Positions 1 to 64,000 of a stretch of 64,000 nt of DNA are shown piece by piece (positions within the stretch are counted from its first letter, which is position 1; each line of letters begins with the position of its first letter). This stretch comes from Porphyrobacter sp. IPPAS B-1204 (GTDB lineage Bacteria > Pseudomonadota > Alphaproteobacteria > Sphingomonadales > Sphingomonadaceae), in NCBI GenBank assembly GCA_003724185.1, contig RHGM01000003.1, positions 992,001-1,056,000 on the forward strand, read 5' to 3'. Under the pieces are notes generated by a model. It saw nothing but the letters and a program-made list of their open reading frames with translations. It was not told the origin of the DNA and searched no databases. A program made the translations under genes and the position numbers.

Positions 1-234
1 GGTGCCCTGCACCTGCACGCCCGTCCCCAGATTGAGGCCGACCGCAAACGCCGTCTGCCCGGTGGACGCCTGCCCCGCTACCCGCTGTTCCTGATAGGCG
101 AGCGTGGCAAAGTCAGCGCGGTCGCGCTTGAAGCCGGTGGTGCCGATATTGGCGAGGTTGTTGGCGATGACGCGCATCCGCGCATCCTGCGCCTCAAGCC
201 CGGTGCGGGCGACGTGAAGGGCTGAAGTGGGCAT
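1..234 (-). CDS. flgG: Flagellar basal-body rod protein FlgG (N-terminal part, cut by window edge)
   Basis: FlgG builds the distal rod of the flagellar basal body in the periplasm. Only the first 78 residues lie in the window; the gene continues past base 1. The visible part begins MPTSALHVARTGLEAQDAR and carries the rod/hook signature VIANNLANIGTTGFKRDRAD near residues 22-41, typical of FlgG. The ATG lies 18 nt after the flgF stop, so it belongs to the leftward flgB-C-D-E-F-G unit. The family is clear from the N-terminus and the gene order; nothing can be said of the C-terminus. Confidence 0.93.
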   Translation of the reverse strand, partial: MPTSALHVARTGLEAQDARMRVIANNLANIGTTGFKRDRADFATLAYQEQRVAGQASTGQTAFAVGLNLGTGVQVQGT

Positions 235-252
235 GGTTCAAATCTCCGTGAG

Positions 253-999
253 TTAACGCAGCGCCATCAACCCGCTGCCCGCTTCATCAAGCGTGCCGGC
301 GGTGGCGATGATCTTGGCGCGCTGTTCGAAGGCGCGCTGCGCCTCGATCATCTGCACCAGCGTATCGGCGGTTTCGACATTCGACATTTCGAGCGCGCCG
401 GGGGTGAGGCGAGCGGTGGGATCGGGGGGCAGCACGCCTCCGTTCGGCACCTTGAGGAATGAATCGATCCCCTTGGCGAGCGGACTGCCTTCGGGGTTCA
501 CCAGCCGGATGCGGTCGATCGCTTCAGCGGCGGCATTGGGCGCGGCGGGATCGCTGGCCAGCACGGTGCCATCGGCGGCAAGGCTGATGCTGAAACCGGG
601 CGGCACGGTGATCGGCGTCCCGCCCTCACCCAAAACCGCCAGCCCTTCGCCATTCTCCAGCACGCCGGAAGCCGCCACGCGCAGATCGCCCCGCCGGGAG
701 TAGATTTCCCCCTGCCGGTCGGGCGACTGGTAGGCGATCAGCGCCTTGCCTTCGAGCGACACGTCCAGCGGATTGCCAGTCGGCACCACGCGGGCGGTTT
801 TCATGTCCGCCCCGCGCACATTGCCGCGCGCCATGGCGCGGGCCTCCAGCGATCCGTCCTTCAGGGTCGCCGGGGTGACCGCGAAGATTTCCTGACGAAA
901 TCCCGGCGTGCTGGCGTTGGCGAGGTTGTTCGCCACCACCCGCTGCCGGTCCATCGCCGCGTTCATCGCGGTCATCGCGGTATAGATCAGCCGGTCCAT
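253..999 (-). CDS. flgF: Flagellar basal-body rod protein FlgF
   Basis: A 248-residue proximal rod protein exported by the flagellar type III system. The N-terminus MDRLIYTAMTAMNAAMDRQR is followed by VVANNLANASTPGFRQ, the rod-family motif that forms the coiled-coil D0 domain. The C-terminal segment around residues 205-245 (SNVETADTLVQMIEAQRAFE) is the matching D0 helix. Length is usual for FlgF. The ATG lies 3 nt after the flgE stop. FlgF rather than FlgG is chosen from the N-terminus, the length and the position between flgE and a clear flgG. Confidence 0.93.
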   Translation of the reverse strand: MDRLIYTAMTAMNAAMDRQRVVANNLANASTPGFRQEIFAVTPATLKDGSLEARAMARGNVRGADMKTARVVPTGNPLDVSLEGKALIAYQSPDRQGEIYSRRGDLRVAASGVLENGEGLAVLGEGGTPITVPPGFSISLAADGTVLASDPAAPNAAAEAIDRIRLVNPEGSPLAKGIDSFLKVPNGGVLPPDPTARLTPGALEMSNVETADTLVQMIEAQRAFEQRAKIIATAGTLDEAGSGLMALR

Positions 1000-1002
1000 G
1001 GC

Positions 1003-1818
1003 TTACTGCTGGCGCAGGTTGATGACGGTGGTCGAAATCTGCGTCGCGGTGTCGATGGCGCGGGCGTTGGCCTGGAAATTGCGCTGCGCGGTCAGCAGCG
1101 ACACCATTTCCTCGGCCAGATCGACATTGCTGCGTTCCAGCGCGCCGCTGATCATCTCGCCATAGGAACCGATGCCGGGATTGCCGAACACCGCTGCGCC
1201 CGATTCCCCCGTCGCCTGGAACTTGGTCTGGCCGATGGTGCGCAGGCCCGTGGGTGCCGGGAAGGTCGCCAGCGCGACCTGGCCGACCGGTTCGGTCGTA
1301 CCGTCGGCATAGGCGGCGTTGACGATCCCGCGCACATCGATGGTGACATTGGCGAGGGTGGAACCGGCGGCATTGGTAATCGGCACATCGACATCGGCGG
1401 CAACCAGCGATGTGGGATTGCCCGCAGCATCGACAGGGTAGGCCTGCAAGCGGTTGCCCCATGCGTCCTCCAGCTCGCCCGCCGCGGTCAGGCGGAAATT
1501 GCCGTTGCGGGTGAAGGTCACATCGCCGGAAAACGGGTTCGACAGGGCAAAAAACCCGTCACCGTCAATCGCAAGATCAAGGCTGCGACCGGTCTGTTCC
1601 AGCGGGCCGAGCACGAAATCCTGCGTGATCCCGGCAATCGTCGCGCCGATGCCGGGGCTGCGGCGCGGATCGGTGGCGGAACCCGTGGCAACCAGATCGG
1701 CAAACTGCACCGAGCTTTTCTTGAAGCCTACGGTTTCGGCATTGGCGATGTTGTTGGCGATAACGCGCAGGTCGGTTTCGGCGTTGCGCAGGCCGGACAG
1801 GGAGGTGAAGAAAGACAT
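1003..1818 (-). CDS. flgE: Flagellar hook protein FlgE, short form
   Basis: Subunit of the flagellar hook, secreted through the flagellar export gate. The N-terminus (MSFFTSLSGLRNAETDLRVI, then ANNIANAETVGFKKS) and the C-terminus (RSNVDLAEEMVSLLTAQRNF, then QANARAIDTATQI) are the two halves of the conserved D0/D1 region. At 271 residues it is much shorter than the roughly 400 residues of enterobacterial FlgE, so the variable outer hook domains must be reduced. The gene sits between flgD and flgF as expected, with a GGA-type ribosome site about 10 nt before the ATG. FlgE is assigned by order and by the VGFKKS hook signature; a FlgF/FlgG-like paralogue is a less likely alternative. Confidence 0.87.
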   Translation of the reverse strand: MSFFTSLSGLRNAETDLRVIANNIANAETVGFKKSSVQFADLVATGSATDPRRSPGIGATIAGITQDFVLGPLEQTGRSLDLAIDGDGFFALSNPFSGDVTFTRNGNFRLTAAGELEDAWGNRLQAYPVDAAGNPTSLVAADVDVPITNAAGSTLANVTIDVRGIVNAAYADGTTEPVGQVALATFPAPTGLRTIGQTKFQATGESGAAVFGNPGIGSYGEMISGALERSNVDLAEEMVSLLTAQRNFQANARAIDTATQISTTVINLRQQ

Positions 1819-1850
1819 GGGGCTGTGATCCTTTCAGCGGTGAAATCGGG

Positions 1851-2171
1851 TCAGGGTTGCGGGGCGGTCACGGCGCGGGCGGTGGCCTCTTGCGCGGCGA
1901 TCAGGCGGTCAAGCTTGGCCGAGATGTCCTCCAGCGTCGCACCGCTTTCGGTGGTCGCCGCCAGCGCGGAAAACTGCGCCATCTGCGCCAGCATCTCCTT
2001 GTTATCGGTCGGCGCCAGCGGATCCTGCATGGTCAACTGGGTGGTCAGCAGTTTGAGGAAATCGGCCTGCCCCAGGGACTGCATCCCGCCGCCTTTCAGC
2101 CGCGAAGGGGTGTTCAGCCGGTCAAGCGTGGTCTGGGCGGCGGGGGTCAGGGGGGTGGTGTTGGTAGTCAT
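1851..2171 (-). CDS. flgD: Flagellar hook assembly protein FlgD, truncated N-terminal-domain form
   Basis: The hook-cap scaffolding protein needed for hook polymerisation. The conserved FlgD N-terminal motif is present: LGQADFLKLLTTQLTMQDPL, followed by APTDNKEMLAQMAQFSALAA (about residues 34-73). The protein ends at about 106 residues, while typical FlgD is about 220, so the C-terminal Tudor/Ig-like cap domains are absent. The ATG overlaps the flgC stop as TGATG, and GAGGAG lies 6 nt upstream; a GTG one codon earlier is also possible. No frameshift is needed to explain the short length, because flgE follows only 32 nt later. Confidence 0.88.
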   Translation of the reverse strand: MTTNTTPLTPAAQTTLDRLNTPSRLKGGGMQSLGQADFLKLLTTQLTMQDPLAPTDNKEMLAQMAQFSALAATTESGATLEDISAKLDRLIAAQEATARAVTAPQP

Positions 2172-2581
2172 CACTGGCTCCTCAGGGTTTCGAGCATCAG
2201 CTGCTTGGCGGTCTGAAGCGCCTGCACCAGGTTCTGGTATTGGCGGGCGCTTTCCATGATCTCGACCATCTCGGCGGTTTCATCGACGGGGGCTTCGAAG
2301 ACGTAGCCTTCGGCATCGGCGAGCGGGTGGGAGGGATCGTGGCGTTTGGTGGGCGCGGTTTCGGCGCGCACCAGCCCGCTGCTCGTCACCCCGGCAAGGC
2401 CGGAAGCGCGATCCAGTTCGACCGCAAAGACCGCCCGGATCGGGCGATAGGCGCCCTCTTCGGTGGATGAGACGGAACCGGCATTGGCAAGGTTCGATGT
2501 CGCCGCGTTCATCCGCACCATCTGCGCGCTCATGGCGCGGGTGGTCATGGAGAACAGCGTCATGGGGGCGCGGTCGGGCAT
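2171..2581 (-). CDS. flgC: Flagellar basal-body rod protein FlgC
   Basis: A 136-residue proximal rod protein. The N-terminal helix contains AQMVRMNAATSNLANAGSVS, a FlgC-like form of the rod signature, and the C-terminus contains VEIMESARQYQNLVQALQTA, the matching D0 helix. Length matches FlgC (about 135). The ATG is 1 nt past the flgB stop; an internal ATG at residue 7 (MTLFSMTTRAMSAQ) is a possible alternative start. Its stop overlaps the flgD start, implying tight translational coupling in the rod operon. Confidence 0.93.
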   Translation of the reverse strand: MPDRAPMTLFSMTTRAMSAQMVRMNAATSNLANAGSVSSTEEGAYRPIRAVFAVELDRASGLAGVTSSGLVRAETAPTKRHDPSHPLADAEGYVFEAPVDETAEMVEIMESARQYQNLVQALQTAKQLMLETLRSQ

Positions 2582-2582
2582 C

Positions 2583-2936
2583 TTATTCGCCCTTCAGCGC
2601 GCGGGTGATGGTGTTGACCTTGCCCTGCACAAAGCTGAGCGTCGCCGAATAGGCCACGGCGTTTTCGGCAAAGGCGACCTGTTCGCGGTTCAGCTCCACC
2701 GTGTTGCCATCCAGCGAGGGCATGGTCGGGCTGCGCCACACCATCCCGGCTTCAGCATTGAGCGCGGCGCGGCCCCGCCCGTTTTGCAGCCGGGCGTCGA
2801 GCGCGGCGTTGAAGTCTATGTCGCGGGCCTTGTATCCGGGGGTGGCGGCGTTGGCGATGTTGGACGCGATCACGCCCATCCGTTCCGACCGCACAGCCAG
2901 CGCGGCGCCGTGGATACCGAAAAGTCGCTCGTTCAC
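2583..2936 (-). CDS. flgB: Flagellar basal-body rod protein FlgB
   Basis: First gene of the leftward rod/hook operon, coding for a 117-residue proximal rod subunit. It reads MNERLFGIHGAALAVRSERM and then GVIASNIANAATPGYKARDI, the FlgB signature. A longer open frame exists, but the GTG at 2936 is preferred because AGGAGG lies 8 nt upstream and the extra residues upstream are compositionally unlike protein. A near-consensus sigma-54 promoter lies 54-70 nt upstream of this GTG. Confidence 0.94.
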   Translation of the reverse strand: MNERLFGIHGAALAVRSERMGVIASNIANAATPGYKARDIDFNAALDARLQNGRGRAALNAEAGMVWRSPTMPSLDGNTVELNREQVAFAENAVAYSATLSFVQGKVNTITRALKGE

Positions 2937-2989
2937 GCTTGAGGCCTCCTGAAAGCTGCGGGACAGGCCCGCGGGGTCGCAGCCCGAAC

Positions 2990-3006
2990 AGCAGGAAGCG
3001 TGCCAA
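2990..3006 (-). promoter_or_regulatory. Sigma-54 (RpoN) promoter for flgB operon
   Basis: Read on the minus strand this is TTGGCACGCTTCCTGCT. The invariant GG (-24) and GC (-12) are separated by exactly 10 nt, and the -24 half is an exact TTGGCACG. The -12 element is CTGCT instead of TTGCT. The predicted start is near 2979, about 43 nt before the flgB GTG. Sigma-54 control of rod/hook genes is established in several alphaproteobacteria; its use here is inferred. Confidence 0.8.
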
Positions 3007-3183
3007 ACCGGCGCCATACGGGGGGAACAGCGCGGCGGCACGGCGGCGGGCGGCAGGCTTTTGCCGCCTTGTCTGCGCCTGCGGGCAAGCCTCTGCCGCT
3101 GCGGCGGTGCAGGGTTCGGGCGGGCTTAATCCGCTCTTTTCGCGTCCGTTCTGTCAGGAGCAACCAGCGCGAGGGGATCCGTT

Positions 3184-3864
3184 ATGCCGCCTGCCTTTTC
3201 CACCCTGTTTGATCCCGGCGCGCTGGGCATCGTCATTGCGGGAACCGTGCTCGCCACGGTCGCACGCTGCGGGTGGCGCGATTTCGGCGCGGCGCTGAAG
3301 GCGGCGGGCGGGCTGACCCGGCGCGGCTTTCAGCATGAAGCCAACCGCAAGGCGCTGGCGCAGGCGGTGCAGGCGATCCAGCGCGACGGGCACCACCGCG
3401 CCAACCCTGTTCTGCCGCCCGACCGGGCGCTGGGCCTGATGCTGGAGACGTACCTGCGCCACGGTGCCCCGGCGATGCTGGGCGCGATCCGCCGGGCCGA
3501 ACGCGCGCTCGACGAAGCGCGCCGGGTCAGCGCCGCGCAGGTGTTCGTGTGGGCGGGAGAGCTCGCCCCGGTGTTCGGGATGATCGGCACGCTTTATGGC
3601 CTCACCCAGCTCGCCCCCGGCGCTGCTTCCGGTGCCAGCGCCACCGCCACGATCATGGCCGCGGTGTCCGCCGCGGTGCTGACCTCGCTTTACGGCGCGC
3701 TGCTTGCGCATCTGGTCTGCCACCCGCTGGCAAGCGCCATCGAACGGCGCGGGCTGGCCGAAGAACAGGAGCGCGAGGCGCTGGCCGACTGGTTCGCCGC
3801 ACAGATCGATGCCATCGACAGCGCTGCACAGGCGCGCCGCGCCCATTTGCGGGGTGTGGCATGA
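3184..3864 (+). CDS. motA: MotA/TolQ/ExbB-family flagellar stator subunit (MotA-like)
   Basis: A proton-channel subunit of the flagellar stator, 226 residues, inner membrane. Hydrophobic segments lie near residues 8-28, 118-142 and 152-178. The segment ELAPVFGMIGTLYGLTQLAP carries the conserved proline/glycine pattern of the MotA channel helix, and a charged cytoplasmic region (about 30-115) separates the helix pairs, as in MotA. The gene is divergent from flgB and overlaps the next gene by 4 nt (ATGA). GGA lies near the ATG, but no strong ribosome site or promoter was seen. It is shorter than E. coli MotA (295). Flagellar context favours MotA over TolQ/ExbB. Confidence 0.82.
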   Translation: MPPAFSTLFDPGALGIVIAGTVLATVARCGWRDFGAALKAAGGLTRRGFQHEANRKALAQAVQAIQRDGHHRANPVLPPDRALGLMLETYLRHGAPAMLGAIRRAERALDEARRVSAAQVFVWAGELAPVFGMIGTLYGLTQLAPGAASGASATATIMAAVSAAVLTSLYGALLAHLVCHPLASAIERRGLAEEQEREALADWFAAQIDAIDSAAQARRAHLRGVA

Positions 3865-4334
3865 CTGCGGCCGCGAACAGCCCGCGCGGCGGGCATGGCT
3901 GGCAGCTGATCCTGGCTGACCTCGCCCTGATCCTGTTCCTGCTGACCCTGTCGGCCCTGCCCGCCGCCGAAGCGACAGGCGGCCAGCGGCTCGCCGATAC
4001 CGAAGCGCGGGAGAAGGAGGCGACAGGCGCCCTGCAGCAGGAGGTTGCCCCCGCCCAGGCCCTGTTTCGCCCGGTTCAGGATGGGCCCAGCCTCGCCATG
4101 TGGCTGGCAGCCCAAGCCCCCGATCCACGCGCCACGCTGACGATCTTCGCCTCCCACACCGCCGGCGGGGAGACCGCCGCCTGGGCACGCGCCGAAGCCT
4201 TGGCGGCCGAGGCGCGAGCCAGCGGGACGCGTGTGCGCACCATCATCACGGCAGGGGCAGAAGAGGACATCTACGCCAGCCTCGCCTATGATGCGGTGGT
4301 GGCCGATAATGCCGAGGACCGGCGCAAAACCTGA
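3861..4334 (+). CDS. MotB-like stator partner, short, with degenerate OmpA-like C-terminus
   Basis: A 157-residue protein starting within the motA stop (ATGA), so it is the likely channel partner. One transmembrane helix near residues 15-36 (WQLILADLALILFLLTLSAL) holds an aspartate in the ADL context expected of the proton-binding Asp of MotB. After a linker, LTIFASHTAGGETAAWARAE (about residues 92-111) looks like the strand-helix start of an OmpA-type peptidoglycan-binding fold, but the protein ends too early for a complete MotB OmpA domain (MotB is about 300 residues). No frameshift is evident before the TGA. The MotB role is inferred from the helix and the overlap; anchoring to the wall is uncertain. 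Confidence 0.65.
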   Translation: MTAAANSPRGGHGWQLILADLALILFLLTLSALPAAEATGGQRLADTEAREKEATGALQQEVAPAQALFRPVQDGPSLAMWLAAQAPDPRATLTIFASHTAGGETAAWARAEALAAEARASGTRVRTIITAGAEEDIYASLAYDAVVADNAEDRRKT

Positions 4335-4361
4335 TCCGTGCCGCACGGGCAGGCTGGCGGT

Positions 4362-5423
4362 TCAGCCCAGTTCGACCCGGTTGCGGCCTTCCAGCTTGGC
4401 GCGGTACAGCGCCGCATCGGCGCGGGCGAGCGCGCTGCGGGTATCGGCATCCTCGGTCACTTCGGCGACCCCGGCAGAAAATGTGATCCGCCCGAACGGC
4501 TGCCCGGTATCGCGGTTCATCAGCTGGCGCGCAGCCTGCGCGCGGCGGATCGCATCGAGCCGGACCTTCGCCGCCTCCTTGTCCAGCCCGGCGAACAGCA
4601 GCACGAATTCCTCGCCCCCGTGGCGTGCGACAAAGCAGCTTTCGCCTGCCGCCTCGCTGAGACTTGCCGCCAGTGCACACAGCACCCGGTCGCCCGCGGC
4701 GTGGCCGTGGCGATCGTTGATCTGCTTGAAGTGATCGACATCGCAGAACGCCAGCGCCAACGGCTCCCCGCGCTCACGCGCCTGCATCGCGGCCGATACC
4801 AGCCTGCGTTCAAAGGCTCGGCGGTTGGGCAGGCGGGTGAGGTGATCGACATCGGCCTCGATCCGCGCCTTGGCGAGACTGTCACGCAAGCGCTCCAGTT
4901 CAGCCTCGCTGCGTGCCATCGCCGCTTCGATCTGTTCGATCCGCAGCATCATCGCGCGCGACAATTCGAGCACCTGCGCCAGCCCCTCCGGCCCGGCCAG
5001 CGCTGCAATCTGTTCGCCGATCGCGCCGCGATGATCGCTGGTTTCGGTCTGGGCCTCCCGCGCTGTCTCGGCAAAGTGGGTCAGCGCATATTCGAGCTTG
5101 TCCGACAGCGTCTCCAGCGCCGCCAACCGGCTGTGCCCGTCGGGATCCATCCGCGCCAGCATATCGAGCCAGCGCTGGTCGATGGGTTCGCCCGATGCTT
5201 CGCGCTGGACCAGAGCGCCCGCCAGTTCCGGCTGCGAACCCGACAAGGCGCCGCAGATGGTGGCCATGTTCGGCGCTGTCACCGCCAGATCGTGGCGGGT
5301 GACGAATTCCCCGATCCGTTCCAGCAATTGCAGCCGCGCTTCTTCCGCCCGGCCATGATCGGAAACAGGCACCGCAACAGCGCGGGCGCGGGCGGAACGG
5401 GAAAAGCCGGAGGAAAAACGCAT
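4362..5423 (-). CDS. GGDEF diguanylate cyclase
   Basis: A cytoplasmic diguanylate cyclase of 353 residues that makes cyclic di-GMP from GTP. The C-terminal GGDEF domain (about residues 190-353) has TRLPNRRAFERRL, AFCDVDHFKQIND with its metal-binding Asp, the active-site GGEEF in RHGGEEFVLLFAG, and ARADAALYRAKLEGRNRVEL at the end. The residues 9-6 before GGEEF read GESC and not RxxD, so the usual inhibitory site is missing. The N-terminal 150 residues match no domain I recognise; a coiled-coil-like stretch (about 150-185) joins the halves. The ATG at 5423 is chosen because the longer frame runs back into flgA and its promoter. Its flagellar setting suggests a role in motility control. Confidence 0.9.
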   Translation of the reverse strand: MRFSSGFSRSARARAVAVPVSDHGRAEEARLQLLERIGEFVTRHDLAVTAPNMATICGALSGSQPELAGALVQREASGEPIDQRWLDMLARMDPDGHSRLAALETLSDKLEYALTHFAETAREAQTETSDHRGAIGEQIAALAGPEGLAQVLELSRAMMLRIEQIEAAMARSEAELERLRDSLAKARIEADVDHLTRLPNRRAFERRLVSAAMQARERGEPLALAFCDVDHFKQINDRHGHAAGDRVLCALAASLSEAAGESCFVARHGGEEFVLLFAGLDKEAAKVRLDAIRRAQAARQLMNRDTGQPFGRITFSAGVAEVTEDADTRSALARADAALYRAKLEGRNRVELG

Positions 5424-5528
5424 GGGCGACCAATCGCAAGCAGAAGTGGGAAACAGTGGCCCGCAGCTTAGCGGCTCATGCTTAAGCGCACCCGCATCCG
5501 ACCCCCGCAAGACTGCGTAGCGGGGCGC

Positions 5529-5545
5529 TTGGCACGGCCCTTGCT
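5529..5545 (+). promoter_or_regulatory. Sigma-54 (RpoN) promoter for flgA
   Basis: TTGGCACGGCCCTTGCT matches the consensus TTGGCACG-N4-TTGCT exactly, with 10 nt between GG and GC. Expected transcription start is about 5556, giving a 35-nt leader to the flgA ATG. It is on the strand and at the distance expected for flgA, in the gap to the divergent cyclase gene. Confidence 0.88.
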
Positions 5546-5590
5546 CCACTCCGGACATCCGATTGGCGCAAAAACAAGGAGCGCGCACAT

Positions 5591-6130
5591 ATGGAAACCA
5601 CAATGTCCTGGCTGAATGGCTGGCGGCTGAGCCCGCTGGCCCTGCCGATGCTGCTGCCTTTGTGCGATCCTGTCGCCGAGGCACGCGGGTTCACCGATCC
5701 GGCGATGATCGATAGCGCGGTGGAGGCCTTTACCGGCGCCGCCATCGGCGCGCCCGGAGGAGCACGCGTGGCAACTGATCGCCGGCTGCAACTGGCTGCC
5801 TGCGGCGGATCGCTTGCCGTCAGCTGGCACACCGCGGCCCGCACGGCGGTGCAGGTCGAATGTCCGGGGCCGACCAGCTGGCGCATCTTCGTTGCGATCA
5901 GCCCCGCCGCAGGGGCCGGTGCAACCGGCGCCCCTGCTGCGCCGGCGGTCAAGCGCGGCGATGCCATCACGGTGATGGTGCGCGGGCGCGGTTTCAGCGT
6001 CCAGCAACCGGGCGAAGCGATGCAGGCCGGCGCGATCGGTGACTGGATCGAGGTGCGCACCGCCCGCAAGGGCGAGGCGCTGCGCGCCCGCATCGAACGC
6101 CCCGGCCTCGCCGTGATCCCGGCCAGCTGA
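5591..6130 (+). CDS. flgA: Flagellar P-ring assembly chaperone FlgA
   Basis: A 179-residue periplasmic chaperone for P-ring (FlgI) assembly. The N-terminal 30 residues are hydrophobic and look like a signal sequence. The C-terminal half (about 118-175) has the SAF-type pattern of FlgA: KRGDAITVMVRGRGFSVQQP, then GEAMQAGAIGDWIEVR. The initiating ATG has AAGGAG 9 nt upstream. A sigma-54 promoter matching consensus precedes it, consistent with the rod/hook regulon. The N-terminal FlgA domain is short, as in other small alphaproteobacterial versions. Confidence 0.87.
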   Translation: METTMSWLNGWRLSPLALPMLLPLCDPVAEARGFTDPAMIDSAVEAFTGAAIGAPGGARVATDRRLQLAACGGSLAVSWHTAARTAVQVECPGPTSWRIFVAISPAAGAGATGAPAAPAVKRGDAITVMVRGRGFSVQQPGEAMQAGAIGDWIEVRTARKGEALRARIERPGLAVIPAS

Positions 6131-6139
6131 AAAACCCCT

Positions 6140-6154
6140 TTAACGCCCCCTTAA
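6140..6154 (+). promoter_or_regulatory. CtrA-type binding site upstream of flgM
   Basis: TTAACGCCCCCTTAA fits the full CtrA recognition pattern TTAA-N7-TTAA. It lies between the flgA stop and the flgM start, 57 nt before the ATG. CtrA is the alphaproteobacterial response regulator that controls flagellar genes in Caulobacter and in sphingomonads; binding here is inferred. A weak sigma-28-like arrangement (TAAA at 6152 with GCCG at 6170, spacing 14) overlaps the second half-site. Confidence 0.6.
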
Positions 6155-6210
6155 ACCCTGCCGCCGGGTGCCGTTCTCGCTGTCAGGAACACCACCGAAG
6201 GACATTGCCC

Positions 6211-6519
6211 ATGCCCTCTTTCGAACTGAGCAAATTGCCGGGCGTCAGCGCCGCCCGTGCGCTGTCGGCCAGCGACCGCGCGCAGATCGAAGCGCGCGCC
6301 CGCCCTGCTGCATCGCCCGCTGCCCCCGCTGGTCCGGCGTCCGGTATCAGCCTTGAAGTCACCGGCGCTGCCGAAGCGGTCAGCCCGCCGGTCGATGCCG
6401 AACGCGTGTCGCAGATCCGCGCCGCTCTGCGCGATGGCTCCTACCCGCTGGTGCCGACCAAGATCGTCGATGCCATGATCGCGGCGCAGGTCAGCCTGTC
6501 GCTGCCGGAAGGGTACTGA
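6211..6519 (+). CDS. flgM: Anti-sigma-28 factor FlgM
   Basis: A 102-residue negative regulator that holds FliA until the hook is complete and is then secreted. The C-terminal half carries the FlgM pattern: VDAERVSQIRAALRDGSYPL, then VPTKIVDAMIA (about residues 63-93). The N-terminal half is Ala/Pro rich and probably disordered, as is usual. GAAGGA lies 8 nt before the ATG. Its target fliA lies about 3.6 kb downstream on the same strand, and flgN follows 3 nt after the stop. Confidence 0.9.
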   Translation: MPSFELSKLPGVSAARALSASDRAQIEARARPAASPAAPAGPASGISLEVTGAAEAVSPPVDAERVSQIRAALRDGSYPLVPTKIVDAMIAAQVSLSLPEGY

Positions 6520-6522
6520 TCC

Positions 6523-6870
6523 GTGGCCGAAGCTCTTGCCCTGACCGCCCCGCTCGCGTCCAATCTGCGGCAAATGATTGCCGTGCTCGAACGCGAACGG
6601 CAGGCGCTTGCCGCGCTGGATGCCGATGGCCTGATCGGCGCGGCGCATGACAAGGAAGCGCTGTGCGATGCGCTGGCTGCCATCGGCCCGCAGGCGCTCG
6701 ACGGGGAGACCCGCACGCTGGCGGAAACCGCACGCCAGCTCAACGACGTCAACCGCCGGGTGCGCAACCTGCTGGCCGCCAATGTCGCTGCCCGGATCGA
6801 AGCGCTGGGCGGGGGACGCCGCGCTTTGGGCCGCCTGCCCCGCGCCACTTACGCGCCCGCCCGCACCTGA
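6523..6870 (+). CDS. flgN: Flagellar export chaperone FlgN
   Basis: A 115-residue helical cytoplasmic chaperone for the hook-filament junction proteins FlgK and FlgL. The sequence is almost wholly alpha-helical in character, with LRQMIAVLERERQALAALDA near residues 15-34 matching the FlgN start (an E/R/Q-rich helix followed by KEAL at about 45). It begins at a GTG 3 nt after flgM, the standard flgM-flgN order. Sequence conservation in this family is low, so the call rests partly on context. Confidence 0.82.
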   Translation: MAEALALTAPLASNLRQMIAVLERERQALAALDADGLIGAAHDKEALCDALAAIGPQALDGETRTLAETARQLNDVNRRVRNLLAANVAARIEALGGGRRALGRLPRATYAPART

Positions 6871-6902
6871 GGGTTCATACCTAGGCCTCGCTCGCACCCA
6901 TC

Positions 6903-6918
6903 TGGCACGGCGTTTGCT
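6903..6918 (+). promoter_or_regulatory. Sigma-54 (RpoN) promoter for the lytic transglycosylase-flhA-fliA unit
   Basis: TGGCACGGCGTTTGCT matches the TGGCACG-N4-TTGCT consensus exactly, with GG and GC 10 nt apart. Expected start is near 6929, 45 nt before the GTG of the next gene. This indicates a separate transcription unit beginning after flgN. Confidence 0.86.
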
Positions 6919-6973
6919 GATTGCCCCGTGAAGGCGCCGCATCCCGCAGCGCCAAGCACGAGGCGGAGAGCGC

Positions 6974-7999
6974 GTGAGCCAGTTGTCGTCATCGATGGGC
7001 CTGACCCCCGGCACAATCCGCGCCGGTTTTGAAAACGCCGCGCGCACCCATGCCGCTGCTCGTGACGGCCACACGCTGCCCGCAGCGCGCCAGATCGCCG
7101 CGCCCGGCACCCCGGTCGAAGCCGCGATTGCCCAGGCTGCGCAGGCGACCAACGTCGATTTCAACTACCTCCTCGCGCAGGCCGAGGTCGAATCCGCCAT
7201 GAACCCCAACGCCCGCGCCGCGACATCGAGCGCGACAGGGCTCTACCAATTCATCGACAGCACCTGGCTTGATACGATGAAGAAGCACGGCCCCCGCTTT
7301 GGCCTTGGCGCGGTGGCGGACCAGATCGGCATGACCGCTTCGGGCAGCGCCTATGTCGCCGACAGCGGGCAGCGCGAGGCGATCCTTGGCCTGCGCAGCG
7401 ATCCGCGCATCGCCAGCCTGATGGCGGCAGCGCTGGCCGAGGACAACCGCACGCATCTGATGCCGATCCTTGGCCGCCAGCCCGATCATGCCGAGCTGTA
7501 TCTCGCGCATTTCCTCGGCGCAGGCGGCGCGGGCCGGTTCCTGAGCGAATTGCAGGCCGATCCCTCGCAGAGCGCCCCCGCCCTGTTCGCCCGCCCAGCA
7601 GCCGCCAATCGCGGGATTTTCTACGCCTCGGACGGAAGCCCCCGCTCGCTCGCACAGGTCATGGATGTGATCGGCGGCAAGATGGACCGCGCGCTCGCCC
7701 GCGCCAGTGACGGCAAGGCAGCGCGCTTTGCCCGCGCCGATTATGGCGCCGGTTTCAGCCCTGCTTTCAGCAACGCGGGCGGCTTCACCCCCGCGCCTTA
7801 CCTGATCGCGGACGAGGACGTGTTCGGCCCCGGCATGCCGCCCGCGCTGACGCAGGCATCGCTGCCCGCCCCCGCCATGCGCCCGCCACAGCGCCCGCCC
7901 ATGTCGCAGGTGCTGGGCGCCACCTTCGGCACCGATCCGGCCGCCGCGCCAAGACAGGTGCGCCGCGCCTATGACACGCTGAAGGCGCTGGGCCTGTGA
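6974..7999 (+). CDS. Lytic transglycosylase, probably flagellum-associated
   Basis: A 341-residue protein with an SLT (soluble lytic transglycosylase) domain in its N-terminal half: LLAQAEVESAMNPNARAATS contains the catalytic Glu of the ES motif (about residue 75), followed by SSATGLYQFIDSTWLDT. Such enzymes cut glycan strands so the rod can pass the wall. No signal peptide is obvious, so export may use the flagellar route, as for FlgJ. The C-terminal third (about 230-341) is Pro/Ala rich and unassigned. The GTG start follows a sigma-54 promoter, and its stop overlaps the flhA start (TGATG). Since the alphaproteobacterial FlgJ often lacks a muramidase domain, this gene may supply it. Confidence 0.85.
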   Translation: MSQLSSSMGLTPGTIRAGFENAARTHAAARDGHTLPAARQIAAPGTPVEAAIAQAAQATNVDFNYLLAQAEVESAMNPNARAATSSATGLYQFIDSTWLDTMKKHGPRFGLGAVADQIGMTASGSAYVADSGQREAILGLRSDPRIASLMAAALAEDNRTHLMPILGRQPDHAELYLAHFLGAGGAGRFLSELQADPSQSAPALFARPAAANRGIFYASDGSPRSLAQVMDVIGGKMDRALARASDGKAARFARADYGAGFSPAFSNAGGFTPAPYLIADEDVFGPGMPPALTQASLPAPAMRPPQRPPMSQVLGATFGTDPAAAPRQVRRAYDTLKALGL

Positions 8000-10110
8000 T
8001 GACCGCCGCTCCCCTGCCCTCCCGCGCCGCACGCTTCGGCACAGCCTCTGCCGCGCTGACCCTGCCGATTGGCATCTTTGCGCTGCTGGCGCTGATGGTG
8101 CTGCCGATCCCGGCGCTGCTGCTCGACATCTTCTTCGTGCTCAACATCGCCATTTCCATCGCGGTGCTGATGGTCGCGCTGAACGCCCGGCGCCCGCTCG
8201 ATTTCTCCAGCTTTCCCTCGGTCCTTCTGTTCGCAACCCTGCTGCGGCTCGCATTGAACGTCGCCTCGACCCGCGTGGTACTGGTCAACGGACATGAAGG
8301 CGGCGCGGCGGCGGGCGAGGTGATCGAAAGCTTTGCCGCGTTCCTCGTCGGCGGCAATTTCGCGGTCGGCCTGTTCGTGTTTGCGATCCTCATGATCATC
8401 AACATGATTGTCATCACCAAGGGCGCAGGCCGCGTGTCGGAAGTCTCCGCCCGCTTCGTGCTCGATGCCCTGCCCGGCAAGCAGATGGCGATTGACGCGG
8501 ACATCGCCGCTGGCCTCGTCACCGCTGACGAAGCACGCGAACGCCGCCGCGAGGTCAGCGTCGAGGCGGATTTCTACGGCTCGATGGATGGCGCGTCCAA
8601 GTTCGTGAAAGGCGATGCGGTCGCCGCGCTGCTGATCCTGGGCGTGAACATCATCGGCGGGCTGGCCGTCGGCATGGTGAGCCACGGCCTCAGCGCTGCC
8701 GAAGCGGGCGAGGTTTACGTGACGCTGGCGGTCGGCGATGCGCTGGTGGCGCAGGTGCCGTCACTGCTGCTCTCCATCGCCGCTGCCGCCATCGTCACCC
8801 GCGTATCGGACACCCGCGATCTGTCCGGCCAGATCGGCGGCCAGTTCGCCGATCCCCGCGGGTGGCTGCCGGTGGCGCTGATCCTTGGCGCTGTGGGTCT
8901 GGTGCCTGCCATGCCGCAAATGTTCTTTCTGCCCGGCGCCGCCATTGCCGCGGCGATCTGGTGGCAATTGAAGCGCCGGGCCGCCGCCCCTTCGCCGGTT
9001 GTCGAGGTGGCTGACGAGGTCGCCCCCGATCATATCGCGCTGGCAGACGTGGCAGACAGCACGCTGGTCACGATCGAGCTGGGTTACGGCCTCGTCGGGC
9101 TAGTCGATGCGGCACAGGGCGCGCCGCTCATCACCCGCATCACCGGCATCCGCAAGCAGCTGTCCCGCGATCTCGGCTTCGTGCTGCCGCAGTTCCGCAT
9201 CCGGGATTCGCTCGACATGGCAGCGCAGGATTACGCCGTGCTGATGGGCGGGGTCAGCATCGCACGCGGCAATGTTCGCCCGGGCAAGCTGCTCGCCATC
9301 GACGCGGGCGATGTTCGCCCCGGCCACGGACTGACGGGCGAGCCGACCCGCGATCCCAGCTTCGATTGCCCCGCCTTGTGGATCGCCCCTTCGGCCCGCG
9401 ATCATGCCGTGGCGGAAGGCTTTCTCGTGGTCGATCCCGCCTCGGTCATCGCCACCCACGCCAATCAAGCCTTGCTGGCCGAAGCGCACCAACTGCTCGG
9501 CCCGGATGAAGTGCGCGAATGGGTCGATGGCCTCAAGTCCCGCGCGCCCGCGCTGGTCGAGGCGGTGACGCCCGATCCGCTGCCGCTCGCCGCACTGACC
9601 CGCACTCTGCGCGCATTGATGGCTGATGGCATCGGTCTTGCCCACCCCCAACCACTGTTCACCGCGCTGGCGCTGGCCTTGCAGAAGACCGCCGATTTCG
9701 ACGCGGTGATCGACGCCGTGCGGGCTGATATGGCGGCGCGGCTTGTTGCCCGCATTGCCGCGCCGGGTGAGCCGCTCAAGGTCGTCACCCTCGATGCGGG
9801 CCTCGAAAGCGCGATCCTCGGCGGGATGATTGACCCTGCCACCGGCCAGCCGCTGATCGAGCCTGATTGCGGCAGCATGATCGTTCGCGAGACGGGCCGT
9901 ATCGCCGATGCGCAAGGCGGCGCCATCGCCCTGATCGTCCAGCCGCCCGCCCGCCGTGCGCTCGCGGCGCTGCTCAAGGCCCGCAGCCCGCGCTGTCTGG
10001 TGCTCTCCATCGCCGAACTGCCAGCCACCCAGCCGATTGCCGTGGTCGGTGTGATCGGTGCCGCTGACGAGGGGCCCATGCTTTCCCCGCCGCAGGAGAT
10101 CGCCGCATGA
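7999..10110 (+). CDS. flhA: Flagellar export gate protein FlhA
   Basis: The 703-residue inner-membrane ring protein of the flagellar type III export gate. The N-terminal half has about eight hydrophobic segments (from about residues 18 to 320), separated by the FHIPEP-family cytoplasmic loop: VLDALPGKQMAIDADIAAGL, EARERRREVSVEADFYGSMD, GASKFVKGDA (about residues 152-212). The C-terminal half is the soluble docking platform. Length fits the family (about 690-700). The ATG overlaps the stop of the upstream gene, and the end overlaps fliA by 4 nt. FlhA, not a virulence SctV homologue, is clear from context. Confidence 0.96.
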   Translation: MTAAPLPSRAARFGTASAALTLPIGIFALLALMVLPIPALLLDIFFVLNIAISIAVLMVALNARRPLDFSSFPSVLLFATLLRLALNVASTRVVLVNGHEGGAAAGEVIESFAAFLVGGNFAVGLFVFAILMIINMIVITKGAGRVSEVSARFVLDALPGKQMAIDADIAAGLVTADEARERRREVSVEADFYGSMDGASKFVKGDAVAALLILGVNIIGGLAVGMVSHGLSAAEAGEVYVTLAVGDALVAQVPSLLLSIAAAAIVTRVSDTRDLSGQIGGQFADPRGWLPVALILGAVGLVPAMPQMFFLPGAAIAAAIWWQLKRRAAAPSPVVEVADEVAPDHIALADVADSTLVTIELGYGLVGLVDAAQGAPLITRITGIRKQLSRDLGFVLPQFRIRDSLDMAAQDYAVLMGGVSIARGNVRPGKLLAIDAGDVRPGHGLTGEPTRDPSFDCPALWIAPSARDHAVAEGFLVVDPASVIATHANQALLAEAHQLLGPDEVREWVDGLKSRAPALVEAVTPDPLPLAALTRTLRALMADGIGLAHPQPLFTALALALQKTADFDAVIDAVRADMAARLVARIAAPGEPLKVVTLDAGLESAILGGMIDPATGQPLIEPDCGSMIVRETGRIADAQGGAIALIVQPPARRALAALLKARSPRCLVLSIAELPATQPIAVVGVIGAADEGPMLSPPQEIAA

Positions 10111-10829
10111 AGCACGATCATCTCGCCTTTGCACAAAGCCAGCCTTACGCCCCGTCCCGGGCCGAGGTCGAAGACCGCGTGCGCCGCTTTCTGCCGCTCG
10201 TCCGCCGCACCGCGTGGCACATCAATGGTCGCGGGAGGGAAGGGCTTGAGATCGAGGATCTGGTGCAGGCCGGCATCCTCGCGCTGACCGAATGTGCGCA
10301 GCGCCACGCCGGCCCGACCGAGGACGGGTTCGCCGCCTATGCCAAGATCCGCGTGCGCGGGGCTATGCTGGATGAAGTGCGCCGCATCGCCCATGACAGC
10401 CGCACCGCCCGCGCCAAACGCTCAGGCTACGAACGCACATTGTCCGCCCTGCGCGGATCGCTGGGCCGCGAACCCAGCCGCGCCGAACTCGCCCGGGCGA
10501 TGGAGGTCAGCGATGCCGAACTTCTCGCCATCGAGGCATCGGGCGTGAAGCTCACCCCGATCGACGATGCCTATGACGAAACCAGCCTCGCTTTCGCCAG
10601 CGACGATCCCGATCCCTTCGAGGCGCTGTGCGCCGCCGAGGATCGCGACCGGTTGCTGCAAGCGATGATCGAACTGCCCGACCGGCTGAAACTGGTGCTG
10701 CAACTGTTCTTCGTCGAGGAATTGAACCTCACCGAAATCGCCGCCGTACTGGAAGTCAGCGTCCCGCGCGTCCACCAGCTGCGCGCCAAGGCCCTGAAAG
10801 ACCTGCGGGCACTGCTAGAGCGGTCCTAG
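10107..10829 (+). CDS. fliA: RNA polymerase sigma-28 factor FliA
   Basis: A 240-residue flagellar sigma factor that directs late-class genes such as flagellin and is inhibited by FlgM. Region 2 is seen in LVRRTAWHINGRGREGLEIE and DLVQAGILALTECAQR (about residues 32-70), and region 4 helix-turn-helix in NLTEIAAVLEVSVPRVHQLR (about 207-226). The ATG lies within the flhA stop (ATGA), so flhA and fliA are translationally coupled. No flhF or flhG gene lies between flhA and fliA, unlike many polar-flagellated bacteria. Confidence 0.94.
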   Translation: MKHDHLAFAQSQPYAPSRAEVEDRVRRFLPLVRRTAWHINGRGREGLEIEDLVQAGILALTECAQRHAGPTEDGFAAYAKIRVRGAMLDEVRRIAHDSRTARAKRSGYERTLSALRGSLGREPSRAELARAMEVSDAELLAIEASGVKLTPIDDAYDETSLAFASDDPDPFEALCAAEDRDRLLQAMIELPDRLKLVLQLFFVEELNLTEIAAVLEVSVPRVHQLRAKALKDLRALLERS

Positions 10830-10831
10830 GG

Positions 10832-10902
10832 CCTCAAGCAGCGAAGAGATAGGCCCGCAAACACGGCTTCAAGCATCGAAGCGGTAGGCCGGCTAAAAAC
10901 AC
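10832..10902. repeat. Imperfect tandem duplication between fliA and the convergent DUF3857 gene
   Basis: Two copies of a unit of about 33-36 nt: 10832-10864 starts CCTCAAGCAGCGAAG and 10867-10902 starts CTTCAAGCATCGAAG. Both continue with a TAGGCC core and end in an A-rich AACAC. About three quarters of aligned positions agree. The second copy runs up to the stop codon of the convergent gene. No T-run or stable terminator stem is apparent. Confidence 0.6.
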
Positions 10903-13686
10903 CTAGAAGCTCAGCCCGAACGCCTTGTAGGTCGCCGCCAGCGAAGGCCGCATCTTCAGCGCCAGCGCGATGTCGTCCTTGCCGCTCTTGTCGCCCATTT
11001 CGCGCAGGATGATCCCGCGCAGCAGGCGGGATTCGACCTGATAGGGTTCGGCCAGCAAGGCCGCGTCGATATCCGCCTTGGCCGCCGCCAGATTGCCGAG
11101 CCGGAAATGCGCCAACGCCCGGCTGTCGAGCGCGGTGGCGGCGTTTTCGCTTTTCTCGATCGCCTTGGTGCAGGTTGCCATCCGGGTATCGTCCATCTTC
11201 GACCAGATCGCCGCCTGCCAGCACAGGGTGTTGAGCAGCGCGCCATCGGTGGGACGCTGGGCGATCATGCCGTCCAGCAGATCGAGCCCTTCCTCCGCTG
11301 CGCCCTGCCAGCCGAGAGCAGTGGCCATGACCTCAGCCCCGGCGCCGCGTTCCTTGGTCAGCGCTTCGAAATCCTCCGCCAGCGCAACCCCTTCCTCAGC
11401 CCGGCCAAGCAGGGCGAGCACTTCGATCTGTTCGCTATAGGTCGAACCATCGGGTTGCAGCGCCTCGACCTCCATCAGATCGGCGAGCGCACCGTCCAGA
11501 TCGCCCAGCTCGCGCCGCAGCCCGGCGCGCGCATAATAGAGATCGCGCGAATCCTCGATGGCCATCGCCGCCTCGACATCTTCAAGCGCGCCCTGGTGAT
11601 CGTAAATCCCGATGCGGAACGAGGCGCGGTTGATCAGCGGCCACGGATCATCCGGCTCGGCCTCGGCGATGCCCTTGGCAAACAGCGCTTCGAGCCCGGA
11701 CAGGCGGGCGCGGTCTTTCCCGAAATATTGCCACAGCTCGCGCACCTCGCCTGCAGACCGCAGCGCGGGCAATTGCCGGTCAAACCGGTTGAGTTCGCGC
11801 CGCGCCGCGCCAATGGCATCGGCAGCGAGTTCTTCGTCCAGCGTGCGCATCGATTGCGCGATGGTCAGCTTGCGGCCGTCCAGCTTGGCGCTGGAGGACA
11901 GTTCTACCCCGCCGATGGTGGCGGACATCGGCGCGGCGCTGCCCTCGAAGGTCACGCCGGTATCATCCTCTGGCAGCAGCACATCGGCGGTGCTGGTGAA
12001 ATAGACCGGGCCGCCCAGTTGCAGAGGGATCGCGCGCCACGCGCTGCGGGCGCGGTCGGCATCGAAGCCGACATTGCGCGCCGCCTGCGCGGGCGGTTCA
12101 AAACGGTAGGCGGTGCCATCACGCGTCCACGCGCTCGACTGGATGCCGCGCGCGGTGAGCACGGCAAGGCCGGATTCCGCATCGTAACGCACCGTATGGT
12201 CCACCACCTGCGCATCGCCGATCACCTCGGTGACGGCGGTGGCGACGGCATTTTCGCGCATTTCGTCGCTGCCCTGATCGGCCATTGTGCGCCAGCCTGC
12301 GCCCACGGTGCCGCGATATTCGATGGTCACGTCGAATATGGCTGGCACGCGCAGGCCAGCACGCTGATCCAGCGTCAGCTTCACCACACGGTCAGGGGTG
12401 GTCTGCAAGCGCGTGTCGAGCGGCATCAGCTCCGCACCCTCGTCACGCAGCGGCAGACCGTGGAAGAAGCGCGGCACTTCGTCGATGGTGTCGGCGCGCA
12501 CACCGGATGTGGTGCCATCGAGCCAGTAGTTCTTGCCATCAATCACTGCGCGCACGATCACGTGATCGAAATTGCCCGGCATCGGCGCCAGCAGCGGCAG
12601 CGCGTCCCCGCCCTGGCTGCGCACCAGCACGGCCTCGGCCTCGACCCCCAATTCGCGCAGCATGGTCAGCAGCAGCAGGGTCTTGGCCTTGCAATCGCCG
12701 AAGCGCTTTTCCCACGTTTCTTCGGGCGATTGCGGGATGTAATTGCCCCCCGCCATGCCGTTCATCAGGTAACTGACATCGTCCTGCACCAGCCTGAGCG
12801 CCAGCGCGGCGCGCGTCAGGGGGTCAGTGCTCGCCTTGGCAATCCCGGCGATGCGCCCCGCCAGATCGCCGCCGGGCGTCACCTTGCCTGCGGTGCCGTA
12901 ATGCTCGGCATGATTGCGCGAAACCGCCGGCCAATCGGCATAGGTCGACACCTGCAAAAGCTCGCCGATCCGGAAGCGCGAGGGCGCGTCTTCGGGCATG
13001 GGGTCAGCCTCGGCCACCGGCAGATCGGCCGACCAGGTCAGGAACCCGTCCTTTGCCGCGGGTTCCGCCACTGCCGCCTTGCCAAGGCGGAGGCGGCTAA
13101 CGGGCATCGCTTCGGGCCAGGACACCGCGATGCGCCCCTGCTGAAGCGGGAAGGGCTTGGCAATCAGCCCGCCCTGCCACTGCACATTGTCGCCCATCGC
13201 CTGATCGCTGGTGGTGGTGGAATAGGCCAGCCGCAGCACATCGCCCAGCTTCGCGCCCTGCACCGCCAGCGTCGCGGTCAGCTCGCCATCGACCAGCCGC
13301 TTTTCCAGACCGGTTTCGCGCCGCAGCACTTCGAACTTCGCGCCGCCCTTCAGCACATCGATCACTTCACCGCCGCGGATGAGTTCGACCCGGTGGACGA
13401 TGAGATCGCCCTTGTCCGGCATCCAGCTGGCCGTGAGCGTGCCGAAGCGGGTCAGCGCCTCGGGCGAATCGAGCGCCACAGCGGTGTCGATATAGGTCCA
13501 CAGCCGCCCTGTCTCGATCCGCGCCTGCTGGTCCAGCAGCATGATGATGGCGTTGGAGCTGGCGGGCTTGGGTTCGACCGTGGCGACCTCGATCCAGCCG
13601 GGCGCCGTGTCATACAGCACCGTCTCACCCGCATGGGCCACCACGCTGGCAGTTCCGGCAAGCAAGGCGGCGGCGAGATAGCGCAT
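10903..13686 (-). CDS. Exported DUF3857 / transglutaminase-like / TPR protein
   Basis: A 927-residue protein with a signal peptide (MRYLAAALLAGTASVVAHA). An N-terminal DUF3857 region (about 45-240) is followed by a transglutaminase-like fold (about 270-400) with the catalytic-type Cys in KRFGDCKAKTLLLLTML, His in NFDHVIVRA and Asp in NYWLDGTTSG. The last 300 residues are helical TPR-type repeats (for example NRASFRIGIYDHQGALEDVE). This architecture is common in Bacteroidetes and sphingomonads, and its substrate is unknown. The ATG at 13686, with AGGGGA upstream, is preferred to a TTG 21 nt earlier. A huge antisense frame across this gene is a high-GC artefact. Confidence 0.85.
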   Translation of the reverse strand: MRYLAAALLAGTASVVAHAGETVLYDTAPGWIEVATVEPKPASSNAIIMLLDQQARIETGRLWTYIDTAVALDSPEALTRFGTLTASWMPDKGDLIVHRVELIRGGEVIDVLKGGAKFEVLRRETGLEKRLVDGELTATLAVQGAKLGDVLRLAYSTTTSDQAMGDNVQWQGGLIAKPFPLQQGRIAVSWPEAMPVSRLRLGKAAVAEPAAKDGFLTWSADLPVAEADPMPEDAPSRFRIGELLQVSTYADWPAVSRNHAEHYGTAGKVTPGGDLAGRIAGIAKASTDPLTRAALALRLVQDDVSYLMNGMAGGNYIPQSPEETWEKRFGDCKAKTLLLLTMLRELGVEAEAVLVRSQGGDALPLLAPMPGNFDHVIVRAVIDGKNYWLDGTTSGVRADTIDEVPRFFHGLPLRDEGAELMPLDTRLQTTPDRVVKLTLDQRAGLRVPAIFDVTIEYRGTVGAGWRTMADQGSDEMRENAVATAVTEVIGDAQVVDHTVRYDAESGLAVLTARGIQSSAWTRDGTAYRFEPPAQAARNVGFDADRARSAWRAIPLQLGGPVYFTSTADVLLPEDDTGVTFEGSAAPMSATIGGVELSSSAKLDGRKLTIAQSMRTLDEELAADAIGAARRELNRFDRQLPALRSAGEVRELWQYFGKDRARLSGLEALFAKGIAEAEPDDPWPLINRASFRIGIYDHQGALEDVEAAMAIEDSRDLYYARAGLRRELGDLDGALADLMEVEALQPDGSTYSEQIEVLALLGRAEEGVALAEDFEALTKERGAGAEVMATALGWQGAAEEGLDLLDGMIAQRPTDGALLNTLCWQAAIWSKMDDTRMATCTKAIEKSENAATALDSRALAHFRLGNLAAAKADIDAALLAEPYQVESRLLRGIILREMGDKSGKDDIALALKMRPSLAATYKAFGLSF

Positions 13687-13804
13687 CAAAAGGTCCCCTG
13701 TTTTCAATCACGGAGACTAGCGGGGCCGATGGAAATTGCTAGGGCCAGAAACGGCAAAGGTCGATTACGGCACAGTTGTCGCGGGGAGGCTTCGGGGGCA
13801 GGCG

Positions 13805-14779
13805 ATGCTGCGCACCATCACCAACAATTTTGCTGCTTTGACCGTGGCGGGCGTGGCGGGCGCGTGGCTGTTCCCACCTGCCTTCACCTGGATGACCGAC
13901 GGCAGCATCCGCATTGCGGGCCAGCCGCTGCTGAGCATTGCGCTCGGAACCATCATGCTGGCGATGGGGCTGACTCTGCGGCTCGACGATTACCGCGGAC
14001 TTGCCGCCGCCCCGCGCGCGCTGATGGCAGGCGTAGCGCTGCAGTTTGCGGTGATGCCGCTGGCGGGATTTGCCATCGCGCGGGGGTTGGCGCTGGAGCC
14101 GGGGCTGGCGGTGGGCCTGATCCTTGTGGCCTGCTGTCCGGGGGGCACGGCATCGAACATCGTCGCCTATATCGCGCGGGGGAACGTGGCGCTGTCGGTG
14201 GCGATGACGATGGCATCGACGCTGGCCGCCGTGGTGCTGACCCCGCTGCTGACGGGGTGGCTGGCGGGGGCCTATGTCGAGATCGACCGCTGGAACCTGC
14301 TGGCCAACATGGTGAGCATCGTGCTGCTGCCGGTGGTGCTGGGAACGCTGCTCAACACCCTGTTCCCGCGCGCGGCCGAACGGGTGAACGCCGTGCTGCC
14401 GCTGGTCGCGATTGTGCTGGTGATTTTGATCGTCGGCGGGATCGTCGGCGGGGCCAAGACGCAGATCGCGCAGCACGCGGGCGTGCTGCTGCTGGCCACC
14501 TTCCTGCTCCACGCCTGCGGTTTCGGGCTGGGTTACGCTTTGGCGCGGCTTTTGAAGCTGGGCGAGGTGGAGGCGCGGACGATCTCTATCGAGGTGGGGA
14601 TGCAGAACTCCGGCCTTGGCTCAGGCCTCGCCAAGACGCCTGCGTTTGCCGCGCAATTCGCCGACATCACGCAAGCCGCGCTCGCCCCGGTGCCTGCCGC
14701 GATTTCGGCGGTGTGGCACGTGGTGATCGGCAGCCTGCTGGCGGGGTGGTGGCGCCAAAGAGACGGGGGGCGGGGTTAG
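13805..14779 (+). CDS. Bile acid:sodium symporter (BASS) family transporter
   Basis: A 324-residue polytopic inner-membrane protein with about nine to ten hydrophobic segments. The family pattern is clear in LLSIALGTIMLAMGLTLRLD (about 40-59), in GLILVACCPGGTASNIVAYI (about 102-121), which holds the CPGG(T)xSN sodium-site motif, and in EVGMQNSGLGSGLAK near residue 265. Substrates of BASS proteins vary (bile acids, pantoate, pyruvate and others) and cannot be read here. The upstream extension of the frame lacks protein-like sequence, so the ATG at 13805 is chosen. It is divergent from the DUF3857 gene and overlaps the end of the next gene by 4 nt, tail to tail. Confidence 0.87.
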   Translation: MLRTITNNFAALTVAGVAGAWLFPPAFTWMTDGSIRIAGQPLLSIALGTIMLAMGLTLRLDDYRGLAAAPRALMAGVALQFAVMPLAGFAIARGLALEPGLAVGLILVACCPGGTASNIVAYIARGNVALSVAMTMASTLAAVVLTPLLTGWLAGAYVEIDRWNLLANMVSIVLLPVVLGTLLNTLFPRAAERVNAVLPLVAIVLVILIVGGIVGGAKTQIAQHAGVLLLATFLLHACGFGLGYALARLLKLGEVEARTISIEVGMQNSGLGSGLAKTPAFAAQFADITQAALAPVPAAISAVWHVVIGSLLAGWWRQRDGGRG

Positions 14780-15204
14780 TCTTCGGGCTTCCAATCGAAG
14801 GGCGATTCGCATTCCGGCCATGAAAGCGGCGTCATCTCAATAAGCTCGGCGACCTCGTAGCGGGAGTTCCACCCGCCCAAATGCCCTGACACGCCGAAAT
14901 GGCGCTGGCCCTTGAAGCGCAGCGCGAAGGCCCGGACCTTGTAGCAATCGGCATACCCGCCATCGCGGGCAAACAGCTTTTCAACGTCGATCGCATCACC
15001 CTCTTCGAGCCAGCCTGCATCGGCCGGATCGAAGTCACGCACCGTCGCCAATGTCGCGCCTTCGAAGAATTGCGATCCCTCGAACTCCAGAAGCCAGACG
15101 CCGGAAAATTCCCTCGTCTGGTCAGTGGGCTTGGCCGCCCACACCGCCCCGCCAATCGCAAGCGCGATCAGTGCGATGACCGCCCAGCTGCGGGCCTGGC
15201 TCAC
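14776..15204 (-). CDS. Small single-pass or exported protein of unknown function
   Basis: A 142-residue protein that I do not recognise. It starts at a GTG inside the stop codon of the acyl-CoA dehydrogenase (GTGA), so it is the last gene of that unit. Residues 6-24 (SWAVIALIALAIGGAVWAAK) form a hydrophobic N-terminal helix, either an uncleaved anchor or a signal sequence. The rest is acidic, with Trp and Cys residues (VWLLEFEGSQFFEGATLATV, and a C-terminal WPECESPFDWKPED). A conserved-looking Cys pair may form a disulfide outside the cytoplasm. No function is proposed. Confidence 0.68.
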   Translation of the reverse strand: MSQARSWAVIALIALAIGGAVWAAKPTDQTREFSGVWLLEFEGSQFFEGATLATVRDFDPADAGWLEEGDAIDVEKLFARDGGYADCYKVRAFALRFKGQRHFGVSGHLGGWNSRYEVAELIEMTPLSWPECESPFDWKPED

Positions 15205-16487
15205 CCGTACATTCCCCGCTTCGGCCCGAGATAGCCGAACAGGTAGGCCCCCACCTTGCGCATCTGGATCTCCTCGCTGCCCTCGGTGATCCGATACCGG
15301 CGGTGGTGGCGGTAGATGTGTTCGAACGGCTTGTGGCGCGAATAGCCGATGCCGCCGTGGACCTGCATCGCCCGGTCCGCCGCTTCGCAGACCAGCCGGT
15401 TCGCCCAGTAATTGCACATCGAGACCTTGTCCGAGATCGTGCGTTCGATCTGTTCGTGGGGCATGTTGTCCATCTCCCACGCGGTCTTGAAGATCAGCAA
15501 CCGCAGCATTTCCGCCTGCGTCGCCAGCTCCACCAGCGGGAACTGGATGGCCTGGTTGCGGGCCAGCTCCTCGCCGAAGGGCTTGCGTTCCCGCGCGTAT
15601 TTCACGCTTTCATCGATGCAATAGAGCGCCGCGCCGCAGCTGCTCGCCGCCTGCCGGATGCGGTTCTGGTGGACGAAGCTTTGCGCCAGCGCGAGGCCGC
15701 GCCCCTCGACGCCGAGGATTGCGCTATCGGGCACCCAGACGTTGGTGACGCTGAGGCGCGGGTGGTCGGTGGGCATGTTGAAGGTCCACATCCACTCCTC
15801 GATTTTGAGGCCTTCGGTGGGGTTGGGGACGAGGAAACAGGTGATCCCGCTCGCCTCCCCCGCGCTTCCGCCCGTGCGCGCGAACATCGCGCAGTGGGTG
15901 GCGACGTGCATGCCGGTGATCCACATCTTTGCGCCATCGATCCGCCAGCCGTCCACCCCGTCGCGGGTCTCGCGCACCGCGACGGTTTCCATGTGGGTGG
16001 CGTCCGATCCGTGGTCGGGTTCGGTGAGGCCAAAGGCGACGCGCCGGGTGCGCTCGAACCCGCCGAGGATGAACTCCTGCTTCTGCTCCTCGGTGCCCCA
16101 CTGGTCGAACATGGCGACGAAGGGGAAGTTGCCGACGATGGAGTGTTCGTTCTGTAAGTCGTTGTGGAGCCCCAAGCCTTGGCGCGCAAAATGCTCGCGG
16201 ATCACCGCCATCCAGAGGTTGCTGCCGTCCTTGCCGCCGTAACGCTTGGGGGTGGAGAAGCGCCAATGGCCTGCCTTGTCGGCGCGGCGGGTGGCTTCCT
16301 TGAGCAGTTCCTCCCACTCGTGCCGGGGCAGGCCGCCCGCCTCGAAGTCCGTGCGCGCATATTCGCGGCGGTGGTCGAAGAAGCGGATGTTGTCGTCCTG
16401 TTGCTCCAGCGGCTTGATCTCGGCGGCGATGAAGGCGTCGAGCTCGTCGAGATAGGCCTGAAGGTCAGCGGGGATGGCGAAGTCCAT
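15201..16487 (-). CDS. Acyl-CoA dehydrogenase family flavoprotein
   Basis: A 428-residue FAD enzyme of the acyl-CoA dehydrogenase superfamily, predicted to oxidise an acyl-CoA at C2-C3. Visible signatures are AFGLTEPDHGSDATHMET (FAD/substrate region, about 152-169), DGWRIDGAKMWITG, and the C-terminal VCEAADRAMQVHGGIGYSRH and RHHRRYRITEGSEEIQ. It lies 3 nt after a kinase-like gene and overlaps the small protein downstream. ACAD-plus-kinase pairing resembles mammalian ACAD10/11, in which an aminoglycoside-kinase-like domain is fused to the dehydrogenase. The specific substrate is unknown; a 4-hydroxyacyl-CoA route is one inference. Confidence 0.92.
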   Translation of the reverse strand: MDFAIPADLQAYLDELDAFIAAEIKPLEQQDDNIRFFDHRREYARTDFEAGGLPRHEWEELLKEATRRADKAGHWRFSTPKRYGGKDGSNLWMAVIREHFARQGLGLHNDLQNEHSIVGNFPFVAMFDQWGTEEQKQEFILGGFERTRRVAFGLTEPDHGSDATHMETVAVRETRDGVDGWRIDGAKMWITGMHVATHCAMFARTGGSAGEASGITCFLVPNPTEGLKIEEWMWTFNMPTDHPRLSVTNVWVPDSAILGVEGRGLALAQSFVHQNRIRQAASSCGAALYCIDESVKYARERKPFGEELARNQAIQFPLVELATQAEMLRLLIFKTAWEMDNMPHEQIERTISDKVSMCNYWANRLVCEAADRAMQVHGGIGYSRHKPFEHIYRHHRRYRITEGSEEIQMRKVGAYLFGYLGPKRGMYG

Positions 16488-16490
16488 GGG

Positions 16491-17834
16491 TTATTCCTCT
16501 CCAGTCCATTTTGTGCGCGCATGCGCCAGCGCGGGGTATTTGGGCGAGTCCACAGTCACCTTTCTGAGCACGTCCTCGCGCAGTTCCTGGAGAAATTCGC
16601 GCCGATGGAGATTGAGCCGACCCGCAAGAATTGCCGGGATTTGCTCTCTGTCTGGCCGCAGGGGGATATGCTCATCTTCGCGCATGATGATACCCAGCGC
16701 GTTTCTGGCGACCGCGTATTGAAACCGATCATGTCCGCTGAATTGATCTTTCACCGAAGCAAGCCACTCGGAAACAGCCAAAGCCAACTCGGATAGCTCC
16801 GCTTCGCCATTTTTGCGGAGATAGGGCGCGTGATCAATGACTTCTCGATCCCGCTCCGCCTTTGGTGCATCCTCCTCCAGCAGCAACAGCAGGTCCAATT
16901 CCTGCTCGCTCGTCCGGCGCGAGATCACCACGCGTTCGAGCATCCGGTCCGCGCCCGAGCGCCATTGCGCCGCCATCTTGAGGCAGCCGAGCGCCCACCA
17001 CACCGTCCGATAAATCGTCCAGAAGCGGAAGCGCGCAGGGTCGAGGCGCACCCCCGCCTCGGCCTCATAGGCGGCGATGTAATCCGCGATGCTCCCCAGC
17101 CCCAGCGCAGGCCGGTCGTAGCGGGCGAAGCGCCATACGGCCATGCAGCCGAAGGCCAAGTCCTCGTGGGGGTCACCGAAATGGGCGATTTCCCAGTCGA
17201 GCACGCCGGTCAGGGTCGATCCCTCCACCAGCAGATTGCCCATGCGGTAATCGCCGTGGTTGAGGACGGGCTCGACCTCTGGCGGGCAATTGTCCTCCAG
17301 CCACTTCAGCCCCAGCGCAATGATCGGACGGTCACCGCCCGCTTCCATGAACTGCGCCTTGAGGTCGGCAATCGCGGTGCGGTAGTCCATCACCGGCACG
17401 CCCTCGGGCACATCGCCCTGCCGCAAGCGATGGATGCGCGCCAGATCGCGGGCGGCCTGCCGCAGCAACCCCGCCGGATCGTCGCACGCCAGAATGACCT
17501 TGGGATCAGCCGTCCCCGGCAGGGCGCGCATCACGAAGCCTGAGCCAAGCCCGTCCGCCTCTTCCAGAACAGCGACCACCTCCGGCGCGGTCACGCCCTT
17601 GGCGCGGGCCGCTTCGATCAGCGCAGCCTCGGTCGCGTGCCCATAAGGTCGCCCCTCCATGAAGGCGAGGCTGGGTGCGCGGCGCAGGACGAAACCGGCA
17701 TCCCCGCACACAAAGCGCCAGCTTTCCATCACCGCCCCGCCGGTGAGCCGCTGGGGATCGCCCGACAACACGCCAAGGCCGGCGCGGTCGGAGACCCTCG
17801 CCAGCCCTGCCTGCAACCTGTCCGGATCGATCAC
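16491..17834 (-). CDS. Aminoglycoside-phosphotransferase-like kinase with extra C-terminal domain
   Basis: A 447-residue protein. The N-terminal part (about 1-330) is a phosphotransferase (APH/ACAD11-N type) with the catalytic loop LNHGDYRMGNLL (about 204-215, Asp in HGD and the metal Asn) and LDWEIAHFGDPHEDLAF, equivalent to the DFG/DWE segment. The remaining 110 or so residues are helical and resemble DUF6285, found fused to such kinases. It starts within the M48 protease stop (ATGA) and ends 3 nt before the acyl-CoA dehydrogenase. Antibiotic resistance is unlikely given the context; phosphorylation of a hydroxyacyl-CoA, as for LvaA and ACAD11, is a reasonable inference. Confidence 0.84.
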   Translation of the reverse strand: MIDPDRLQAGLARVSDRAGLGVLSGDPQRLTGGAVMESWRFVCGDAGFVLRRAPSLAFMEGRPYGHATEAALIEAARAKGVTAPEVVAVLEEADGLGSGFVMRALPGTADPKVILACDDPAGLLRQAARDLARIHRLRQGDVPEGVPVMDYRTAIADLKAQFMEAGGDRPIIALGLKWLEDNCPPEVEPVLNHGDYRMGNLLVEGSTLTGVLDWEIAHFGDPHEDLAFGCMAVWRFARYDRPALGLGSIADYIAAYEAEAGVRLDPARFRFWTIYRTVWWALGCLKMAAQWRSGADRMLERVVISRRTSEQELDLLLLLEEDAPKAERDREVIDHAPYLRKNGEAELSELALAVSEWLASVKDQFSGHDRFQYAVARNALGIIMREDEHIPLRPDREQIPAILAGRLNLHRREFLQELREDVLRKVTVDSPKYPALAHARTKWTGEE

Positions 17835-18610
17835 TTGATCTGCTTGCGCATCCGCTTGGCGCGTGCGGCGGGGTTGGGGTGGGTTTGCAGCAGGGCAATC
17901 CCGCCGCCCCCGCCCAGCGCCGCCAGCTTGTCCATCGCGGTGGCGCAGGCTTCACGGTTGTAGCCCCGCGCCGCCATGAACTGCAGCGCGTAGTCATCGG
18001 ACTGCGTTTCGGCCGCCTGCGAATGCTGCGCATACATCACGTTCTGCACCAGCCCGCCCAGTTCGGAATTCGCAAGCTGCCGCACGCCGCCGCTGGCGGT
18101 TCCGGCAACGCTGAGCGCAGCATCCTGCTGGAGCGCGCGGCGCAGCCGCTTGTGCCCGTGCTCCAGCTTCACATGACCGATTTCGTGGCCGATCACGCAG
18201 CGCACCTCATCGTCATTCATTTTGTCCATCAGCCCGGAATAGACCCGCACCGTGCCATCGCCCATCGCAAAGGCGTTCACCTCATTGACCAGATAGGCTT
18301 TGATATCGAGGTTGAGCCCGTCATAGCTGTCCAGCCCCTGCGTCAGCTTGGCCAGCCGCACCGCATAGGGGTTCTTGGCCGGGGCGAGAGGGTTCTGGCG
18401 GTCCATCTCGTCCGACATCTGCCCGAAATAGGCAACGATCTGCTCGTCCGAGACGGTGGCAGCCTGCACGATCTTCTTGCCCGCCCCCATGATGTCGCCC
18501 AGGCTTTGTGAATGGGCCGGAGCGGCGGGTGCAAGCAGTGTTGCACCCGCAAGTCCGGCAGCGGCGAGCATCGGCGAAAGCACGGCCAAAAGCTTGATCG
18601 AATTGCGCAT
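17831..18610 (-). CDS. M48-family metalloprotease, exported
   Basis: A 259-residue zinc endopeptidase with a hydrophobic signal sequence (residues 6-34, ending near PAHSQS). The zinc site HEIGH lies in VRCVIGHEIGHVKLEHGHKR (about 141-160), and the third ligand Glu is probably in QAAETQSDDYALQFMAARGY (about 199-218). This is the core of an M48 (Ste24/HtpX/BepA-like) protease without TPR repeats. The ATG at 18610 is supported by GAGGG 6 nt upstream. The gene lies 47 nt after the aldehyde dehydrogenase stop and overlaps the kinase start, so it may be in one transcription unit with both. Periplasmic quality control is the likely role. Confidence 0.9.
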   Translation of the reverse strand: MRNSIKLLAVLSPMLAAAGLAGATLLAPAAPAHSQSLGDIMGAGKKIVQAATVSDEQIVAYFGQMSDEMDRQNPLAPAKNPYAVRLAKLTQGLDSYDGLNLDIKAYLVNEVNAFAMGDGTVRVYSGLMDKMNDDEVRCVIGHEIGHVKLEHGHKRLRRALQQDAALSVAGTASGGVRQLANSELGGLVQNVMYAQHSQAAETQSDDYALQFMAARGYNREACATAMDKLAALGGGGGIALLQTHPNPAARAKRMRKQIK

Positions 18611-18657
18611 AATCATCCCTCCCTCTGGCCGCACGATGCTCGCCAACCGCATGATTA

Positions 18658-20085
18658 TCAAGCCGGAACGTTGTCCTTCTTGACGGTGATCACCTGCGCA
18701 TAGGTGAACTCCTTGAGGCCTTCCTTGCCATATTCGGCGCCAAAGCCCGACTGCTTGTGCCCGCCAAACGGTGCAAACGGGGACAGGTGGAGGTATTCAT
18801 TGACCCACACCGTGCCGGTTTCGAGCTGCTCGGCGATTTCGACACCCTTTTCCGGGTTGCCGGTCCACACCGCACCCGCAAGGCCATATTCGCTGGCGTT
18901 GGCACGGGCGATGACCTCTTCCTCGGTCGAGAACTTCATCAGCGGCATCACCGGGCCGAACTGTTCCTCGGCCACGATCCGCGCATCTTCGGGCGGATTG
19001 TCGATGATGGTCAGCGGGACGAAGTAGCCGGTGCCGCTCGGATCGACATTGCCGCCGAGCAGGAACTTGTAGCCATTGTCCTTGGCGTCCTCGATCAGTT
19101 CGAGCACGCGCTCGTACTGCTTCTTGTTCTGGATCGGGCCGACGCCGGTGCCCTGCTGCGCGCCGTCTCCCACGGTGACGGTCTTGGCATATTCGACGAT
19201 CGCGGCGCTCAATTCGTCATAGATATCCTCGTGGATGTAGACGCGCTTGGCCGCGACGCAGATCTGCCCGGCGTTGGAGAAGCTCGACCAGAACAGCTGT
19301 TCGGCGACCTTCTTGGGGTCCGCATCGGGCAGCACGATCGAGGCATCATTGCCGCCCAGTTCCAGCGTGATGCGCTTGAGGTCAGCCGATGCGCCTTCCA
19401 TGATCTTCTTGCCGGTCGCGGTCGATCCGGTGAAGGTGATCTTGTCGATATCGGGGTGGCTGGTGATCATCGGGCCAAGGTCATCCTCACCGGTGATGAT
19501 GTTGACCACGCCCGGGGGAACCACGCCCGCGATCAACTCTGCGATGCGCAGCGTGGTGAGCGGGGTGAAGGGCGAGGGCTTCAATACGATGGTGCAACCC
19601 GAAAGCATGGCGGGGACGATCTTCTGGATCGCCATCATCACCGGGAAGTTCCACGGCACGATGCCGCCGACCACGCCCACAGGCACGCGGCGGGTGCGCG
19701 ACAGGCGCGTGTCGCTGTCCTCGTTGATCTCGTCATCGAGGCTGAGGGTGGACTGCGCCGCGCTCATGCCGGCTGCTCCGTAGATTTCGCCCTTGGCCTG
19801 ATCGTGCGGCTTGCCCTGTTCGCTGGTCAGCAGGCGATAGAGTTCCTCGGCATTGGCCTTGATCGCGCCGGAAATCGCCATGATCGCGGCGCGGCGTTCT
19901 TCGATGGGGGTGTTCTTCCACGTCTTGAACGCGGTGCGTGCAGCGGCAACGGCGCGGTCAAGCTCGGCCTTGCCGCAAGCAGGCACCTGGCCGATGACCT
20001 GTTCGGTCGCCGGGTTCACGACATCGAGCCAGCGGTCGGTCGCGATCATCTCGCCGCCGATAAGATTCTTGTACTGGGTGACCAT
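18658..20085 (-). CDS. NAD(P)-dependent aldehyde dehydrogenase
   Basis: A 475-residue soluble member of the aldehyde dehydrogenase superfamily. The catalytic Cys lies in FSNAGQICVAAKRVYIHEDI (about 280-299), the general-base Glu in ITLELGGNDASIV (about 249-261), the cofactor-site Asn in VPWNFPVMMAIQK, and a TFTGSTATGK nucleotide motif is present. GAGAGG precedes the ATG. Substrate cannot be assigned from sequence alone. It is the first gene of a possible leftward unit (ALDH, M48 protease, kinase, acyl-CoA dehydrogenase, small protein), which hints at aldehyde/acyl catabolism. Confidence 0.93.
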   Translation of the reverse strand: MVTQYKNLIGGEMIATDRWLDVVNPATEQVIGQVPACGKAELDRAVAAARTAFKTWKNTPIEERRAAIMAISGAIKANAEELYRLLTSEQGKPHDQAKGEIYGAAGMSAAQSTLSLDDEINEDSDTRLSRTRRVPVGVVGGIVPWNFPVMMAIQKIVPAMLSGCTIVLKPSPFTPLTTLRIAELIAGVVPPGVVNIITGEDDLGPMITSHPDIDKITFTGSTATGKKIMEGASADLKRITLELGGNDASIVLPDADPKKVAEQLFWSSFSNAGQICVAAKRVYIHEDIYDELSAAIVEYAKTVTVGDGAQQGTGVGPIQNKKQYERVLELIEDAKDNGYKFLLGGNVDPSGTGYFVPLTIIDNPPEDARIVAEEQFGPVMPLMKFSTEEEVIARANASEYGLAGAVWTGNPEKGVEIAEQLETGTVWVNEYLHLSPFAPFGGHKQSGFGAEYGKEGLKEFTYAQVITVKKDNVPA

Positions 20086-20271
20086 GATTTGTCCTCTCTA
20101 ACGAATGGGGGAGTCGTCTCTCTCCCGCACAGGTTGGCGCGTTGCATCCGAAAACGCAATCGCTGCTGTGGCGGCAGGTGTATCGGGTGCGGCGTGGCCG
20201 GACCACTGACGATTGCGCTATTGGCCCATGCCCTTATGGAGACCGCGAGAGAGCTTTGGAGGAGAGGCCGC

Positions 20272-20976
20272 ATGAGTGATTCCCGCCCCGATCTGGTGAT
20301 TTACGGCAGCCCTGTCTCGCCCTTTGTGCGCAAGGTGGCAGGGGTGTGCATCACCAAGGGCGTGGATTACGAGGTCGAGCCGGTAAACGTGTTCGATCCG
20401 CCGCAGTGGTTCCGCGACATCTCGCCGATGAAGCGCATTCCGGTGCTGCGTGACCGCAGGGTGGCGGAAGAAGGCGTGGCGGGCACCATCGCTGACAGTT
20501 CCGCAATCTGCGCCTTCATCGAAAAAAAGCACCCTGCCCCTGCGCTTTACCCGGAAAGCCCGATGGCGCTGGGCGAGGCCTTGTTCATCGAGGAATATGC
20601 CGACACCGCGTTGGCAATGGCCGGCGGGCTGGGCATCTTCCGCCCGATATTCTTTGCCGTGAGCAAGGGGCAAGAGCCTGATCTCGACAAGGCGCGTGAC
20701 GCCTGGGCGAACCAGCTGCCGCCGCTGTTCGATGTGCTTGAAGCAAGGCTCGCCGGACGGGAGTTCTTCGCTGGTGACGCGCTGTCGATTGCCGACATCA
20801 CCGTGGCGACCGTGCTGATGCAGGTGTCGCTGGTGGCAGAGACGCCGCTGGAGCGCTGGCCCGCTCTTTCGGCGCATTTCACCGCGATGCAGGCCCTGCC
20901 CGCCATCGCCGGGCCTTACGCGGCTGCGGATACAATGATCCGCAAGGCCTTGCCGACCCGCTTCGACCTGACCTAA
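20272..20976 (+). CDS. Glutathione S-transferase family protein
   Basis: A 234-residue cytosolic GST-like protein. The thioredoxin-fold N-terminus reads LVIYGSPVSPFVRKVAGVCI (about 8-27), with Ser in the usual catalytic position, and ISPMKRIPVL then SSAICAFIEKKHP forming the glutathione-binding cis-Pro and SS(A)-type motif. The C-terminal helical domain includes FFAGDALSIADITVATVLMQ. GGAGGAGA lies just upstream of the ATG. It is divergent from the aldehyde dehydrogenase. A substrate is not apparent; the MTA phosphorylase gene follows 33 nt later, on the same strand. Confidence 0.88.
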   Translation: MSDSRPDLVIYGSPVSPFVRKVAGVCITKGVDYEVEPVNVFDPPQWFRDISPMKRIPVLRDRRVAEEGVAGTIADSSAICAFIEKKHPAPALYPESPMALGEALFIEEYADTALAMAGGLGIFRPIFFAVSKGQEPDLDKARDAWANQLPPLFDVLEARLAGREFFAGDALSIADITVATVLMQVSLVAETPLERWPALSAHFTAMQALPAIAGPYAAADTMIRKALPTRFDLT

Positions 20977-21009
20977 GGCCTCAGGCGAGAAGGGAGGACA
21001 GCGGCGCGC

Positions 21010-21876
21010 ATGGCCAGCGAATGGTGCATCGGGATCATCGGCGGATCAGGCCTCTATGCCATCGACGGCATCGAGGACGCGCAGTGGATCGCCATCGAAA
21101 CCCCTTGGGGCGATCCCTCGGACGAAATCCTGTGCGGGACGCTCGGGGGCGTGAAGGTGCGCTTTCTGCCGCGCCACGGCCGCGGTCACCCGATCACGCC
21201 GACAGAGCTGAACTCGCGCGCCAATATCGATGCGCTAAAGCGCGCCGGCTGCACCGATATCCTCGCGATCAGCGCGGTGGGAAGCTTGCGTGAAGAGCTG
21301 GAGCCGGGGCGTTTTGCCGTGGTCGAACAGTTCATCGATCGCACCGTCCACCGGCCCAGCACCTTCTACACCAGCGGCTTTGTCACCCATGTCTCAATGG
21401 CCGATCCGGTCTGCCCGCGCCTGTCGGAGATGGCCGCGCACGCAATCAGTGATGCCGGTGGCAAGGTCGCGGTCGGGGCCACTTATCTGGCGATGGAAGG
21501 CCCGCAATTCTCGACCCGCGCCGAAAGCCGGATGTACCGCCAATGGGGCGCCGACGTGATCGGCATGACCGCCATGCCCGAAGCGAAACTGGCCCGCGAG
21601 GCGGAGCTGCCCTACGCGCTGGTCGGCATGATCACCGACTATGACTGCTGGCGCGATGGCGAGGCGGTGGACGTGGCGCAGGTGGTCGGCCAGATGCAGG
21701 CCAACGGCGCACTGGCCCGCGCAATGGTGCAGAACTTCATCACCGGCCTTCCGGAAACCCGCGAACCTTCGCCGATCGACTTCGCATTGGACGATGCGGT
21801 GATCACCGCACCGGACGAGCATGACCCGGAACTGATGGCGAAGCTGGACGCGGTGGCAGCGCGGCTGTTCGGGTAG
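21010..21876 (+). CDS. mtnP: S-methyl-5'-thioadenosine phosphorylase
   Basis: A 288-residue phosphorylase that splits methylthioadenosine into adenine and methylthioribose-1-phosphate for methionine salvage. The PNP/MTAP family pattern is seen in IGIIGGSGLY (phosphate loop, about 7-16), LPRHGRGHPITPTELNSRAN (about 54-73), TYLAMEGPQFSTRAESRMYR (about 158-177) and DVIGMTAMPEAKLAREAELP. Length is standard. It follows the GST gene closely and has GGAGG about 12 nt before the ATG. MTAP rather than purine nucleoside phosphorylase is favoured by the MTAMPEA(K)LARE segment. Confidence 0.92.
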   Translation: MASEWCIGIIGGSGLYAIDGIEDAQWIAIETPWGDPSDEILCGTLGGVKVRFLPRHGRGHPITPTELNSRANIDALKRAGCTDILAISAVGSLREELEPGRFAVVEQFIDRTVHRPSTFYTSGFVTHVSMADPVCPRLSEMAAHAISDAGGKVAVGATYLAMEGPQFSTRAESRMYRQWGADVIGMTAMPEAKLAREAELPYALVGMITDYDCWRDGEAVDVAQVVGQMQANGALARAMVQNFITGLPETREPSPIDFALDDAVITAPDEHDPELMAKLDAVAARLFG

Positions 21877-21884
21877 CGGGCGGC

Positions 21885-21944
21885 GTCCGCTTTCGCCGGA
21901 TTGCGGAGAAAAGCTGTCGTTCGGGAAACGACCCCGAAGCGGAC
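21885..21944. terminator. Structured inverted repeat between convergent genes (possible terminator)
   Basis: GTCCGCTTTCG (21885-21895) pairs with CGAAGCGGAC (21935-21944) with one bulged base. An inner stem (GTCGTT with AACGAC) can form in the loop. The element lies between the convergent mtnP and lipoprotein genes. There is no T-run, so a Rho-independent terminator is only a possibility. Confidence 0.4.
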
Positions 21945-21954
21945 ATTGCGACGA

Positions 21955-22524
21955 TCAGTTCGTCAGCAAATCGGAACCGGGCGAAAGGTCGTAAGCTTCC
22001 GCTCTCGACCGGTCGATCCGGTAGCCTTGATCGGTCATGACCAGATCGCCTGGCAGCGGGAGGCTCCCGCCAGGCAGAATTGGAAGAGCATTTGCGTCAG
22101 GCCAGCGCTTCATGATCAGATCTATCGCCGCCTCTCGAAAAGGTGTCTCCAATTCAGGTTTTGGGCCCTTATTGAAGGTCGCCCAAACCCTTCCACGATT
22201 TGTCAGATCGCTCACGCTGCCGACCAGTTGATCATCATCATCCCCTCGCCAAATCGTAATGGTCGGTATCAGGCGTTGATCCGGCCCAAGCGCGTCAGTG
22301 TCCTCGGGATAGTCGGCAGTTCGACCGCTATGATCATCGACATGAAGGCCTTGGTGACGACGCGCCAGAGAGCTCAAAAGCTTGGCGAGTGCAGCCTTGT
22401 CCTCGCTGTCTTCGACAGGGATTTCGACTGCTGCAACATACCGCAATGCTTCCTGATCTGCAGGTGTCGGAACACAACCCGAAAGACCGAGGCAGGCAAT
22501 CAGCAGCGCAACGATTTTCCTCAT
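21955..22524 (-). CDS. Small predicted lipoprotein, unknown function
   Basis: A 189-residue protein with a lipoprotein signal, MRKIVALLIACLGLSGC, where the lipobox LSGC places the acylated Cys at residue 17. The mature part is hydrophilic and acidic (ITIWRGDDDDQLVGSVSDLT around residue 92) and matches no family I recognise. Its base composition (about 52% G+C in a counted line) is lower than its neighbours, which hints at a recent or orphan gene. It is convergent with mtnP. It should be anchored in the outer or inner membrane facing the periplasm. Confidence 0.75.
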   Translation of the reverse strand: MRKIVALLIACLGLSGCVPTPADQEALRYVAAVEIPVEDSEDKAALAKLLSSLARRHQGLHVDDHSGRTADYPEDTDALGPDQRLIPTITIWRGDDDDQLVGSVSDLTNRGRVWATFNKGPKPELETPFREAAIDLIMKRWPDANALPILPGGSLPLPGDLVMTDQGYRIDRSRAEAYDLSPGSDLLTN

Positions 22525-22602
22525 TCAGAGACCTTACGCTATCGGCAACCTTTTGAAACGTCAGAAAACCACCCGATCGCGGCCATTCCGCCGGTCGCGC
22601 CC

Positions 22603-23310
22603 CTACCCCACCGCAAATTCCGCCCACACCGGCAGGTGATCGGACGCGGTCGCCGCCAGCGCGCTGCGGTGGACGCCGCAGGCTTCCACACGCAGACGGT
22701 CGCAATGCATGATCCGGTCGAGCCTGCCGATAGGCCGCTGGCTGTGAAAGCTGGGGCCGGGGTCGAGCACGGTGAAGTGCCGGCCGAACTCGCGGAAACA
22801 CCCCGCATTGGCGCGCCATTCGTTGATGTCGCCCATCAGCACGGTGGGCCGTTCGGCCCGCGCCGCATCGCCCAGCGCGGCGATGGCCCGGGCCTGACGG
22901 ACGCGCCACAGGCCTGACAGATCGAGGTGCATCCCGAACACGCTGAGGCTCACCCCGCCGATGTCCACAGTCGCCGTCACCACCCCGCGCGGTTCCAAGC
23001 AGGGGATGTGGATGATGTCGTGGCTCTCCACGGTGATGCCGCTGCGCACAAGGATCGCGTTGCCGTGCCACCCCATCGAATCGTGCTGCACATCCAGCGG
23101 CACGGGGACGTAGTCGGTGTGGCTCTCGATCAGGAACCTTGGCAGGACAGAAGCGCGGGTGCCGAACCTGAGGTCGGCTTCCTGCAGGCAGACGATATCG
23201 GCATCCACCTCGGCCAGCACCTTGAGGATGCGCGCAGGGTCACGCTTGCGGTCGGTGCCCACGCCCTTGTGGATGTTGTAGCTGGCGAGTTTGATCCGCT
23301 GCGCCATCAT
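22603..23310 (-). CDS. Endonuclease/exonuclease/phosphatase (EEP) family hydrolase
   Basis: A 235-residue metal-dependent hydrolase of the EEP fold. Signatures are KLASYNIHKGVGTDRKRD (Asn, N-terminal), DIVCLQEADL with the metal-binding Glu (about 43), FGMHLDLSG, RPTVLMGDINEWRAN (Asp-x-Asn, about 154-168) and the C-terminal ATASDHLPVWAEF with the catalytic Asp-His. The target could be nucleic acid or a phospholipid; the compact size resembles YbhP-type proteins. It starts at ATG within the putA stop (ATGATG), so it is co-translated with putA. No signal peptide is seen. Confidence 0.87.
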   Translation of the reverse strand: MMAQRIKLASYNIHKGVGTDRKRDPARILKVLAEVDADIVCLQEADLRFGTRASVLPRFLIESHTDYVPVPLDVQHDSMGWHGNAILVRSGITVESHDIIHIPCLEPRGVVTATVDIGGVSLSVFGMHLDLSGLWRVRQARAIAALGDAARAERPTVLMGDINEWRANAGCFREFGRHFTVLDPGPSFHSQRPIGRLDRIMHCDRLRVEACGVHRSALAATASDHLPVWAEFAVG

Positions 23311-26300
23311 CCCGCCGCCAGCAGGGTCGCGTTCCCCCCAGCCGCCGTGGTGTCGATGGTCATCACCCGCTCGGTCGCGAAGCGGGCGAGGTAGTGCGGG
23401 CCGCCGGCCTTGGGACCGGTGCCCGACAGGCCTTCCCCGCCAAAGGGCTGGCTTTCCACCACCGCGCCGATCTGGTTGCGGTTGACGTAGAAATTGCCGA
23501 CCCGTGCCCGCGATTGCACGAACCGCCGCGTCTCGGCGATGCGGCTGTGCAGGCCGAGCGTGAGGCCGAATCCGGTCGCGTTGATGTCCTCCACCACCTG
23601 CGCCAGCTCGCCCGACTTGAACCGCACCACGTGCAGCACCGGGCCGAAATGTTCGCGGCTCAGATCGCGGATCGAGCCGATTTCGATGATCGTCGGCGCA
23701 ACGAAGCAGCCCTTGGCGGCCTCGGGCGGCAGCGGCAGGCGGGTGACGCTGCGCCCGCTCGCCTCGCTGCGCGCCACATGGCGTTCCAGCGCAACCTGCG
23801 CGTCCTGATCGATCACCGGCCCGACATCGGTGGCAAGGTTGGCAGGGTGGCCGATGTTGAGCGCTGCGAACCCGCCGCGGATCATGTCGAGCACGCTGTC
23901 GGCGATGTCGTCTTGCAGGTAGAGCACCCGCAGCGCCGAACAGCGCTGGCCTGCGCTCTGGAAAGCGCTGCCCAGCACATCGCGCACCACCTGTTCGGGC
24001 AGAGCGGACGAATCCACGATCATCGCGTTCTGCCCGCCGGTCTCGGCGATCAGCGTGGCAATCGGCCCTTCGCGGTTTGCCAGCGCGCGGTTGATGGCGC
24101 GGGCGGTGTCGGTCGATCCGGTGAAGGCAACGCCTGCCAGCCGCGGGTCGGCGGTGATCATCTGACCGACTGGCGCAGCGCCCGGGAGCAGTTGCAACGC
24201 CTCGGGCGGGATGCCGGCTTCGTGGCACAGCTTGACCGCAAGCGCGGCGATCAGCGGGGTCTGTTCGGCGGGCTTGGCGATGACGCTGTTACCAGCGGCA
24301 AGCGCGGCAGAGGCCATGCCGATGAAGATCGCCAGCGGGAAGTTCCAGGGGCTGATCGTCGCAAACACTCCGCGCCCGTGGAGGGTAAGGGTGTTTTCCT
24401 CCCCCGTCGGCCCCGGCAGGATCGTCGGCGCGCTGAATTGGCGGCGGGCCTCGGCGGCGTAATATCGCAGGAAGTCGACCGCCTCGCGCAGTTCGAGCAC
24501 GCTATCGAGCAGCGTCTTGCCCGCTTCGCGCTGGCACAGGCTGATGAATTCTGCGGTGTGGGCTTCGAACAGGTCGGCGGCTTCTTCCAGCAGCAGCGCA
24601 CGCGCTTCGCCCCCCAGCGCATCCCAGCCAGGCTGGATCGCGGCGGCGCGGGTGAAGGCGGCCTCGACTTCTTCCGCCGTGGCATCGCGGCGGGTGCCGA
24701 CGATGTGCGACAGATCATGCGGCGCAGTGATCGGCGCGACCTCACCCGCCGCCGCGTGCGCGAAGGTCGGCTCGGCCCGCCAGTGGACGCTGTCGAGCGC
24801 CTGCAACCGCGCCATCAGCGGTTCGCGCACCGTGGGGTCAGACAAGTCGATCCCGGCGCTGTTGAGGCGTTGGCCGAAAATGTCCTTGGGCAAGGGGATT
24901 GCCGGATTGCGCTTCGGCGAAAGCGCGGCGAGTTCCGCCACCGGATCGCCGACAAGTTCTTCTGCGGGAATATCGGCATCGCCCATGCGGTTCACAAAGC
25001 TTGTGTTGGCCCCGTTCTCCAGCAGGCGGCGCACCAGATAGGCGAGCAGTTCCTTGTGCCCGCCCACCGGAGCATAGATCCGCACGGGCGTGCGCTGGTT
25101 GCCTTCGAGCGCGTGGAGCGCGTCGTAGACTTCCTCGCCCATGCCGTGGAGGCGCTGGAATTCGAAGGGTTTTTGTTGGCCTACCGCTTCGCTGCTTGAG
25201 GCCTTGGCCAGCTCCTTGATCGCCGCGATCGTATAGGCATTGTGCGTGGCAAAGGCCGGGCGCAGCACATCGGCGTGTTCGAACAGGCGTGCCGCGCAGG
25301 CAAGGTAGCTGACGTCGGTCGCCACCTTGCGTGTGAACACCGGATAATCGCTGTATCCGCCGACCTGCGCCAGCTTCACTTCGCTGTCCCAGTAAGCGCC
25401 CTTGACCAGCCGCACGAACAGCTTGCGCCCGTGCCGCCGAGCGAGCTTCCCCGCCCAGTCGCACACGGCGACACCGCGCTTCTGGTAGGCCTGAATGGCA
25501 ACGCCAAAGCCCTCCCAGCGGCTGCCATCCGGGCGGCGGAACAGGTCGTCATCGGCGACCAGCGCTTCGATGATATCGAGGCTGAGTTCCAGCCGTTCGG
25601 CTTCTTCCGCATCAATGGTGAAGTGGATGTCGGCATCGCGCGCCTTCACCGCAAGGTCGCGGATCATCGGCACCATCGCCGCCCTGGCCTCGTCCGCGTG
25701 GAAAAACGTGTATTTGGGATGGAGCGCCGACAGCTTAACCGAAATGCCCGGCGAACCGGCCACGCCAGCGCCTGCCTCACGCGCCAGCCGGGTGAGCGCG
25801 GCTTCGTAGCTGAGGCGGTATTTCTCCGCATCATCGAAGGTCATCGCCGCTTCGCCCAGCATGTCGAAGCTGTGGGTGATCCCGCGCGCGCGTTCGGGCG
25901 CGGCGCGCTTGAGCGCTTCATCAATGGTGCGGCCGAAGACGAACTGCCCGCCAAGGATCTTCATCGCCTGCCCGGTGGCCGTGCGGATCACCGGTTCGCC
26001 CAGCCGGTTCATCGCCCGCTTCAGCACAGAGCCCATCCCACGCTGGCGGGCGTCTGGCGGATCAAGCACTTCGCCGGTCAGCATCAGCGAGAATGTCGCC
26101 GCGTTGACGAAGGTGGAGGAGCTTTCGCCCAGATGCTCGCCCCATTCGATGCTGCCAATCTTGTCCCGGATCAGCGCATCGGCGGTGGCGGCATCGGGCA
26201 CGCGCAGCAAGGCTTCGGCCAGGCACATCAGCGCGATGCCCTCTTCGGTATCGAGGCCGTATTGCTGCAGGAACGCGTCGATCCCGCTGGCCTTCTTGCC

Positions 26301-26468
26301 CCGTGCGCCTTCGATCAGATCGACGGCCAGCGCCGCTGCTGCGCCATGCACGCGCGCCGCGGGGGCGGCCTGTTCCAGCCGCTCGGCAATGCAGGCTTCC
26401 TCGTCCTGCCGATAGGCGCGGCGTAGATCGGCGCGGTCAATTGACGGGGGGGCGGAAAAGTCGGCCAT
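23307..26468 (-). CDS. putA: Bifunctional proline dehydrogenase / L-glutamate-gamma-semialdehyde dehydrogenase PutA
   Basis: A 1053-residue flavoenzyme that converts proline to glutamate in two steps with channelling between its active sites. The PRODH barrel (about 70-460) has KLFVRLVKGAYWDSEVKLAQ and the FAD-associated FAWRL-like region. The P5C dehydrogenase domain (about 540-1040) has ISPWNFPLAIFIG, AETGGQNAMIVDSSA and the Cys in FQSAGQRCSALRVLYLQ. The short N-terminus lacks a ribbon-helix-helix DNA-binding domain, so it is not an autoregulating trifunctional PutA. It heads a two-gene unit with the EEP hydrolase and is divergent from a YciI-like gene. Confidence 0.95.
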   Translation of the reverse strand: MADFSAPPSIDRADLRRAYRQDEEACIAERLEQAAPAARVHGAAAALAVDLIEGARGKKASGIDAFLQQYGLDTEEGIALMCLAEALLRVPDAATADALIRDKIGSIEWGEHLGESSSTFVNAATFSLMLTGEVLDPPDARQRGMGSVLKRAMNRLGEPVIRTATGQAMKILGGQFVFGRTIDEALKRAAPERARGITHSFDMLGEAAMTFDDAEKYRLSYEAALTRLAREAGAGVAGSPGISVKLSALHPKYTFFHADEARAAMVPMIRDLAVKARDADIHFTIDAEEAERLELSLDIIEALVADDDLFRRPDGSRWEGFGVAIQAYQKRGVAVCDWAGKLARRHGRKLFVRLVKGAYWDSEVKLAQVGGYSDYPVFTRKVATDVSYLACAARLFEHADVLRPAFATHNAYTIAAIKELAKASSSEAVGQQKPFEFQRLHGMGEEVYDALHALEGNQRTPVRIYAPVGGHKELLAYLVRRLLENGANTSFVNRMGDADIPAEELVGDPVAELAALSPKRNPAIPLPKDIFGQRLNSAGIDLSDPTVREPLMARLQALDSVHWRAEPTFAHAAAGEVAPITAPHDLSHIVGTRRDATAEEVEAAFTRAAAIQPGWDALGGEARALLLEEAADLFEAHTAEFISLCQREAGKTLLDSVLELREAVDFLRYYAAEARRQFSAPTILPGPTGEENTLTLHGRGVFATISPWNFPLAIFIGMASAALAAGNSVIAKPAEQTPLIAALAVKLCHEAGIPPEALQLLPGAAPVGQMITADPRLAGVAFTGSTDTARAINRALANREGPIATLIAETGGQNAMIVDSSALPEQVVRDVLGSAFQSAGQRCSALRVLYLQDDIADSVLDMIRGGFAALNIGHPANLATDVGPVIDQDAQVALERHVARSEASGRSVTRLPLPPEAAKGCFVAPTIIEIGSIRDLSREHFGPVLHVVRFKSGELAQVVEDINATGFGLTLGLHSRIAETRRFVQSRARVGNFYVNRNQIGAVVESQPFGGEGLSGTGPKAGGPHYLARFATERVMTIDTTAAGGNATLLAAG

Positions 26469-26616
26469 CTGGTTTCACCTGAAACGATTCGCGGGGGAAT
26501 GCCCGGCCCTCTGAACCGGCCAAGGCTGCGCTTCAAGCGCGGTGTTTGCAACAGCCTGCGCTTGTGCCCAAGGCGGCGCACCGTTAGCCTGCGCATGAAC
26601 CAAGGGGGCCACACCG

Positions 26617-26904
26617 ATGCGCATGTTCTGCTTCCACTGCCGCGACGGCGAAGACGGCGGACGCTTGCGCGCAATCCATCGCCCGGCGCATCTGGAATTC
26701 GTCCACGCCAACGCCGATCATTTCGTGATCGTCGGCCCGCTGAAACGCGCCGATGGTCTGATCATCGGATCCCTGCTGATCGTGAAGGCCGCAGACGAAG
26801 CCGCCGCCCGCGCCATTCTGGCCGACGACCCCTACCTCACGGGAGGGGTGTGGCAGCTGATCCGGGTGGATGAGTTCACCCCGCTGCTGGGCGACTGGGC
26901 CTAA
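26617..26904 (+). CDS. YciI-like protein
   Basis: A 95-residue cytosolic protein of the YCII family (ferredoxin-like fold). It has the family features: a conserved N-terminal His environment (IHRPAHLEFVHAN, about 20-32), GPLKRADGLIIGSLLIVKAA (about 40-59) and the LADDPYLTGGVW motif near residue 68 with the conserved Asp. Some YciI-like proteins are dehydrochlorinases or peroxidases, but most have no known activity. It is divergent from putA and tail to tail with the DUF475 gene, only 9 nt apart. Confidence 0.82.
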   Translation: MRMFCFHCRDGEDGGRLRAIHRPAHLEFVHANADHFVIVGPLKRADGLIIGSLLIVKAADEAAARAILADDPYLTGGVWQLIRVDEFTPLLGDWA

Positions 26905-26913
26905 GGCCCGCCG

Positions 26914-27960
26914 TCAGATCAGCGCATCCTCCGGGGCCGGATTGGCCTTGTTCCAGCGCACCGATGACCAGAAGGCGAGCCCGATCAGCACCGCACCGAT
27001 CAGCCCCGTAATCACCTCGGGGATGTGCGCGAAGGTGTTGATGTACATGATCACCGCCAGCGCCATGATCGCATAGAACGCGCCATGTTCGAGATAGCGG
27101 TATTCCGACATCGTCCCCTTCTTGACGAGGAAGATCGTCATCGAACGCACAAACATCGCCCCGATGCCAAGGCCGATGGCGATGATGATCAGGTTGTTGG
27201 TCAGCGCAAAGGCCCCGATCACCCCGTCGAACGAGAAGCTGGCATCCAGCACTTCAAGATAGAGAAACGCACCGAACCCGGCCTTGGCGACATCGCCGGT
27301 GGTGGGCGTGGGCGGTTCGAGCAGGTGGTTGACGATCTCGACCGCGAGATAGACCAGAAGCCCGGCAATCGCGGCTGTAACGAAGGTCAGCGCATCATCA
27401 TCTGTCAGCATGGTGGACGTCGCCCAGGTGCCTGCCAGCACCAGTCCGATGGCAATGGCCTCGATATCGGCGACCTTGGACAGCGGACGCTCGATCGCCT
27501 CGATCCAGTCGATCTCCTTTTCGGAATCGAAGAAGTACTTGAGGCCGACCATCCCCAGAAAGGCGCCGCCAAAGCCCATCAGACCGATATGCGCGTCGCT
27601 GACGATGCGCTGATATTCGGTCGGCTGATTAAGCGCGAGATTGACCGCTTCCACAGGCCCAAGCTGGGCTGCGACCATCACGATCACCAGCGGGAACACG
27701 ATCCGCATCCCGAACACGGCAATCGCGATCCCCCATGTCAGGAAGCGCTGCTGCCAGACCGGGTCCATGTCCTTCAGCACCGAAGCATTGACCGCAGCGT
27801 TATCGAACGACAGCGAGATTTCCAGCACCGCCAGCACTGCGCAGATCCACACGATGCCCAGCATCCCGTCGATCGTGCCGTGAAGCTCCCAGCCATACCA
27901 GGCGCCAAGCACGAGCCCTGCGGCCGTGAACAGCAGCGAACCGCCAAAATGCTTGAACAT
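26914..27960 (-). CDS. DUF475 (TerC-like) integral membrane protein
   Basis: A 348-residue inner-membrane protein with about nine hydrophobic helices. Two acidic intramembrane motifs typical of the TerC/LysE superfamily are present: EISLSFDNAAVNASVLKDM (about 48-66) and EVLDASFSFDGVIGAFALTN (about 227-246), with paired Asp/Asn residues that may bind a metal ion. DUF475 proteins accompany tellurium-resistance genes in some bacteria, but none lie nearby here. Manganese or calcium transport is inferred from related TerC proteins and is not established. Confidence 0.87.
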   Translation of the reverse strand: MFKHFGGSLLFTAAGLVLGAWYGWELHGTIDGMLGIVWICAVLAVLEISLSFDNAAVNASVLKDMDPVWQQRFLTWGIAIAVFGMRIVFPLVIVMVAAQLGPVEAVNLALNQPTEYQRIVSDAHIGLMGFGGAFLGMVGLKYFFDSEKEIDWIEAIERPLSKVADIEAIAIGLVLAGTWATSTMLTDDDALTFVTAAIAGLLVYLAVEIVNHLLEPPTPTTGDVAKAGFGAFLYLEVLDASFSFDGVIGAFALTNNLIIIAIGLGIGAMFVRSMTIFLVKKGTMSEYRYLEHGAFYAIMALAVIMYINTFAHIPEVITGLIGAVLIGLAFWSSVRWNKANPAPEDALI

Positions 27961-28030
27961 CGAAAATCCCTATCTCTGTAACAGCCGCGGCCATGCGCGG
28001 GGCGGTCTTACTGCGGCTTTGTCGCGCAAT

Positions 28031-28660
28031 CTATATACCGAAGCTGCCCTTCAGGCCGTCTATCACATATTGCGCCGCCAGCGCGGCCAGCAACACGCCG
28101 AGCAACCGGGTGATGACCGCTTCGACCTTGTCGCCCAGCAGGCGGATCAGCGGCCCGGCCGCAACCAGCGCCGCCGCCGTGATTGCCAGCACTGCGGCCA
28201 GCGCGCCAAGCACCTCGAACATTTCGGGCCAGCCTTCGGCCTCGTTCATCAGCAGCATCACCGCAGCAATCGCGCCCGGCCCGGCCAGCATCGGCATCGC
28301 CATCGGGAAGACGGAGACATCCTCGATTTCCGGGGTGGCGGCGATCTTTTCGGCGCGTTCCTCACGCCGCTGGGTGCGCTTTTCGAAGACCATGTCGAAG
28401 GCGATGAAGAACAGCATCAGCCCGCCCGCGATCCGGAAACTGTCGAGCTCGATATGCAGCGCGCCCAGCAATTGCTGGCCGAAAAGCGCGAAGATCAGCA
28501 GGATGATCGCCGCAATCCACGTCGCCCGCAGCGCCATGCTGCGCGCCTGCTGGGGGGTCGCGCCCTTGGTCAGCCCGGCATAGATCGGCGCGCATCCGGG
28601 CGGGTCGATCACCACGAACAGGGTGATGAAGGCGGAAAGGAAGAGTTCGGTCAGCACCAT
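28031..28660 (-). CDS. MarC-family integral membrane protein
   Basis: A 209-residue protein with six predicted helices. It starts LFLSAFITLFVVIDPPGCAP (about 6-25), which contains the family DP(P/I)G motif, and includes FPMAMPMLAGPGAIAAVMLL (about 117-136), the matching second-repeat motif AxPxLAGPGAI. MarC proteins lie in the inner membrane; earlier links to multiple antibiotic resistance were not upheld, and the substrate is unknown. It lies downstream of a lipoprotein gene on the same strand, with a 36-nt gap. Confidence 0.9.
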   Translation of the reverse strand: MVLTELFLSAFITLFVVIDPPGCAPIYAGLTKGATPQQARSMALRATWIAAIILLIFALFGQQLLGALHIELDSFRIAGGLMLFFIAFDMVFEKRTQRREERAEKIAATPEIEDVSVFPMAMPMLAGPGAIAAVMLLMNEAEGWPEMFEVLGALAAVLAITAAALVAAGPLIRLLGDKVEAVITRLLGVLLAALAAQYVIDGLKGSFGI

Positions 28661-28696
28661 CGGTTCGCTTCAGAGGGGGACTGGCGCCCCCTCACA

Positions 28697-29470
28697 TCAA
28701 TCGCCGGTCGGCACAAGGCTTTGTTCGATCGCGGTCAGCCAGCGGCCCTGATAGAAATATTCCGCCGCGACATACCGGGTGCCATCGGCGCGGTGTTCCC
28801 ACCGCCAGCGCAAGGTGCCATCGCGTGACAGCTTCGCATCGGTCTTGCCATCCTCACCCAGCGGGATCGCGGGCGGCGGGGGGATGCCAGCATCCCCGCG
28901 CGGGCAGGTGGCGACAAGCCCCTGCACCGCGTCGATCTCGGTCACGACGATATCGCCTTCCTCGGTCCGGGGGCGCGGTGCGGGCTGGGGGACGTCATCG
29001 CCGCCGACATCGAAGACATAGCGATAGGAATTGTCCGCCTGCCGTTCCCAAACGGTGACGAAATTGCCGACCTTGCCTTGCGGGTCGCGGAACCGGCCCT
29101 GGCTGACGGCAAGCGCGCCGTCACAGCTCAGCACCACGGTGCGCGGTGCCCATTGCACGGCCTCGGGGGGATCGGTCTGGGTGGCGAGCCAGGGTTCGAT
29201 CGGGAACGGCCCGTTCTTGCCGTGCAGCAGCGCGCCGGGGGCGGCAAACTGGCGAAACGCCGTCCACTGCCCGCGTTCGCGCGCGGCGCGCGAAAAGGCC
29301 AGTTCGGCCGCGACGATCGTGCTCGGCTGCGCGGCTCCGGGCGCCGTGGTCAGCATCCGGTTGATTTGCGCCACCTGCCGCTTGTTCGGCTTGGGCGGAC
29401 CGCCGCCGCCGGCGCAGGCGGTGAGCATCAGCGGAATGGCGAGAATCACAGCAAAGGCGGTCAGCCGCAT
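28697..29470 (-). CDS. Predicted lipoprotein of unknown function
   Basis: A 257-residue protein with a lipoprotein signal MRLTAFAVILAIPLMLTAC (lipobox LTAC, Cys about 19), followed by a Gly/Pro/Lys-rich linker. The segment AELAFSRAARERGQWTAFRQ (about 54-73) resembles the start of a SnoaL/DUF4440-like fold (SRAAxExGxxxAF), with FRDPQGKVGNFVTVWERQAD later. No catalytic residues can be named. It sits between folD and the MarC gene and is probably co-transcribed with folD, 17 nt upstream. Confidence 0.78.
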   Translation of the reverse strand: MRLTAFAVILAIPLMLTACAGGGGPPKPNKRQVAQINRMLTTAPGAAQPSTIVAAELAFSRAARERGQWTAFRQFAAPGALLHGKNGPFPIEPWLATQTDPPEAVQWAPRTVVLSCDGALAVSQGRFRDPQGKVGNFVTVWERQADNSYRYVFDVGGDDVPQPAPRPRTEEGDIVVTEIDAVQGLVATCPRGDAGIPPPPAIPLGEDGKTDAKLSRDGTLRWRWEHRADGTRYVAAEYFYQGRWLTAIEQSLVPTGD

Positions 29471-29487
29471 CGTACTCTCCGTTCGGA

Positions 29488-30384
29488 TTACAAGCCTTCG
29501 GGCGGCTCCAGCCCTGCGTGGCTGTGCGCGGCGACAAGCGTGTTTCGCAGCAGCACCGCAATAGTCATCGGCCCGACCCCGCCCGGCACCGGCGTGATCG
29601 CACCTGCGACCGCGCTGGCCTCGGCAAAGGCGACATCGCCGACCAACCGGCCCTTCTCCTTGCCCTCGGCAGGGGGCAGGCGATTGATGCCGACGTCGAT
29701 CACGGTCGCGCCCGGCTTGATCCAGTCAGCCCGCACCATTTCCGGGCGGCCCACCGCGGCAACCACAATATCGGCGCGGCGCACCACATCGGCGAGGTTC
29801 CTCGTCCGGCTGTGCGCCACGGTGACGGTGGCGTTGGCATCGGTCAGCAGCTGCGCCATCGGCTTGCCGACGATGTTCGACCGGCCGATCACCACCGCGT
29901 CCAGGCCAGACAGATCGCCCAGCCGGTCTTTCAGCAGCATCAGGCAGCCCAGCGGCGTGCAAGGGACAAACCCCGTCTGCCCGACACTGAGCCGCCCCGC
30001 ATTGATGACGTGGAACCCGTCCACATCCTTGTCCGGGCTGATCGCGGCGATCACCGCCTGTTCGTCCAGCCCGCCGGGCAGAGGCATCTGGACAAGGATA
30101 CCGTCCACCTCGGGATCGCGGTTCAGCCGTTCGACCAGCGTAAGCAGCTCCGCCTCGCTGGTTTCGGCAGGCAGGCGGTGTTCAAAGCTGGCAATGCCCG
30201 CTTCCTCGCAGGCGCGGCCCTTGGCACCGACATAGACCTGGCTGGCCGGATCATCGCCGACCAGCACCACCGCCAGCCCCGGACGCCGCCCGGTGGCCTG
30301 TGCAAAGTCTCCCGCCAGCGTCCCGATCCGGGCGCGCAGGGCGGCGGCAAAACCCTTGCCGTCGATCAGCGCCGCCTCTCCCAT
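29488..30384 (-). CDS. folD: Bifunctional methylenetetrahydrofolate dehydrogenase / cyclohydrolase FolD
   Basis: A 298-residue enzyme that interconverts 5,10-methylene-THF and 10-formyl-THF with NADP. Key segments are [20 protein letters not shown] (about 43-62; the family Tyr and Lys), [15 protein letters not shown] (about 97-111), [18 protein letters not shown], the Rossmann region [17 protein letters not shown] (about 164-180) and [19 protein letters not shown] near the C-terminus. Its ATG overlaps the YggT stop by 1 nt. The length is typical. Confidence 0.96.
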
Positions 30385-30665
30385 CAGCGCATCGCGCCTT
30401 GCAGGATATAGCTGATGGCGTTGAGCAGCAGCAGGAACACCATCGGCGAAAAGTCGATCGCGCCGGTATCGGGCATCACCTTGCGGATCGGGCGCAGCAC
30501 GGGTTCGAACAACCGGCTCAAAGCATCGTGCACCGCAAAGGCGAACTGGTTGCTGGGGCTGACCACGTTGAAGGCGAACAGCAATCCGATGATGAACCAG
30601 ATGATCAGCAGCATGTTCGCGGTGCTGATCACCATCGAGAGGATCTGGAAAAGTGCGTCAGTCAT
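30384..30665 (-). CDS. YggT-family membrane protein
   Basis: A 93-residue protein with two hydrophobic helices (about 10-32 and 70-90) separated by [20 protein letters not shown] (about 50-69), which contains the YggT signature EPxLRPIRKxxP. YggT proteins act in osmotic or envelope functions, and some lie near cell-division genes; the exact role is unknown. It is followed at once by folD (1-nt overlap), giving a yggT-folD unit. Confidence 0.92.
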
Positions 30666-30731
30666 TGCTGTCCGTTGTCCGTTGCAAAGGCGCAGGCCGA
30701 TGCGGCATGCGCTCCGTGAAGTCCCTTGGGG

Positions 30732-30755
30732 GGCGTATTAGCCTGTTAATACGCC
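30732..30755. promoter_or_regulatory. Perfect 9-bp inverted repeat between argB and yggT
   Basis: GGCGTATTA, a 6-nt spacer, then TAATACGCC: both arms are exact complements. The element lies 24 nt after the argB stop and 66 nt before the yggT start, on their shared minus strand. It could be an operator or a processing/attenuation hairpin. On the minus strand it is followed by a C-run and not a T-run, so it is not a standard terminator. Confidence 0.5.
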
Positions 30756-30779
30756 TCACGCCATAGCCCAGTTCCCGGC

Positions 30780-31703
30780 TCAGGCGCGCACCAGCGTGCC
30801 TGCCCCGCGCGCGGTGAAGAATTCGAGCAGCATCGCATGGCCCACCCGGCCATCGAGCACCACCGCCGCCTCGCACCCCGATTGCACCGCCGTGACGCAG
30901 GTTTCCAGCTTGGGCACCATGCCGCCGCGGATCACGCCGTCTTCGCGCAAGCGGGCGATGTCGGCGGGGGTGAGATCGGTGAGCAGCTTGCCCTCCCCGT
31001 CCAGCACGCCCGGCACATCGGTCAGCAGGAACAAGCGCGCCGCGCCCAGCGCCGCTGCAATCGCGCCCGCCATCGTATCGGCGTTGATGTTGTAGGTCGC
31101 CCCGTCCGCGCCCGGCGCGATCGGCGCGATCACCGGGATCATCCCGGCGGCCACCATCGTGTCGATCACCGTGGTGTCGACCGCCGCCGGCTCTCCCACG
31201 AAGCCGAGGTCAACGACCTGTTCAATCTGGCTGTCGGGATCGCGGGTGGTGCGACTGACCTTGCGCGCAGTGACCAGCCCGCCGTCCTTGCCGGAGATGC
31301 CGATCGCCTTGCCGCCCGCTGCCGCCAGCCAGCCGACCAGCTCCTTGTTGATGGCGCCCGACAGGACCATCTCGGCGACCTTGGCGGTGGCTTCGTCGGT
31401 CACGCGCAGGCCATCAACGAAGGTGCTTTCCACCCCCAGCCGTTTGAGCATCTGGCCGATTTGCGGCCCGCCGCCGTGGACCACCACCGGGTTGATCCCG
31501 ACCGCCTTCAGCAGCACGATATCCTCGGCAAAATCGCGCGCGGCCTCGGGGTCGCCCATCGCGTGGCCGCCATACTTCACCACAAAGGTGCGCCCGGCAT
31601 AGCGCTGGAAATAGGGCAGCGCCTCGATCAGCACTTCGGCCTTCGCAAGATCGGGCGTGTCGGCCCCCGAACGGGGCGGTTGGTGGTTCAGCTTGTCAGT
31701 CAC
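30780..31703 (-). CDS. argB: Acetylglutamate kinase ArgB
   Basis: A 307-residue amino-acid kinase that phosphorylates N-acetylglutamate in arginine synthesis. Signatures are [12 protein letters not shown] (about 40-51; the phosphate-binding Lys), [20 protein letters not shown] (about 71-90), [18 protein letters not shown] (Lys-Asp) and the C-terminal [20 protein letters not shown]. The segment [16 protein letters not shown] (about 31-46) fits arginine-sensitive forms with an extended N-terminus. The GTG start has GAGGGG about 11 nt upstream. Confidence 0.95.
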
Positions 31704-31852
31704 CGGTGGTCAAACCCCTCGCGCGCGGGTCGCGCTTCAGGTGCGCGCCCTAGCGCCTCGTCGCCCCGCGGCCAAGCCGATTGGTGGAACCTGGACCACG
31801 GATTAGGAAATTCTGCACCATAATGCTATGTTATGTTAGCAGAGAGGTGCCC

Positions 31853-32029
31853 ATGAGCGACAAGGATAGCGATACTCCGGCAACAGATGCGTCAGGCGGC
31901 GGGCGGCGGCAGGGTGACCGGCGCAAGGCGCAGCTGCCGTTTGACGGCCCCGATCGCCGCAAGGGGGACCGCCGGTCCGGCACGGACCGCAGGACCACCC
32001 CGCGCGAAGACGGCGGCGACGACTCCTAG
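31853..32029 (+). CDS. Small basic repeat protein of unknown function
   Basis: A 58-residue, highly charged protein with no membrane segment. The middle holds repeats of a D-R-R/K unit: GDRRKAQLPFDGPDRRKGDR, then RSGTDRRTTPRE (about residues 20-51). AGAGAGG lies 5 nt before the ATG. Similar GDRR/PDRR small proteins occur in sphingomonads but without a known function. Probably intrinsically disordered; nucleic-acid or polyphosphate binding is a guess from its charge. Confidence 0.6.
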   Translation: MSDKDSDTPATDASGGGRRQGDRRKAQLPFDGPDRRKGDRRSGTDRRTTPREDGGDDS

Positions 32030-32118
32030 CCACCGCGCCCGCAAGGCTCACCCGCAGGGTTGCAGGCGGGGCATCGCCTCATACCCCGCCCGCACAAGTG
32101 GGTTGGCGCCAGCCAGCC

Positions 32119-32373
32119 TCAGACAGCGTCCGGCGCGGCTTCCAGCATTGCGGCAATCTCGTCGAGCAGATGGAGCCGCTCTTTCTTGAGCGCCTCCATC
32201 CGATCGTCACCCGCCGCCTCGATCCCGGTTTCGACCCGGTGGATTTCGCGGTTCACCGCATGGTGCTGCTCGGCCAGCCGGGCGAAATGGGCATCGGTCA
32301 GCTTGAGCCGGTGGAGCGCATCGGTGTCATCGGGAAAGACATCGGCGAGTTCGTTGGGGGTGTGTGCGGACAT
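32119..32373 (-). CDS. YdcH-like small coiled-coil protein (DUF465)
   Basis: An 84-residue helical protein with the DUF465 pattern FARLAEQHHAVNREIHRVET (about 30-49) followed by DRMEALKKERLHLLDEIAAM (about 56-75), which forms a helical hairpin. The ATG at 32373 has GGGAGA 6 nt upstream; the longer frame is not preferred. An FNR/FixK-type site lies 55-68 nt upstream and fits oxygen-responsive control. Function of the family is unknown. Confidence 0.82.
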   Translation of the reverse strand: MSAHTPNELADVFPDDTDALHRLKLTDAHFARLAEQHHAVNREIHRVETGIEAAGDDRMEALKKERLHLLDEIAAMLEAAPDAV

Positions 32374-32770
32374 GGTGTTCTCCCTGTGTGATGACACCCG
32401 GCCTAGCCGCATGCCCGGCACGGGGACTTGATCAAGGTCAAATTCGCCGCAACTTGATCCGCACGGCGCGGTGCGACACCGCCGGGATCATCGCGGGCGG
32501 TGCCGCCAGCCGGACAAAGGTGACACCCTGTCCGCCATGAGGGCCCGCTGATTGTGTCACCGTTTCAGACACTTGCCCTCAATTTGCCAAAGCGGACGGA
32601 CAGGGTAACGGGCGCCTTTTCACCGCGCTGCGACCATGGCCGCGCCTATGACAATGCCGAAAGAGCCGGGCCACCGGGGCCGCCCGCACAATAGGCGCGC
32701 AGCGCGGGCGTAGGAAAGCGGGGGAGCGGCGTTAGCGCGATCTTGAGGATTGGCGCGGCACCATGTCACC
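32374..32770. other. Gene-free spacer (about 400 nt) with regulatory-like elements
   Basis: No supported coding frame. The right portion holds an FNR/FixK-like box at 32428-32441, a second TTGATC half-site near 32454, and several inverted or direct repeats of GTGTCA/GACAC and CGGACA/TGTCC type between about 32510 and 32610. It separates the leftward YdcH-like gene from the rightward nuclease-like gene. Confidence 0.6.
32428..32441 (-). promoter_or_regulatory. FNR/FixK-type binding site upstream of the YdcH-like gene
   Basis: TTGATCAAGGTCAA agrees with the consensus TTGAT-N4-ATCAA except for one base (GTCAA). The centre is about 61 nt upstream of the YdcH-like ATG; a class II activator position (-41.5) would put the start near 32393. 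No good -10 was found. The opposite gene starts 330 nt away and is a less likely target. Confidence 0.55.
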
Positions 32771-33466
32771 ATGGGCAAGATAGTCCGCTTCCGTTCCCGC
32801 CCCCGTGCGTCCCGCTGGACTAAGGCCAGTGCCTATCTGCGCGGCATGACCTCCCCCCAGCCCAGGCGGCGGCCTGCACGGGCGCGCGCGCTGTCGGGGC
32901 GCGGGTTTGCGGCGCTGCTGGTGGGCCTGCCGCTCGCCGCCTTTACCGCCGTGTGGCTGATGCCGCTGTCAGGCGGGCCGGACGAGGCCACGGCGACCGG
33001 CCTTGCCGCGTCCGAACGCACCGTTCGCACCGCCGCCGATCTCGATGCCGAACAGCCGCAGATTGCCGGGCTGGCCGCAGGCGGCGCGGGCGAATCGTCA
33101 GCGGGCGATAGCGAGACTGCGCGATTTGGCCTGTGTTCGGGGCCGGTGCGTGTCACCTGCGTCGTCGATGGCGACACCATCTGGTATCGCGGCACCAAGA
33201 TCCGCATCGCCGATCTCGACACCCCCGAAGTTTCGAGCCCCGCCTGCGCCAACGAGGCCGCGATGGGCCGCCGCGCCACGCTGCGGCTGCAAGCGCTGCT
33301 GAACGCGGGGCCGTTCACGCTGGAGCCGAACCCCTTTGGCGACAGCGTTGACCGCTATGGCCGCAGCCTGATGCTGGTGACGCGGGGCGGGGAGAGTCTG
33401 GGCGCGGTGCTGGTGCGTGAGGGGCTGGCCGAGCAGTGGGGCGGGCCGCGCAAGGCGTGGTGTTAG
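32771..33466 (+). CDS. Thermonuclease-family (SNase-like) protein with N-terminal membrane anchor
   Basis: A 231-residue protein. After a basic N-terminus, FAALLVGLPLAAFTAVWLM (about 45-63) is a transmembrane or signal-anchor helix. The C-terminal SNase fold begins with VRVTCVVDGDTIWYRGTKIR (about 126-145), then IADLDTPEV with the catalytic-type Glu, and NPFGDSVDRYGRSLMLV with an Arg matching the nuclease Arg87 region. The ATG at 32771 is uncertain; other starts lie nearby. It ends 4 nt inside the convergent DUF1294 gene. A secreted or membrane-attached nuclease is inferred; many such proteins have no proven activity. Confidence 0.75.
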   Translation: MGKIVRFRSRPRASRWTKASAYLRGMTSPQPRRRPARARALSGRGFAALLVGLPLAAFTAVWLMPLSGGPDEATATGLAASERTVRTAADLDAEQPQIAGLAAGGAGESSAGDSETARFGLCSGPVRVTCVVDGDTIWYRGTKIRIADLDTPEVSSPACANEAAMGRRATLRLQALLNAGPFTLEPNPFGDSVDRYGRSLMLVTRGGESLGAVLVREGLAEQWGGPRKAWC

Positions 33467-33834
33467 GGGAGGACAGACCCCAGCCCCAGCACGTCCCCGA
33501 ACTGGAGATAGAGAACCAGCGCCGCCGCGCCGGTCACTTGCAGCACGGCGATGGCGCGCAGGTTATCGCAAAACGGCTGCTTGCGCGTCTTGTGCCGGAA
33601 CAGCGCCCGCCCGGCATAGGCCCCCGGCGTGCCGCCGACGAACGCGAGCCGCAACAACGCCCCTTCCGAAATGCGCCACGCCCCGCGCTCGGCCCGTGCC
33701 TTGTCGATCCCGAAGGCGGCAAAGGCGAGGAAGTTGATCATGACCAGCGCGGCGGCGATGTTGCCCGGATCGGAGACGAACGCCCACAGGCGGCTCGGCA
33801 TGGCAGGGTCAGTGACAAGCGCGATCGGGTCCAT
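33463..33834 (-). CDS. DUF1294 small membrane protein
   Basis: A 123-residue protein with predicted helices near residues 28-44 and 97-112. The family signature is FGIDKARAERGAWRISEGAL (about 41-60) followed by LLRLAFVGGTPGAYAGRALF and RHKTRKQPF (about 80-88). DUF1294 proteins are small inner-membrane proteins of unknown function. It is convergent with the nuclease-like gene, with a 4-nt overlap of the two ends. Confidence 0.88.
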   Translation of the reverse strand: MDPIALVTDPAMPSRLWAFVSDPGNIAAALVMINFLAFAAFGIDKARAERGAWRISEGALLRLAFVGGTPGAYAGRALFRHKTRKQPFCDNLRAIAVLQVTGAAALVLYLQFGDVLGLGSVLP

Positions 33835-33983
33835 GCGCGATGGTTAGCGCAAAAGGGGTTGCCGAAGGGTTGATTGGCTCCCTCGCCCCCCGTCATCCAA
33901 GCGGCGTCGAAGACGGCGCGAAGCGCCTACGCCGGGATTGAGGGCGGCTGGGTGCGAGTGTCAGGGTGCATTCTGACAAACTG

Positions 33984-35015
33984 TCATTCCGAAGCGTCTA
34001 AATTAGTTCGCACGACAAAAGAGTCACTATCGGCTCTATATTCCATGGTGCCAAACAGTAATTCAGGATCGCTCAGTTGGCGGTGCTCGTTCTTCCGTAG
34101 AATCATGGCCGAAGTCGCTTGTCCAACTAAACTATACCCAATGGATCTAGCGACGGCTAGCTCATGCATGCCATCAGGATCTTCAACAAGATAAGCTAGC
34201 TCGCGCCCAACCTGCGTGAGAAAAACAGCCTTAACGCTCACTTCAGCCGTTGAATGAACTTGAAGATGGAAACGTCTTCCAGCAAGGCCGCCAAACAGCT
34301 TTCCTGGCGTGTGCATCAATGGCTTGGCCAAAGTGCCCAATACACCAGACAGTAACCCCAAATCTTCCAAAACCCGTGCGTCAGAGAAATTGTCGCCCGA
34401 CTTTCCAATACTTTCAGTTGGAATTATGTTGCCAAACGACAATTGTACGATTTTTGAGAATTTCTCCGCCTCCTGACGATCGAGTGTCTTAAGTACTTCT
34501 AGGGAACGCTTTGAGAAACTACCCGGAGTGGCAATTTCGCCAGCCAATACTCTAGACCAAAGAGCTCTCATTTCGTCAGAGCGGGCCGTCTCCGCCTTAT
34601 TGATAAAAGAGTCCAGCCAATCTTCGTCGACTTTCTGATCGCTTGTTTGCTGGCTTCTCTCGGCCAATATAGTTAGAGTGCCTGACGCGACAGCTTCGCG
34701 GCTTCTTTGCTTATTGACCTCTTCATTTATTAATCGGTCGACTGTGCGTTGTACAATGGCGTCATCTTCAACGATTTTGGCAATAGCGGCGTTCGAGAGC
34801 GCTTGGCGAAGTGTACGCGTTTCCTTATTTCGGTCCTCCAAGCGCTCTTTATATCCGGCCAAGGCGATGGCGGGGATATCAACGAGTCCCGTCACAAGCC
34901 TTGAAATTGCACCAAATGCGGTTTGGGACAAAAACTCTGGGAGGTGAGACAGACCGTTGGCGAGAACCGACTCAATGGTCGTAAGCTCACGTGGTCCGTT
35001 GTCACTCTCCCCCAC
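33984..35015 (-). CDS. DUF2806 protein in a low-GC island
   Basis: A 343-residue soluble protein that resembles DUF2806. The central helical region carries DEDWLDSFINKAETARSDEM (about 130-149) and RALWSRVLAGEIATPGSFSK, the best-conserved family segment, preceded by IAKIVEDDAIVQRTVDRLIN. The function of DUF2806 is unknown. The gene is about 47% G+C in a counted line, while its neighbours are about 65-70%. It starts at a GTG only 6 nt after the nrdB stop, with a G-rich upstream stretch and no clear ribosome site. The composition points to horizontal acquisition; a defence role is possible but only a guess. Confidence 0.75.
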   Translation of the reverse strand: MGESDNGPRELTTIESVLANGLSHLPEFLSQTAFGAISRLVTGLVDIPAIALAGYKERLEDRNKETRTLRQALSNAAIAKIVEDDAIVQRTVDRLINEEVNKQRSREAVASGTLTILAERSQQTSDQKVDEDWLDSFINKAETARSDEMRALWSRVLAGEIATPGSFSKRSLEVLKTLDRQEAEKFSKIVQLSFGNIIPTESIGKSGDNFSDARVLEDLGLLSGVLGTLAKPLMHTPGKLFGGLAGRRFHLQVHSTAEVSVKAVFLTQVGRELAYLVEDPDGMHELAVARSIGYSLVGQATSAMILRKNEHRQLSDPELLFGTMEYRADSDSFVVRTNLDASE

Positions 35016-35021
35016 TACCCC

Positions 35022-36068
35022 CTACTCCGCAGCCTCAGCCCCAAACAGCCCGACCTCGGCGACCTCGACCCCGTCCTCATTGACCGCCTTGGCCTTCTGG
35101 CGCTTGTCGAAGCTCGTCCACACGGTGTTCCAGTCGCCGCGGGTGGCGCCCTTGGAATATTCGGTGGCGCGGGTTTCGAAGAAGTTGGCGTGTTCCACCC
35201 CGTTCAGCAGCGGCGCGAGCCACGGGAGGGGGTGTTCCTCGATCATGTAGATTTCCTGCAGGCCGAGCTGCTTCAGGCGCCAGTCGGCGATGTAGCGGAT
35301 GTAGCGCTTGATCTCCTTGGCACTCATGCCGTTGATCGGGCCCATTTCGAAGGCGAGGTCGATGAAGTTGTCTTCCAGACGCACGGTCTTCTGGCAGATG
35401 TCGATCAGGTCTTCCTTCACCGCCTTGGTGAGGCACTGGCGTTCCTCGCAGAAGGTGTGGAACAGCTTGATGATGCCTTCGCAGTGCAGCGATTCGTCGC
35501 GCACCGACCAGCTGACGATCTGGCCCATGCCCTTCATCTTGTTGAAGCGCGGGAAGTTCATCAGCATGGCGAAGCTGGCGAACAGCTGCAGCCCTTCGGT
35601 GAAGCCGCCGAACACGGCGAGCGTGCGGGCGATGTCTTCATCAGAGTCGACGCCGAAGGTCTGGAGGAAATCGTGCTTGTCCTTCATTTCCTCATATTCG
35701 AGGAAGGCGGAATATTCGCTTTCGGGCATCCCGATGGTGTCGAGCAGGTGCGAATAGGCCGCGATGTGCACCGTCTCCATGTTGGAGAAGGCGGCGAGCA
35801 TCATCTTGATCTCGGTCGGCTTGAACACGCGGCCGTAGTTTTCGTGGTAGCAGTTCTGCACCTCGACATCGGCTTGGGTGAAGAAGCGGAAGATCTGGGT
35901 GAGCAGGTTGCGCTCGTTCTCGGTGATCTTCTGCGCCCAGTCGCGGCAATCCTCGCCCAGAGGCACCTCTTCCGGCATCCAGTGGATCTGCTGCTGGCGC
36001 TTCCAGAAATCATAGGCCCAGGGGTACTGGAACGGCTTGTAGGTGGAGCGGGCTTCGAGCAGCGACAT
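35022..36068 (-). CDS. nrdB: Ribonucleoside-diphosphate reductase, beta (radical) subunit NrdB
   Basis: A 348-residue class I radical-generating subunit. Metal and radical residues are visible: NMETVHIAAYSHLLD (about 96-110; Glu, His and the radical Tyr in ExxHxxxY), FGGFTEGLQLFASFAML (Glu) and SWSVRDESLHCEGI (Glu-x-x-His). An earlier acidic ligand is probably in the FTQADVEVQN region. No ATP-cone precedes the core, since the protein starts MSLLEARSTYKPFQYPWAYD. AGGAG lies 7 nt before the ATG. It pairs with nrdA, with a small membrane protein gene in between. Confidence 0.95.
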   Translation of the reverse strand: MSLLEARSTYKPFQYPWAYDFWKRQQQIHWMPEEVPLGEDCRDWAQKITENERNLLTQIFRFFTQADVEVQNCYHENYGRVFKPTEIKMMLAAFSNMETVHIAAYSHLLDTIGMPESEYSAFLEYEEMKDKHDFLQTFGVDSDEDIARTLAVFGGFTEGLQLFASFAMLMNFPRFNKMKGMGQIVSWSVRDESLHCEGIIKLFHTFCEERQCLTKAVKEDLIDICQKTVRLEDNFIDLAFEMGPINGMSAKEIKRYIRYIADWRLKQLGLQEIYMIEEHPLPWLAPLLNGVEHANFFETRATEYSKGATRGDWNTVWTSFDKRQKAKAVNEDGVEVAEVGLFGAEAAE

Positions 36069-36136
36069 GGGCGGTCTCCTGGGACAGATGAGGATAGCAG
36101 ATACGGAGCGCGGACGCTCCCGGATTCAGTCGCGCA

Positions 36137-36322
36137 TCAGGGCGCGTAGGCAATCAGGATGTAGATGCAGAAGGGCACGAACATCGACACCATCGCGACG
36201 TGGATCATCGCGGCGTTGCGGGCGTGGCCTTCGCGGTTGCGGCGCAGTTCACGCACCGCGTTGAACAGGAACACGGCGCTGACGATCAGGCCCATTATCC
36301 CCCCGGCAAGTGGCAAACTCAT
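36137..36322 (-). CDS. Small two-helix membrane protein between nrdA and nrdB
   Basis: A 61-residue protein with two hydrophobic segments: LAGGIMGLIVSAVFLFNAVR (about 5-24) and IHVAMVSMFVPFCIYILIAY (about 40-59), joined by a basic loop ELRRNREGHARNAAM. AAGGA lies 8 nt before the ATG. No family is recognised. It is on the same strand as nrdA and nrdB and probably lies in their transcript. Confidence 0.7.
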   Translation of the reverse strand: MSLPLAGGIMGLIVSAVFLFNAVRELRRNREGHARNAAMIHVAMVSMFVPFCIYILIAYAP

Positions 36323-36459
36323 AAGTCTCGTCCTTCTCTCACCCTCGGCCTGGCGCTGTACCGGGCCTTGCAGTCCAGTTACGCATGGCGCCGGGGTCTG
36401 GATTGTGCCGGCGGGCACAGGCTACCGGAGCCGGCCCGCCACGCTGGCCTGTGTTGCGG

Positions 36460-38484
36460 TTACTGGCAGCTCAGGCATTCTTCGTAATCGGTCTGCTCGC
36501 CATTGGCGGACAGTTCGATCTTGGCGAGTTCGGACGTGTTGTCCGCCTCCACCCCGCCGACGAAACCGGCGCGCTGCACGCTCTTGGAGCGGAGGTAGTA
36601 CAGCGACTTGATGCCGCGCTCCCACGCCTGATAGTGCAGCATCATAAGATCCCACTTGTCGACATCGGCCGGGATGAACAGGTTCAGTGACTGGGCCTGA
36701 TCGATATAAGGCGTGCGGTCGGCGGCGAATTCGAGCAGCCAGCGCTGGTCGATTTCGAAGCTGGTCTTGAAGGTCGCCTTTTCCTCGATGGTGAGGAAGT
36801 CGAGGTGCTGGACGCTGCCGCCCCGCTCAAGGATCGAGTTCCAGACATTGGTCGAGTTCTTCGACTTCTTGTCGAGCACCTTTTCCAAGTACGGGTTCTT
36901 GACGATGAAGCTGCCCGACAGGGTCTTGTGGGTGTAGATGTTCGCCGGGATCGGCTCGATACAGGCCGAGGTGCCGCCGCAGATGATGCTGATCGACGCG
37001 GTCGGCGCGATCGCCATCTTGCAGCTGAACCGCTCCATCGCGCCCATGTCGGCCGCATCGGGGCACGGCCCGCGTTCCTGCGCCAGCAGCATCGAAGCTT
37101 CCGATGCCTTGGCGTGGATGTGCTTGAACATCTGCAGGTTCAGCGCCTTGGCCATCGCGCTTTCGAAGGCGACGTTCTTCTGCTGCAGGTACGAGTGGAA
37201 GCCCATCACCCCGAGGCCGACCGAACGTTCGCGGCTGGCGGAGTACTTGGCGCGGGCCATTTCGTCCGGCGCGCGGTCGATATAGTCCTGCAGGACGTTG
37301 TCGAGGAAGCGCATCACGTCCTCGATGAACTGCTTGTCACCCTTCCACTCTTCCCAGGTTTCGAGGTTGAGCGACGACAGGCAGCACACCGCTGTCCGGT
37401 CATTGCCCAAGTGGTCGATCCCGGTGGGGAGGGTGATTTCCGAACACAGGTTCGAGGTCGAAACCTTGAGGCCCAGATCGCGGTGATGCTTGGGCATCAT
37501 GCGGTTCACGGTGTCGTTGAAGACGATATAGGGTTCGCCCGTGGCCAGCCGGGTCTCGACCAGCTTCTGGAACAGCGAGCGCGCATCGACCGTCTGCCGC
37601 ACCGAGCCATCGCGGGGTGAGCGCAGCTGGAATTCGGCACCTTCGCGCACCGCGTTCATGAATTCGTCGGTGACCAGCACGCCGTGGTGCAGGTTCAGCG
37701 CCTTGCGGTTGAAGTCGCCCGAAGGCTTGCGGATTTCGAGGAACTCCTCGATTTCAGGGTGGCTGATGTCGAGATAGCACGCGGCCGAACCACGGCGCAG
37801 CGAGCCTTGCGAAATCGCCAGCGTCAGCGAATCCATCACCCGCACGAAGGGAATGATGCCCGAGGTCTTGCCATTGAGGCCGACCGGCTCGCCGATCCCG
37901 CGGACATTGCCCCAATAGGTGCCGATCCCGCCGCCCTTGCTGGCGAGCCACACGTTTTCATTCCACGTGCCCACGATCCCTTCGAGGCTGTCCTCGACCG
38001 AGTTGAGGTAGCACGAGATCGGCAGGCCGCGGTTGGTGCCGCCGTTCGACAGCACGGGCGTTGCCGGCATGAACCACAGGTTCGAAATGTAGTCATACAA
38101 ACGCTGGGCGTGATCCTGATCGTCGGCATAGGCATCGGCCACGCGGGCGAAGAGATCCTGATAGTTCTCTCCGGGCAGCAGATAGCGGTCGGTCAGGGTT
38201 TCCTTGCCGAAATCGGTCAGCCGCGCATCGCGCGACGGGTTGGTGACAATCGTGAAGCGACGGTCATTGACCTTCTTGCTGTCACTCGCGGCCGCCTTGG
38301 CAGCCTCCGCCATCGCACCAGCCAGCGCTTCGCCCGCCTTGGCGGCGATCAGCACATCGGAACCGGCATCACTCGTCTTCATGGTCACAGCCTTTTCATC
38401 CCCCACGGCAGGCAAAGCGCCCGCGCCGGTATCCAGTTCATTCGTCACATCGCCCGGCACGTTTTCGCTCGCCTTGAAATCCAT
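36460..38484 (-). CDS. nrdA: Ribonucleoside-diphosphate reductase, alpha subunit NrdA, without ATP cone
   Basis: The 674-residue catalytic subunit of class I ribonucleotide reductase. The first about 80 residues are Ala/Lys-rich and show no ATP-cone motif, unlike E. coli NrdA. The core then begins NPSRDARLTDFGKETLTDRY. Active-site regions include GLPISCYLNSVEDSLEGIVG (Cys), GGGIGTYWGNVRGIGEPVGL, SNLCSEITLPTGIDHLGNDR with its active-site Cys and Glu, and the C-terminal redox pair in EECLSCQ. AGGGGC precedes the ATG. Lack of the cone in both subunits implies loss or change of the usual dATP off-switch. Confidence 0.94.
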   Translation of the reverse strand: MDFKASENVPGDVTNELDTGAGALPAVGDEKAVTMKTSDAGSDVLIAAKAGEALAGAMAEAAKAAASDSKKVNDRRFTIVTNPSRDARLTDFGKETLTDRYLLPGENYQDLFARVADAYADDQDHAQRLYDYISNLWFMPATPVLSNGGTNRGLPISCYLNSVEDSLEGIVGTWNENVWLASKGGGIGTYWGNVRGIGEPVGLNGKTSGIIPFVRVMDSLTLAISQGSLRRGSAACYLDISHPEIEEFLEIRKPSGDFNRKALNLHHGVLVTDEFMNAVREGAEFQLRSPRDGSVRQTVDARSLFQKLVETRLATGEPYIVFNDTVNRMMPKHHRDLGLKVSTSNLCSEITLPTGIDHLGNDRTAVCCLSSLNLETWEEWKGDKQFIEDVMRFLDNVLQDYIDRAPDEMARAKYSASRERSVGLGVMGFHSYLQQKNVAFESAMAKALNLQMFKHIHAKASEASMLLAQERGPCPDAADMGAMERFSCKMAIAPTASISIICGGTSACIEPIPANIYTHKTLSGSFIVKNPYLEKVLDKKSKNSTNVWNSILERGGSVQHLDFLTIEEKATFKTSFEIDQRWLLEFAADRTPYIDQAQSLNLFIPADVDKWDLMMLHYQAWERGIKSLYYLRSKSVQRAGFVGGVEADNTSELAKIELSANGEQTDYEECLSCQ

Positions 38485-39044
38485 CTGAAGCCCCTGTTGT
38501 CCCCCGAATCAGACCATGGACGCAAGGGGCCATGTTCCAATTCTGTTCTATACCGGTTGGTCCACAGACTTGCCAACAGGCACACCCGTTGCCGGGCCTG
38601 CTGACGCATCGGTTGATCCCATTTGCGGCGCGGGGCGGACCATCAGGCCGGGGCGAATCGTTCTCCCTCTGCCCTTGTGCGGGGCGGCGGGGTTTCACCA
38701 AGGCTTGGGGGTCCGATCAGCACCGAACCACTAGATGATGAATCACTGCGGGACTCCCGTCAACGGGCGATTAAGCACGTAGTTACCATGACAGGCCGGT
38801 TTCAGACGTGCGTCAGACCCGCGACGCGTGGACCAAGCTTGAGTCGTGAGACCCGCAAGCCCCAAATTGAATCTGTGAAGAAAAATATGGTGATTGAATC
38901 ATTCGAATCCACCCGTGAATCTTTTGCACGCGGGTGGGTTGGAATGTTGCGCGGAATGGGTTTGCAGCACCGGCGGTGAACAAGGCCGAGGCGATCCGCC
39001 TAACGGTGCGTCCGGCCCGGGGACAGAGCCTCTTCCCTGCGTCA
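38485..39044. other. Gene-free spacer upstream of nrdA (about 560 nt)
   Basis: No convincing coding frame; the short frames here have poor composition. It holds a possible nrdA promoter (38547-38576). The segment from 38730 to 38950 is richer in A+T (for example around 38870-38900) and could hold regulatory sites. A pair of NrdR boxes could not be identified with confidence. Confidence 0.5.
38547..38576 (-). promoter_or_regulatory. Possible sigma-70 promoter for nrdA
   Basis: On the minus strand: TTGGCA (-35, five of six consensus bases), an 18-nt spacer, then TATAGA (-10, four of six). The start would be near 38540, giving a leader of about 56 nt to the nrdA ATG. This is the best match seen in the spacer but is not unique enough to be certain. 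Confidence 0.4.
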
Positions 39045-39950
39045 TTAGAAAAAAAACCTGCACCATTCGATCAAGTCGGCGCTCCGCGGGCGCCGCGGCC
39101 GTTCGTCCTCGATCAGGTGACACTCGCCGATGATGGCCCACTCATCGTGCACCCGCCGCCCCGACGGGCTGATCAGGCGGGCCCGCGTATGCTTCTCGAA
39201 CTCGAAGGCGACCGCCTTGCCGAAGCCCCACCCCTTCGGACTTTCGAGGACCATCGTGCAATCGCTGACCCGGTCGCGAGGCAGCATCTTGCATCGCATC
39301 AATACGACGCCCTCGATATTGGCATCCAAAGCCGCCTGCGGATGTACACGGCCCGGTGGCGGGTCATTGAAATAGCCGCGCCGATACCACGTGCTGACCG
39401 TGTAGCCGTCGCCATCACCGAAGGCGTTGCCAAATCGGCCCGCCGCCATGCCGTCTCCCTGCCCGCCCGCCTTGCCGGGCGTGTCCGACGTCGGGCCGGG
39501 CTGAGCACCGGCGCCCGCTCCGGTCACTTGCGCCGGCGGGGCCGAAACCTCCGGAGACGCCTGTGACAAGGGTGGGCTGGCAGCCGTATCCGACAGCGGC
39601 ACCAGGTTCGGGACCGGGACCGGCGCGGGCTCCACCGGCGGCACCCTGGCAGGCGCCGGGCTGTCGGTCGCGGTCCTTGCCGGACTGGCGACGCGCGCAC
39701 CCGGATCCTGTGCCTTGCTGTCTTGCGCCTGATCGCCAGGGCTGCCACCGCCGACCGCGATTGTAACGATCGCCGCAAACGCGTCGGCGCCCCGCTCGAT
39801 CGACCGCGCCGAGGAGATGAAAAGTATCAGGCCGAACAACGCTGCAGTGATGCAGATCGACAGCACCATCGCCACGCGCTTGTGCGCGGGCATCGTACCG
39901 GAGGCGTGGAACAACCCGGCCGGATCAAACAAGCGAGCAGACGTCAACAT
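39045..39950 (-). CDS. TonB-like energy transduction protein
   Basis: A 301-residue protein. One N-terminal transmembrane helix near residues 27-46 (VAMVLSICITAALFGLILFI) is followed by a long Pro/Ala/Gln-rich periplasm-spanning stretch (about 75-165). The C-terminal domain has the TonB-CTD pattern: ALDANIEGVVLMRCKMLPRD, RVSDCTMVLESPKGWGFGKA (about 224-262). A disulfide may form between its two Cys. The ATG at 39950 has only a weak ribosome site; longer frames upstream look unlikely. The two TonB-dependent receptors in the window lie 3 and 10 kb away, so a link is possible but not shown. ExbB/ExbD genes are not adjacent. Confidence 0.75.
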   Translation of the reverse strand: MLTSARLFDPAGLFHASGTMPAHKRVAMVLSICITAALFGLILFISSARSIERGADAFAAIVTIAVGGGSPGDQAQDSKAQDPGARVASPARTATDSPAPARVPPVEPAPVPVPNLVPLSDTAASPPLSQASPEVSAPPAQVTGAGAGAQPGPTSDTPGKAGGQGDGMAAGRFGNAFGDGDGYTVSTWYRRGYFNDPPPGRVHPQAALDANIEGVVLMRCKMLPRDRVSDCTMVLESPKGWGFGKAVAFEFEKHTRARLISPSGRRVHDEWAIIGECHLIEDERPRRPRSADLIEWCRFFF

Positions 39951-40342
39951 GAGGGGGTCGATCCCATCATGGGTATCCTCAAAACAGCGCCAAGGCACCG
40001 ACCGAGGCGTTCCGCCACGGCTTTCAGTCCTTCGGCGATGCTCCCATCGAGCCGCAGCATTAGTACGCTGCACAAGCTGACTACCTGATTAACAACGATT
40101 AATCGGGCAAGCTGATCGCAGGATATGTCCCGGTTCAAGCAGATCGAGCGCAGCAGGAAGCTGTTCAGGCATCCGCCGTCATGACCATGGCACGGCAGGT
40201 CTCTCCGGTCCCTGTCCGCCACACAGGGCTTCACGCGGCACCCTGTCCGTTCGCCTCCATGGCAACCGCGCACCACGCACCCCGGATGATCCCTTAGCGC
40301 GCCGTTCGCATAAGCTCACGAGAACGCCGCGCCCGTGCGCGC
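39951..40342. other. Gene-free spacer (about 390 nt)
   Basis: No supported gene. A 110-codon frame on the minus strand (39944-40276) overlaps the TonB-like start, is Cys/Arg-rich and lacks a ribosome site, so it is not called. The one clear pattern is an 18-nt inverted repeat at 40087-40104. Confidence 0.5.
40087..40104. promoter_or_regulatory. Inverted repeat GATTAA-N6-TTAATC upstream of the TonB-like gene
   Basis: Perfect 6-bp arms (GATTAA and TTAATC) separated by 6 nt, in an AT-rich patch about 137 nt before the TonB-like ATG. The size and symmetry fit an operator for a dimeric regulator. TTAA half-sites are 6 and not 7 nt apart, so it does not fit CtrA. Confidence 0.35.
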
Positions 40343-40966
40343 CTATTGCAGCGTCACAATCTCCTCACCGCCATCGTGGCGGCCGAAAAACTGCATCAGT
40401 TGCACCAGCAATTCGCAGCGGTCGGTCAGGGTCTCGGCCTCCAGCAGCGCCTGCTTGGACGCCGGATCGAAGGGCGCGATCTGGGAGACGCCGTTGATCA
40501 GCGAACGGTCATCCAGCCGCTCGACCGAATCCCAATCAACCGAATAACCCTGCATATCGGCAAAGCGCCGCGCCTCGCGTTCAAACCCGCCGCGCTGGGC
40601 GTGGGAGAGGGTTTCGTCCTCGTCCTCGGCATAGATTTCGGCCTCGATCTGGCGGAAGGGGGTGGCGACATCCAGTTCGCGCACCAGCCGGAACCGGGCC
40701 GTGCCTTCAAGGATGAGGTTGTAGCGCCCGTCATCCATCGCCTGCACCTCGCCGATCTTGCCGATGCAGCCGACTGAATAGAGCGGCGCGCCATCTTCGG
40801 GGCGCTGCGGCTGGATCATCGCGATCTGGCGATCACGGATCAGCGCATCGCCGACCAGCGCACGGTAGCGCGGCTCGAAGATGTGGAGCGGCAGCTGCAT
40901 CCCGGGAAACAGCACCGCGCCGGTCAGCGGGAAGATCGAAAGGCGGCGGGTCATGGTCTGGTTCAT
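40343..40966 (-). CDS. Lon N-terminal (LON/PUA-like) domain protein
   Basis: A 207-residue cytosolic protein consisting only of a Lon substrate-binding-type domain, without the ATPase or protease parts. The signature is LSIFPLTGAVLFPGMQLPLH, then IFEPRYRALVGDAL (about 9-42), and GTARFRLVRELDVATPFRQI (about 95-114). The ATG lies within the stop of the thioredoxin/TPR gene (ATGA); an ATG 12 nt further in is also possible. Such proteins are widespread in proteobacteria; a role in protein quality control is inferred only. Confidence 0.88.
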   Translation of the reverse strand: MNQTMTRRLSIFPLTGAVLFPGMQLPLHIFEPRYRALVGDALIRDRQIAMIQPQRPEDGAPLYSVGCIGKIGEVQAMDDGRYNLILEGTARFRLVRELDVATPFRQIEAEIYAEDEDETLSHAQRGGFEREARRFADMQGYSVDWDSVERLDDRSLINGVSQIAPFDPASKQALLEAETLTDRCELLVQLMQFFGRHDGGEEIVTLQ

Positions 40967-41901
40967 CCAAACAATACGCGCGACAGGCGGCGGCGGACGC
41001 CGACCACCCATTCATCCTCAAGGCCGGTCGCCTCGAAGATCTTGAGCAGTTTCGCCCGCGCCGCGCTGTCGTTCCACTCGCGGTCGGCGGCGATCATGGC
41101 GAGCAGCGTGTCGGCGGCATCATCGCGCTGGCCGGCGGCAAAGGCGGCTTCGGCAAAGGCGAACTGCGCGTCCATGTCGTCCGGCGCGGCCGCGGCGGCG
41201 ACGCGCAGCGCGGTCAGCTCGCTGTCATCGACGCGGGTGCCGGCGAGCTCCAGCGCGCTGCGGGCGGGCGCGATGGCGGGATCGGTGGCGAGGCGCGGAT
41301 CAGAGTCGATCACTTCCATCACCTGCTTTGCCTGATCGACCTCGCCCAACTGCACCAGTGCGCGCACCAGCCCGGCGTGGGCGGGGACATTGTCTTCGGC
41401 AAATTCGGTGATCTGGGCAAAGATGCCAGCGGCGCGCTGGGCATCGCCTGCCGACAGCGCTTCCTCGCCCAGCTTCACGAACTGGGCGATTTCCTCGGCC
41501 GAGGGGCCTTGCGGCGCGGCAGGGGCGCCGCCGTCACCCTCACCGGCCTGCACCGGCAATTGCGTCAGCAGCTGATCGAGGATCGCCTTCAATTGCGATT
41601 CGGTGCGGGCGCTGGTCAGATCGGCAATCGGCTGGCCCTGGAACATGGCATAGACCGTCGGGATCGAACGCACCTGAAACTGACCGGCGATGAACTGTTC
41701 CTCGTCGACGTTCAGCTTGGACAGGACCACGCCCTTGTCGGCATATTCCGCGGCGACCTTTTCCAGCACCGGGGTCAGCGCCTTGCACGGCCCGCACCAC
41801 TCGGCCCAGAAATCGAGGATGACGAGCTTGGTCTGCGACGGTTCGACCACTGCCTTGCGGAAACGGTCTACGGCCTTCTGTTCGTCGATGCTCAGTCCCA
41901 T
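40963..41901 (-). CDS. Thioredoxin-TPR cochaperone (CnoX/YbbN-like)
   Basis: A 312-residue protein. The thioredoxin domain (about 1-110) has the active site in LDFWAEWCGPCKALTPVLEK (about 29-48), with CGPC as in true thioredoxin, and the cis-Pro in VRSIPTVYAMFQG. The C-terminal half (about 135-312) is helical with TPR-like repeats (ALSAGDAQRAAGIFAQITEF). This layout matches CnoX/YbbN, a holdase cochaperone for GroEL. The start is uncertain: ATG 41901 is conservative, but TTG at 41910 has AGGAG 8 nt upstream. It is coupled to the Lon-domain gene. Confidence 0.9.
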   Translation of the reverse strand: MGLSIDEQKAVDRFRKAVVEPSQTKLVILDFWAEWCGPCKALTPVLEKVAAEYADKGVVLSKLNVDEEQFIAGQFQVRSIPTVYAMFQGQPIADLTSARTESQLKAILDQLLTQLPVQAGEGDGGAPAAPQGPSAEEIAQFVKLGEEALSAGDAQRAAGIFAQITEFAEDNVPAHAGLVRALVQLGEVDQAKQVMEVIDSDPRLATDPAIAPARSALELAGTRVDDSELTALRVAAAAAPDDMDAQFAFAEAAFAAGQRDDAADTLLAMIAADREWNDSAARAKLLKIFEATGLEDEWVVGVRRRLSRVLFG

Positions 41902-42132
41902 GCTGGCCAAGGTCAATGCTCCTGCTGTGTCGTTGAGCGCTTCACGCGCCTTTGCTCCCATGTGGGGCTTTGTGCCCGGATGTGAAGCGCGCAATCGTGC
42001 TGGCGGGTAAGCCACAGGCGATCAAGCCCCAATCGCGCCAATTTTGCGCTTGCAGGCAGTGAGAGGCGCTGCTAATCGCGCCGCCTCTCCGGCAGGAACC
42101 GCGCAATTGCGGCATTCTGTCAGCGCCAGTGA

Positions 42133-42207
42133 GCGGGCGTAGCTCAGGGGTAGAGCACAACCTTGCCAAGGTTGGGGTCGAGGGTTCGAATCCCTTCGCC
42201 CGCTCCA
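42133..42207 (+). tRNA. tRNA-Gly (anticodon GCC)
   Basis: The acceptor stem GCGGGCG (42133-42139) pairs with CGCCCGC (42197-42203), then discriminator T and encoded CCA. The D arm carries AGCTCAGGGGTAGAGC, the anticodon loop reads TTGCCAA within the stem AACC/GGTT, and the T arm is AGGGTTCGAATCCCT. U73 fits glycine identity. It reads GGC and GGT codons. It is divergent from the thioredoxin/TPR gene. Confidence 0.97.
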
Positions 42208-42605
42208 GTTTTCCAGCAGATGGGTCAGCGTTTCCGCGTGTTGCAGCAGCGACACAGCGGCCCGCTGTGGGCTGCCATTGCGGCTCGCCGAAGCCGCAGA
42301 ATTGCGCGCTTTGCACCGGCACTTGCAAGAATCTTGCACCCCTGCTGCCAGCGTGACATACTTCTTTCATGGACGCAGAATTCTTCTGTCCCCTCGGCGG
42401 TCAAGTGACCGTGCGCCGCTCGGTCGAGTATCACCTCACCGACTGGTTCAACGAGTAATTCCCTGCCGCGCGGGATAGGCGCGGATTGATCGCAGCGTTT
42501 TGGGCCGTGGTGCCCGCGCTGCCCTTCACCACAGATCCGGGCCGGTCCCGATGATTCGCCTCGCGGCTGCATGGCCGCGCTTGAGGGTTTCAGGGGGTTC
42601 TCCTT
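42208..42605. other. Spacer between tRNA-Gly and the first TonB receptor (about 400 nt)
   Basis: It contains no large gene. A 29-codon frame (42369-42458) with high GC3 is the only coding-like stretch. No integrase fragment or direct repeat of the tRNA 3' end was found, so there is no sign that the tRNA serves as an integration site. Confidence 0.5.
42369..42458 (+). CDS. Possible small ORF of 29 residues, unknown
   Basis: ATG to TAA with 22 of 28 sense codons ending in G or C, in line with the genome's coding bias. It reads MDAEFFCPLGGQVTVRRSVE and ends YHLTDWFNE; it is soluble, with one Cys and a C-terminal aromatic cluster. No clear ribosome site precedes it. It may be a real small protein, a fragment or chance; no family is recognised. 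Confidence 0.3.
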   Translation: MDAEFFCPLGGQVTVRRSVEYHLTDWFNE

Positions 42606-45443
42606 ATGTCATATCCAACACCGCTTCGCCGCGGCGCGCTGCGCGTCGCGACCATTCTGCTCGCCGGCGTTGCCGCTCCGGCATTGGCCCAGACCACGGC
42701 GCAACCTGCCGAGGACGAAGCCGACGTTACCACCCAGCAGGCCGCCACTGATGAAGGCCCGGCCATCACCGTGACCGGCAGCCGCATTTCCGGTCTGCCC
42801 AAGGATGGCCCCGTGCAGACGCTGTCCGTCACGCGCGAGGATATCCAGCAATCGGGCGCGGGCACCATCATCGAGGTGCTGCAGGATCTGCCCGTCACCA
42901 GCGGCGGGGGGCAGACCTTCTCCACCGCGACCGCAGGCGCCTTGTCCTCCGATACGCCGGTGGGCGCCTCGGCGGTGTCGCTGCGCGGGCTGGGCGCATC
43001 GTCCACGCTGACGCTCATCAACGGACGCCGCGCCCAGATCAGCGCCTTTGCGCGGGGCCAGGAAAGCTTCATCGATGCCAGTTCGATCCCGCTTGCCGCG
43101 ATCGAGCGGGTCGAGGTGCTGCCATCCGGCGCATCGGGGATCTACGGCGCGGACGCGGTGGCGGGCGTCGTCAACTTCGTGCTGCGCGAGGATTTCGAAG
43201 GGCTGGAGCTGTCCGGCTCCTACGGCAATTCAACCGCCGGCACCGATGAAGGCCGCTTCAACATCGCAGGCGTGTTCGGCGCGCAACTGGGCGAGCGCAA
43301 TTCGGTGATGGTGGTGGTCGATTACTTCCGCCGCAATCCGTTTTTCCTGCGCGACCGGGCAATCAGCCGCAACAGCTTCAGCCCCAGCCAGCAGGGCTTT
43401 TTCCCGAGCTTCAACGATCTGTTCCTGATGACCAATGACCAGACCGAAGGTCCGGGCGGCGGCGGCTGCGCGGCCGAGGATTTCGGCGTCGGCAACCTTG
43501 GCGAATTCTGCGAGGTCAACAACAACGCCTTCGTTTCGGCCAATGACCGGCTGGAAACGCTGGGCGGATTGCTGACCCACCAGTTCCGCATCACCGACAG
43601 CCTGACGTGGTACAATGACGTGATCTACCAGCGCGTCCGGTCACGCGGGGTCAGCAGCCCGGCCAATTTCAGCCGTGCGCCGGTGGATCCCGAAAACCCG
43701 TTCTGGCCCGCCGCGCTCCAGCAGGACATCATCGATGAAGCCGGGGTGGACGATTTCAGCGAGTTCTTCGGCTTTCCCATCTTCGCCTGGGGCAAAGTGC
43801 CCGAACCGCGCGGGGTGGAGGTCGATTCCGACAGCTACCGCATCACATCCGGGCTGAAGGGCGATCTGGCGGGCGACTGGGATTTCGATGTCGCCTTTCT
43901 GTTCGGCGGCAATGACCGGGTGCAGCGCGGCACATCGGGGCTGTACCAGTCCGGCAATTTCTTCGATCTCAACCTCGGCAATATCTGCACCGATGGCAGC
44001 CGGGTGAACCGCTGGCGTGTCAACGCCGCTCGGCCATCCGCGAACTTCGTCGGCGACACCTGCGAGGACGCAGGCAAATCGACGCTGTGGTACAACCCCT
44101 TTGGCGGGCAGACGCAGCAGGCCGACGGCGTGCTCGACCTGCTGGAAACGCAGGCCGAACGGCGCGGCCAGTCGCGGCTCTATGCGCTGGACGGCTTTGT
44201 GAGCGGCACGGTGCTCGATCTGCCCGCAGGCCCGGTCAAGGCGGCCTTCGGCGGCGAGTTCCGGCGCGAAACGCTGAGCGATGTGCCGTCAGGGCTGGCG
44301 GTGGCGACACCGACCAACCCCGATCCGATCCTCGGCTTTTCGTCGACCAGCGCCAATGCGTCGCGCAACAACTGGGCGCTGTTCGGTGAATTGGCGGTGC
44401 CCGTGACGGAGGGCCTCGATCTGCAACTGGCCGGGCGTTACGATGAATTCCAGGGCTTTGGCGGCAAGTTCAACCCCAAGATCGCGGGGCGCTGGCAGCC
44501 GGTGGATTGGCTGGCGGTGCGCGGCAATTTCTCGACCAGCTTCCGCGCCCCTTCGCTGGCGCAAAGCGGGGCGGGGGTGCTGCTGTCGGCCTACCGGGTC
44601 GATTGCGCGGCCACGCCGGGCGCGTGCGGCGGTGATCCGGATGAGGATGGCGAGGCGCTGCTGTCAGAGGACGTGGGCAACATCAACCTCGAGGCAGAAA
44701 CCGCCCGCAGCTTTGGCGGCGGGGTGGTGTTCCAGCCGACCCGCAGCATCGAACTGCTGGTCGATTACTGGAACATCCGCCACGAAAATCTGGTCGGCAT
44801 CGACGAGGATGATTTCATCCGCCGCGCATTGGCGGGTGAGTTTCCGGTGGTGGGCACGGGCCTGCTGCCGACCGGATCGCCCGGACTGGAGGTGAACGGC
44901 GGCTTTGTGACCGACGCGCATTTCCAGATCACCAATCTCGGCTTCCAGAAGACCGACGGGATCGATGTGGCCTACACCCACCGTTTCCCCGAAGGGCCGC
45001 TGGGGCTGTTCACGCTGACAGCGGACGTCACCCACATCTTCAACTTCGACCGGCAGGCATCGCCCTCCAGCCCGGTCGAAGCGCTGGCGGGGGATTACCT
45101 GTTCCCCGACTGGGTGGGCGCAGCGCGGCTGCGCTGGCGCAAGGACGAATGGCGCGCCAGCATCGCGGGCTTCTACACCGGCGGTTACCGCGACGATCCC
45201 ACCAACCGGACACTGGATGCGCTGGGCCTGCCGCGCGGGCAGGAATACTTCGTCGATGATTACATCACCTTCGATCTTTCAGTCAGTTACGATTTCGCGG
45301 AAGGCAGCTTCGTCCAGCTGGCGGTGCGCAACGTGCTTGACGAGGATCCCCCGCTGGTGCTCGGTTCGTCGTCCAATGTCGATCTGTTCAATCACGACCT
45401 GATCGGTCGTTATGCGACAGTCAGCATCGTGACGCGGTTCTGA
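42606..45443 (+). CDS. TonB-dependent outer-membrane receptor (scavenging locus)
   Basis: A 945-residue outer-membrane transporter. A signal peptide (residues 1-28, ending PALAQ) is followed by a plug domain with ITVTGSRISGLPKDGPVQTL (about 54-73), LINGRRAQISAF and IERVEVLPSGASGIYGADAV (about 161-180). The C-terminal barrel ends in the aromatic Phe required for BAM-dependent insertion (TVSIVTRF). AGGGGG lies 8 nt before the ATG. The gene stands in front of a YfcC-type carrier, a cyanophycinase and an isoaspartyl peptidase, which suggests that it imports acidic/basic peptides. Receptors of this family (large, GSRI-type) are common in sphingomonads. Confidence 0.92.
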   Translation: MSYPTPLRRGALRVATILLAGVAAPALAQTTAQPAEDEADVTTQQAATDEGPAITVTGSRISGLPKDGPVQTLSVTREDIQQSGAGTIIEVLQDLPVTSGGGQTFSTATAGALSSDTPVGASAVSLRGLGASSTLTLINGRRAQISAFARGQESFIDASSIPLAAIERVEVLPSGASGIYGADAVAGVVNFVLREDFEGLELSGSYGNSTAGTDEGRFNIAGVFGAQLGERNSVMVVVDYFRRNPFFLRDRAISRNSFSPSQQGFFPSFNDLFLMTNDQTEGPGGGGCAAEDFGVGNLGEFCEVNNNAFVSANDRLETLGGLLTHQFRITDSLTWYNDVIYQRVRSRGVSSPANFSRAPVDPENPFWPAALQQDIIDEAGVDDFSEFFGFPIFAWGKVPEPRGVEVDSDSYRITSGLKGDLAGDWDFDVAFLFGGNDRVQRGTSGLYQSGNFFDLNLGNICTDGSRVNRWRVNAARPSANFVGDTCEDAGKSTLWYNPFGGQTQQADGVLDLLETQAERRGQSRLYALDGFVSGTVLDLPAGPVKAAFGGEFRRETLSDVPSGLAVATPTNPDPILGFSSTSANASRNNWALFGELAVPVTEGLDLQLAGRYDEFQGFGGKFNPKIAGRWQPVDWLAVRGNFSTSFRAPSLAQSGAGVLLSAYRVDCAATPGACGGDPDEDGEALLSEDVGNINLEAETARSFGGGVVFQPTRSIELLVDYWNIRHENLVGIDEDDFIRRALAGEFPVVGTGLLPTGSPGLEVNGGFVTDAHFQITNLGFQKTDGIDVAYTHRFPEGPLGLFTLTADVTHIFNFDRQASPSSPVEALAGDYLFPDWVGAARLRWRKDEWRASIAGFYTGGYRDDPTNRTLDALGLPRGQEYFVDDYITFDLSVSYDFAEGSFVQLAVRNVLDEDPPLVLGSSSNVDLFNHDLIGRYATVSIVTRF

Positions 45444-45531
45444 GCCCCACGCGCAGGGTCGCACCACCCGGGCTCGGGGCCGAACGGGTCCGGGTCCGGG
45501 GCGGCGCGGCCCGGCGCGGCAAGGAGAATGC

Positions 45532-46992
45532 ATGACTGACCAACCCGCTCCCGGCGCGGCGCTGCCCCAGCAGCGCTGGCAGATGCCCGACACGCTGCTG
45601 ATCCTGTTCGCGCTGGCGGCGCTGGCATGGGCGGCGACATGGGTGTTCACGCCGGGCAGTTTCACCGTATCAGGCGATCCGGCGCGGATCGTGCCGGGCA
45701 GCTTCACCGCGGCCGCCGGTCCGATGCCCGCACCGGTCATGGGTGACGAGGCGCGCACCGGCTTCATCGACTTCCTGTTTGCAGGGCTGGTCACCGGCGA
45801 CCGTTATTCGGCGACCATCGGGCTGATGGCCTTCATCATCGTGCTGGGCGGGGTGTTCGGCATGATCATGCGCACCGGCGCGATCGACGCGGCGCTGCAG
45901 GCCGCGCTGCCCGGCGGCAGGGCAGCGAACGAGCGGCTGGTGATCGGGCTGTTTATCGCGTTCTCGTTGGCGGGCGCGGTGTTCGGTCTGTCGGAGGAGG
46001 CTATTGCGCTCACCCTGCTGCTCGCCCCGGCGCTGACGCGGGCGGGCTATGACGCGGTCACCACCATGCTGGTGTGTTATGGCGCGAGCCAGATCGGCTT
46101 TGCGACCAGCTGGATGAACCCCTTCAGCGTGATCATCGCGCAAAGCATTTCGGGCCTGCCGCCCATGTCGGGTCTGGAGCTTCGGGCGGCGCTGTGGGCG
46201 CTCTACACGGCTTGCGCGGTGCTGTTCACCTGGCGCTATGCCCGCGCCGTGCGGCTGGGCACGCGCCCGCGCATCGGTGTGCTGGCGGGAGACGACAGCA
46301 ACGCAAGCGTCGCGGCCTTCACCTCCGCGCATCTGATGGTGCTGCTGGTTGTGCTGGCAGGCGTCGGCTGGGTCGCCTGGGGCGTCACCACACGCGGATA
46401 TTACCTGCCGGAAATCGCCGCGCAGTTCTTTGCCGTTGGCATCGCAGTGGTGATCATCGCCAAGGCGGGCCGCATTGCCGGGGCCAATGTCGCTGCGATG
46501 ATGGACGCCTTCCGCGATGGCGCGGCGCAGCTGCTCCCCGCCGCGCTGGTGGTGGGGGCCGCCAAGGGGATCATCCTGATCCTGGGCGGCGACGATCCGG
46601 CCAAGGCCTCGCTCCTCAACACCCTGCTCGATACGCTCGGCAGCCTGACCGCCGCCATGCCCGAGTGGCTGACCGCATGGGCGATGTACATGGTGCAGAG
46701 CCTGTTCAACCTGTTCGTCGCCTCGGGATCGGGGCAGGCGAGCATCACCATGCCGATCATGGCCCCGCTGGCCGACATTTCCGGTGTCACGCGCCAGACG
46801 GCAGTGCTGGCCTTCCAGCTGGGTGACGGGCTGACCAATCTCGTCATCCCGACCTCGGCGGTGCTGATGGCCTGCCTTGCGGCGACGCGGCTGAGCTATG
46901 GCGAATGGCTGGCGTTCATCTGGCGGCCGATGCTGGGCCTTGTGGCGCTATCAAGCGTGGTGATGATCGCCGCGCATGGGGGAGGTTACTGA
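45532..46992 (+). CDS. YfcC-family inner-membrane carrier
   Basis: A 486-residue protein with about eleven to twelve hydrophobic segments. Features match the YfcC/ArcD-related (DUF3360-like) carriers: FGLSEEAIALTLLLAPALTR (about 161-180), IGFATSWMNPFSVIIAQSIS (about 188-207) and the C-terminal SLFNLFVASGSGQASITMPI, MAPLADISGVTRQTAVLAFQ and GDGLTNLVIPTS (about 400-445). AAGGAG lies 8 nt before the ATG. It lies 88 nt downstream of the receptor, and its stop overlaps the cyanophycinase start by 1 nt. Likely cargo is an amino acid or dipeptide such as Asp or Arg; the cargo is inferred from neighbours only. Confidence 0.87.
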   Translation: MTDQPAPGAALPQQRWQMPDTLLILFALAALAWAATWVFTPGSFTVSGDPARIVPGSFTAAAGPMPAPVMGDEARTGFIDFLFAGLVTGDRYSATIGLMAFIIVLGGVFGMIMRTGAIDAALQAALPGGRAANERLVIGLFIAFSLAGAVFGLSEEAIALTLLLAPALTRAGYDAVTTMLVCYGASQIGFATSWMNPFSVIIAQSISGLPPMSGLELRAALWALYTACAVLFTWRYARAVRLGTRPRIGVLAGDDSNASVAAFTSAHLMVLLVVLAGVGWVAWGVTTRGYYLPEIAAQFFAVGIAVVIIAKAGRIAGANVAAMMDAFRDGAAQLLPAALVVGAAKGIILILGGDDPAKASLLNTLLDTLGSLTAAMPEWLTAWAMYMVQSLFNLFVASGSGQASITMPIMAPLADISGVTRQTAVLAFQLGDGLTNLVIPTSAVLMACLAATRLSYGEWLAFIWRPMLGLVALSSVVMIAAHGGGY

Positions 46993-48215
46993 TGCTGTTG
47001 CGGTGGATTGTCGCGCCCCTTGCGCTGCTGGGCGCTGCTGCGGCGCAGGCCGAAGGCGGGACGCTGGTGATTGTCGGCGGCGGGCTGGATCCTGCCAATG
47101 GCGAGATTTACGGCGCGCTGCTGAAGGCACGGCCCGATGGCGCGCCGACAATCGCGATCATTCCGGCCGCATCGGGCGAATCCGCCGCCTCTGCCCGCTC
47201 TGCCACCCGCGCGCTGGAACGGCACGGGGCGAAGCCGGAAGACTTCGTGACCATCCGCCTCGCGCTGGTGGACGATCCGGCGACTGCGGAGGTGGACGAA
47301 AGCGGCTGGGCCGGAAACGCGTATGACCCTGCAGAAATCGCCGCACTCGAACGCGCAGGCGCGATCTGGTTTCTCGGCGGGGATCAGGCGCGCATCACAG
47401 CACTGCTGCTGGAGAAAAACGGCAGCGACACCCCGATGCTCGCCGCGATCCGGCGAAGGCTGGCGGCGGGCGCGGTGGTGGGCGGCACATCCGCCGGTGC
47501 TGCGATCATGAGTGAAGGGATGATCGGGCAGGGCGACAGCCTTGGCGCGTTGCTGGGCGGCAAGGTGGGGGAAGCGCTGGAGCTGACCCGCGGGCTGGGC
47601 TTTCTGAAAGGCGCGCTGGTCGATCAGCATTTCGGCGAGCGCGCAAGGCTGGGGCGGTTGGCGGTGGCTCTCACCGATCCCGCGCAGCGGCAGCGCATCG
47701 GCTTCGGAATTGACGAGGACACCGCGCTGATCGTCAGCCTCGGCGATGGCCGCGCTACCGTGGCAGGCAGCGGCTATGTCACACTGCTCGATGCCCGCAA
47801 CGCGCAGCGCACGCCCGGGCGGCGGATCGGGATCGCGGGCCTGACGCTGGGCCTCGCCGGGGCGGGCGACAGCATCGACCTTGCCGAAACCGCCATCACC
47901 CCTGCCCCCGCCCGCAAGCCCACGGCAGGGCGCGAATACGTCGAACGCCCGCTGCTTTCCGGCGGCGGGATGGCCTATGGCGACCAATCGCTTGGCAATG
48001 TGGTGGGGGAAGGATTGCTGGACAATGCTGCGGCCACGGTGATCGAGGCCCACTCCTTTGCAGGCACCACCGGGGTCACCTATCGCTTTGCCAAAGCGTC
48101 CGCAGCGCGCGGGTGGTGGGGCCGCGACGGCGAGGGCCGCGCGCGCTACACCATCACCGGCGTCGCTTTCGATATCACGCCGATCACTGTTGCGATCAGG
48201 AAGGCCGCCGATTGA
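46992..48215 (+). CDS. Exported cyanophycinase (peptidase S51)
   Basis: A 407-residue serine exopeptidase family protein. The N-terminus MLLRWIVAPLALLGAAAAQA is a signal peptide, so it acts in the periplasm or outside, like CphE. The S51 fold is seen in TLVIVGGGLDPANGEIYGAL (about 25-44), GAIWFLGGDQARITALLLEK (about 126-145) and the nucleophile elbow GAVVGGTSAGAAIMSEGMIG (about 160-179; Ser in TSAG). Cyanophycinases cleave cyanophycin to beta-Asp-Arg dipeptide. The ATG overlaps the carrier stop (TGATG). An extra C-terminal stretch (about 300-407) is unassigned and may be a binding domain. Close homologues also act on other beta-aspartyl peptides. Confidence 0.88.
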   Translation: MLLRWIVAPLALLGAAAAQAEGGTLVIVGGGLDPANGEIYGALLKARPDGAPTIAIIPAASGESAASARSATRALERHGAKPEDFVTIRLALVDDPATAEVDESGWAGNAYDPAEIAALERAGAIWFLGGDQARITALLLEKNGSDTPMLAAIRRRLAAGAVVGGTSAGAAIMSEGMIGQGDSLGALLGGKVGEALELTRGLGFLKGALVDQHFGERARLGRLAVALTDPAQRQRIGFGIDEDTALIVSLGDGRATVAGSGYVTLLDARNAQRTPGRRIGIAGLTLGLAGAGDSIDLAETAITPAPARKPTAGREYVERPLLSGGGMAYGDQSLGNVVGEGLLDNAAATVIEAHSFAGTTGVTYRFAKASAARGWWGRDGEGRARYTITGVAFDITPITVAIRKAAD

Positions 48216-49099
48216 TGCCGCACCCCCATGTCATCGCCCTCCACGGCGGAGCGGGGGTCCATCCCACCCGCGATTACAGCGAAGTGGAAACCCATCTGGC
48301 GGCGCTGGTGCGCGAATGCGACCGGCTGCTGGCAGGCGGCGCGGGCGCGATCGACGTGGTCGAACACGCGGTGGCGGCGATGGAGGCGAGCGGGCTTTAT
48401 GTTGCCGGGCGCGGGTCTGCCCCCAATGACCGGGGCGAGGTGGAATGCGATGCCGCGATCATGGACGGGGCGCGGATGCGGGCGGGCGGCGTGTGCGCGG
48501 CGGTGGGCCTTGTCCACCCGATCAGCGCGGCGCGGGCGGTGCTGGAACACACGCCCCATGTGCTGATCGCAGGCGCAGGCGCGCGGCGGCTGGCAGAAGA
48601 ACAGGGGCTGGCGCTCGTCACAGACAGCGCGGCGCATTACCGCCTGCCGGTAGGCGTGGAGGCGGAGGAACTGCTCCAGCTCGACAGCGGGCTCGCCCAC
48701 GGCACCGTCGGCGCGGTTGCGCTGGACGGGGAGGGGCGGCTGGCAGCGGCAACCTCCACCGGCGGGCTGTTCGGCAAGCGGTCTGGCCGGGTCGGCGACA
48801 CCCCGATCACCGGGATCGGCAACTGGGCCGATGGCGATATCGCGGTCAGCTGCACCGGGATTGGCGAGGCCTTTGTCTATGCGGGCGGCGCGCGCGATAT
48901 TGCAGCGCGGATGTCCTATGGCGGGGCCAGCCTTGATGACGCGTGCGAAGCGATGCTCGCCAGCGTCGCACAACAGCGCGGCGATGGCGGCGTGATCGCG
49001 ATCGATCGCAGCGGGGCGGTGACGCTGGCGTTCAACTCCCCCGGCATGAAACGCGCTGTTGCCGGAGCAGGCCGCCAGCCCTTCGTCGCTATCCGCTAG
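48215..49099 (+). CDS. iaaA: Isoaspartyl peptidase / L-asparaginase, Ntn-hydrolase
   Basis: A 294-residue precursor of the plant-type asparaginase family. The start IALHGGAGVHPTRDYSEVET (about 7-26), GSAPNDRGEVECDAAIMDGA and the autocleavage site before the nucleophile Thr in DSGLAHGTVGAVALDGEGRL (about 158-177) identify the family; TGGLFGKRSGRVGDTPITGI (about 182-201) is the conserved beta-subunit segment. Processing at that Thr gives alpha and beta subunits that cleave beta-aspartyl dipeptides. No signal peptide is present, so it acts in the cytoplasm on imported dipeptide. The ATG overlaps the cyanophycinase stop. The symbol is by family. Confidence 0.92.
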   Translation: MPHPHVIALHGGAGVHPTRDYSEVETHLAALVRECDRLLAGGAGAIDVVEHAVAAMEASGLYVAGRGSAPNDRGEVECDAAIMDGARMRAGGVCAAVGLVHPISAARAVLEHTPHVLIAGAGARRLAEEQGLALVTDSAAHYRLPVGVEAEELLQLDSGLAHGTVGAVALDGEGRLAAATSTGGLFGKRSGRVGDTPITGIGNWADGDIAVSCTGIGEAFVYAGGARDIAARMSYGGASLDDACEAMLASVAQQRGDGGVIAIDRSGAVTLAFNSPGMKRAVAGAGRQPFVAIR

Positions 49100-49265
49100 A
49101 CCCCGCCCAACCCCCCTTCGTCCCCCTCCAGACCGGCCCTGACCTGTCGCAAACTGGCCGCACTTTGTCGGTCTTTGTGGCGCATCGGTCCGATTTTGGC
49201 TTGCATTCGCCGGAAGCGGCGCTAGGCGCAGGATACGTTATCTCATCAAAACAACGGGACACCCC

Positions 49266-51464
49266 ATGAACAGCAAAAAGACGCACACCGCGTCCTCTCA
49301 TCTCGCGCTTGCCACTGTGCTGGGTCTGGCCTTCGTCGCCAGCCCTGCCCTTGCGGACACTGCTGCCGAAGCGGAAGCGGCGCAGCAGCCCGCTGGCGGC
49401 GCGGTGATCGAGGATGACGTTCACAACCGCCAGACCGATGCCACCGGCAACATCATCGTCAGCGCCTCGGGCGTGAAGGAACTCGATGTGCTCGCCGGAA
49501 CCAGCGTGCTCGAAGCGCGCGAGATCCAGCGCGATATGGTGACCGGCCAGATCGGCGAACTGCTGACCAAGCTGCCCGGCGTTTCGGCCACCAGCTTCGC
49601 GCCCGGCTCATCGCGCCCCGTGCTGCGCGGCCAGCAGGGCGAGCGTGTGCGCGTGCTGGTTGACGGCGTGGGCACGGCAGACGTGTCGAACACCTCGGTC
49701 GATCACGCCACCAGCATCGAACCGATCACGGTCGAACGCATCGAAGTGCTGCGCGGCCCGGCCGTGCTGCTTTACGGCAGCCAGGCGATCGGCGGCGCGG
49801 TCAACGTGATCGACAAGCGCATCCCCACCCGGATGCCCGATGAAGCGTTCCATTTTGATGGTTTTGCGGGCGTCGACACCGCCACCGACCTGCGCACGGG
49901 CGCGGCCAGCCTCGATGTCGGGGTCGGCAAAAACCTAGTGTTCCACGTCGACGGGTCGTGGCGCCAGACCGGCAACATGGAAATCGGCGGTTTCCAGCTG
50001 TCGCCCGAACTCCGCGAAGAACTGCTTGAAGAAGCCGCCGAAAAGGACGCCGACGGCGAGCCGGACGAGGCCGCAGAATTCCGCGAGGCGGCCGCCCAGC
50101 GCGGGGTTGTGCCCAACAGCGACATGGAAAGCTGGACCCTCAACGCGGGGCTGGGCCTGATCCTCGGTGAAAGCACCTTCGGCGCCTCGCTCGGCTGGTA
50201 TGACACCAACTATGGCGTCATCAAGCGCCCCGGCCTCAAGCATGAACACGGCGACGAAGAAGGCGGCGAAGAGGAGGAAGAGGAAGGCGAAGAAAACGTC
50301 CGCATCGATCTCCGGCAGTTCCGCGCCGACTTCAAGGGGGACATCTTCCTTGGTGATGGCGCCTTTGAACGGCTGAAGCTGCGCGTCGGCTATTCCGACT
50401 ACACCCACACCGAATTCGAAGGCCCGGGTGAAATCGGCACGGTGTTCGAGGCCGCCAGCATCGAAGCGCGCGCCGAACTGGTGCAAAAAGAAAGCGGGAT
50501 GCTGCGCGGGGCGACCGGCATCCAGTTTCTGCACCGCGACTTCTTCGCCGAAGGTGCCGAAGCCTATGTCCCGCCCAACCTGACCGATCAGCTGGCGGTC
50601 TTCACCTTGCAGGAATTCGGCACCGGCCCGATCCAGATCGAAGCCGCCGCCCGCGCCGAATTCACCAATGTCCAGGCCCAGACCCTCGGGATCGAGCGTG
50701 ACTACGATACCTTCTCCGGCGCGCTCGGCCTGGTCTACGAAGGCGTCGAAGGCGTCCGCATCGGCATCAACGGCTCGCGCGCCGAACGTGCGCCGAGCGC
50801 CGAGGAACTGTTCTCCAACGGTCCGCACATCGCCACGCAGGCCTTCGAGATCGGCGACGCCAACCTGCGCACCGAACGCGCGTGGGGCCTTGAAGCCTAT
50901 GCCCGTGGCAGGATCGGCGCGGGCACCTTCAACCTTACCGCCTATCGCCAGTGGTTCAGCAACTACATCTTCCTGGAAGAAACGGGCGAGGAGGAAGACG
51001 ATCTTCCGGTGTTCGAATACCTCCAGCAGGATGCCGATTTCTTCGGGATCGAAGCGGATATCAACTATCCGATCATCGACACCGAAGGCTTCCGCCTGCT
51101 GACCGATCTGCGCGCCTCCTATATCGAGGCCGAACTGGCCGATGGCACCGCCGTTCCGCGCATCCCGCCGCTGAGCCTGCTCGGCGCGCTGGAAGCGCAG
51201 ACGGGGGCCTTCGATCTGCGCGGTGAGGTGCAGTGGTTCGACAAGCAGGACCGGGTGACCGCGTTCGAGACCGAAACCGACAGCTTCACGCTGGTCAATG
51301 CGCTGATCGCCTGGCGTCCGCTGGCGAACAACCAGAACGTCACGGTTCAGGTCGCCGCCGACAACATCTTCGATGTCAACGGCCGCCGCCATGCCAGCTT
51401 CACCAAGGACTTCGTGCCGCTGGTGGGCCGCAACTTCCGTGCGAGCGTCCGTTTGAGCTTCTGA
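49266..51464 (+). CDS. TonB-dependent receptor, ZnuD-like with acidic/His loop
   Basis: A 732-residue outer-membrane receptor. A signal peptide (about 1-30) precedes the plug: GNIIVSASGVKELDVLAGTS (about 60-79), GQIGELLTKLPGVSATSFAP, RGQQGERVRVLVDGVGTADV and VERIEVLRGPAVLLYGSQAI (about 157-176). The barrel ends FRASVRLSF. A loop near residues 318-337 reads HEHGDEEGGEEEEEEGEE, an acidic His-containing stretch that recalls the metal-capturing loop of ZnuD. The ATG at 49266 has only a weak ribosome site. It ends 40 nt before a strong terminator. Zinc uptake is inferred from homology; a different metal or siderophore is possible. Confidence 0.88.
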   Translation: MNSKKTHTASSHLALATVLGLAFVASPALADTAAEAEAAQQPAGGAVIEDDVHNRQTDATGNIIVSASGVKELDVLAGTSVLEAREIQRDMVTGQIGELLTKLPGVSATSFAPGSSRPVLRGQQGERVRVLVDGVGTADVSNTSVDHATSIEPITVERIEVLRGPAVLLYGSQAIGGAVNVIDKRIPTRMPDEAFHFDGFAGVDTATDLRTGAASLDVGVGKNLVFHVDGSWRQTGNMEIGGFQLSPELREELLEEAAEKDADGEPDEAAEFREAAAQRGVVPNSDMESWTLNAGLGLILGESTFGASLGWYDTNYGVIKRPGLKHEHGDEEGGEEEEEEGEENVRIDLRQFRADFKGDIFLGDGAFERLKLRVGYSDYTHTEFEGPGEIGTVFEAASIEARAELVQKESGMLRGATGIQFLHRDFFAEGAEAYVPPNLTDQLAVFTLQEFGTGPIQIEAAARAEFTNVQAQTLGIERDYDTFSGALGLVYEGVEGVRIGINGSRAERAPSAEELFSNGPHIATQAFEIGDANLRTERAWGLEAYARGRIGAGTFNLTAYRQWFSNYIFLEETGEEEDDLPVFEYLQQDADFFGIEADINYPIIDTEGFRLLTDLRASYIEAELADGTAVPRIPPLSLLGALEAQTGAFDLRGEVQWFDKQDRVTAFETETDSFTLVNALIAWRPLANNQNVTVQVAADNIFDVNGRRHASFTKDFVPLVGRNFRASVRLSF

Positions 51465-51503
51465 TCCGTAGCTGGCCCGGGGCCTGCAACAGGGTCGCAA
51501 TCA

Positions 51504-51535
51504 GGGGCAGCCGGCCAAACCGGCTGCCCCTTTTT
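51504..51535 (+). terminator. Strong Rho-independent terminator after the ZnuD-like gene
   Basis: GGGGCAGCCGG (51504-51514) pairs perfectly with CCGGCTGCCCC (51520-51530) across the loop CCAAA, followed at once by TTTTT. It begins 40 nt past the receptor stop and separates it from the convergent oxidoreductase gene. Confidence 0.93.
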
Positions 51536-51541
51536 CGTGCC

Positions 51542-52720
51542 TCAGCTTTCCACCGCGAAGGTCAGTTCGGCGTGTTCTTCCAGCCGCTTGACCAGATCCT
51601 CGCCAAGGAAGCTGCCGGGCGTGCCAATCCCGCCCGGCTTGGTGCAGGATAGCAGCGCAATGCCTGTCTCGCTCAGCATCCGGCAGGTCGAACCATAGCC
51701 CGGATCATACCGGCCCTTGACCCCGAATTGCAGCCGTCCGCCGTCTTCCATGTCGGCGACGAACACCACATCATAAAAGCCGTTTGCCCGCTCTTCCGGG
51801 GTCGGCCCTTCGCCCGGCTTGGGCGGCTTGGAGCCGAACGGGTTCTTCATGAATTCCAGCGCCGCATTGGCCGCAGCCCGGCCCGCATCGCCGGGGCTGG
51901 TCAGCATCATCTCGTCATACTTGAAATCGGTCCCGTAAGGGTGGCCGAGCAGGAAGTTGGTGCGGTGCACGTTCTTGGTGTTGATCGGTGCCATCACGAA
52001 AGGCGCAGACCACTTGCCCAGATCTTCCTCATGGCTCGGGATCATGCCCGAAGGCTGGTCCGGCCCTTCAAAACCGGGGGTCAGCGCGAAGGGATTGCGC
52101 AGCACGTTGATGAGCGAGGGGCTTTTCGCCGCCGCCTTCATCGTTGCGCCAAGGCTGGCGGCGGTGCCGCCCGAGAACGTCCCCTGCATCGCACGGACCC
52201 GGCCACGGATGCGCGGGGCGGGCTTGCCGAACTTTTCGACACAAGCCTTCTGCGTCATCATCACGCCAAGATCGAAGGGGATGGAATCGAACCCGCTGGA
52301 AAAGCAGATGCGCGCGCCGCTGGCTTCGGCAGCCGCCTGATGCTCGGCGATTTTCTCGGCCATCCACGCCGGTTCGCCGCACAGGTCGGCATAGTCGGTG
52401 CCGGTGGCAACGCAGGCGGCCAGCAGCTTGTCACCGTAAAGCTGGTAGGGGCCGACTGTCGTCAGAACGACCTTGGTGCGCTTGCACATCGCTTCCAGAT
52501 CATCGCTGCTGTCGGCATCGGCGACCACCAGCGGCGTTGAGGCAGGTGCGCCGATCAGATCACGCACTTCCTCCAGCTTGGCGAGGCTGCGCCCCGCCAT
52601 CGCCCACTTGGGCCCGTCTTCGCGGCTGCCATAGTGGTGCGCGAGATATTCGGCGACGAGGCGGCCGGTGTAACCGGTGGCGCCGTAAATGATGATGTCG
52701 AATTCGCGGGTGGTGGTCAT
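51542..52720 (-). CDS. Saccharopine-dehydrogenase-like / trans-acting enoyl reductase family oxidoreductase
   Basis: A 392-residue protein with an N-terminal Rossmann fold: FDIIIYGATGYTGRLVAEYL (about 7-26; GxTGxTG) and a second half with TKVVLTTVGPYQLYGDKLLA and GTDYADLCGEPAWMAEKIAE (about 88-127). ARICFSSGFDSIPFDLGVMM (about 134-153) is the catalytic-region signature of this family. Members include trans-acting enoyl reductases and saccharopine dehydrogenase-like proteins of unknown substrate. The ATG at 52720 has GGAGG 8 nt upstream; the longer frame passes through a repeat element and is rejected. The C-terminal half lacks a lysine-pathway-specific signature, so lysine metabolism is not claimed. 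Confidence 0.85.
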   Translation of the reverse strand: MTTTREFDIIIYGATGYTGRLVAEYLAHHYGSREDGPKWAMAGRSLAKLEEVRDLIGAPASTPLVVADADSSDDLEAMCKRTKVVLTTVGPYQLYGDKLLAACVATGTDYADLCGEPAWMAEKIAEHQAAAEASGARICFSSGFDSIPFDLGVMMTQKACVEKFGKPAPRIRGRVRAMQGTFSGGTAASLGATMKAAAKSPSLINVLRNPFALTPGFEGPDQPSGMIPSHEEDLGKWSAPFVMAPINTKNVHRTNFLLGHPYGTDFKYDEMMLTSPGDAGRAAANAALEFMKNPFGSKPPKPGEGPTPEERANGFYDVVFVADMEDGGRLQFGVKGRYDPGYGSTCRMLSETGIALLSCTKPGGIGTPGSFLGEDLVKRLEEHAELTFAVES

Positions 52721-52732
52721 CCTAAGTTTCCT

Positions 52733-52823
52733 CCGTTCGCCCTGAGCTTGTCGAAGGGCTGTTTTTTCTTCCTCGACGTTCAAGAGGAAAAGCAGTGCTT
52801 CGACAAGCTCAGCACGAATGGAG
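52733..52823. repeat. Palindromic interspersed repeat (REP-like) upstream of the oxidoreductase gene
   Basis: Left arm CGTTCGCCCTGAGCTTGTCG (from about 52734) is mirrored by CGACAAGCTCAGCACGAATG (ending about 52820): about 21 of 24 aligned positions pair, with a spacer of about 35 nt. The core TGAGCTTGTCGAAG/CTTCGACAAGCTCA is widely seen as an interspersed repeat in sphingomonad and other high-GC genomes. Read as protein it gives the false extension LRQAQGER that was trimmed from the gene start. Confidence 0.7.
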
Positions 52824-52840
52824 TGAGAAAAAACTGGCGA

Positions 52841-53395
52841 TCAGAGCCGCGGCAGCGTCACCCCGCGCTGGCCCATGTATTTGCCTGCGCGGTCCTTGTA
52901 GCTCGTCTCGCAGCGTTCGTTGCCTTGCAGGAACAGGAACTGGCACGCGCCTTCGTTGGCGTAGATTTTCGCAGGCAACGGCGTGGTGTTGCTGAATTCC
53001 AGCGTCACGTGGCCCTCCCAGCCCGGCTCCAAGGGCGTCACGTTCACAATGATTCCGCAGCGCGCATAGGTGCTTTTGCCGAGGCAGATCACCAGCACAT
53101 CTTCCGGCACGCGGAAATATTCGACCGTGCGGGCGAGCGCGAAGCTGTTCGGCGGGATGATGCAGACATCAGTCTCGCGGTCGACAAAGCTTCTGGGGTC
53201 GAACTGCTTGGGATCGACCACCGAGCTATCGACATTGGTGAAGATCTTGAACTCCGGCGCGACCCGCGCATCGTATCCATAGGACGACAGGCCATAGGAG
53301 ATCACCCCGTCGCGCCGCTGGGCTTCGACGAAAGGCTCGATCATGCCGTGCTCAAGCGCCTGAGCGCGGATCCATTTGTCGGAGAGAATCGCCAT
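52841..53395 (-). CDS. dcd: dCTP deaminase Dcd
   Basis: A 184-residue enzyme that makes dUTP from dCTP and so supplies thymidylate synthesis. The length is exactly that of proteobacterial Dcd. The signature [20 protein letters not shown] (about 107-126) carries the conserved Ser/Arg, and [20 protein letters not shown] (about 129-148) carries the catalytic Glu of LEF. The start [12 protein letters not shown] at 53395 is chosen; the longer frame is spurious. It is the only deoxynucleotide enzyme near the ribonucleotide reductase genes in the window, but 17 kb away. Confidence 0.96.
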
Positions 53396-53574
53396 GCCAG
53401 TGTGATTCCCGATGGCCGCAAGGCCAGCAAGGGGCGGGGCGGATTTATCCGGATGAGTCTGTGCTGCGGCTGGTTCAGCGTGTGCCCGTTTGTCTGAGAC
53501 TTTGGCTCCAAACCTGCCCATCGGCCACTGATCCACCTCCCGCCAGCATCACCGGGCAGCGGGCATGGCGCGGT

Positions 53575-54273
53575 TCAATTTGACCGGTTCAGCGCGTTGA
53601 TCGCCGAATGTACCTGCGCTTCGACCGTTTCGCGGGGCAGGCCCGCCGGGATCGCCTCGCCCACCTTGTAGGTGATCCGGCCCGGGCGCTTCACAACATG
53701 GTGATAGGTCGCCCCGCTATCCACCGCGATCGGCACCACCGGCAAGCGCAGAAGCTTGTAAAGCCCCGCAAACCCCGCCTGCAGCGGCGGGCTTGCGCCA
53801 TGCGCCACACGCGTGCCTTCGGGGAAGATCACCAGCGGGCGGCCTTCCTCGACCCGCTGTTTCGCCAGCGCCAGCATCGCCCGCAGCGTCTTTGCCCCTT
53901 CCTCCCGCGCAACCGGGATAAGGCCGTAGACCAGCGCCGAATGGCCCCAGCCGGGAATGCGGAACAGCTCGTGCTTGGCGAACACCGCCGGAAAGGTGAA
54001 CAGGCGCGGCGTGTCGATCGCCTCGAAGAAGCTTTCGTGCTTGATCGCGATCAGCATGGGGCCATCGGGCAAGGCGCCCTCCATCACCACTGTGATCCCG
54101 AGCAGGTTCTGCACGCACCACAGATGCCAATGCCCCCAGCATCCCACGATCGGGCCAAGCCAGCGGCGCTGCGCCACCACGGCCACCACCGAAGCGACAA
54201 CCAGCACTGCGGTGCCGCCGTAGAACAGCAGGTAGAAGACCAGGGATCGGAAGGCAGCCAGCAACCAGCTCAA
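53575..54273 (-). CDS. PlsC-type 1-acyl-glycerol-3-phosphate acyltransferase
   Basis: A 232-residue membrane-bound acyltransferase. One or two N-terminal helices lie at about 5-40. The acyltransferase motif is present as IAIKHESFFEAIDT (HX4E in place of the usual HX4D), followed by the conserved FPEGTRVAHGASPP (about 153-166) and VVPIAVDSGATYHHV. The start is a TTG that overlaps the stop of the YdcF-like gene (TTGA). The assigned reaction, acylation of lysophosphatidate, is inferred; other lysolipids are possible. Confidence 0.83.
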   Translation of the reverse strand: MSWLLAAFRSLVFYLLFYGGTAVLVVASVVAVVAQRRWLGPIVGCWGHWHLWCVQNLLGITVVMEGALPDGPMLIAIKHESFFEAIDTPRLFTFPAVFAKHELFRIPGWGHSALVYGLIPVAREEGAKTLRAMLALAKQRVEEGRPLVIFPEGTRVAHGASPPLQAGFAGLYKLLRLPVVPIAVDSGATYHHVVKRPGRITYKVGEAIPAGLPRETVEAQVHSAINALNRSN

Positions 54274-54803
54274 AGATCGGCCAGTCCCGCCGCGCGGCTG
54301 GCGATCAGTTTGTGATATTCAAGGAACAGGGTGCCCATGTTGGGCTGTGACGGCACGGCATCGCGGACCACGGTGACAGTTGCGGGCAGGGTGCGATCCA
54401 GCTCGCCCGCAGCGCGGCGCATGTGCCAGTCGGTCGTCACCAGCCGGAGCGATCGCACTTCGTTCTGCGCCACCCACTTGGCGGTTTCCGCCGCGTTGGA
54501 GCGCGTATCGACCGCCGCAAAGCCCAGTGTCACGCAGCAGGCCATCATGCGCGGGGAAACGCGGAACTGGGCGGCGAATTCCTGCGGCCTCACCTCGGGG
54601 TCGACGCCGCTGACCAGCAGCTTGTCCGCCTGACCCCCGGCCAGAATATCGAGCCCGCGCGCGATCCGGCCCGGCCCGCCCGTCAGCACGATCACCGCAT
54701 CGGTCTGCGCGGCCTCGGCCGCAGGGCGCGGCAGGGCCACGACGAACCACAGAAAGCCGATCACCCAGACCAGAAACACGAAGGACAAAATACGCCGGAA
54801 CAT
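54270..54803 (-). CDS. YdcF-family (DUF218) membrane-anchored protein
   Basis: A 177-residue protein with an N-terminal helix (about 4-23, RILSFVFLVWVIGFLWFVVA) and a DUF218 domain starting DAVIVLTGGPGRIARGLDIL (about 36-55). Later segments SNAAETAKWV and LRLVTTDWHMRRAAGELDRT (about 120-139) match YdcF, which has a conserved His/Arg pattern. The domain faces the periplasm; the role of the family is unknown apart from links to envelope synthesis. The ATG at 54803 lies 10 nt after the ftsX stop, and its own stop overlaps the acyltransferase start. Confidence 0.85.
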   Translation of the reverse strand: MFRRILSFVFLVWVIGFLWFVVALPRPAAEAAQTDAVIVLTGGPGRIARGLDILAGGQADKLLVSGVDPEVRPQEFAAQFRVSPRMMACCVTLGFAAVDTRSNAAETAKWVAQNEVRSLRLVTTDWHMRRAAGELDRTLPATVTVVRDAVPSQPNMGTLFLEYHKLIASRAAGLADL

Positions 54804-54813
54804 TGCGGACCGC

Positions 54814-55761
54814 CTAAAGCATGTCGCGCAAGGCAAGCGCAATGGTGATGCGCGCCGTAACCAGCGCGAGCACCACGCCAGCGAGCGGAATCGCGGCAAT
54901 CACCATCCAATCGGCCAGCCCCAGCCCGCCGCCGCCCACCATCCCGCTGTCGAGTGCGGCAAATTGCTGGCCGAGCAGCCACACCGCCCCCACGCCCAGC
55001 CCGGCACCTGCCGCCGCGCCGAACACCGCCTCGCGCAGCACATCGCGCAGGAACACCGCTGAAATCTGCGGCCCGCTTGCGCCCAGCAGGTGCATGATCT
55101 CCACCGTCTCGCGCGCGCCGGCAAAGGCGTTGCGCGCCGCCAGCCACACCGCCGCCGCTGTTGCCAGCGCCACCAGCGCAATCAGGCCCAGCGCCAGCCA
55201 TTGCAGCGCGGCAAGCGCATCATAGACCGGGCGCAGGAAATCGCCCTGGGCATCGACCCGCGCACCAGGAACTTGCGCAGCCAGCGCGGCTTCGATGCGG
55301 GCGATGTCGGCCGGGCTGGCGCTGCGGACCAGCTCCACATCGATCAGCGCGGGGATCGGCACGTCGCTGCTTGTGACCGCCTCGCCCAGCCACGGTTCAA
55401 GCATGGCGACAAGTTCCGCCTCGGGCACCCGCTTTACCGATTTGACACCAGCGATGCCGGTCAGCGCCTTGACCGCCGCCGCCCCGCGCGCCTCGCGCAG
55501 ATCGGGGTTGGGTTCGATCACCTGCACACTCACCGCGCTGGCCAGATCGGCCCGTGCGGTCAGGGCAAGATTGCGCAAGGCCAGCCCGCCTGCCGCCGTG
55601 ATCACCACCAGCGCGATCAGGATCGCGATGACCCACGGGATCGGCCCGGTCAGGCGCGCAGGCGGCAGCAGCCGCGCCGCTGCGCGGCCCTGCGGCCGCA
55701 CAAGGGCAGTGTCAGGCGCGTCGGCTTCTGGCGCAGCGGGAAGCGGGGGAAGCGTGCTCAT
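54814..55761 (-). CDS. ftsX: Cell-division permease FtsX
   Basis: A 315-residue inner-membrane partner of FtsE, which controls cell-wall hydrolases at the septum. Four transmembrane segments are visible: about 42-64 (PWVIAILIALVVITAAGGLA), about 194-216, about 238-262 and about 282-306. The large extracellular loop sits between the first and second. NLALTARADLASAVSVQVIE and AFAGARETVEIMHLLGASGP (FtsX hallmark, about 213-232) support the call. The ATG overlaps the ftsE stop by 4 nt. The Pro-rich N-terminus is usual for alphaproteobacteria. Confidence 0.88.
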   Translation of the reverse strand: MSTLPPLPAAPEADAPDTALVRPQGRAAARLLPPARLTGPIPWVIAILIALVVITAAGGLALRNLALTARADLASAVSVQVIEPNPDLREARGAAAVKALTGIAGVKSVKRVPEAELVAMLEPWLGEAVTSSDVPIPALIDVELVRSASPADIARIEAALAAQVPGARVDAQGDFLRPVYDALAALQWLALGLIALVALATAAAVWLAARNAFAGARETVEIMHLLGASGPQISAVFLRDVLREAVFGAAAGAGLGVGAVWLLGQQFAALDSGMVGGGGLGLADWMVIAAIPLAGVVLALVTARITIALALRDML

Positions 55762-56504
55762 CCGGCCGCGCCTCCGCCCCCGCCCGGCCCGGAAGGACGC
55801 GGCGGATAGCGCAGCGCGCCGGTGGGATCGGACAGCTGCCCCTTGTTCAGCCGCATGATGAGGGAATCCGGCACCTTTTTCAGCAAGTGGACATCGTGGG
55901 TCGCCACCACCACCGTCGTGCCGACGCGGTTGTTCAGCGCCTCGAACAGGCGCAGCAGTTTGAGCGCCATTTCCGGATCGACGTTCCCCGTCGGCTCGTC
56001 CGCGATCAGCATCCGCGGGCGCGCAATCACGGCCCGGGCGATGGCGACGCGCTGCTGTTCCCCGCCCGACATCGTCGCCGGGATCGCATGGGCACGGTGC
56101 GACAGGCCGACCCAGTCGAGCATGTCGCTAACCGCCTTGACCACCTTCTTTTCATCTGTTCCCGCCAGCCGCAGCGGCAGGGCAACATTGTCGAAGGCGG
56201 AGAGGTACGGCACCAGCCGGAAGTTCTGGAACACCACCCCCAGCCGCCGCCGCAGATCGGGCAGGCGTTCACGCGGCATGGTGACCAGATCCTGCCCGAA
56301 CATCCGGATCGCCCCGCGCGAGGGCCGCTGCGCGAGGTAGAGCAGCTTCAGCAGACTGGTCTTGCCGGCTCCGCTTGCGCCGGTCAGAAAGTAGAAGCTG
56401 CCGGGGTAGAGCGTGAAGCTCAAGTTGCTCAGCACCTCGGGATCGGTGCCGTAGCGCAGCCCGACATTGTCGAATTTCACGATCTCGGCGAGATGATCAT
56501 TCAT
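55758..56504 (-). CDS. ftsE: Cell-division ATP-binding protein FtsE
   Basis: A 248-residue ABC ATPase that couples with FtsX. It has the Walker A motif [12 protein letters not shown] (about 38-49), the signature [20 protein letters not shown] (about 144-163) and Walker [15 protein letters not shown] (about 164-177), which is FtsE-like. The C-terminal tail is Gly/Pro-rich ([13 protein letters not shown]). It is transcribed leftwards with ftsX, a YdcF gene and an acyltransferase gene. It is divergent from the zinc-ribbon gene. Confidence 0.93.
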
Positions 56505-56670
56505 GCCGCGGCCCTATCAGCGAGGCAGGCGGCGGGAAAGCCGTTCAACGCTCACCAGCGCCCGGAATGCCCGATTTACGCCCTGCAATGTGGAAAACAC
56601 CGCGTAAACGGCCGCTCAGGGCGCGGTTGCTCTTGTGCATGGATGCGCGAGGACTATTGCAATTTGTGAC

Positions 56671-57591
56671 ATGATCATCGCCTGCCCAGCCTGCGGCACC
56701 CGTTACGCCGTGCCCGATGCTGCCATCGGCAGCGAGGGCCGCACCGTGCGCTGCGCCAAGTGCAAGCACAGCTGGTTTCAGGATCCGCCCGAACTCGAAT
56801 TGAACAGCCCGGTCGAAACGCCGCCAGCGTCCGCTGCGCCGCCTGCCGATCCGGACCCTGCGCCCGCTGCTCCGGCCCAACCGGCGGCAGGGCCGGCCCC
56901 GGCGCCCGAACCGCCCAGCGATGGCCCCTCGGTCAGCCACTGGCGTGTCCCAGAGCCTGCCGATCAGCCCGCCTACACCGAAGAAGACTCCACAGTCGCG
57001 ATGCGGGCGCTGCGGCGGGGCCTCAACCCGTCCTCCGAACCGGACCAGACCGCGCCCGAACCGCCCGCACTGGTCGATGAAACGCCCGAGCCGCCGTTCG
57101 ACGATGAAGAGACGGAGGATGATGGCGAGTCGCAGTTCGATTACCGCGCGCCCTTCACCCGCCGGCGCAACACGCTGCGGATGTGGACCATCGCTGCGGC
57201 GCTGTTTGCGGCGCTGGCGACGGGGACTATCGTTGCGGTCAACTATTACGGCCTGCCAGACTGGGTGCCGATCAGCCGCCCGACCTTTGGTGTCAGCCGC
57301 CCGGGCCTCGTGCTCGATTTCCCCGAAACGCAGCAGCGCAAGGAAGCGCTGGAAAGCGGCGAGGTGATCTTCCGGGTGCGTGGCACCATCGCCAACACCG
57401 GGCGCGAAAGCCTTGATGTTCCCAACGTGCTGGTGGTGTTCAGCGACCAGCGCGAGCGCGACATCGGCGATTGGCTGGTGACGCCATCCCAGCGGCGACT
57501 GGCCCCGGGCGAGACGATTACCGTGACCCAGGCGATCAACAATATCCCGCCGGGCGCGGCGGGTGCAGCGATCGGCTGGGCACCGAATTGA
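56671..57591 (+). CDS. MJ0042 zinc-ribbon / DUF3426 membrane protein
   Basis: A 306-residue protein. The N-terminal zinc ribbon is [12 protein letters not shown] and CAKCKHSW (two CxxC pairs, residues 5-8 and about 31-34), as in MJ0042. A Pro/Ala-rich, acidic linker (about 45-165) leads to one transmembrane helix near residues 170-190 ([20 protein letters not shown]) and a periplasmic DUF3426-type domain ([20 protein letters not shown], then [18 protein letters not shown]). This domain order is common in alphaproteobacteria next to ftsE/ftsX. The function is unknown, with a link to division inferred only from location. Confidence 0.86.
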
Positions 57592-57697
57592 TCGGGTAAC
57601 AACCCGCGCGTCAAAGAGCTTGCACGGCACCAAACCCCTTGCTAGGGGCGCGCTCCTACCGCGGGGCTGGCAACTGGCTACCCCGACAAACCCGAGT

Positions 57698-57784
57698 GCG
57701 GTCGTGGCGGAATTGGTAGACGCGCAACGTTGAGGTCGTTGTGGGCGAAAGCCCGTGGAAGTTCGAGTCTTCTCGACCGCACCA
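57698..57784 (+). tRNA. tRNA-Leu (anticodon GAG)
   Basis: The acceptor stem GCGGTCG (57698-57704) pairs with CGACCGC (57774-57780), then A73 and CCA. The anticodon stem CAACG/CGTTG encloses the loop TTGAGGT with the anticodon GAG. A long variable arm (TGGGCGAAAGCCCGT) marks a class II tRNA. The T arm is AAGTTCGAGTCTT. It reads CTC and CTT codons. Confidence 0.97.
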
Positions 57785-57815
57785 TTTCCTGCAAAAGCTG
57801 GCTTCTCGCAAAATA

Positions 57816-57845
57816 CCGGCCTTGCCCCTGACGCAGGGGCGCCGG
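57816..57845 (+). terminator. Possible hairpin terminator after tRNA-Leu
   Basis: GCCCCTG (57824-57830) pairs with CAGGGGC (57834-57840) around ACG, and outer CCGG/CCGG arms can extend the stem. It starts 32 nt after the tRNA. There is no T-run, so the role as terminator is uncertain. Confidence 0.35.
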
Positions 57846-57947
57846 ACGGGCGCGCATTTCCATGCGGAACCGGGCCTCTGCCTCTGACCTTAGCCCCACG
57901 TTAACCATTCCTGCCCTAGGCCCTTCCCGTGCAGGAGGGCTGGTGAC

Positions 57948-58994
57948 GTGCAGGCTGCTCATTCTTGGTCGGACGCGCCCGCGCTTTCGGTCGTCATTCC
58001 GGTCTACAACGAAGAGGCAGTGCTGGACGCTCTGGTGGCGCGGGTGATCCCCGCGTGCGAGGCAGTGTTCGGCCACCGCTTCGAGCTCCTGCTCGTCAAT
58101 GACGGGTCGAAGGACGGCAGCTGGGCGGCGATCTGCCGCCACGCCGACCGCGATCCCCGCATCGCGGGCATCAACCTTTCGCGCAATCACGGCCACCAGC
58201 TGGCGCTGACCGCAGGCCTCCATCAGGTGCGCGGCGATTGGGTGTTCGTGCTCGACGCCGATCTGCAAGACCCGCCCGAATTGCTCGGCCCGATGCTGGC
58301 CAAGGCGCAGGAAGGGTTTGACGTCGTCTATGGCCAGCGCACCCGGCGCGAGGGCGAGACCGCCTTCAAGCGCGGCACGGCGTCGCTGTTTTACCGGATG
58401 CTGGGCAGCATGGTCGATACCGACATTCCCCGCGACACCGGTGATTTCCGCCTGATGACCCGGCGGGTCGTCGATCAGCTGAACGCCATGCCCGAACGCT
58501 ATCGCTTTGTGCGCGGCATGGTGAGCTTTGTCGGCTTCCGGCAATGCGCCTTTCCCTATGCCCGCGAGGCGCGCTTTGCGGGCGAAACGAACTATCCGCT
58601 GCGCAAGATGATCGCGCTGGCGGTGGATGCGGTGACCAGCTTTTCGACCGTGCCGCTGCGCTTTGCCTCGCATCTGGGGATGGTGTTCGGCGTGGGCGGA
58701 ATGCTGGCGCTGGGCTGGATCGGCTGGGTGTGGCTGCAGGGCGGGACGGTGCAGGGCTGGGCCAGTCTGGCGGCGCTGATCCTGATCATGGGCAGTGTCC
58801 AGCTGATGGTGATCGGCGTGTTCGGCGAATATCTCGGCCGGATGTACATGGAGGCCAAGCAGCGCCCGCTGTTCATCATCGCCGATGTTCACCGCCAGAC
58901 CGCCGCGGCGGATGGCAGCGCGGGCAATCCCGTGGCCCGGATGGAGCAGGATCTGGCAGCACGCCTCGCCGCCCCGCAAAGGGCGTCGCAATGA
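57948..58994 (+). CDS. GT2 glycosyltransferase, bactoprenol/dolichol-phosphate sugar transferase type
   Basis: A 348-residue family 2 glycosyltransferase with two C-terminal transmembrane helices (about 240-260 and 270-300). The GT-A fold is visible in LSVVIPVYNEEAVLDALVAR (about 13-32), LLVNDGSKDGSW (about 48-59), FVLDADLQDPPELLGPMLAK (about 100-119; DxD-like Asp) and EGETAFKRGTASLFYRMLGS (about 136-155). Such enzymes move a sugar from a nucleotide to undecaprenyl phosphate. AGGAGG lies 9 nt before the GTG start. Its stop overlaps the start of the polytopic protein gene by 4 nt. The sugar is not known. Confidence 0.88.
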   Translation: MQAAHSWSDAPALSVVIPVYNEEAVLDALVARVIPACEAVFGHRFELLLVNDGSKDGSWAAICRHADRDPRIAGINLSRNHGHQLALTAGLHQVRGDWVFVLDADLQDPPELLGPMLAKAQEGFDVVYGQRTRREGETAFKRGTASLFYRMLGSMVDTDIPRDTGDFRLMTRRVVDQLNAMPERYRFVRGMVSFVGFRQCAFPYAREARFAGETNYPLRKMIALAVDAVTSFSTVPLRFASHLGMVFGVGGMLALGWIGWVWLQGGTVQGWASLAALILIMGSVQLMVIGVFGEYLGRMYMEAKQRPLFIIADVHRQTAAADGSAGNPVARMEQDLAARLAAPQRASQ

Positions 58995-60553
58995 ACATGA
59001 TGCCGCTGGCCGATGGCGGACTGCAGGCTCCCAAGCCCCGCCACGGCATTGATATCGACAGCTGGCAGGCTTTCGCGCTGCTGTGCGCGCTGTCGCTGAT
59101 CCCGCTGCTGGCGGTGGGGTTTCCGCCGCTGGTCGATCTTTACGGGCACCTTGGTCGCTATGCGATGCAGACCGACCTTGCGAACCGCCCCGAATTGCAG
59201 CCCTTCTATTCCTTCGAATGGCAGCTGGTCGGCAATCTGGGCGCGGATCTGCTGGTCGAACTGCTGCATGGCTGGCTGGGTCTGGAAACCGCGGTCCGGG
59301 TGATTGTCATGGCCACGCAGCTGCTGTCGGCGGCGGCGGTGCTGCTGGTGAGCCGCCAGGTTCACGGCCGGATCACGCCCTTTGCCATCGCCGCCCTGCC
59401 GCTGATCTATGGCCTGCCGTTCAACCACGGTTTTCTCAATTTCTCGCTCGGCATGACGCTGGGGATGCTGGCGTTCGTTGGGTGGATGCGCCTGCGCCGC
59501 ACGCGCGGCGGGATCGCGGCGCGGGTGTGGCTTGCGGTCGCGGGCATGATGGTGTGGGTGAGCCATGCCTATGGCTGGGCGTTCCTCGGGCTGCTGTGCG
59601 GATCGACCACGCTGGCCGAGGTGATCGACCGGCGCGATCGTCCGGTGGCGGCGCTGAAGCACATCCTCGGCGAATGCTGGACGCTGCTGCTGCCGCTTGC
59701 CCCGATGATCATCTGGCGGACGGAATCGGGCGGCATGGACCTGATCGCCTCCACCCCCATTTTCAAGCTGCTGGGGCTGGTATCGCCGCTGCGCACCAGG
59801 TGGATGGTGCTGGATGTGCTGTCGTTCTTCGGTCTGGTGGTGACGATCTACTGGGCGATCCGCAACCCCGCGATCCGCATCGACAAGCGGCTGGGCATCG
59901 CTGCGCTGCTGTGCTTTGCCTGCTTCCTGATCCTGCCCAAGCAGGTGTTCGGTTCGCTGTCGGCGGACTTGCGGCTGATGCCCTATGTGCTCATGATCGC
60001 CCTGCTGGCGATCCCCACCGCGCAGCTTGGTCGCAAGACAATCGGCATTCTGACGGTGGCAGCCCTCGTGTTCTTCACCGGGCGGACGCTGGCGACTACG
60101 GCGGCCTATGTTGCAGACGAGGACCGGGTCAATGCGGTGCTCCCCGCCATCGACGCACTTCCGCAAGGCGCGCGGGTCGCGTTCTTTTCCGCTGCACCGT
60201 GCAAGCAGACATGGGCTTTGCCGGTGCTCGATCATGTGGCCGGCGTGGCCCATGCGCGGCGCAGCGTTTTCGTGAACAACCAGTGGCAGGTGCCCGGTGC
60301 AAGCCCGCTCACCGTGCATTATGCCGCCGCTGGCCGGTTCGCGCATGATCCTTCGCACCTTGTGCTGGCCGATGGCTGCGACCGCGATTTCTACCCCTTC
60401 CTTTCGGCGGTCCTTGCCGAACTGCCCTATGACGCCTTCACCCATGTCTGGATCGTGGGCGAACTGCCGGACACAATCGCCGTGCCCGCCCGGCTTGAAG
60501 CCGTGCCGCATCAGGGCCAGGGCGCACTCTACGCGATCAGACCGGCGCGATAA
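58991..60553 (+). CDS. Polytopic membrane protein of unknown function, coupled to GT2 enzyme
   Basis: A 520-residue protein with about ten hydrophobic helices in the first 400 residues (for example FALLCALSLIPLLAVGFPPL, about 19-38). An Asp-containing first loop (LVDLYGHLGRYAMQTDLANR, about 39-58) and a soluble C-terminal part (about 385-520) resemble the layout of GT-C-type membrane glycosyltransferases, but no specific family is recognised. It overlaps the upstream GT2 gene (ATGA), so the pair may build or decorate a lipid-linked sugar. The C-terminal half has a Cys pair (CKQTW and CDRDF). Confidence 0.75.
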   Translation: MNMMPLADGGLQAPKPRHGIDIDSWQAFALLCALSLIPLLAVGFPPLVDLYGHLGRYAMQTDLANRPELQPFYSFEWQLVGNLGADLLVELLHGWLGLETAVRVIVMATQLLSAAAVLLVSRQVHGRITPFAIAALPLIYGLPFNHGFLNFSLGMTLGMLAFVGWMRLRRTRGGIAARVWLAVAGMMVWVSHAYGWAFLGLLCGSTTLAEVIDRRDRPVAALKHILGECWTLLLPLAPMIIWRTESGGMDLIASTPIFKLLGLVSPLRTRWMVLDVLSFFGLVVTIYWAIRNPAIRIDKRLGIAALLCFACFLILPKQVFGSLSADLRLMPYVLMIALLAIPTAQLGRKTIGILTVAALVFFTGRTLATTAAYVADEDRVNAVLPAIDALPQGARVAFFSAAPCKQTWALPVLDHVAGVAHARRSVFVNNQWQVPGASPLTVHYAAAGRFAHDPSHLVLADGCDRDFYPFLSAVLAELPYDAFTHVWIVGELPDTIAVPARLEAVPHQGQGALYAIRPAR

Positions 60554-60591
60554 GGCCGCTGCGCCCGGACATTTTGCGCAACTACGCCCCT

Positions 60592-62826
60592 ATGCAGCCA
60601 CGGTTTCTTAAGGGCTTTTCGGGCAAAGGCGCGACTGTGAAAGACAAGCGCCGCATCGATGCCATCCGTGATCTCGGGCTTCAGGCGATCCCCGATGGCG
60701 ACGTGTTTGCGCACATCACCCACCTGGCGAGCGTCATGCTCGATTGCCCGATCGCGCTGCTTTCTGTGGTCGAGGATGACCGGCAGTGGTTCCTCGGGCG
60801 CACCGGCACCGATTTGCTGGAAACCCCCATCGGGGACTCCTTCTGCCGGTTCTGCGTGCTGAGCGAAGGCCCGCTGCTGATCGAGGATGCGCGCACCGAG
60901 CCAAGCCTTGCTGATAACCAGCTAGTCACCGGTGCGCCCTTCATCCGTTCCTATCTCGGCGTGCCGATCCGGTCGGATGACGGCCTGTTGCTGGGCGCGC
61001 TGTGCGCGATCTCGCCCGAACCGAACGCTTTCCGCCGCGAACATATCGTGCCGCTGGCGATGCTGGGCGAACTGGCCGAACAGAGCCTTGCGCTGCACGC
61101 CCGCACGCGCGCGCTCAGCTCTGCCAACGCTGCGCTCCAGCAATCGAGCAAGATCTTCCAGCAGGCCGAACGGGCGGTCAATGTCGGCAGCTGGCGGGTC
61201 GATGGCGCGACGCGGCGGCTGCACTGGTCGGATCAGGTCTATGCCATCACCGGGCTGGAACCCGGCCGTTCGGTCAACGTGGCCGATGTGGTGCAGATGT
61301 ATCATCCCGATGACCGCGCGATGGTCAGCAAGGCGATGGCCGACACCATTGATGACGGCAAGCCGTTCATGTTCGAAACCACCATCCGCCGGACCGATGG
61401 CGAACAGCGCCGCATCCGCGTGGTGGGCGAACGGCTGGATGTTGACGGCCAGCCCGATTGCGTCGCCGGGATCATCCTCGATTGCACCGAGGAACACCTG
61501 CGCAATGTTGCCCTGAAGCGCGCGGCCGAACGCGACCGGCTGACCGGGCTGTTCAACCGCGCCAGTTTCGACCGGCGGCTGGCTGCGGCCATGCAGCGGG
61601 CCGAAAGCGAGCCGGTGACGATCGCGCTGCTCGATCTCGACGGGTTCAAGGATGTCAACGACACGCTCGGCCATCTGGTCGGCGACCGGGTGCTGGAAAC
61701 CATCGCCGCGCAGCTCCAGATGCGAATTTCGCCGGGCATGTTTCTGGCGCGCTGGGGCGGGGATGAATTCGCGCTGCTGTTCCCGTCGGCCATGCCGCTG
61801 GAGGACGTGACCCGGTTTCTGGAAGATCTGCTGGCCGAATTCGGCGACATGCCGCCGCTCGGCAGCGCGCTGCTGAGAATCGGGGCGACCTGCGGCGTGG
61901 CCCGGATGACCACGGCGGCCGGCAGCGAGGAAATCATGCGCCGCGCCGACCTTGCGCTTTATCGCGGCAAGGAAGCCGGGCGCGGTTCGGTGGTGTGCTG
62001 GGATCAGCAGATCGAGGCCCGCCAGTCCGAACGGCAGAAGGCCATCGCCAAGCTGCGCAGCGCGCTCAATGGCGGGCACGCAGTGGCGGCCTATCAGCCG
62101 ATTGTGGAGCTCGACACTGGCCGCGTCCTTTCGGTCGAGGCGCTGTTGCGGCTGCGCGACGACGACGGGACAATCCTCGCCGCAAGCGACGTGTTTGCCG
62201 CGCTGCTCGATCCTGAATTGTCGCGCCGCGTCAGCCGCGTGATGCTGGATCAGGTGGTGACCGATGGCGCCGCGATCCTCGCCCTGTTCGGCCCGGACAC
62301 GCGCATCGGCATCAACCTGTCCGAAGCGGATCTGCGCCGCGGGGATTTCGTGCAGCACCTGATCGACGTGATAGACGACAGCGCATTGAGCCCCGCCAAC
62401 ATCACCATCGAAGTGACCGAGACCATGCTGCTTGACGCAGGCGGGCAGCTGCGCGCCTCGCTCGCCATGCTGGACGAGTGCGGCTTTACCATCTGCCTCG
62501 ATGATTTCGGCACCGGGTTCTCATCGCTGACGCACCTGCGCGCTTTCCCGATCCACAAGGTCAAGATCGACCGCGATTTCATCGCCGCCATCGCCGAAGA
62601 TCACCAGTCGCGGCTGATCATTCAGGCAATCGTGCAGATGGGCCACAGCCTTGGCCTGCGGGTGGTGGTGGAAGGGGTGGAGACGGAAGAGCAGGAGATT
62701 TTCCTGCGCGCGATCGGCTGCAAGCACGTGCAGGGCTATCGCTATGGCCGCCCGGCGCTGCTGGCGGACTTGCAGGCGCGCTGTGCCGCGCAGGAGCCGC
62801 CCGGCGACACGCGCCGCCGCGCCTGA
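60592..62826 (+). CDS. GAF-PAS-GGDEF-EAL cyclic di-GMP enzyme
   Basis: A 744-residue cytoplasmic protein with sensor and turnover domains. GAF about 30-165 (LSVVEDDRQWFLGRTGTDLL), PAS about 195-305 (SDQVYAITGLEPGRSVNVAD), GGDEF about 310-480 with RWGGDEFALLFP, and EAL about 495-735. EAL signature residues are all there: VEALLRLRDD, INLSEADLRR, ITIEVTETML, CLDDFGTGFSSLTHLRAFPI (about 638-657), VVVEGVETEEQE and VQGYRYGRP. Both active sites look intact, so it may make or break cyclic di-GMP. The start is uncertain: ATG at 60592 has no ribosome site, while GTG at 60637 has AAAGG upstream. Confidence 0.9.
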   Translation: MQPRFLKGFSGKGATVKDKRRIDAIRDLGLQAIPDGDVFAHITHLASVMLDCPIALLSVVEDDRQWFLGRTGTDLLETPIGDSFCRFCVLSEGPLLIEDARTEPSLADNQLVTGAPFIRSYLGVPIRSDDGLLLGALCAISPEPNAFRREHIVPLAMLGELAEQSLALHARTRALSSANAALQQSSKIFQQAERAVNVGSWRVDGATRRLHWSDQVYAITGLEPGRSVNVADVVQMYHPDDRAMVSKAMADTIDDGKPFMFETTIRRTDGEQRRIRVVGERLDVDGQPDCVAGIILDCTEEHLRNVALKRAAERDRLTGLFNRASFDRRLAAAMQRAESEPVTIALLDLDGFKDVNDTLGHLVGDRVLETIAAQLQMRISPGMFLARWGGDEFALLFPSAMPLEDVTRFLEDLLAEFGDMPPLGSALLRIGATCGVARMTTAAGSEEIMRRADLALYRGKEAGRGSVVCWDQQIEARQSERQKAIAKLRSALNGGHAVAAYQPIVELDTGRVLSVEALLRLRDDDGTILAASDVFAALLDPELSRRVSRVMLDQVVTDGAAILALFGPDTRIGINLSEADLRRGDFVQHLIDVIDDSALSPANITIEVTETMLLDAGGQLRASLAMLDECGFTICLDDFGTGFSSLTHLRAFPIHKVKIDRDFIAAIAEDHQSRLIIQAIVQMGHSLGLRVVVEGVETEEQEIFLRAIGCKHVQGYRYGRPALLADLQARCAAQEPPGDTRRRA

Positions 62827-62827
62827 G

Positions 62828-63331
62828 CTATTGCTGCAAGGCTGCCGTCTGGGGGGGATCCCCGGCGTGGAAGATCAAGGTGGCGACCTGCGTTCCGGCG
62901 CCGATATTGACCCGGTTTTCCTGCCGCGCCCAGACATCGGTGAAGATCTGCGAATTGATCCGCACCGTGGCCTCGCCCGCCGGCGCGGGGGCCTCCTGAT
63001 AGACCCACAGACTGCCGCCGGTGATCTCCGCGCCGACATAATCGGGGGTGACGATGTCGCCATTGACCATCAGCAGAAACCGCCGGGCGACATAGCGGCC
63101 AAAGGCTTCCCGGCTGGCCTCACTGCCGATGATGTCGGGGTTCTTCGTCCCCTGAAACCGCAGCGCGTGTTCGGCATCGTGGACCGGCACCTGATGCACG
63201 ATCTCGATCATGCCGGTGCGCGGATTGTGCGCGATGGTGGTGATCGCGATCTTCTGCTGGTGCGCCTGGGCCGGGCCGACCCCGATCGGGGCCAGCACCA
63301 GCGCCAGCAACACCAGCAGACGGCGCAGCAT
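62828..63331 (-). CDS. Small exported protein (DUF6702-like)
   Basis: A 167-residue protein with a signal peptide (residues 1-23, LLVLLALVLAPIGVGPAQAH). The mature part is beta-rich (MIEIVHQVPVHDAEHALRFQ, about 41-60, and RVNIGAGTQVATLIFHAGDP near the end) and resembles DUF6702, whose members often follow an M1 aminopeptidase gene. The ATG lies inside the stop of the M1 gene (TGATG), so the two are co-translated. No catalytic residues are apparent; secretion to the periplasm or cell surface is expected. Confidence 0.78.
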   Translation of the reverse strand: MLRRLLVLLALVLAPIGVGPAQAHQQKIAITTIAHNPRTGMIEIVHQVPVHDAEHALRFQGTKNPDIIGSEASREAFGRYVARRFLLMVNGDIVTPDYVGAEITGGSLWVYQEAPAPAGEATVRINSQIFTDVWARQENRVNIGAGTQVATLIFHAGDPPQTAALQQ

Positions 63332-64000
63332 CACTTCTTCTTCTTGTTGGGTTCGGCCCCGGCAGCCTCACCCATCAGATCGCGGCTGACGCGCGACTTG
63401 CTGGCTTCGTCCTTGAAGGCTTCGACGCGGCTGGGGATGATCCGGCGCGGATATTGGTTGTTTTCGATGTCGGCATCGCCCGTCTCCCAATCGGGATCGA
63501 CCACCACCTGCACCAGTTCCTTGCCCTTGGGATAGACCAACAGCTTGGCCACTTCGCGCGAATTGCGCCGCCAGATTTCGGCCGGGATGTTGAGCTTTTC
63601 GGTGCTGCCGTCCTTGAAGGTCAGGCCAAGGACGATCGGCATCACCAGCCCGCCCTTGTTGCTGAAGTTGAGGACGTAGTAATTCGCGTCCTCCTTCACC
63701 GCCCGGTCAAACGCGGCGCGTTCCCACGGGACGAGGCCTTCGAGGAAATCGGTGTAGCCCTTGCGGTCCTTCGGCGTGACGGTGAACTGGTCGTTTGTGT
63801 CATAGAAATCGGTGACGCCGGGGTTTTCGAGCACCCAGATCGGCAGGCGCTGTTCCTTGTCGAGCTGGATACCGATTGGTGTCGGCTCATTGGCCTTTTC
63901 CTTGCGGCGGCGCGGCAGGTCGATGTCGGGATCCTTGCTGTCCATCTTCAGGCGGTAGATCGAATCGAGGCTGATATCGACGTGATCGGTGGTGTAGAAC
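63331..64000 (-). CDS. M1-family metallopeptidase, C-terminal part (cut by window edge)
   Basis: The last 222 codons of a gene that continues beyond base 64000. The frame is open from the edge: FYTTDHVDISLD leads into LPRRRKEKANEPTPIGIQLD, LENPGVTDFYDTND, then WRRNSREVAKLLVYPKGKEL near the end. This matches the C-terminal portion of M1 (gluzincin) peptidases found in sphingomonads. The zinc-binding HExxH part lies outside the window, so catalytic function cannot be confirmed here. The C-terminus is Lys-rich (AEPNKKKK). It is followed by the overlapping small exported protein gene. Confidence 0.78.
   Translation of the reverse strand, partial: FYTTDHVDISLDSIYRLKMDSKDPDIDLPRRRKEKANEPTPIGIQLDKEQRLPIWVLENPGVTDFYDTNDQFTVTPKDRKGYTDFLEGLVPWERAAFDRAVKEDANYYVLNFSNKGGLVMPIVLGLTFKDGSTEKLNIPAEIWRRNSREVAKLLVYPKGKELVQVVVDPDWETGDADIENNQYPRRIIPSRVEAFKDEASKSRVSRDLMGEAAGAEPNKKKK

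Follow-up and report, generated by a model that had tools for sequence, protein, structure and literature searches.

In the window, i. e., the whole analysed stretch of 64,000 nucleotides from Porphyrobacter sp. IPPAS B-1204, a gene for an APH-type kinase directly precedes one for an acyl-CoA dehydrogenase (ACAD), which raises the question of whether both proteins act as a couple and, if so, on which kind of substrate. The principle of combining a kinase with an ACAD for 4-hydroxy acids has reportedly been worked out with one type of ACAD, represented by LvaC, ACAD10, and ACAD11. No paper containing the word DUF6285 (the domain fused to the kinase, see below) and none on the present pair was found in our literature search.

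Layout of the locus

The locus comprises the following features:

14776..15204, minus strand: small ORF whose product has a hydrophobic segment at the N-terminus, no family assigned (ORF list, Pfam)
15201..16487, minus strand: acyl-CoA dehydrogenase, here named ACADw (Pfam domains, residue table, identities)
16491..16859, minus strand: DUF6285/LvaB-like domain of the kinase, residues 326–447, stop codon included (hhalign; Pfam PF19802, 33 bits)
16860..17834, minus strand: APH-type kinase domain, residues 1–325 (Pfam APH, 1.2e-24; model; HGD 193–195, DWE 213–215)
17831..18661, minus strand: M48 (LoiP-like) peptidase gene, separating the kinase from the aldehyde dehydrogenase (Pfam)
18658..20085, minus strand: aldehyde dehydrogenase (Pfam; a neighbour in close relatives only)

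The kinase ORF (16491–17834, GTG start, 447 aa) lies 5' of the ACAD ORF (15201–16487, ATG start, 428 aa), and the kinase TAA is followed by three nucleotides (ccc) and the ATG of the ACAD, just as the first-pass annotation had described. The sequence GGAGAGG sits within the 3' end of the kinase gene, ahead of the ACAD start. On either side, the gene row continues with overlaps, as the M48 peptidase gene overlaps the kinase start by 4 nt (GTGA) and the small ORF begins with a GTGA overlapping the ACAD stop, while an SBF-family transporter gene (Pfam, window) is found nearby on the opposite strand. A promoter and terminator scan returned no promoter and one terminator, the shuffle means of 1.1 and 5.0, respectively, both being higher than the observed values.

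Coupling of kinase and dehydrogenase across genomes

In 72 of 80 named relatives, the gene immediately upstream of ACADw is the kinase gene, with a distance between match ends of 2–8 nt in 55 of these 72 loci (kinase stop codon counted in). Among 119 genomes of the family, 42 carry both genes, four only the kinase, three only ACADw, and 70 neither (phi 0.876, Fisher 7e-24), where the counts depend on the thresholds for both proteins (E <= 1e-30 for the kinase, E <= 1e-120 for ACADw), kinship is ignored, and the kinase threshold also admits kinases of 31–40 % identity, for example, near sdh-like genes. The coupling is thus far above chance, and the co-occurrence analysis proposed along with the first-pass annotation bears out its view of kinase and ACAD as a couple. 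For the kinase and ACAD10/11, phi amounts to 0.37 in the same 119 genomes; 44 of the 46 kinase-bearing family genomes also encode ACAD10/11.

The two genes are unlinked in 13 of the 42 family genomes with both and ACADw is unlinked in 9 of 22 ACADw genomes outside the family, a lack of adjacency that in itself speaks against the proposed couple. It could be imagined that kinase and ACADw are functionally unrelated and simply share a transcript, as might be suggested by the M48 peptidase gene and the unconserved small ORF in the same gene row. However, this is very improbable because the co-occurrence persists when the genes are far apart, so that a shared transcript alone is disfavoured.

Of 379 genomes sampled from the phylum outside the family, 22 carry ACADw, and every one of these also contains DUF6285, as compared to 10 of the 357 others. 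The kinase stays beside DUF6285 in all nine genomes with unlinked ACADw; eight of these kinases are best matched by a window-type kinase query, and the tree places the ninth (L180) with this type. Seven of the ten DUF6285-only genomes were examined, and here the kinase is best matched by LvaA in all seven, with LvaC adjoining in five. Kinase type and ACAD type switch together, which suggests a different substrate.

The kinase and its DUF6285 domain

Both motifs named in the first-pass annotation could be placed on the kinase, namely HGDYRMGN at residues 193–200 and DWE at residues 213–215, and with them the catalytic Asp and Asn of the HxDxRxxN stretch that, together with DWE, mark the kinase of an LvaA–LvaB module; the Pfam APH score is 87.9 bits (cut-off 23.2). 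The DUF6285-like C-terminus, likewise noted before, is a marginal case in Pfam: the score of 33.0 bits exceeds the cut-off of 28.1, but the best stretch spans residues 401–433 only, no single stretch passes the cut-off by itself, and a run of the DUF6285 model over the whole genome did not report the kinase C-terminus. Since a profile comparison with 14 free-standing DUF6285-type proteins, some of them from lva-type operons, settles the matter (hhalign probability 99.7, E 8e-26), the assignment was accepted. Judged by these profiles, the C-terminus is a fused DUF6285 domain, a family that occupies the lvaB position of the lva-type operon, as seen in Stutzerimonas. Fusions to DUF6285 also occur in LvaA-type kinases.

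In the kinase tree, which has a single distant outgroup, the window kinase falls with LvaA and Thermus kinases (support 0.78) and the ACAD10/11-type kinases fall outside, lending modest support to a place among LvaA-type kinases. It is 32 % identical to the kinase of the Stutzerimonas lva-type operon and 22 % to the genome's own ACAD10/11-type kinase, and it matches ACAD11 with an E value of 8e-4, as compared to 3e-72 for the latter kinase.

The model of the kinase domain (pLDDT 89.8, pTM 0.90) has two tied top structural matches, 3dxp (Z 25.3) and 25-hydroxysteroid kinase from Sterolibacterium denitrificans (Z 25.2, rmsd 3.2, 306 aligned residues); ACAD11 was absent among the Foldseek/VIA matches shown, which says nothing about the ACAD11 fold. 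The second match, an APH-like kinase of close fold, phosphorylates an alcohol so that the phosphate can be eliminated; according to the available part of the source, it acts on the free steroid and its lyase has not been identified (PMC8449060). By analogy, the window kinase might phosphorylate a tertiary or isoprenoid alcohol to drive dehydration, with ACADw serving in the later degradation of branched acids, and CaiB/BaiF-like ORFs (assigned by eye) near three loci (L089, L165, and L284) would fit. We nevertheless regard this scenario as a long shot: the identity to 25-hydroxysteroid kinase is only 21 %, no steroid gene cluster was noticed in the locus maps (which were not searched for one specifically), and the DUF6285 partner kept in all nine unlinked genomes has no counterpart mentioned for 25-hydroxysteroid kinase in the available part of PMC8449060.

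Active site and lineage of ACADw

ACADw carries the Acyl-CoA_dh N, M, and C domains (Pfam). According to the available part of PMC12440821, R626, H634, and R637 of ACAD11 bind the 4-phospho group and D753 is the catalytic base. With the numbering checked against the solved ACAD11 sequence, F271, R276, Q279, S282, and E402 of ACADw align with R626, R631, H634, R637, and D753. Across 51 ACADw sequences, the three phosphate-binding places hold F/Q/S (49) or F/Q/G (2) and the position of the base is invariably Glu (Glu402 in the window), the table being restricted to tblastn matches with E no higher than 1e-100 that cover more than about 380 query residues; by comparison, R/H/R is present in seven of seven LvaC or ACAD10/11 proteins and five further LvaC, and the Asp base in all of the former seven. 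Applied to the ACAD paralogues of the window genome, a corresponding comparison was only partly usable, as several frames of the 23 ACAD places were omitted or misread.

The same genome moreover encodes an ACAD10/11-type ACAD with its kinase about 300 kb away (G000:C8:698053-701594). The first-pass view of the pair as "separate ACAD10/11 parts" is therefore rejected, and since the signature residues are absent and such a pair resides elsewhere in the genome, a second kinase–DUF6285–ACAD couple is the more fitting description. What the window shares with mammalian ACAD10/ACAD11 is the coupling of a kinase to an ACAD, whereas the kinase match is weak and the clamp and Asp base are missing; the window kinase carries the fused DUF6285 domain. 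The levulinate (lva) operon of Pseudomonas likewise unites an APH-type kinase, a DUF6285 partner, and an ACAD in one gene row (LvaA–LvaB/LvaC). However, kinase and DUF6285 are one polypeptide in the window, ACADw is only 30 % identical to an LvaC (28 % to the genome's own ACAD10/11-type protein) with none of the four signature residues, and instead of a CoA ligase, SDR, or acetate symporter, the neighbours are an aldehyde dehydrogenase, an M48 peptidase, and an SBF-family transporter.

The earlier proposal that the pair performs the LvaA/LvaC reaction, i. e., phosphorylation of 4-hydroxyacyl-CoA at C4 and elimination to 2-enoyl-CoA with ACADw in the role of LvaC, accordingly appears improbable. 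The grouping of the kinase with LvaA and its LvaB-like domain are in its favour, as are possible lactone-cleaving neighbours, namely an SGL-family protein in L090 and, in L077, an ORF separating kinase and ACADw that was judged by eye to be dienelactone-hydrolase-like, but the loss of all four residues, the ACAD10/11-type pair already held by the genome, and the joint switch of kinase and ACAD types, suggestive of a different substrate, argue against it.

With its Glu base before an EG turn and its three domains, ACADw looks like a conventional acyl-CoA dehydrogenase, and in sequence and model it is closest to ordinary ones (best PDB matches). A less likely alternative is that ACADw is an ordinary FAD/ETF-linked enzyme whose substrate, an unphosphorylated acyl-CoA, belongs to the same pathway and is oxidised either before or after the kinase acts, and that a different enzyme, perhaps the ACAD10/11-type protein, takes off the phosphate. 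Besides the Glu base, the missing clamp, and the PDB matches, this would agree with three loci: in L091, ACADw adjoins an ACAD10/11-type ACAD, and in L162 and L164 such a gene lies no more than about 6.5 kb from it. On the other hand, ACAD10/11 follows the kinase far more weakly than ACADw does and has its own kinase in the window genome, and ACADw is accompanied by DUF6285 in all 22 ACADw genomes of the sample outside the family. While fold, domain set, and base are those of SCAD/MCAD-type dehydrogenases, ACADw differs from them as a compact family with conserved stretches, (F)VHxNRIRQAASS-like and RHHRRYRITEG (the latter in 19 of 19 aligned ACADw), and a near-obligate DUF6285 partnership. 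Its relatives (57–98 % identity) are found in Alphaproteobacteria, one other class of the phylum, Nocardia, and haloarchaea; the relation of the ACADw clade to the LvaC/ACAD10-11 clade has a tree support of 0.255.

Neighbouring genes

The aldehyde dehydrogenase, which the first-pass annotation had placed upstream as fitting the route, is indeed present there and in 40 of 80 named loci, exclusively those of close relatives (<=120 nt from the kinase in 24 of the 40), but in the window an M48 peptidase gene separates it from the kinase; four more matches of 33 % identity represent another gene. It was kept merely as a neighbour. For the M48 peptidase gene, 9 of 80 relatives have a match that separates the aldehyde dehydrogenase from the kinase, and in five of them it immediately precedes the kinase; the gene is probably an inserted passenger. 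The small ORF was matched in two of 80 (34 % and 28 % identity), and both it and the peptidase gene were rejected as core parts.

In Sulfitobacter, kinase, DUF6285, and ACADw are encoded unfused in this order along with a CoA ligase, enoyl-CoA hydratases, and a thiolase, and other Alphaproteobacteria show the same unfused order with β-oxidation neighbours. In haloarchaea, the ACAD adjoins a phosphotransferase-family kinase whose tree position has a support of 0.0, and the 159-aa protein encoded where LvaB would be expected shows no detectable similarity to LvaB (probability 5 %).

A proposed second kinase–dehydrogenase couple

We regard it as the most likely reading, with a rough probability of 0.45, that the pair constitutes a second kinase–ACAD couple of hydroxyacyl-CoA catabolism, parallel to LvaA–LvaB/LvaC and ACAD10/11 and with a different ACAD lineage. 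This builds on the architecture with its fused DUF6285 domain, the adjacency and near-obligate co-occurrence, the active-site residues, and the β-oxidation neighbours in other species. Together with the LvaB-like domain fused to it, the kinase would transfer phosphate from ATP to a hydroxyl group of a hydroxyacyl-CoA, a substrate we infer by analogy with LvaA, and ACADw would convert the phosphoacyl-CoA into an enoyl-CoA for β-oxidation, Glu402 serving as the base and the anion site differing from the R/H/R clamp of ACAD11; the order of both steps, the loss of phosphate in ACADw, and the hydroxyl position are equally inferred. Phosphoacyl-CoA processing by ACADw is not predicted from homology, because the residues holding the 4-phospho group in ACAD11 are missing in all 51 sequences, and the kinase product could in principle also pass to ACAD10/11, given its presence in nearly all kinase-bearing family genomes. 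Candidate residues for the anion site of ACADw are R278, Q279, the H394-H395-R396-R397 stretch, and H273 (not invariant).

Significance

As a tentative extension, ACADw may represent a second ACAD lineage acting on phosphorylated acyl-CoA, with base (Glu402) and anion site unlike those of ACAD10/11 and LvaC, and might form with the kinase–LvaB fusion an unrecognised ATP-dependent route for a hydroxyacyl-CoA that is out of reach of the ACAD10/11 route. Given the haloarchaeal ACAD beside a phosphotransferase-family kinase, this route may reach into the archaea. In any case, a different ACAD family, spread over several phyla, pairs with the same type of kinase and helper in nearly every ACADw-bearing proteobacterial genome examined, and some genomes, including that of the window, thus hold two parallel kinase–ACAD couples, while the kinase–DUF6285 fusion offers a single-chain protein for studying the role of LvaB.

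Gene arrangement in the window

The APH-type kinase and the acyl-CoA dehydrogenase (ACAD; ACADw denotes that of the window and its relatives) lie in a five-gene row:

18658-20085, minus strand: aldehyde dehydrogenase, first in the row
17831-18661, minus strand: M48 peptidase, second, following the aldehyde dehydrogenase and preceding the kinase; hydrophobic stretch at its N-terminus
16491-17834, minus strand: kinase, third, after the peptidase
15201-16487, minus strand: ACADw, fourth, after the kinase
14776-15204, minus strand: small ORF, last, after ACADw

The peptidase and kinase genes overlap by GTGA, and the ACAD stop overlaps the start of the small ORF. The kinase stop is separated from the ACAD ATG, with GGAGAGG just 5' of it, by the 3 nt that the first-pass annotation had given. 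In the closest named relatives of the window the ACAD is 97-98% identical, which assigns the window to an Erythrobacter/Porphyrobacter-like genome. Of 80 relatives, 9 likewise have an M48 peptidase separating the aldehyde dehydrogenase from the kinase.

The kinase and its fused domain

The kinase belongs to the APH family, has the catalytic motifs and is predicted with confidence (pLDDT 89.8, pTM 0.90). In a structural search its top matches were tied, namely 3dxp (Z 25.3, rmsd 3.6, 305 aligned), a 25-hydroxysteroid kinase (Z 25.2, rmsd 3.2, 306 aligned) and Rv3168 (Z 24.8, rmsd 3.4, 301 aligned). Its C-terminal part, residues 326-447, is homologous to DUF6285-type proteins that stand alone (probability 99.7, E 8e-26). 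In the kinase tree, the window's group of fused kinases forms one clade (support 1.0); the kinase of locus L089 is also long (468 aa), yet falls outside it. The tree places the window kinase closer to Thermus kinases and LvaA, the kinase of the Pseudomonas levulinate (lva) operon, than to ACAD10/11-type kinases, though support is modest and the only outgroup is distant. DUF6285 fusions also occur among LvaA-type kinases (L289 6866-8326, L292 7493-8872), apparently independently of that in the window's family.

In Stutzerimonas stutzeri S116, the row of regulator, kinase, DUF6285, histidine phosphatase, ACAD, SDR, CoA ligase, DUF485 protein and acetate symporter matches the gene order that PMC6692424 reports for Pseudomonas lva. 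By this order, rather than by the P. putida LvaB sequence, DUF6285 takes the lvaB position; the same paper describes LvaB as a 12-kDa protein that binds LvaA. On a Thermus thermophilus plasmid (L185 7781-10908), an ACAD of LvaC type by its signature residues (LvaC being the lva ACAD), a kinase, DUF6285 and a histidine phosphatase also form one row. Among the papers searched, none contains the word DUF6285 and none of those listed deals with this kinase-ACADw pair; PMC11342911, PMC11061730 and PMC8449060 served as further background.

The active site of ACADw

As described in PMC12440821, ACAD11 holds the 4-phospho group by R626, H634 and R637 and uses D753 as catalytic base, a cluster common to ACAD10/11 and LvaC and absent from conventional ACADs. 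Numbering was verified on the 8v3u/8v3v sequences (chain offset by one). Aligned with 7 proteins of LvaC or ACAD10/11 type, every one of 51 ACADw shows Phe and Gln, then Ser (49) or Gly (2), and lastly Glu at these places; all 7 others, as well as five further LvaC proteins, have Arg, His, Arg and Asp. In the runner-up explanation, ACADw would be a plain dehydrogenase acting within the same pathway as the kinase.

The organism also encodes an ACAD10/11-type pair, some 300 kb from that of the window:

L005 6054-9595 (own genome, C8:698053-701594): ACAD10/11-type ACAD and kinase, by similarity to ACAD11 (E 6e-138 and 3e-72, respectively)

An alcohol-dehydrogenase-like ORF, assigned by eye, sits between the two.

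Coupling of kinase and ACADw

The kinase and ACADw are partners. The kinase immediately precedes the ACAD in 72 of 80 named loci, which are not independent (ACAD 83-98% identical; >1.5 kb upstream in 77); any kinase match is found in 74, two of which (L256, L276) are not adjacent in the same way. The co-occurrence analysis proposed in the first-pass annotation supports the pairing: of the 119 genomes from the family (thresholds E <= 1e-30 for the kinase and E <= 1e-120 for ACADw), 42 have both and 70 neither, four the kinase only (G011, G027, G063, G097) and three ACADw only (G030, G088, G113). In 13 of the 42, the genes are >3 kb apart or on separate contigs. For kinase versus ACAD10/11, phi is 0.37 across the 119.

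The phylum sample comprised 398 genomes for each of the ACADw and DUF6285 searches, assumed to be the same draw. The window's family (19 genomes, assigned by reading lists; 8 with ACADw, 6 of these with a DUF6285 match) was left out because some fused domains, the window's own among them, escape the DUF6285 model. Among the remaining 379, DUF6285 occurs in 22/22 ACADw genomes and 10/357 others. In nine of the 22 it lies far from ACADw; in all nine a kinase lies 4-19 nt from DUF6285 (between match ends), the window type being the best match in eight and the ninth (L180) joining that type in the tree. For the 13 linked genomes, the kinase belongs to the window-type cluster in all seven loci examined, and in the other six DUF6285 and ACADw lie within ~2.5 kb. 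Seven of the ten DUF6285-only genomes were examined: LvaA is the best match to the kinase in all seven, and an LvaC-type ACAD adjoins it in five. In the genomes examined, the window-type kinase thus goes with ACADw and the LvaA-matched kinase mostly with LvaC, so that kinase and ACAD types switch jointly.

Genomic context and proposed function

Sulfitobacter pontiacus has a row of TetR regulator, CoA ligase, kinase, DUF6285, ACADw, two enoyl-CoA hydratases and thiolase. Other alphaproteobacterial loci (L086, L161-L165) hold varying combinations of enoyl-CoA hydratase, kinase, DUF6285, ACADw, CoA ligase, SDR and thiolase; these labels come from clustering and from inspection by eye, with Pfam identifying one thiolase and DUF6285. 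In L077 an ORF that looks dienelactone-hydrolase-like by eye separates kinase from ACADw, and L090, which the L091 row resembles, combines SGL-family and cyclase-family proteins with window-type kinase, DUF6285, ACAD10/11-type kinase and ACADw. These neighbours are compatible with hydroxy acids or lactones feeding beta-oxidation and single out no one substrate. Two observations count against this: most members of the window's own family have the pair amid genes with no evident tie to beta-oxidation, and recG- or mfd-like genes (by eye) are found close to several of the unlinked kinase-DUF6285 pairs.

Such recG-/mfd-like neighbours (by eye) accompany window-type kinase and DUF6285 in L278, L279, L280, L282 and L179, with ACADw elsewhere in the genome. 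Kinases of the same broad group lie near succinate dehydrogenase subunit-like genes (by eye) in L095, L096, L097, L098 and L099; some of these kinases are accompanied by DUF6285 and by a DUF1330-like gene that falls just below the Pfam cut-off. Haloarchaeal ACADw also occur with a phosphotransferase-family kinase (L183 9001-11830, L184 7343-10233); the 159-aa protein at the LvaB place there had no similarity to LvaB when compared.

In the reading we favour, the kinase and the LvaB-like domain built into it generate a phosphoacyl-CoA that ACADw then handles through a different active site, substrate and chemistry both being putative. In a bolder and somewhat less likely version, ACADw would represent a second ACAD lineage acting on phosphorylated acyl-CoA, in which, we infer, Glu402 may take the C2 proton while the C3 phosphate leaves, with no redox step.
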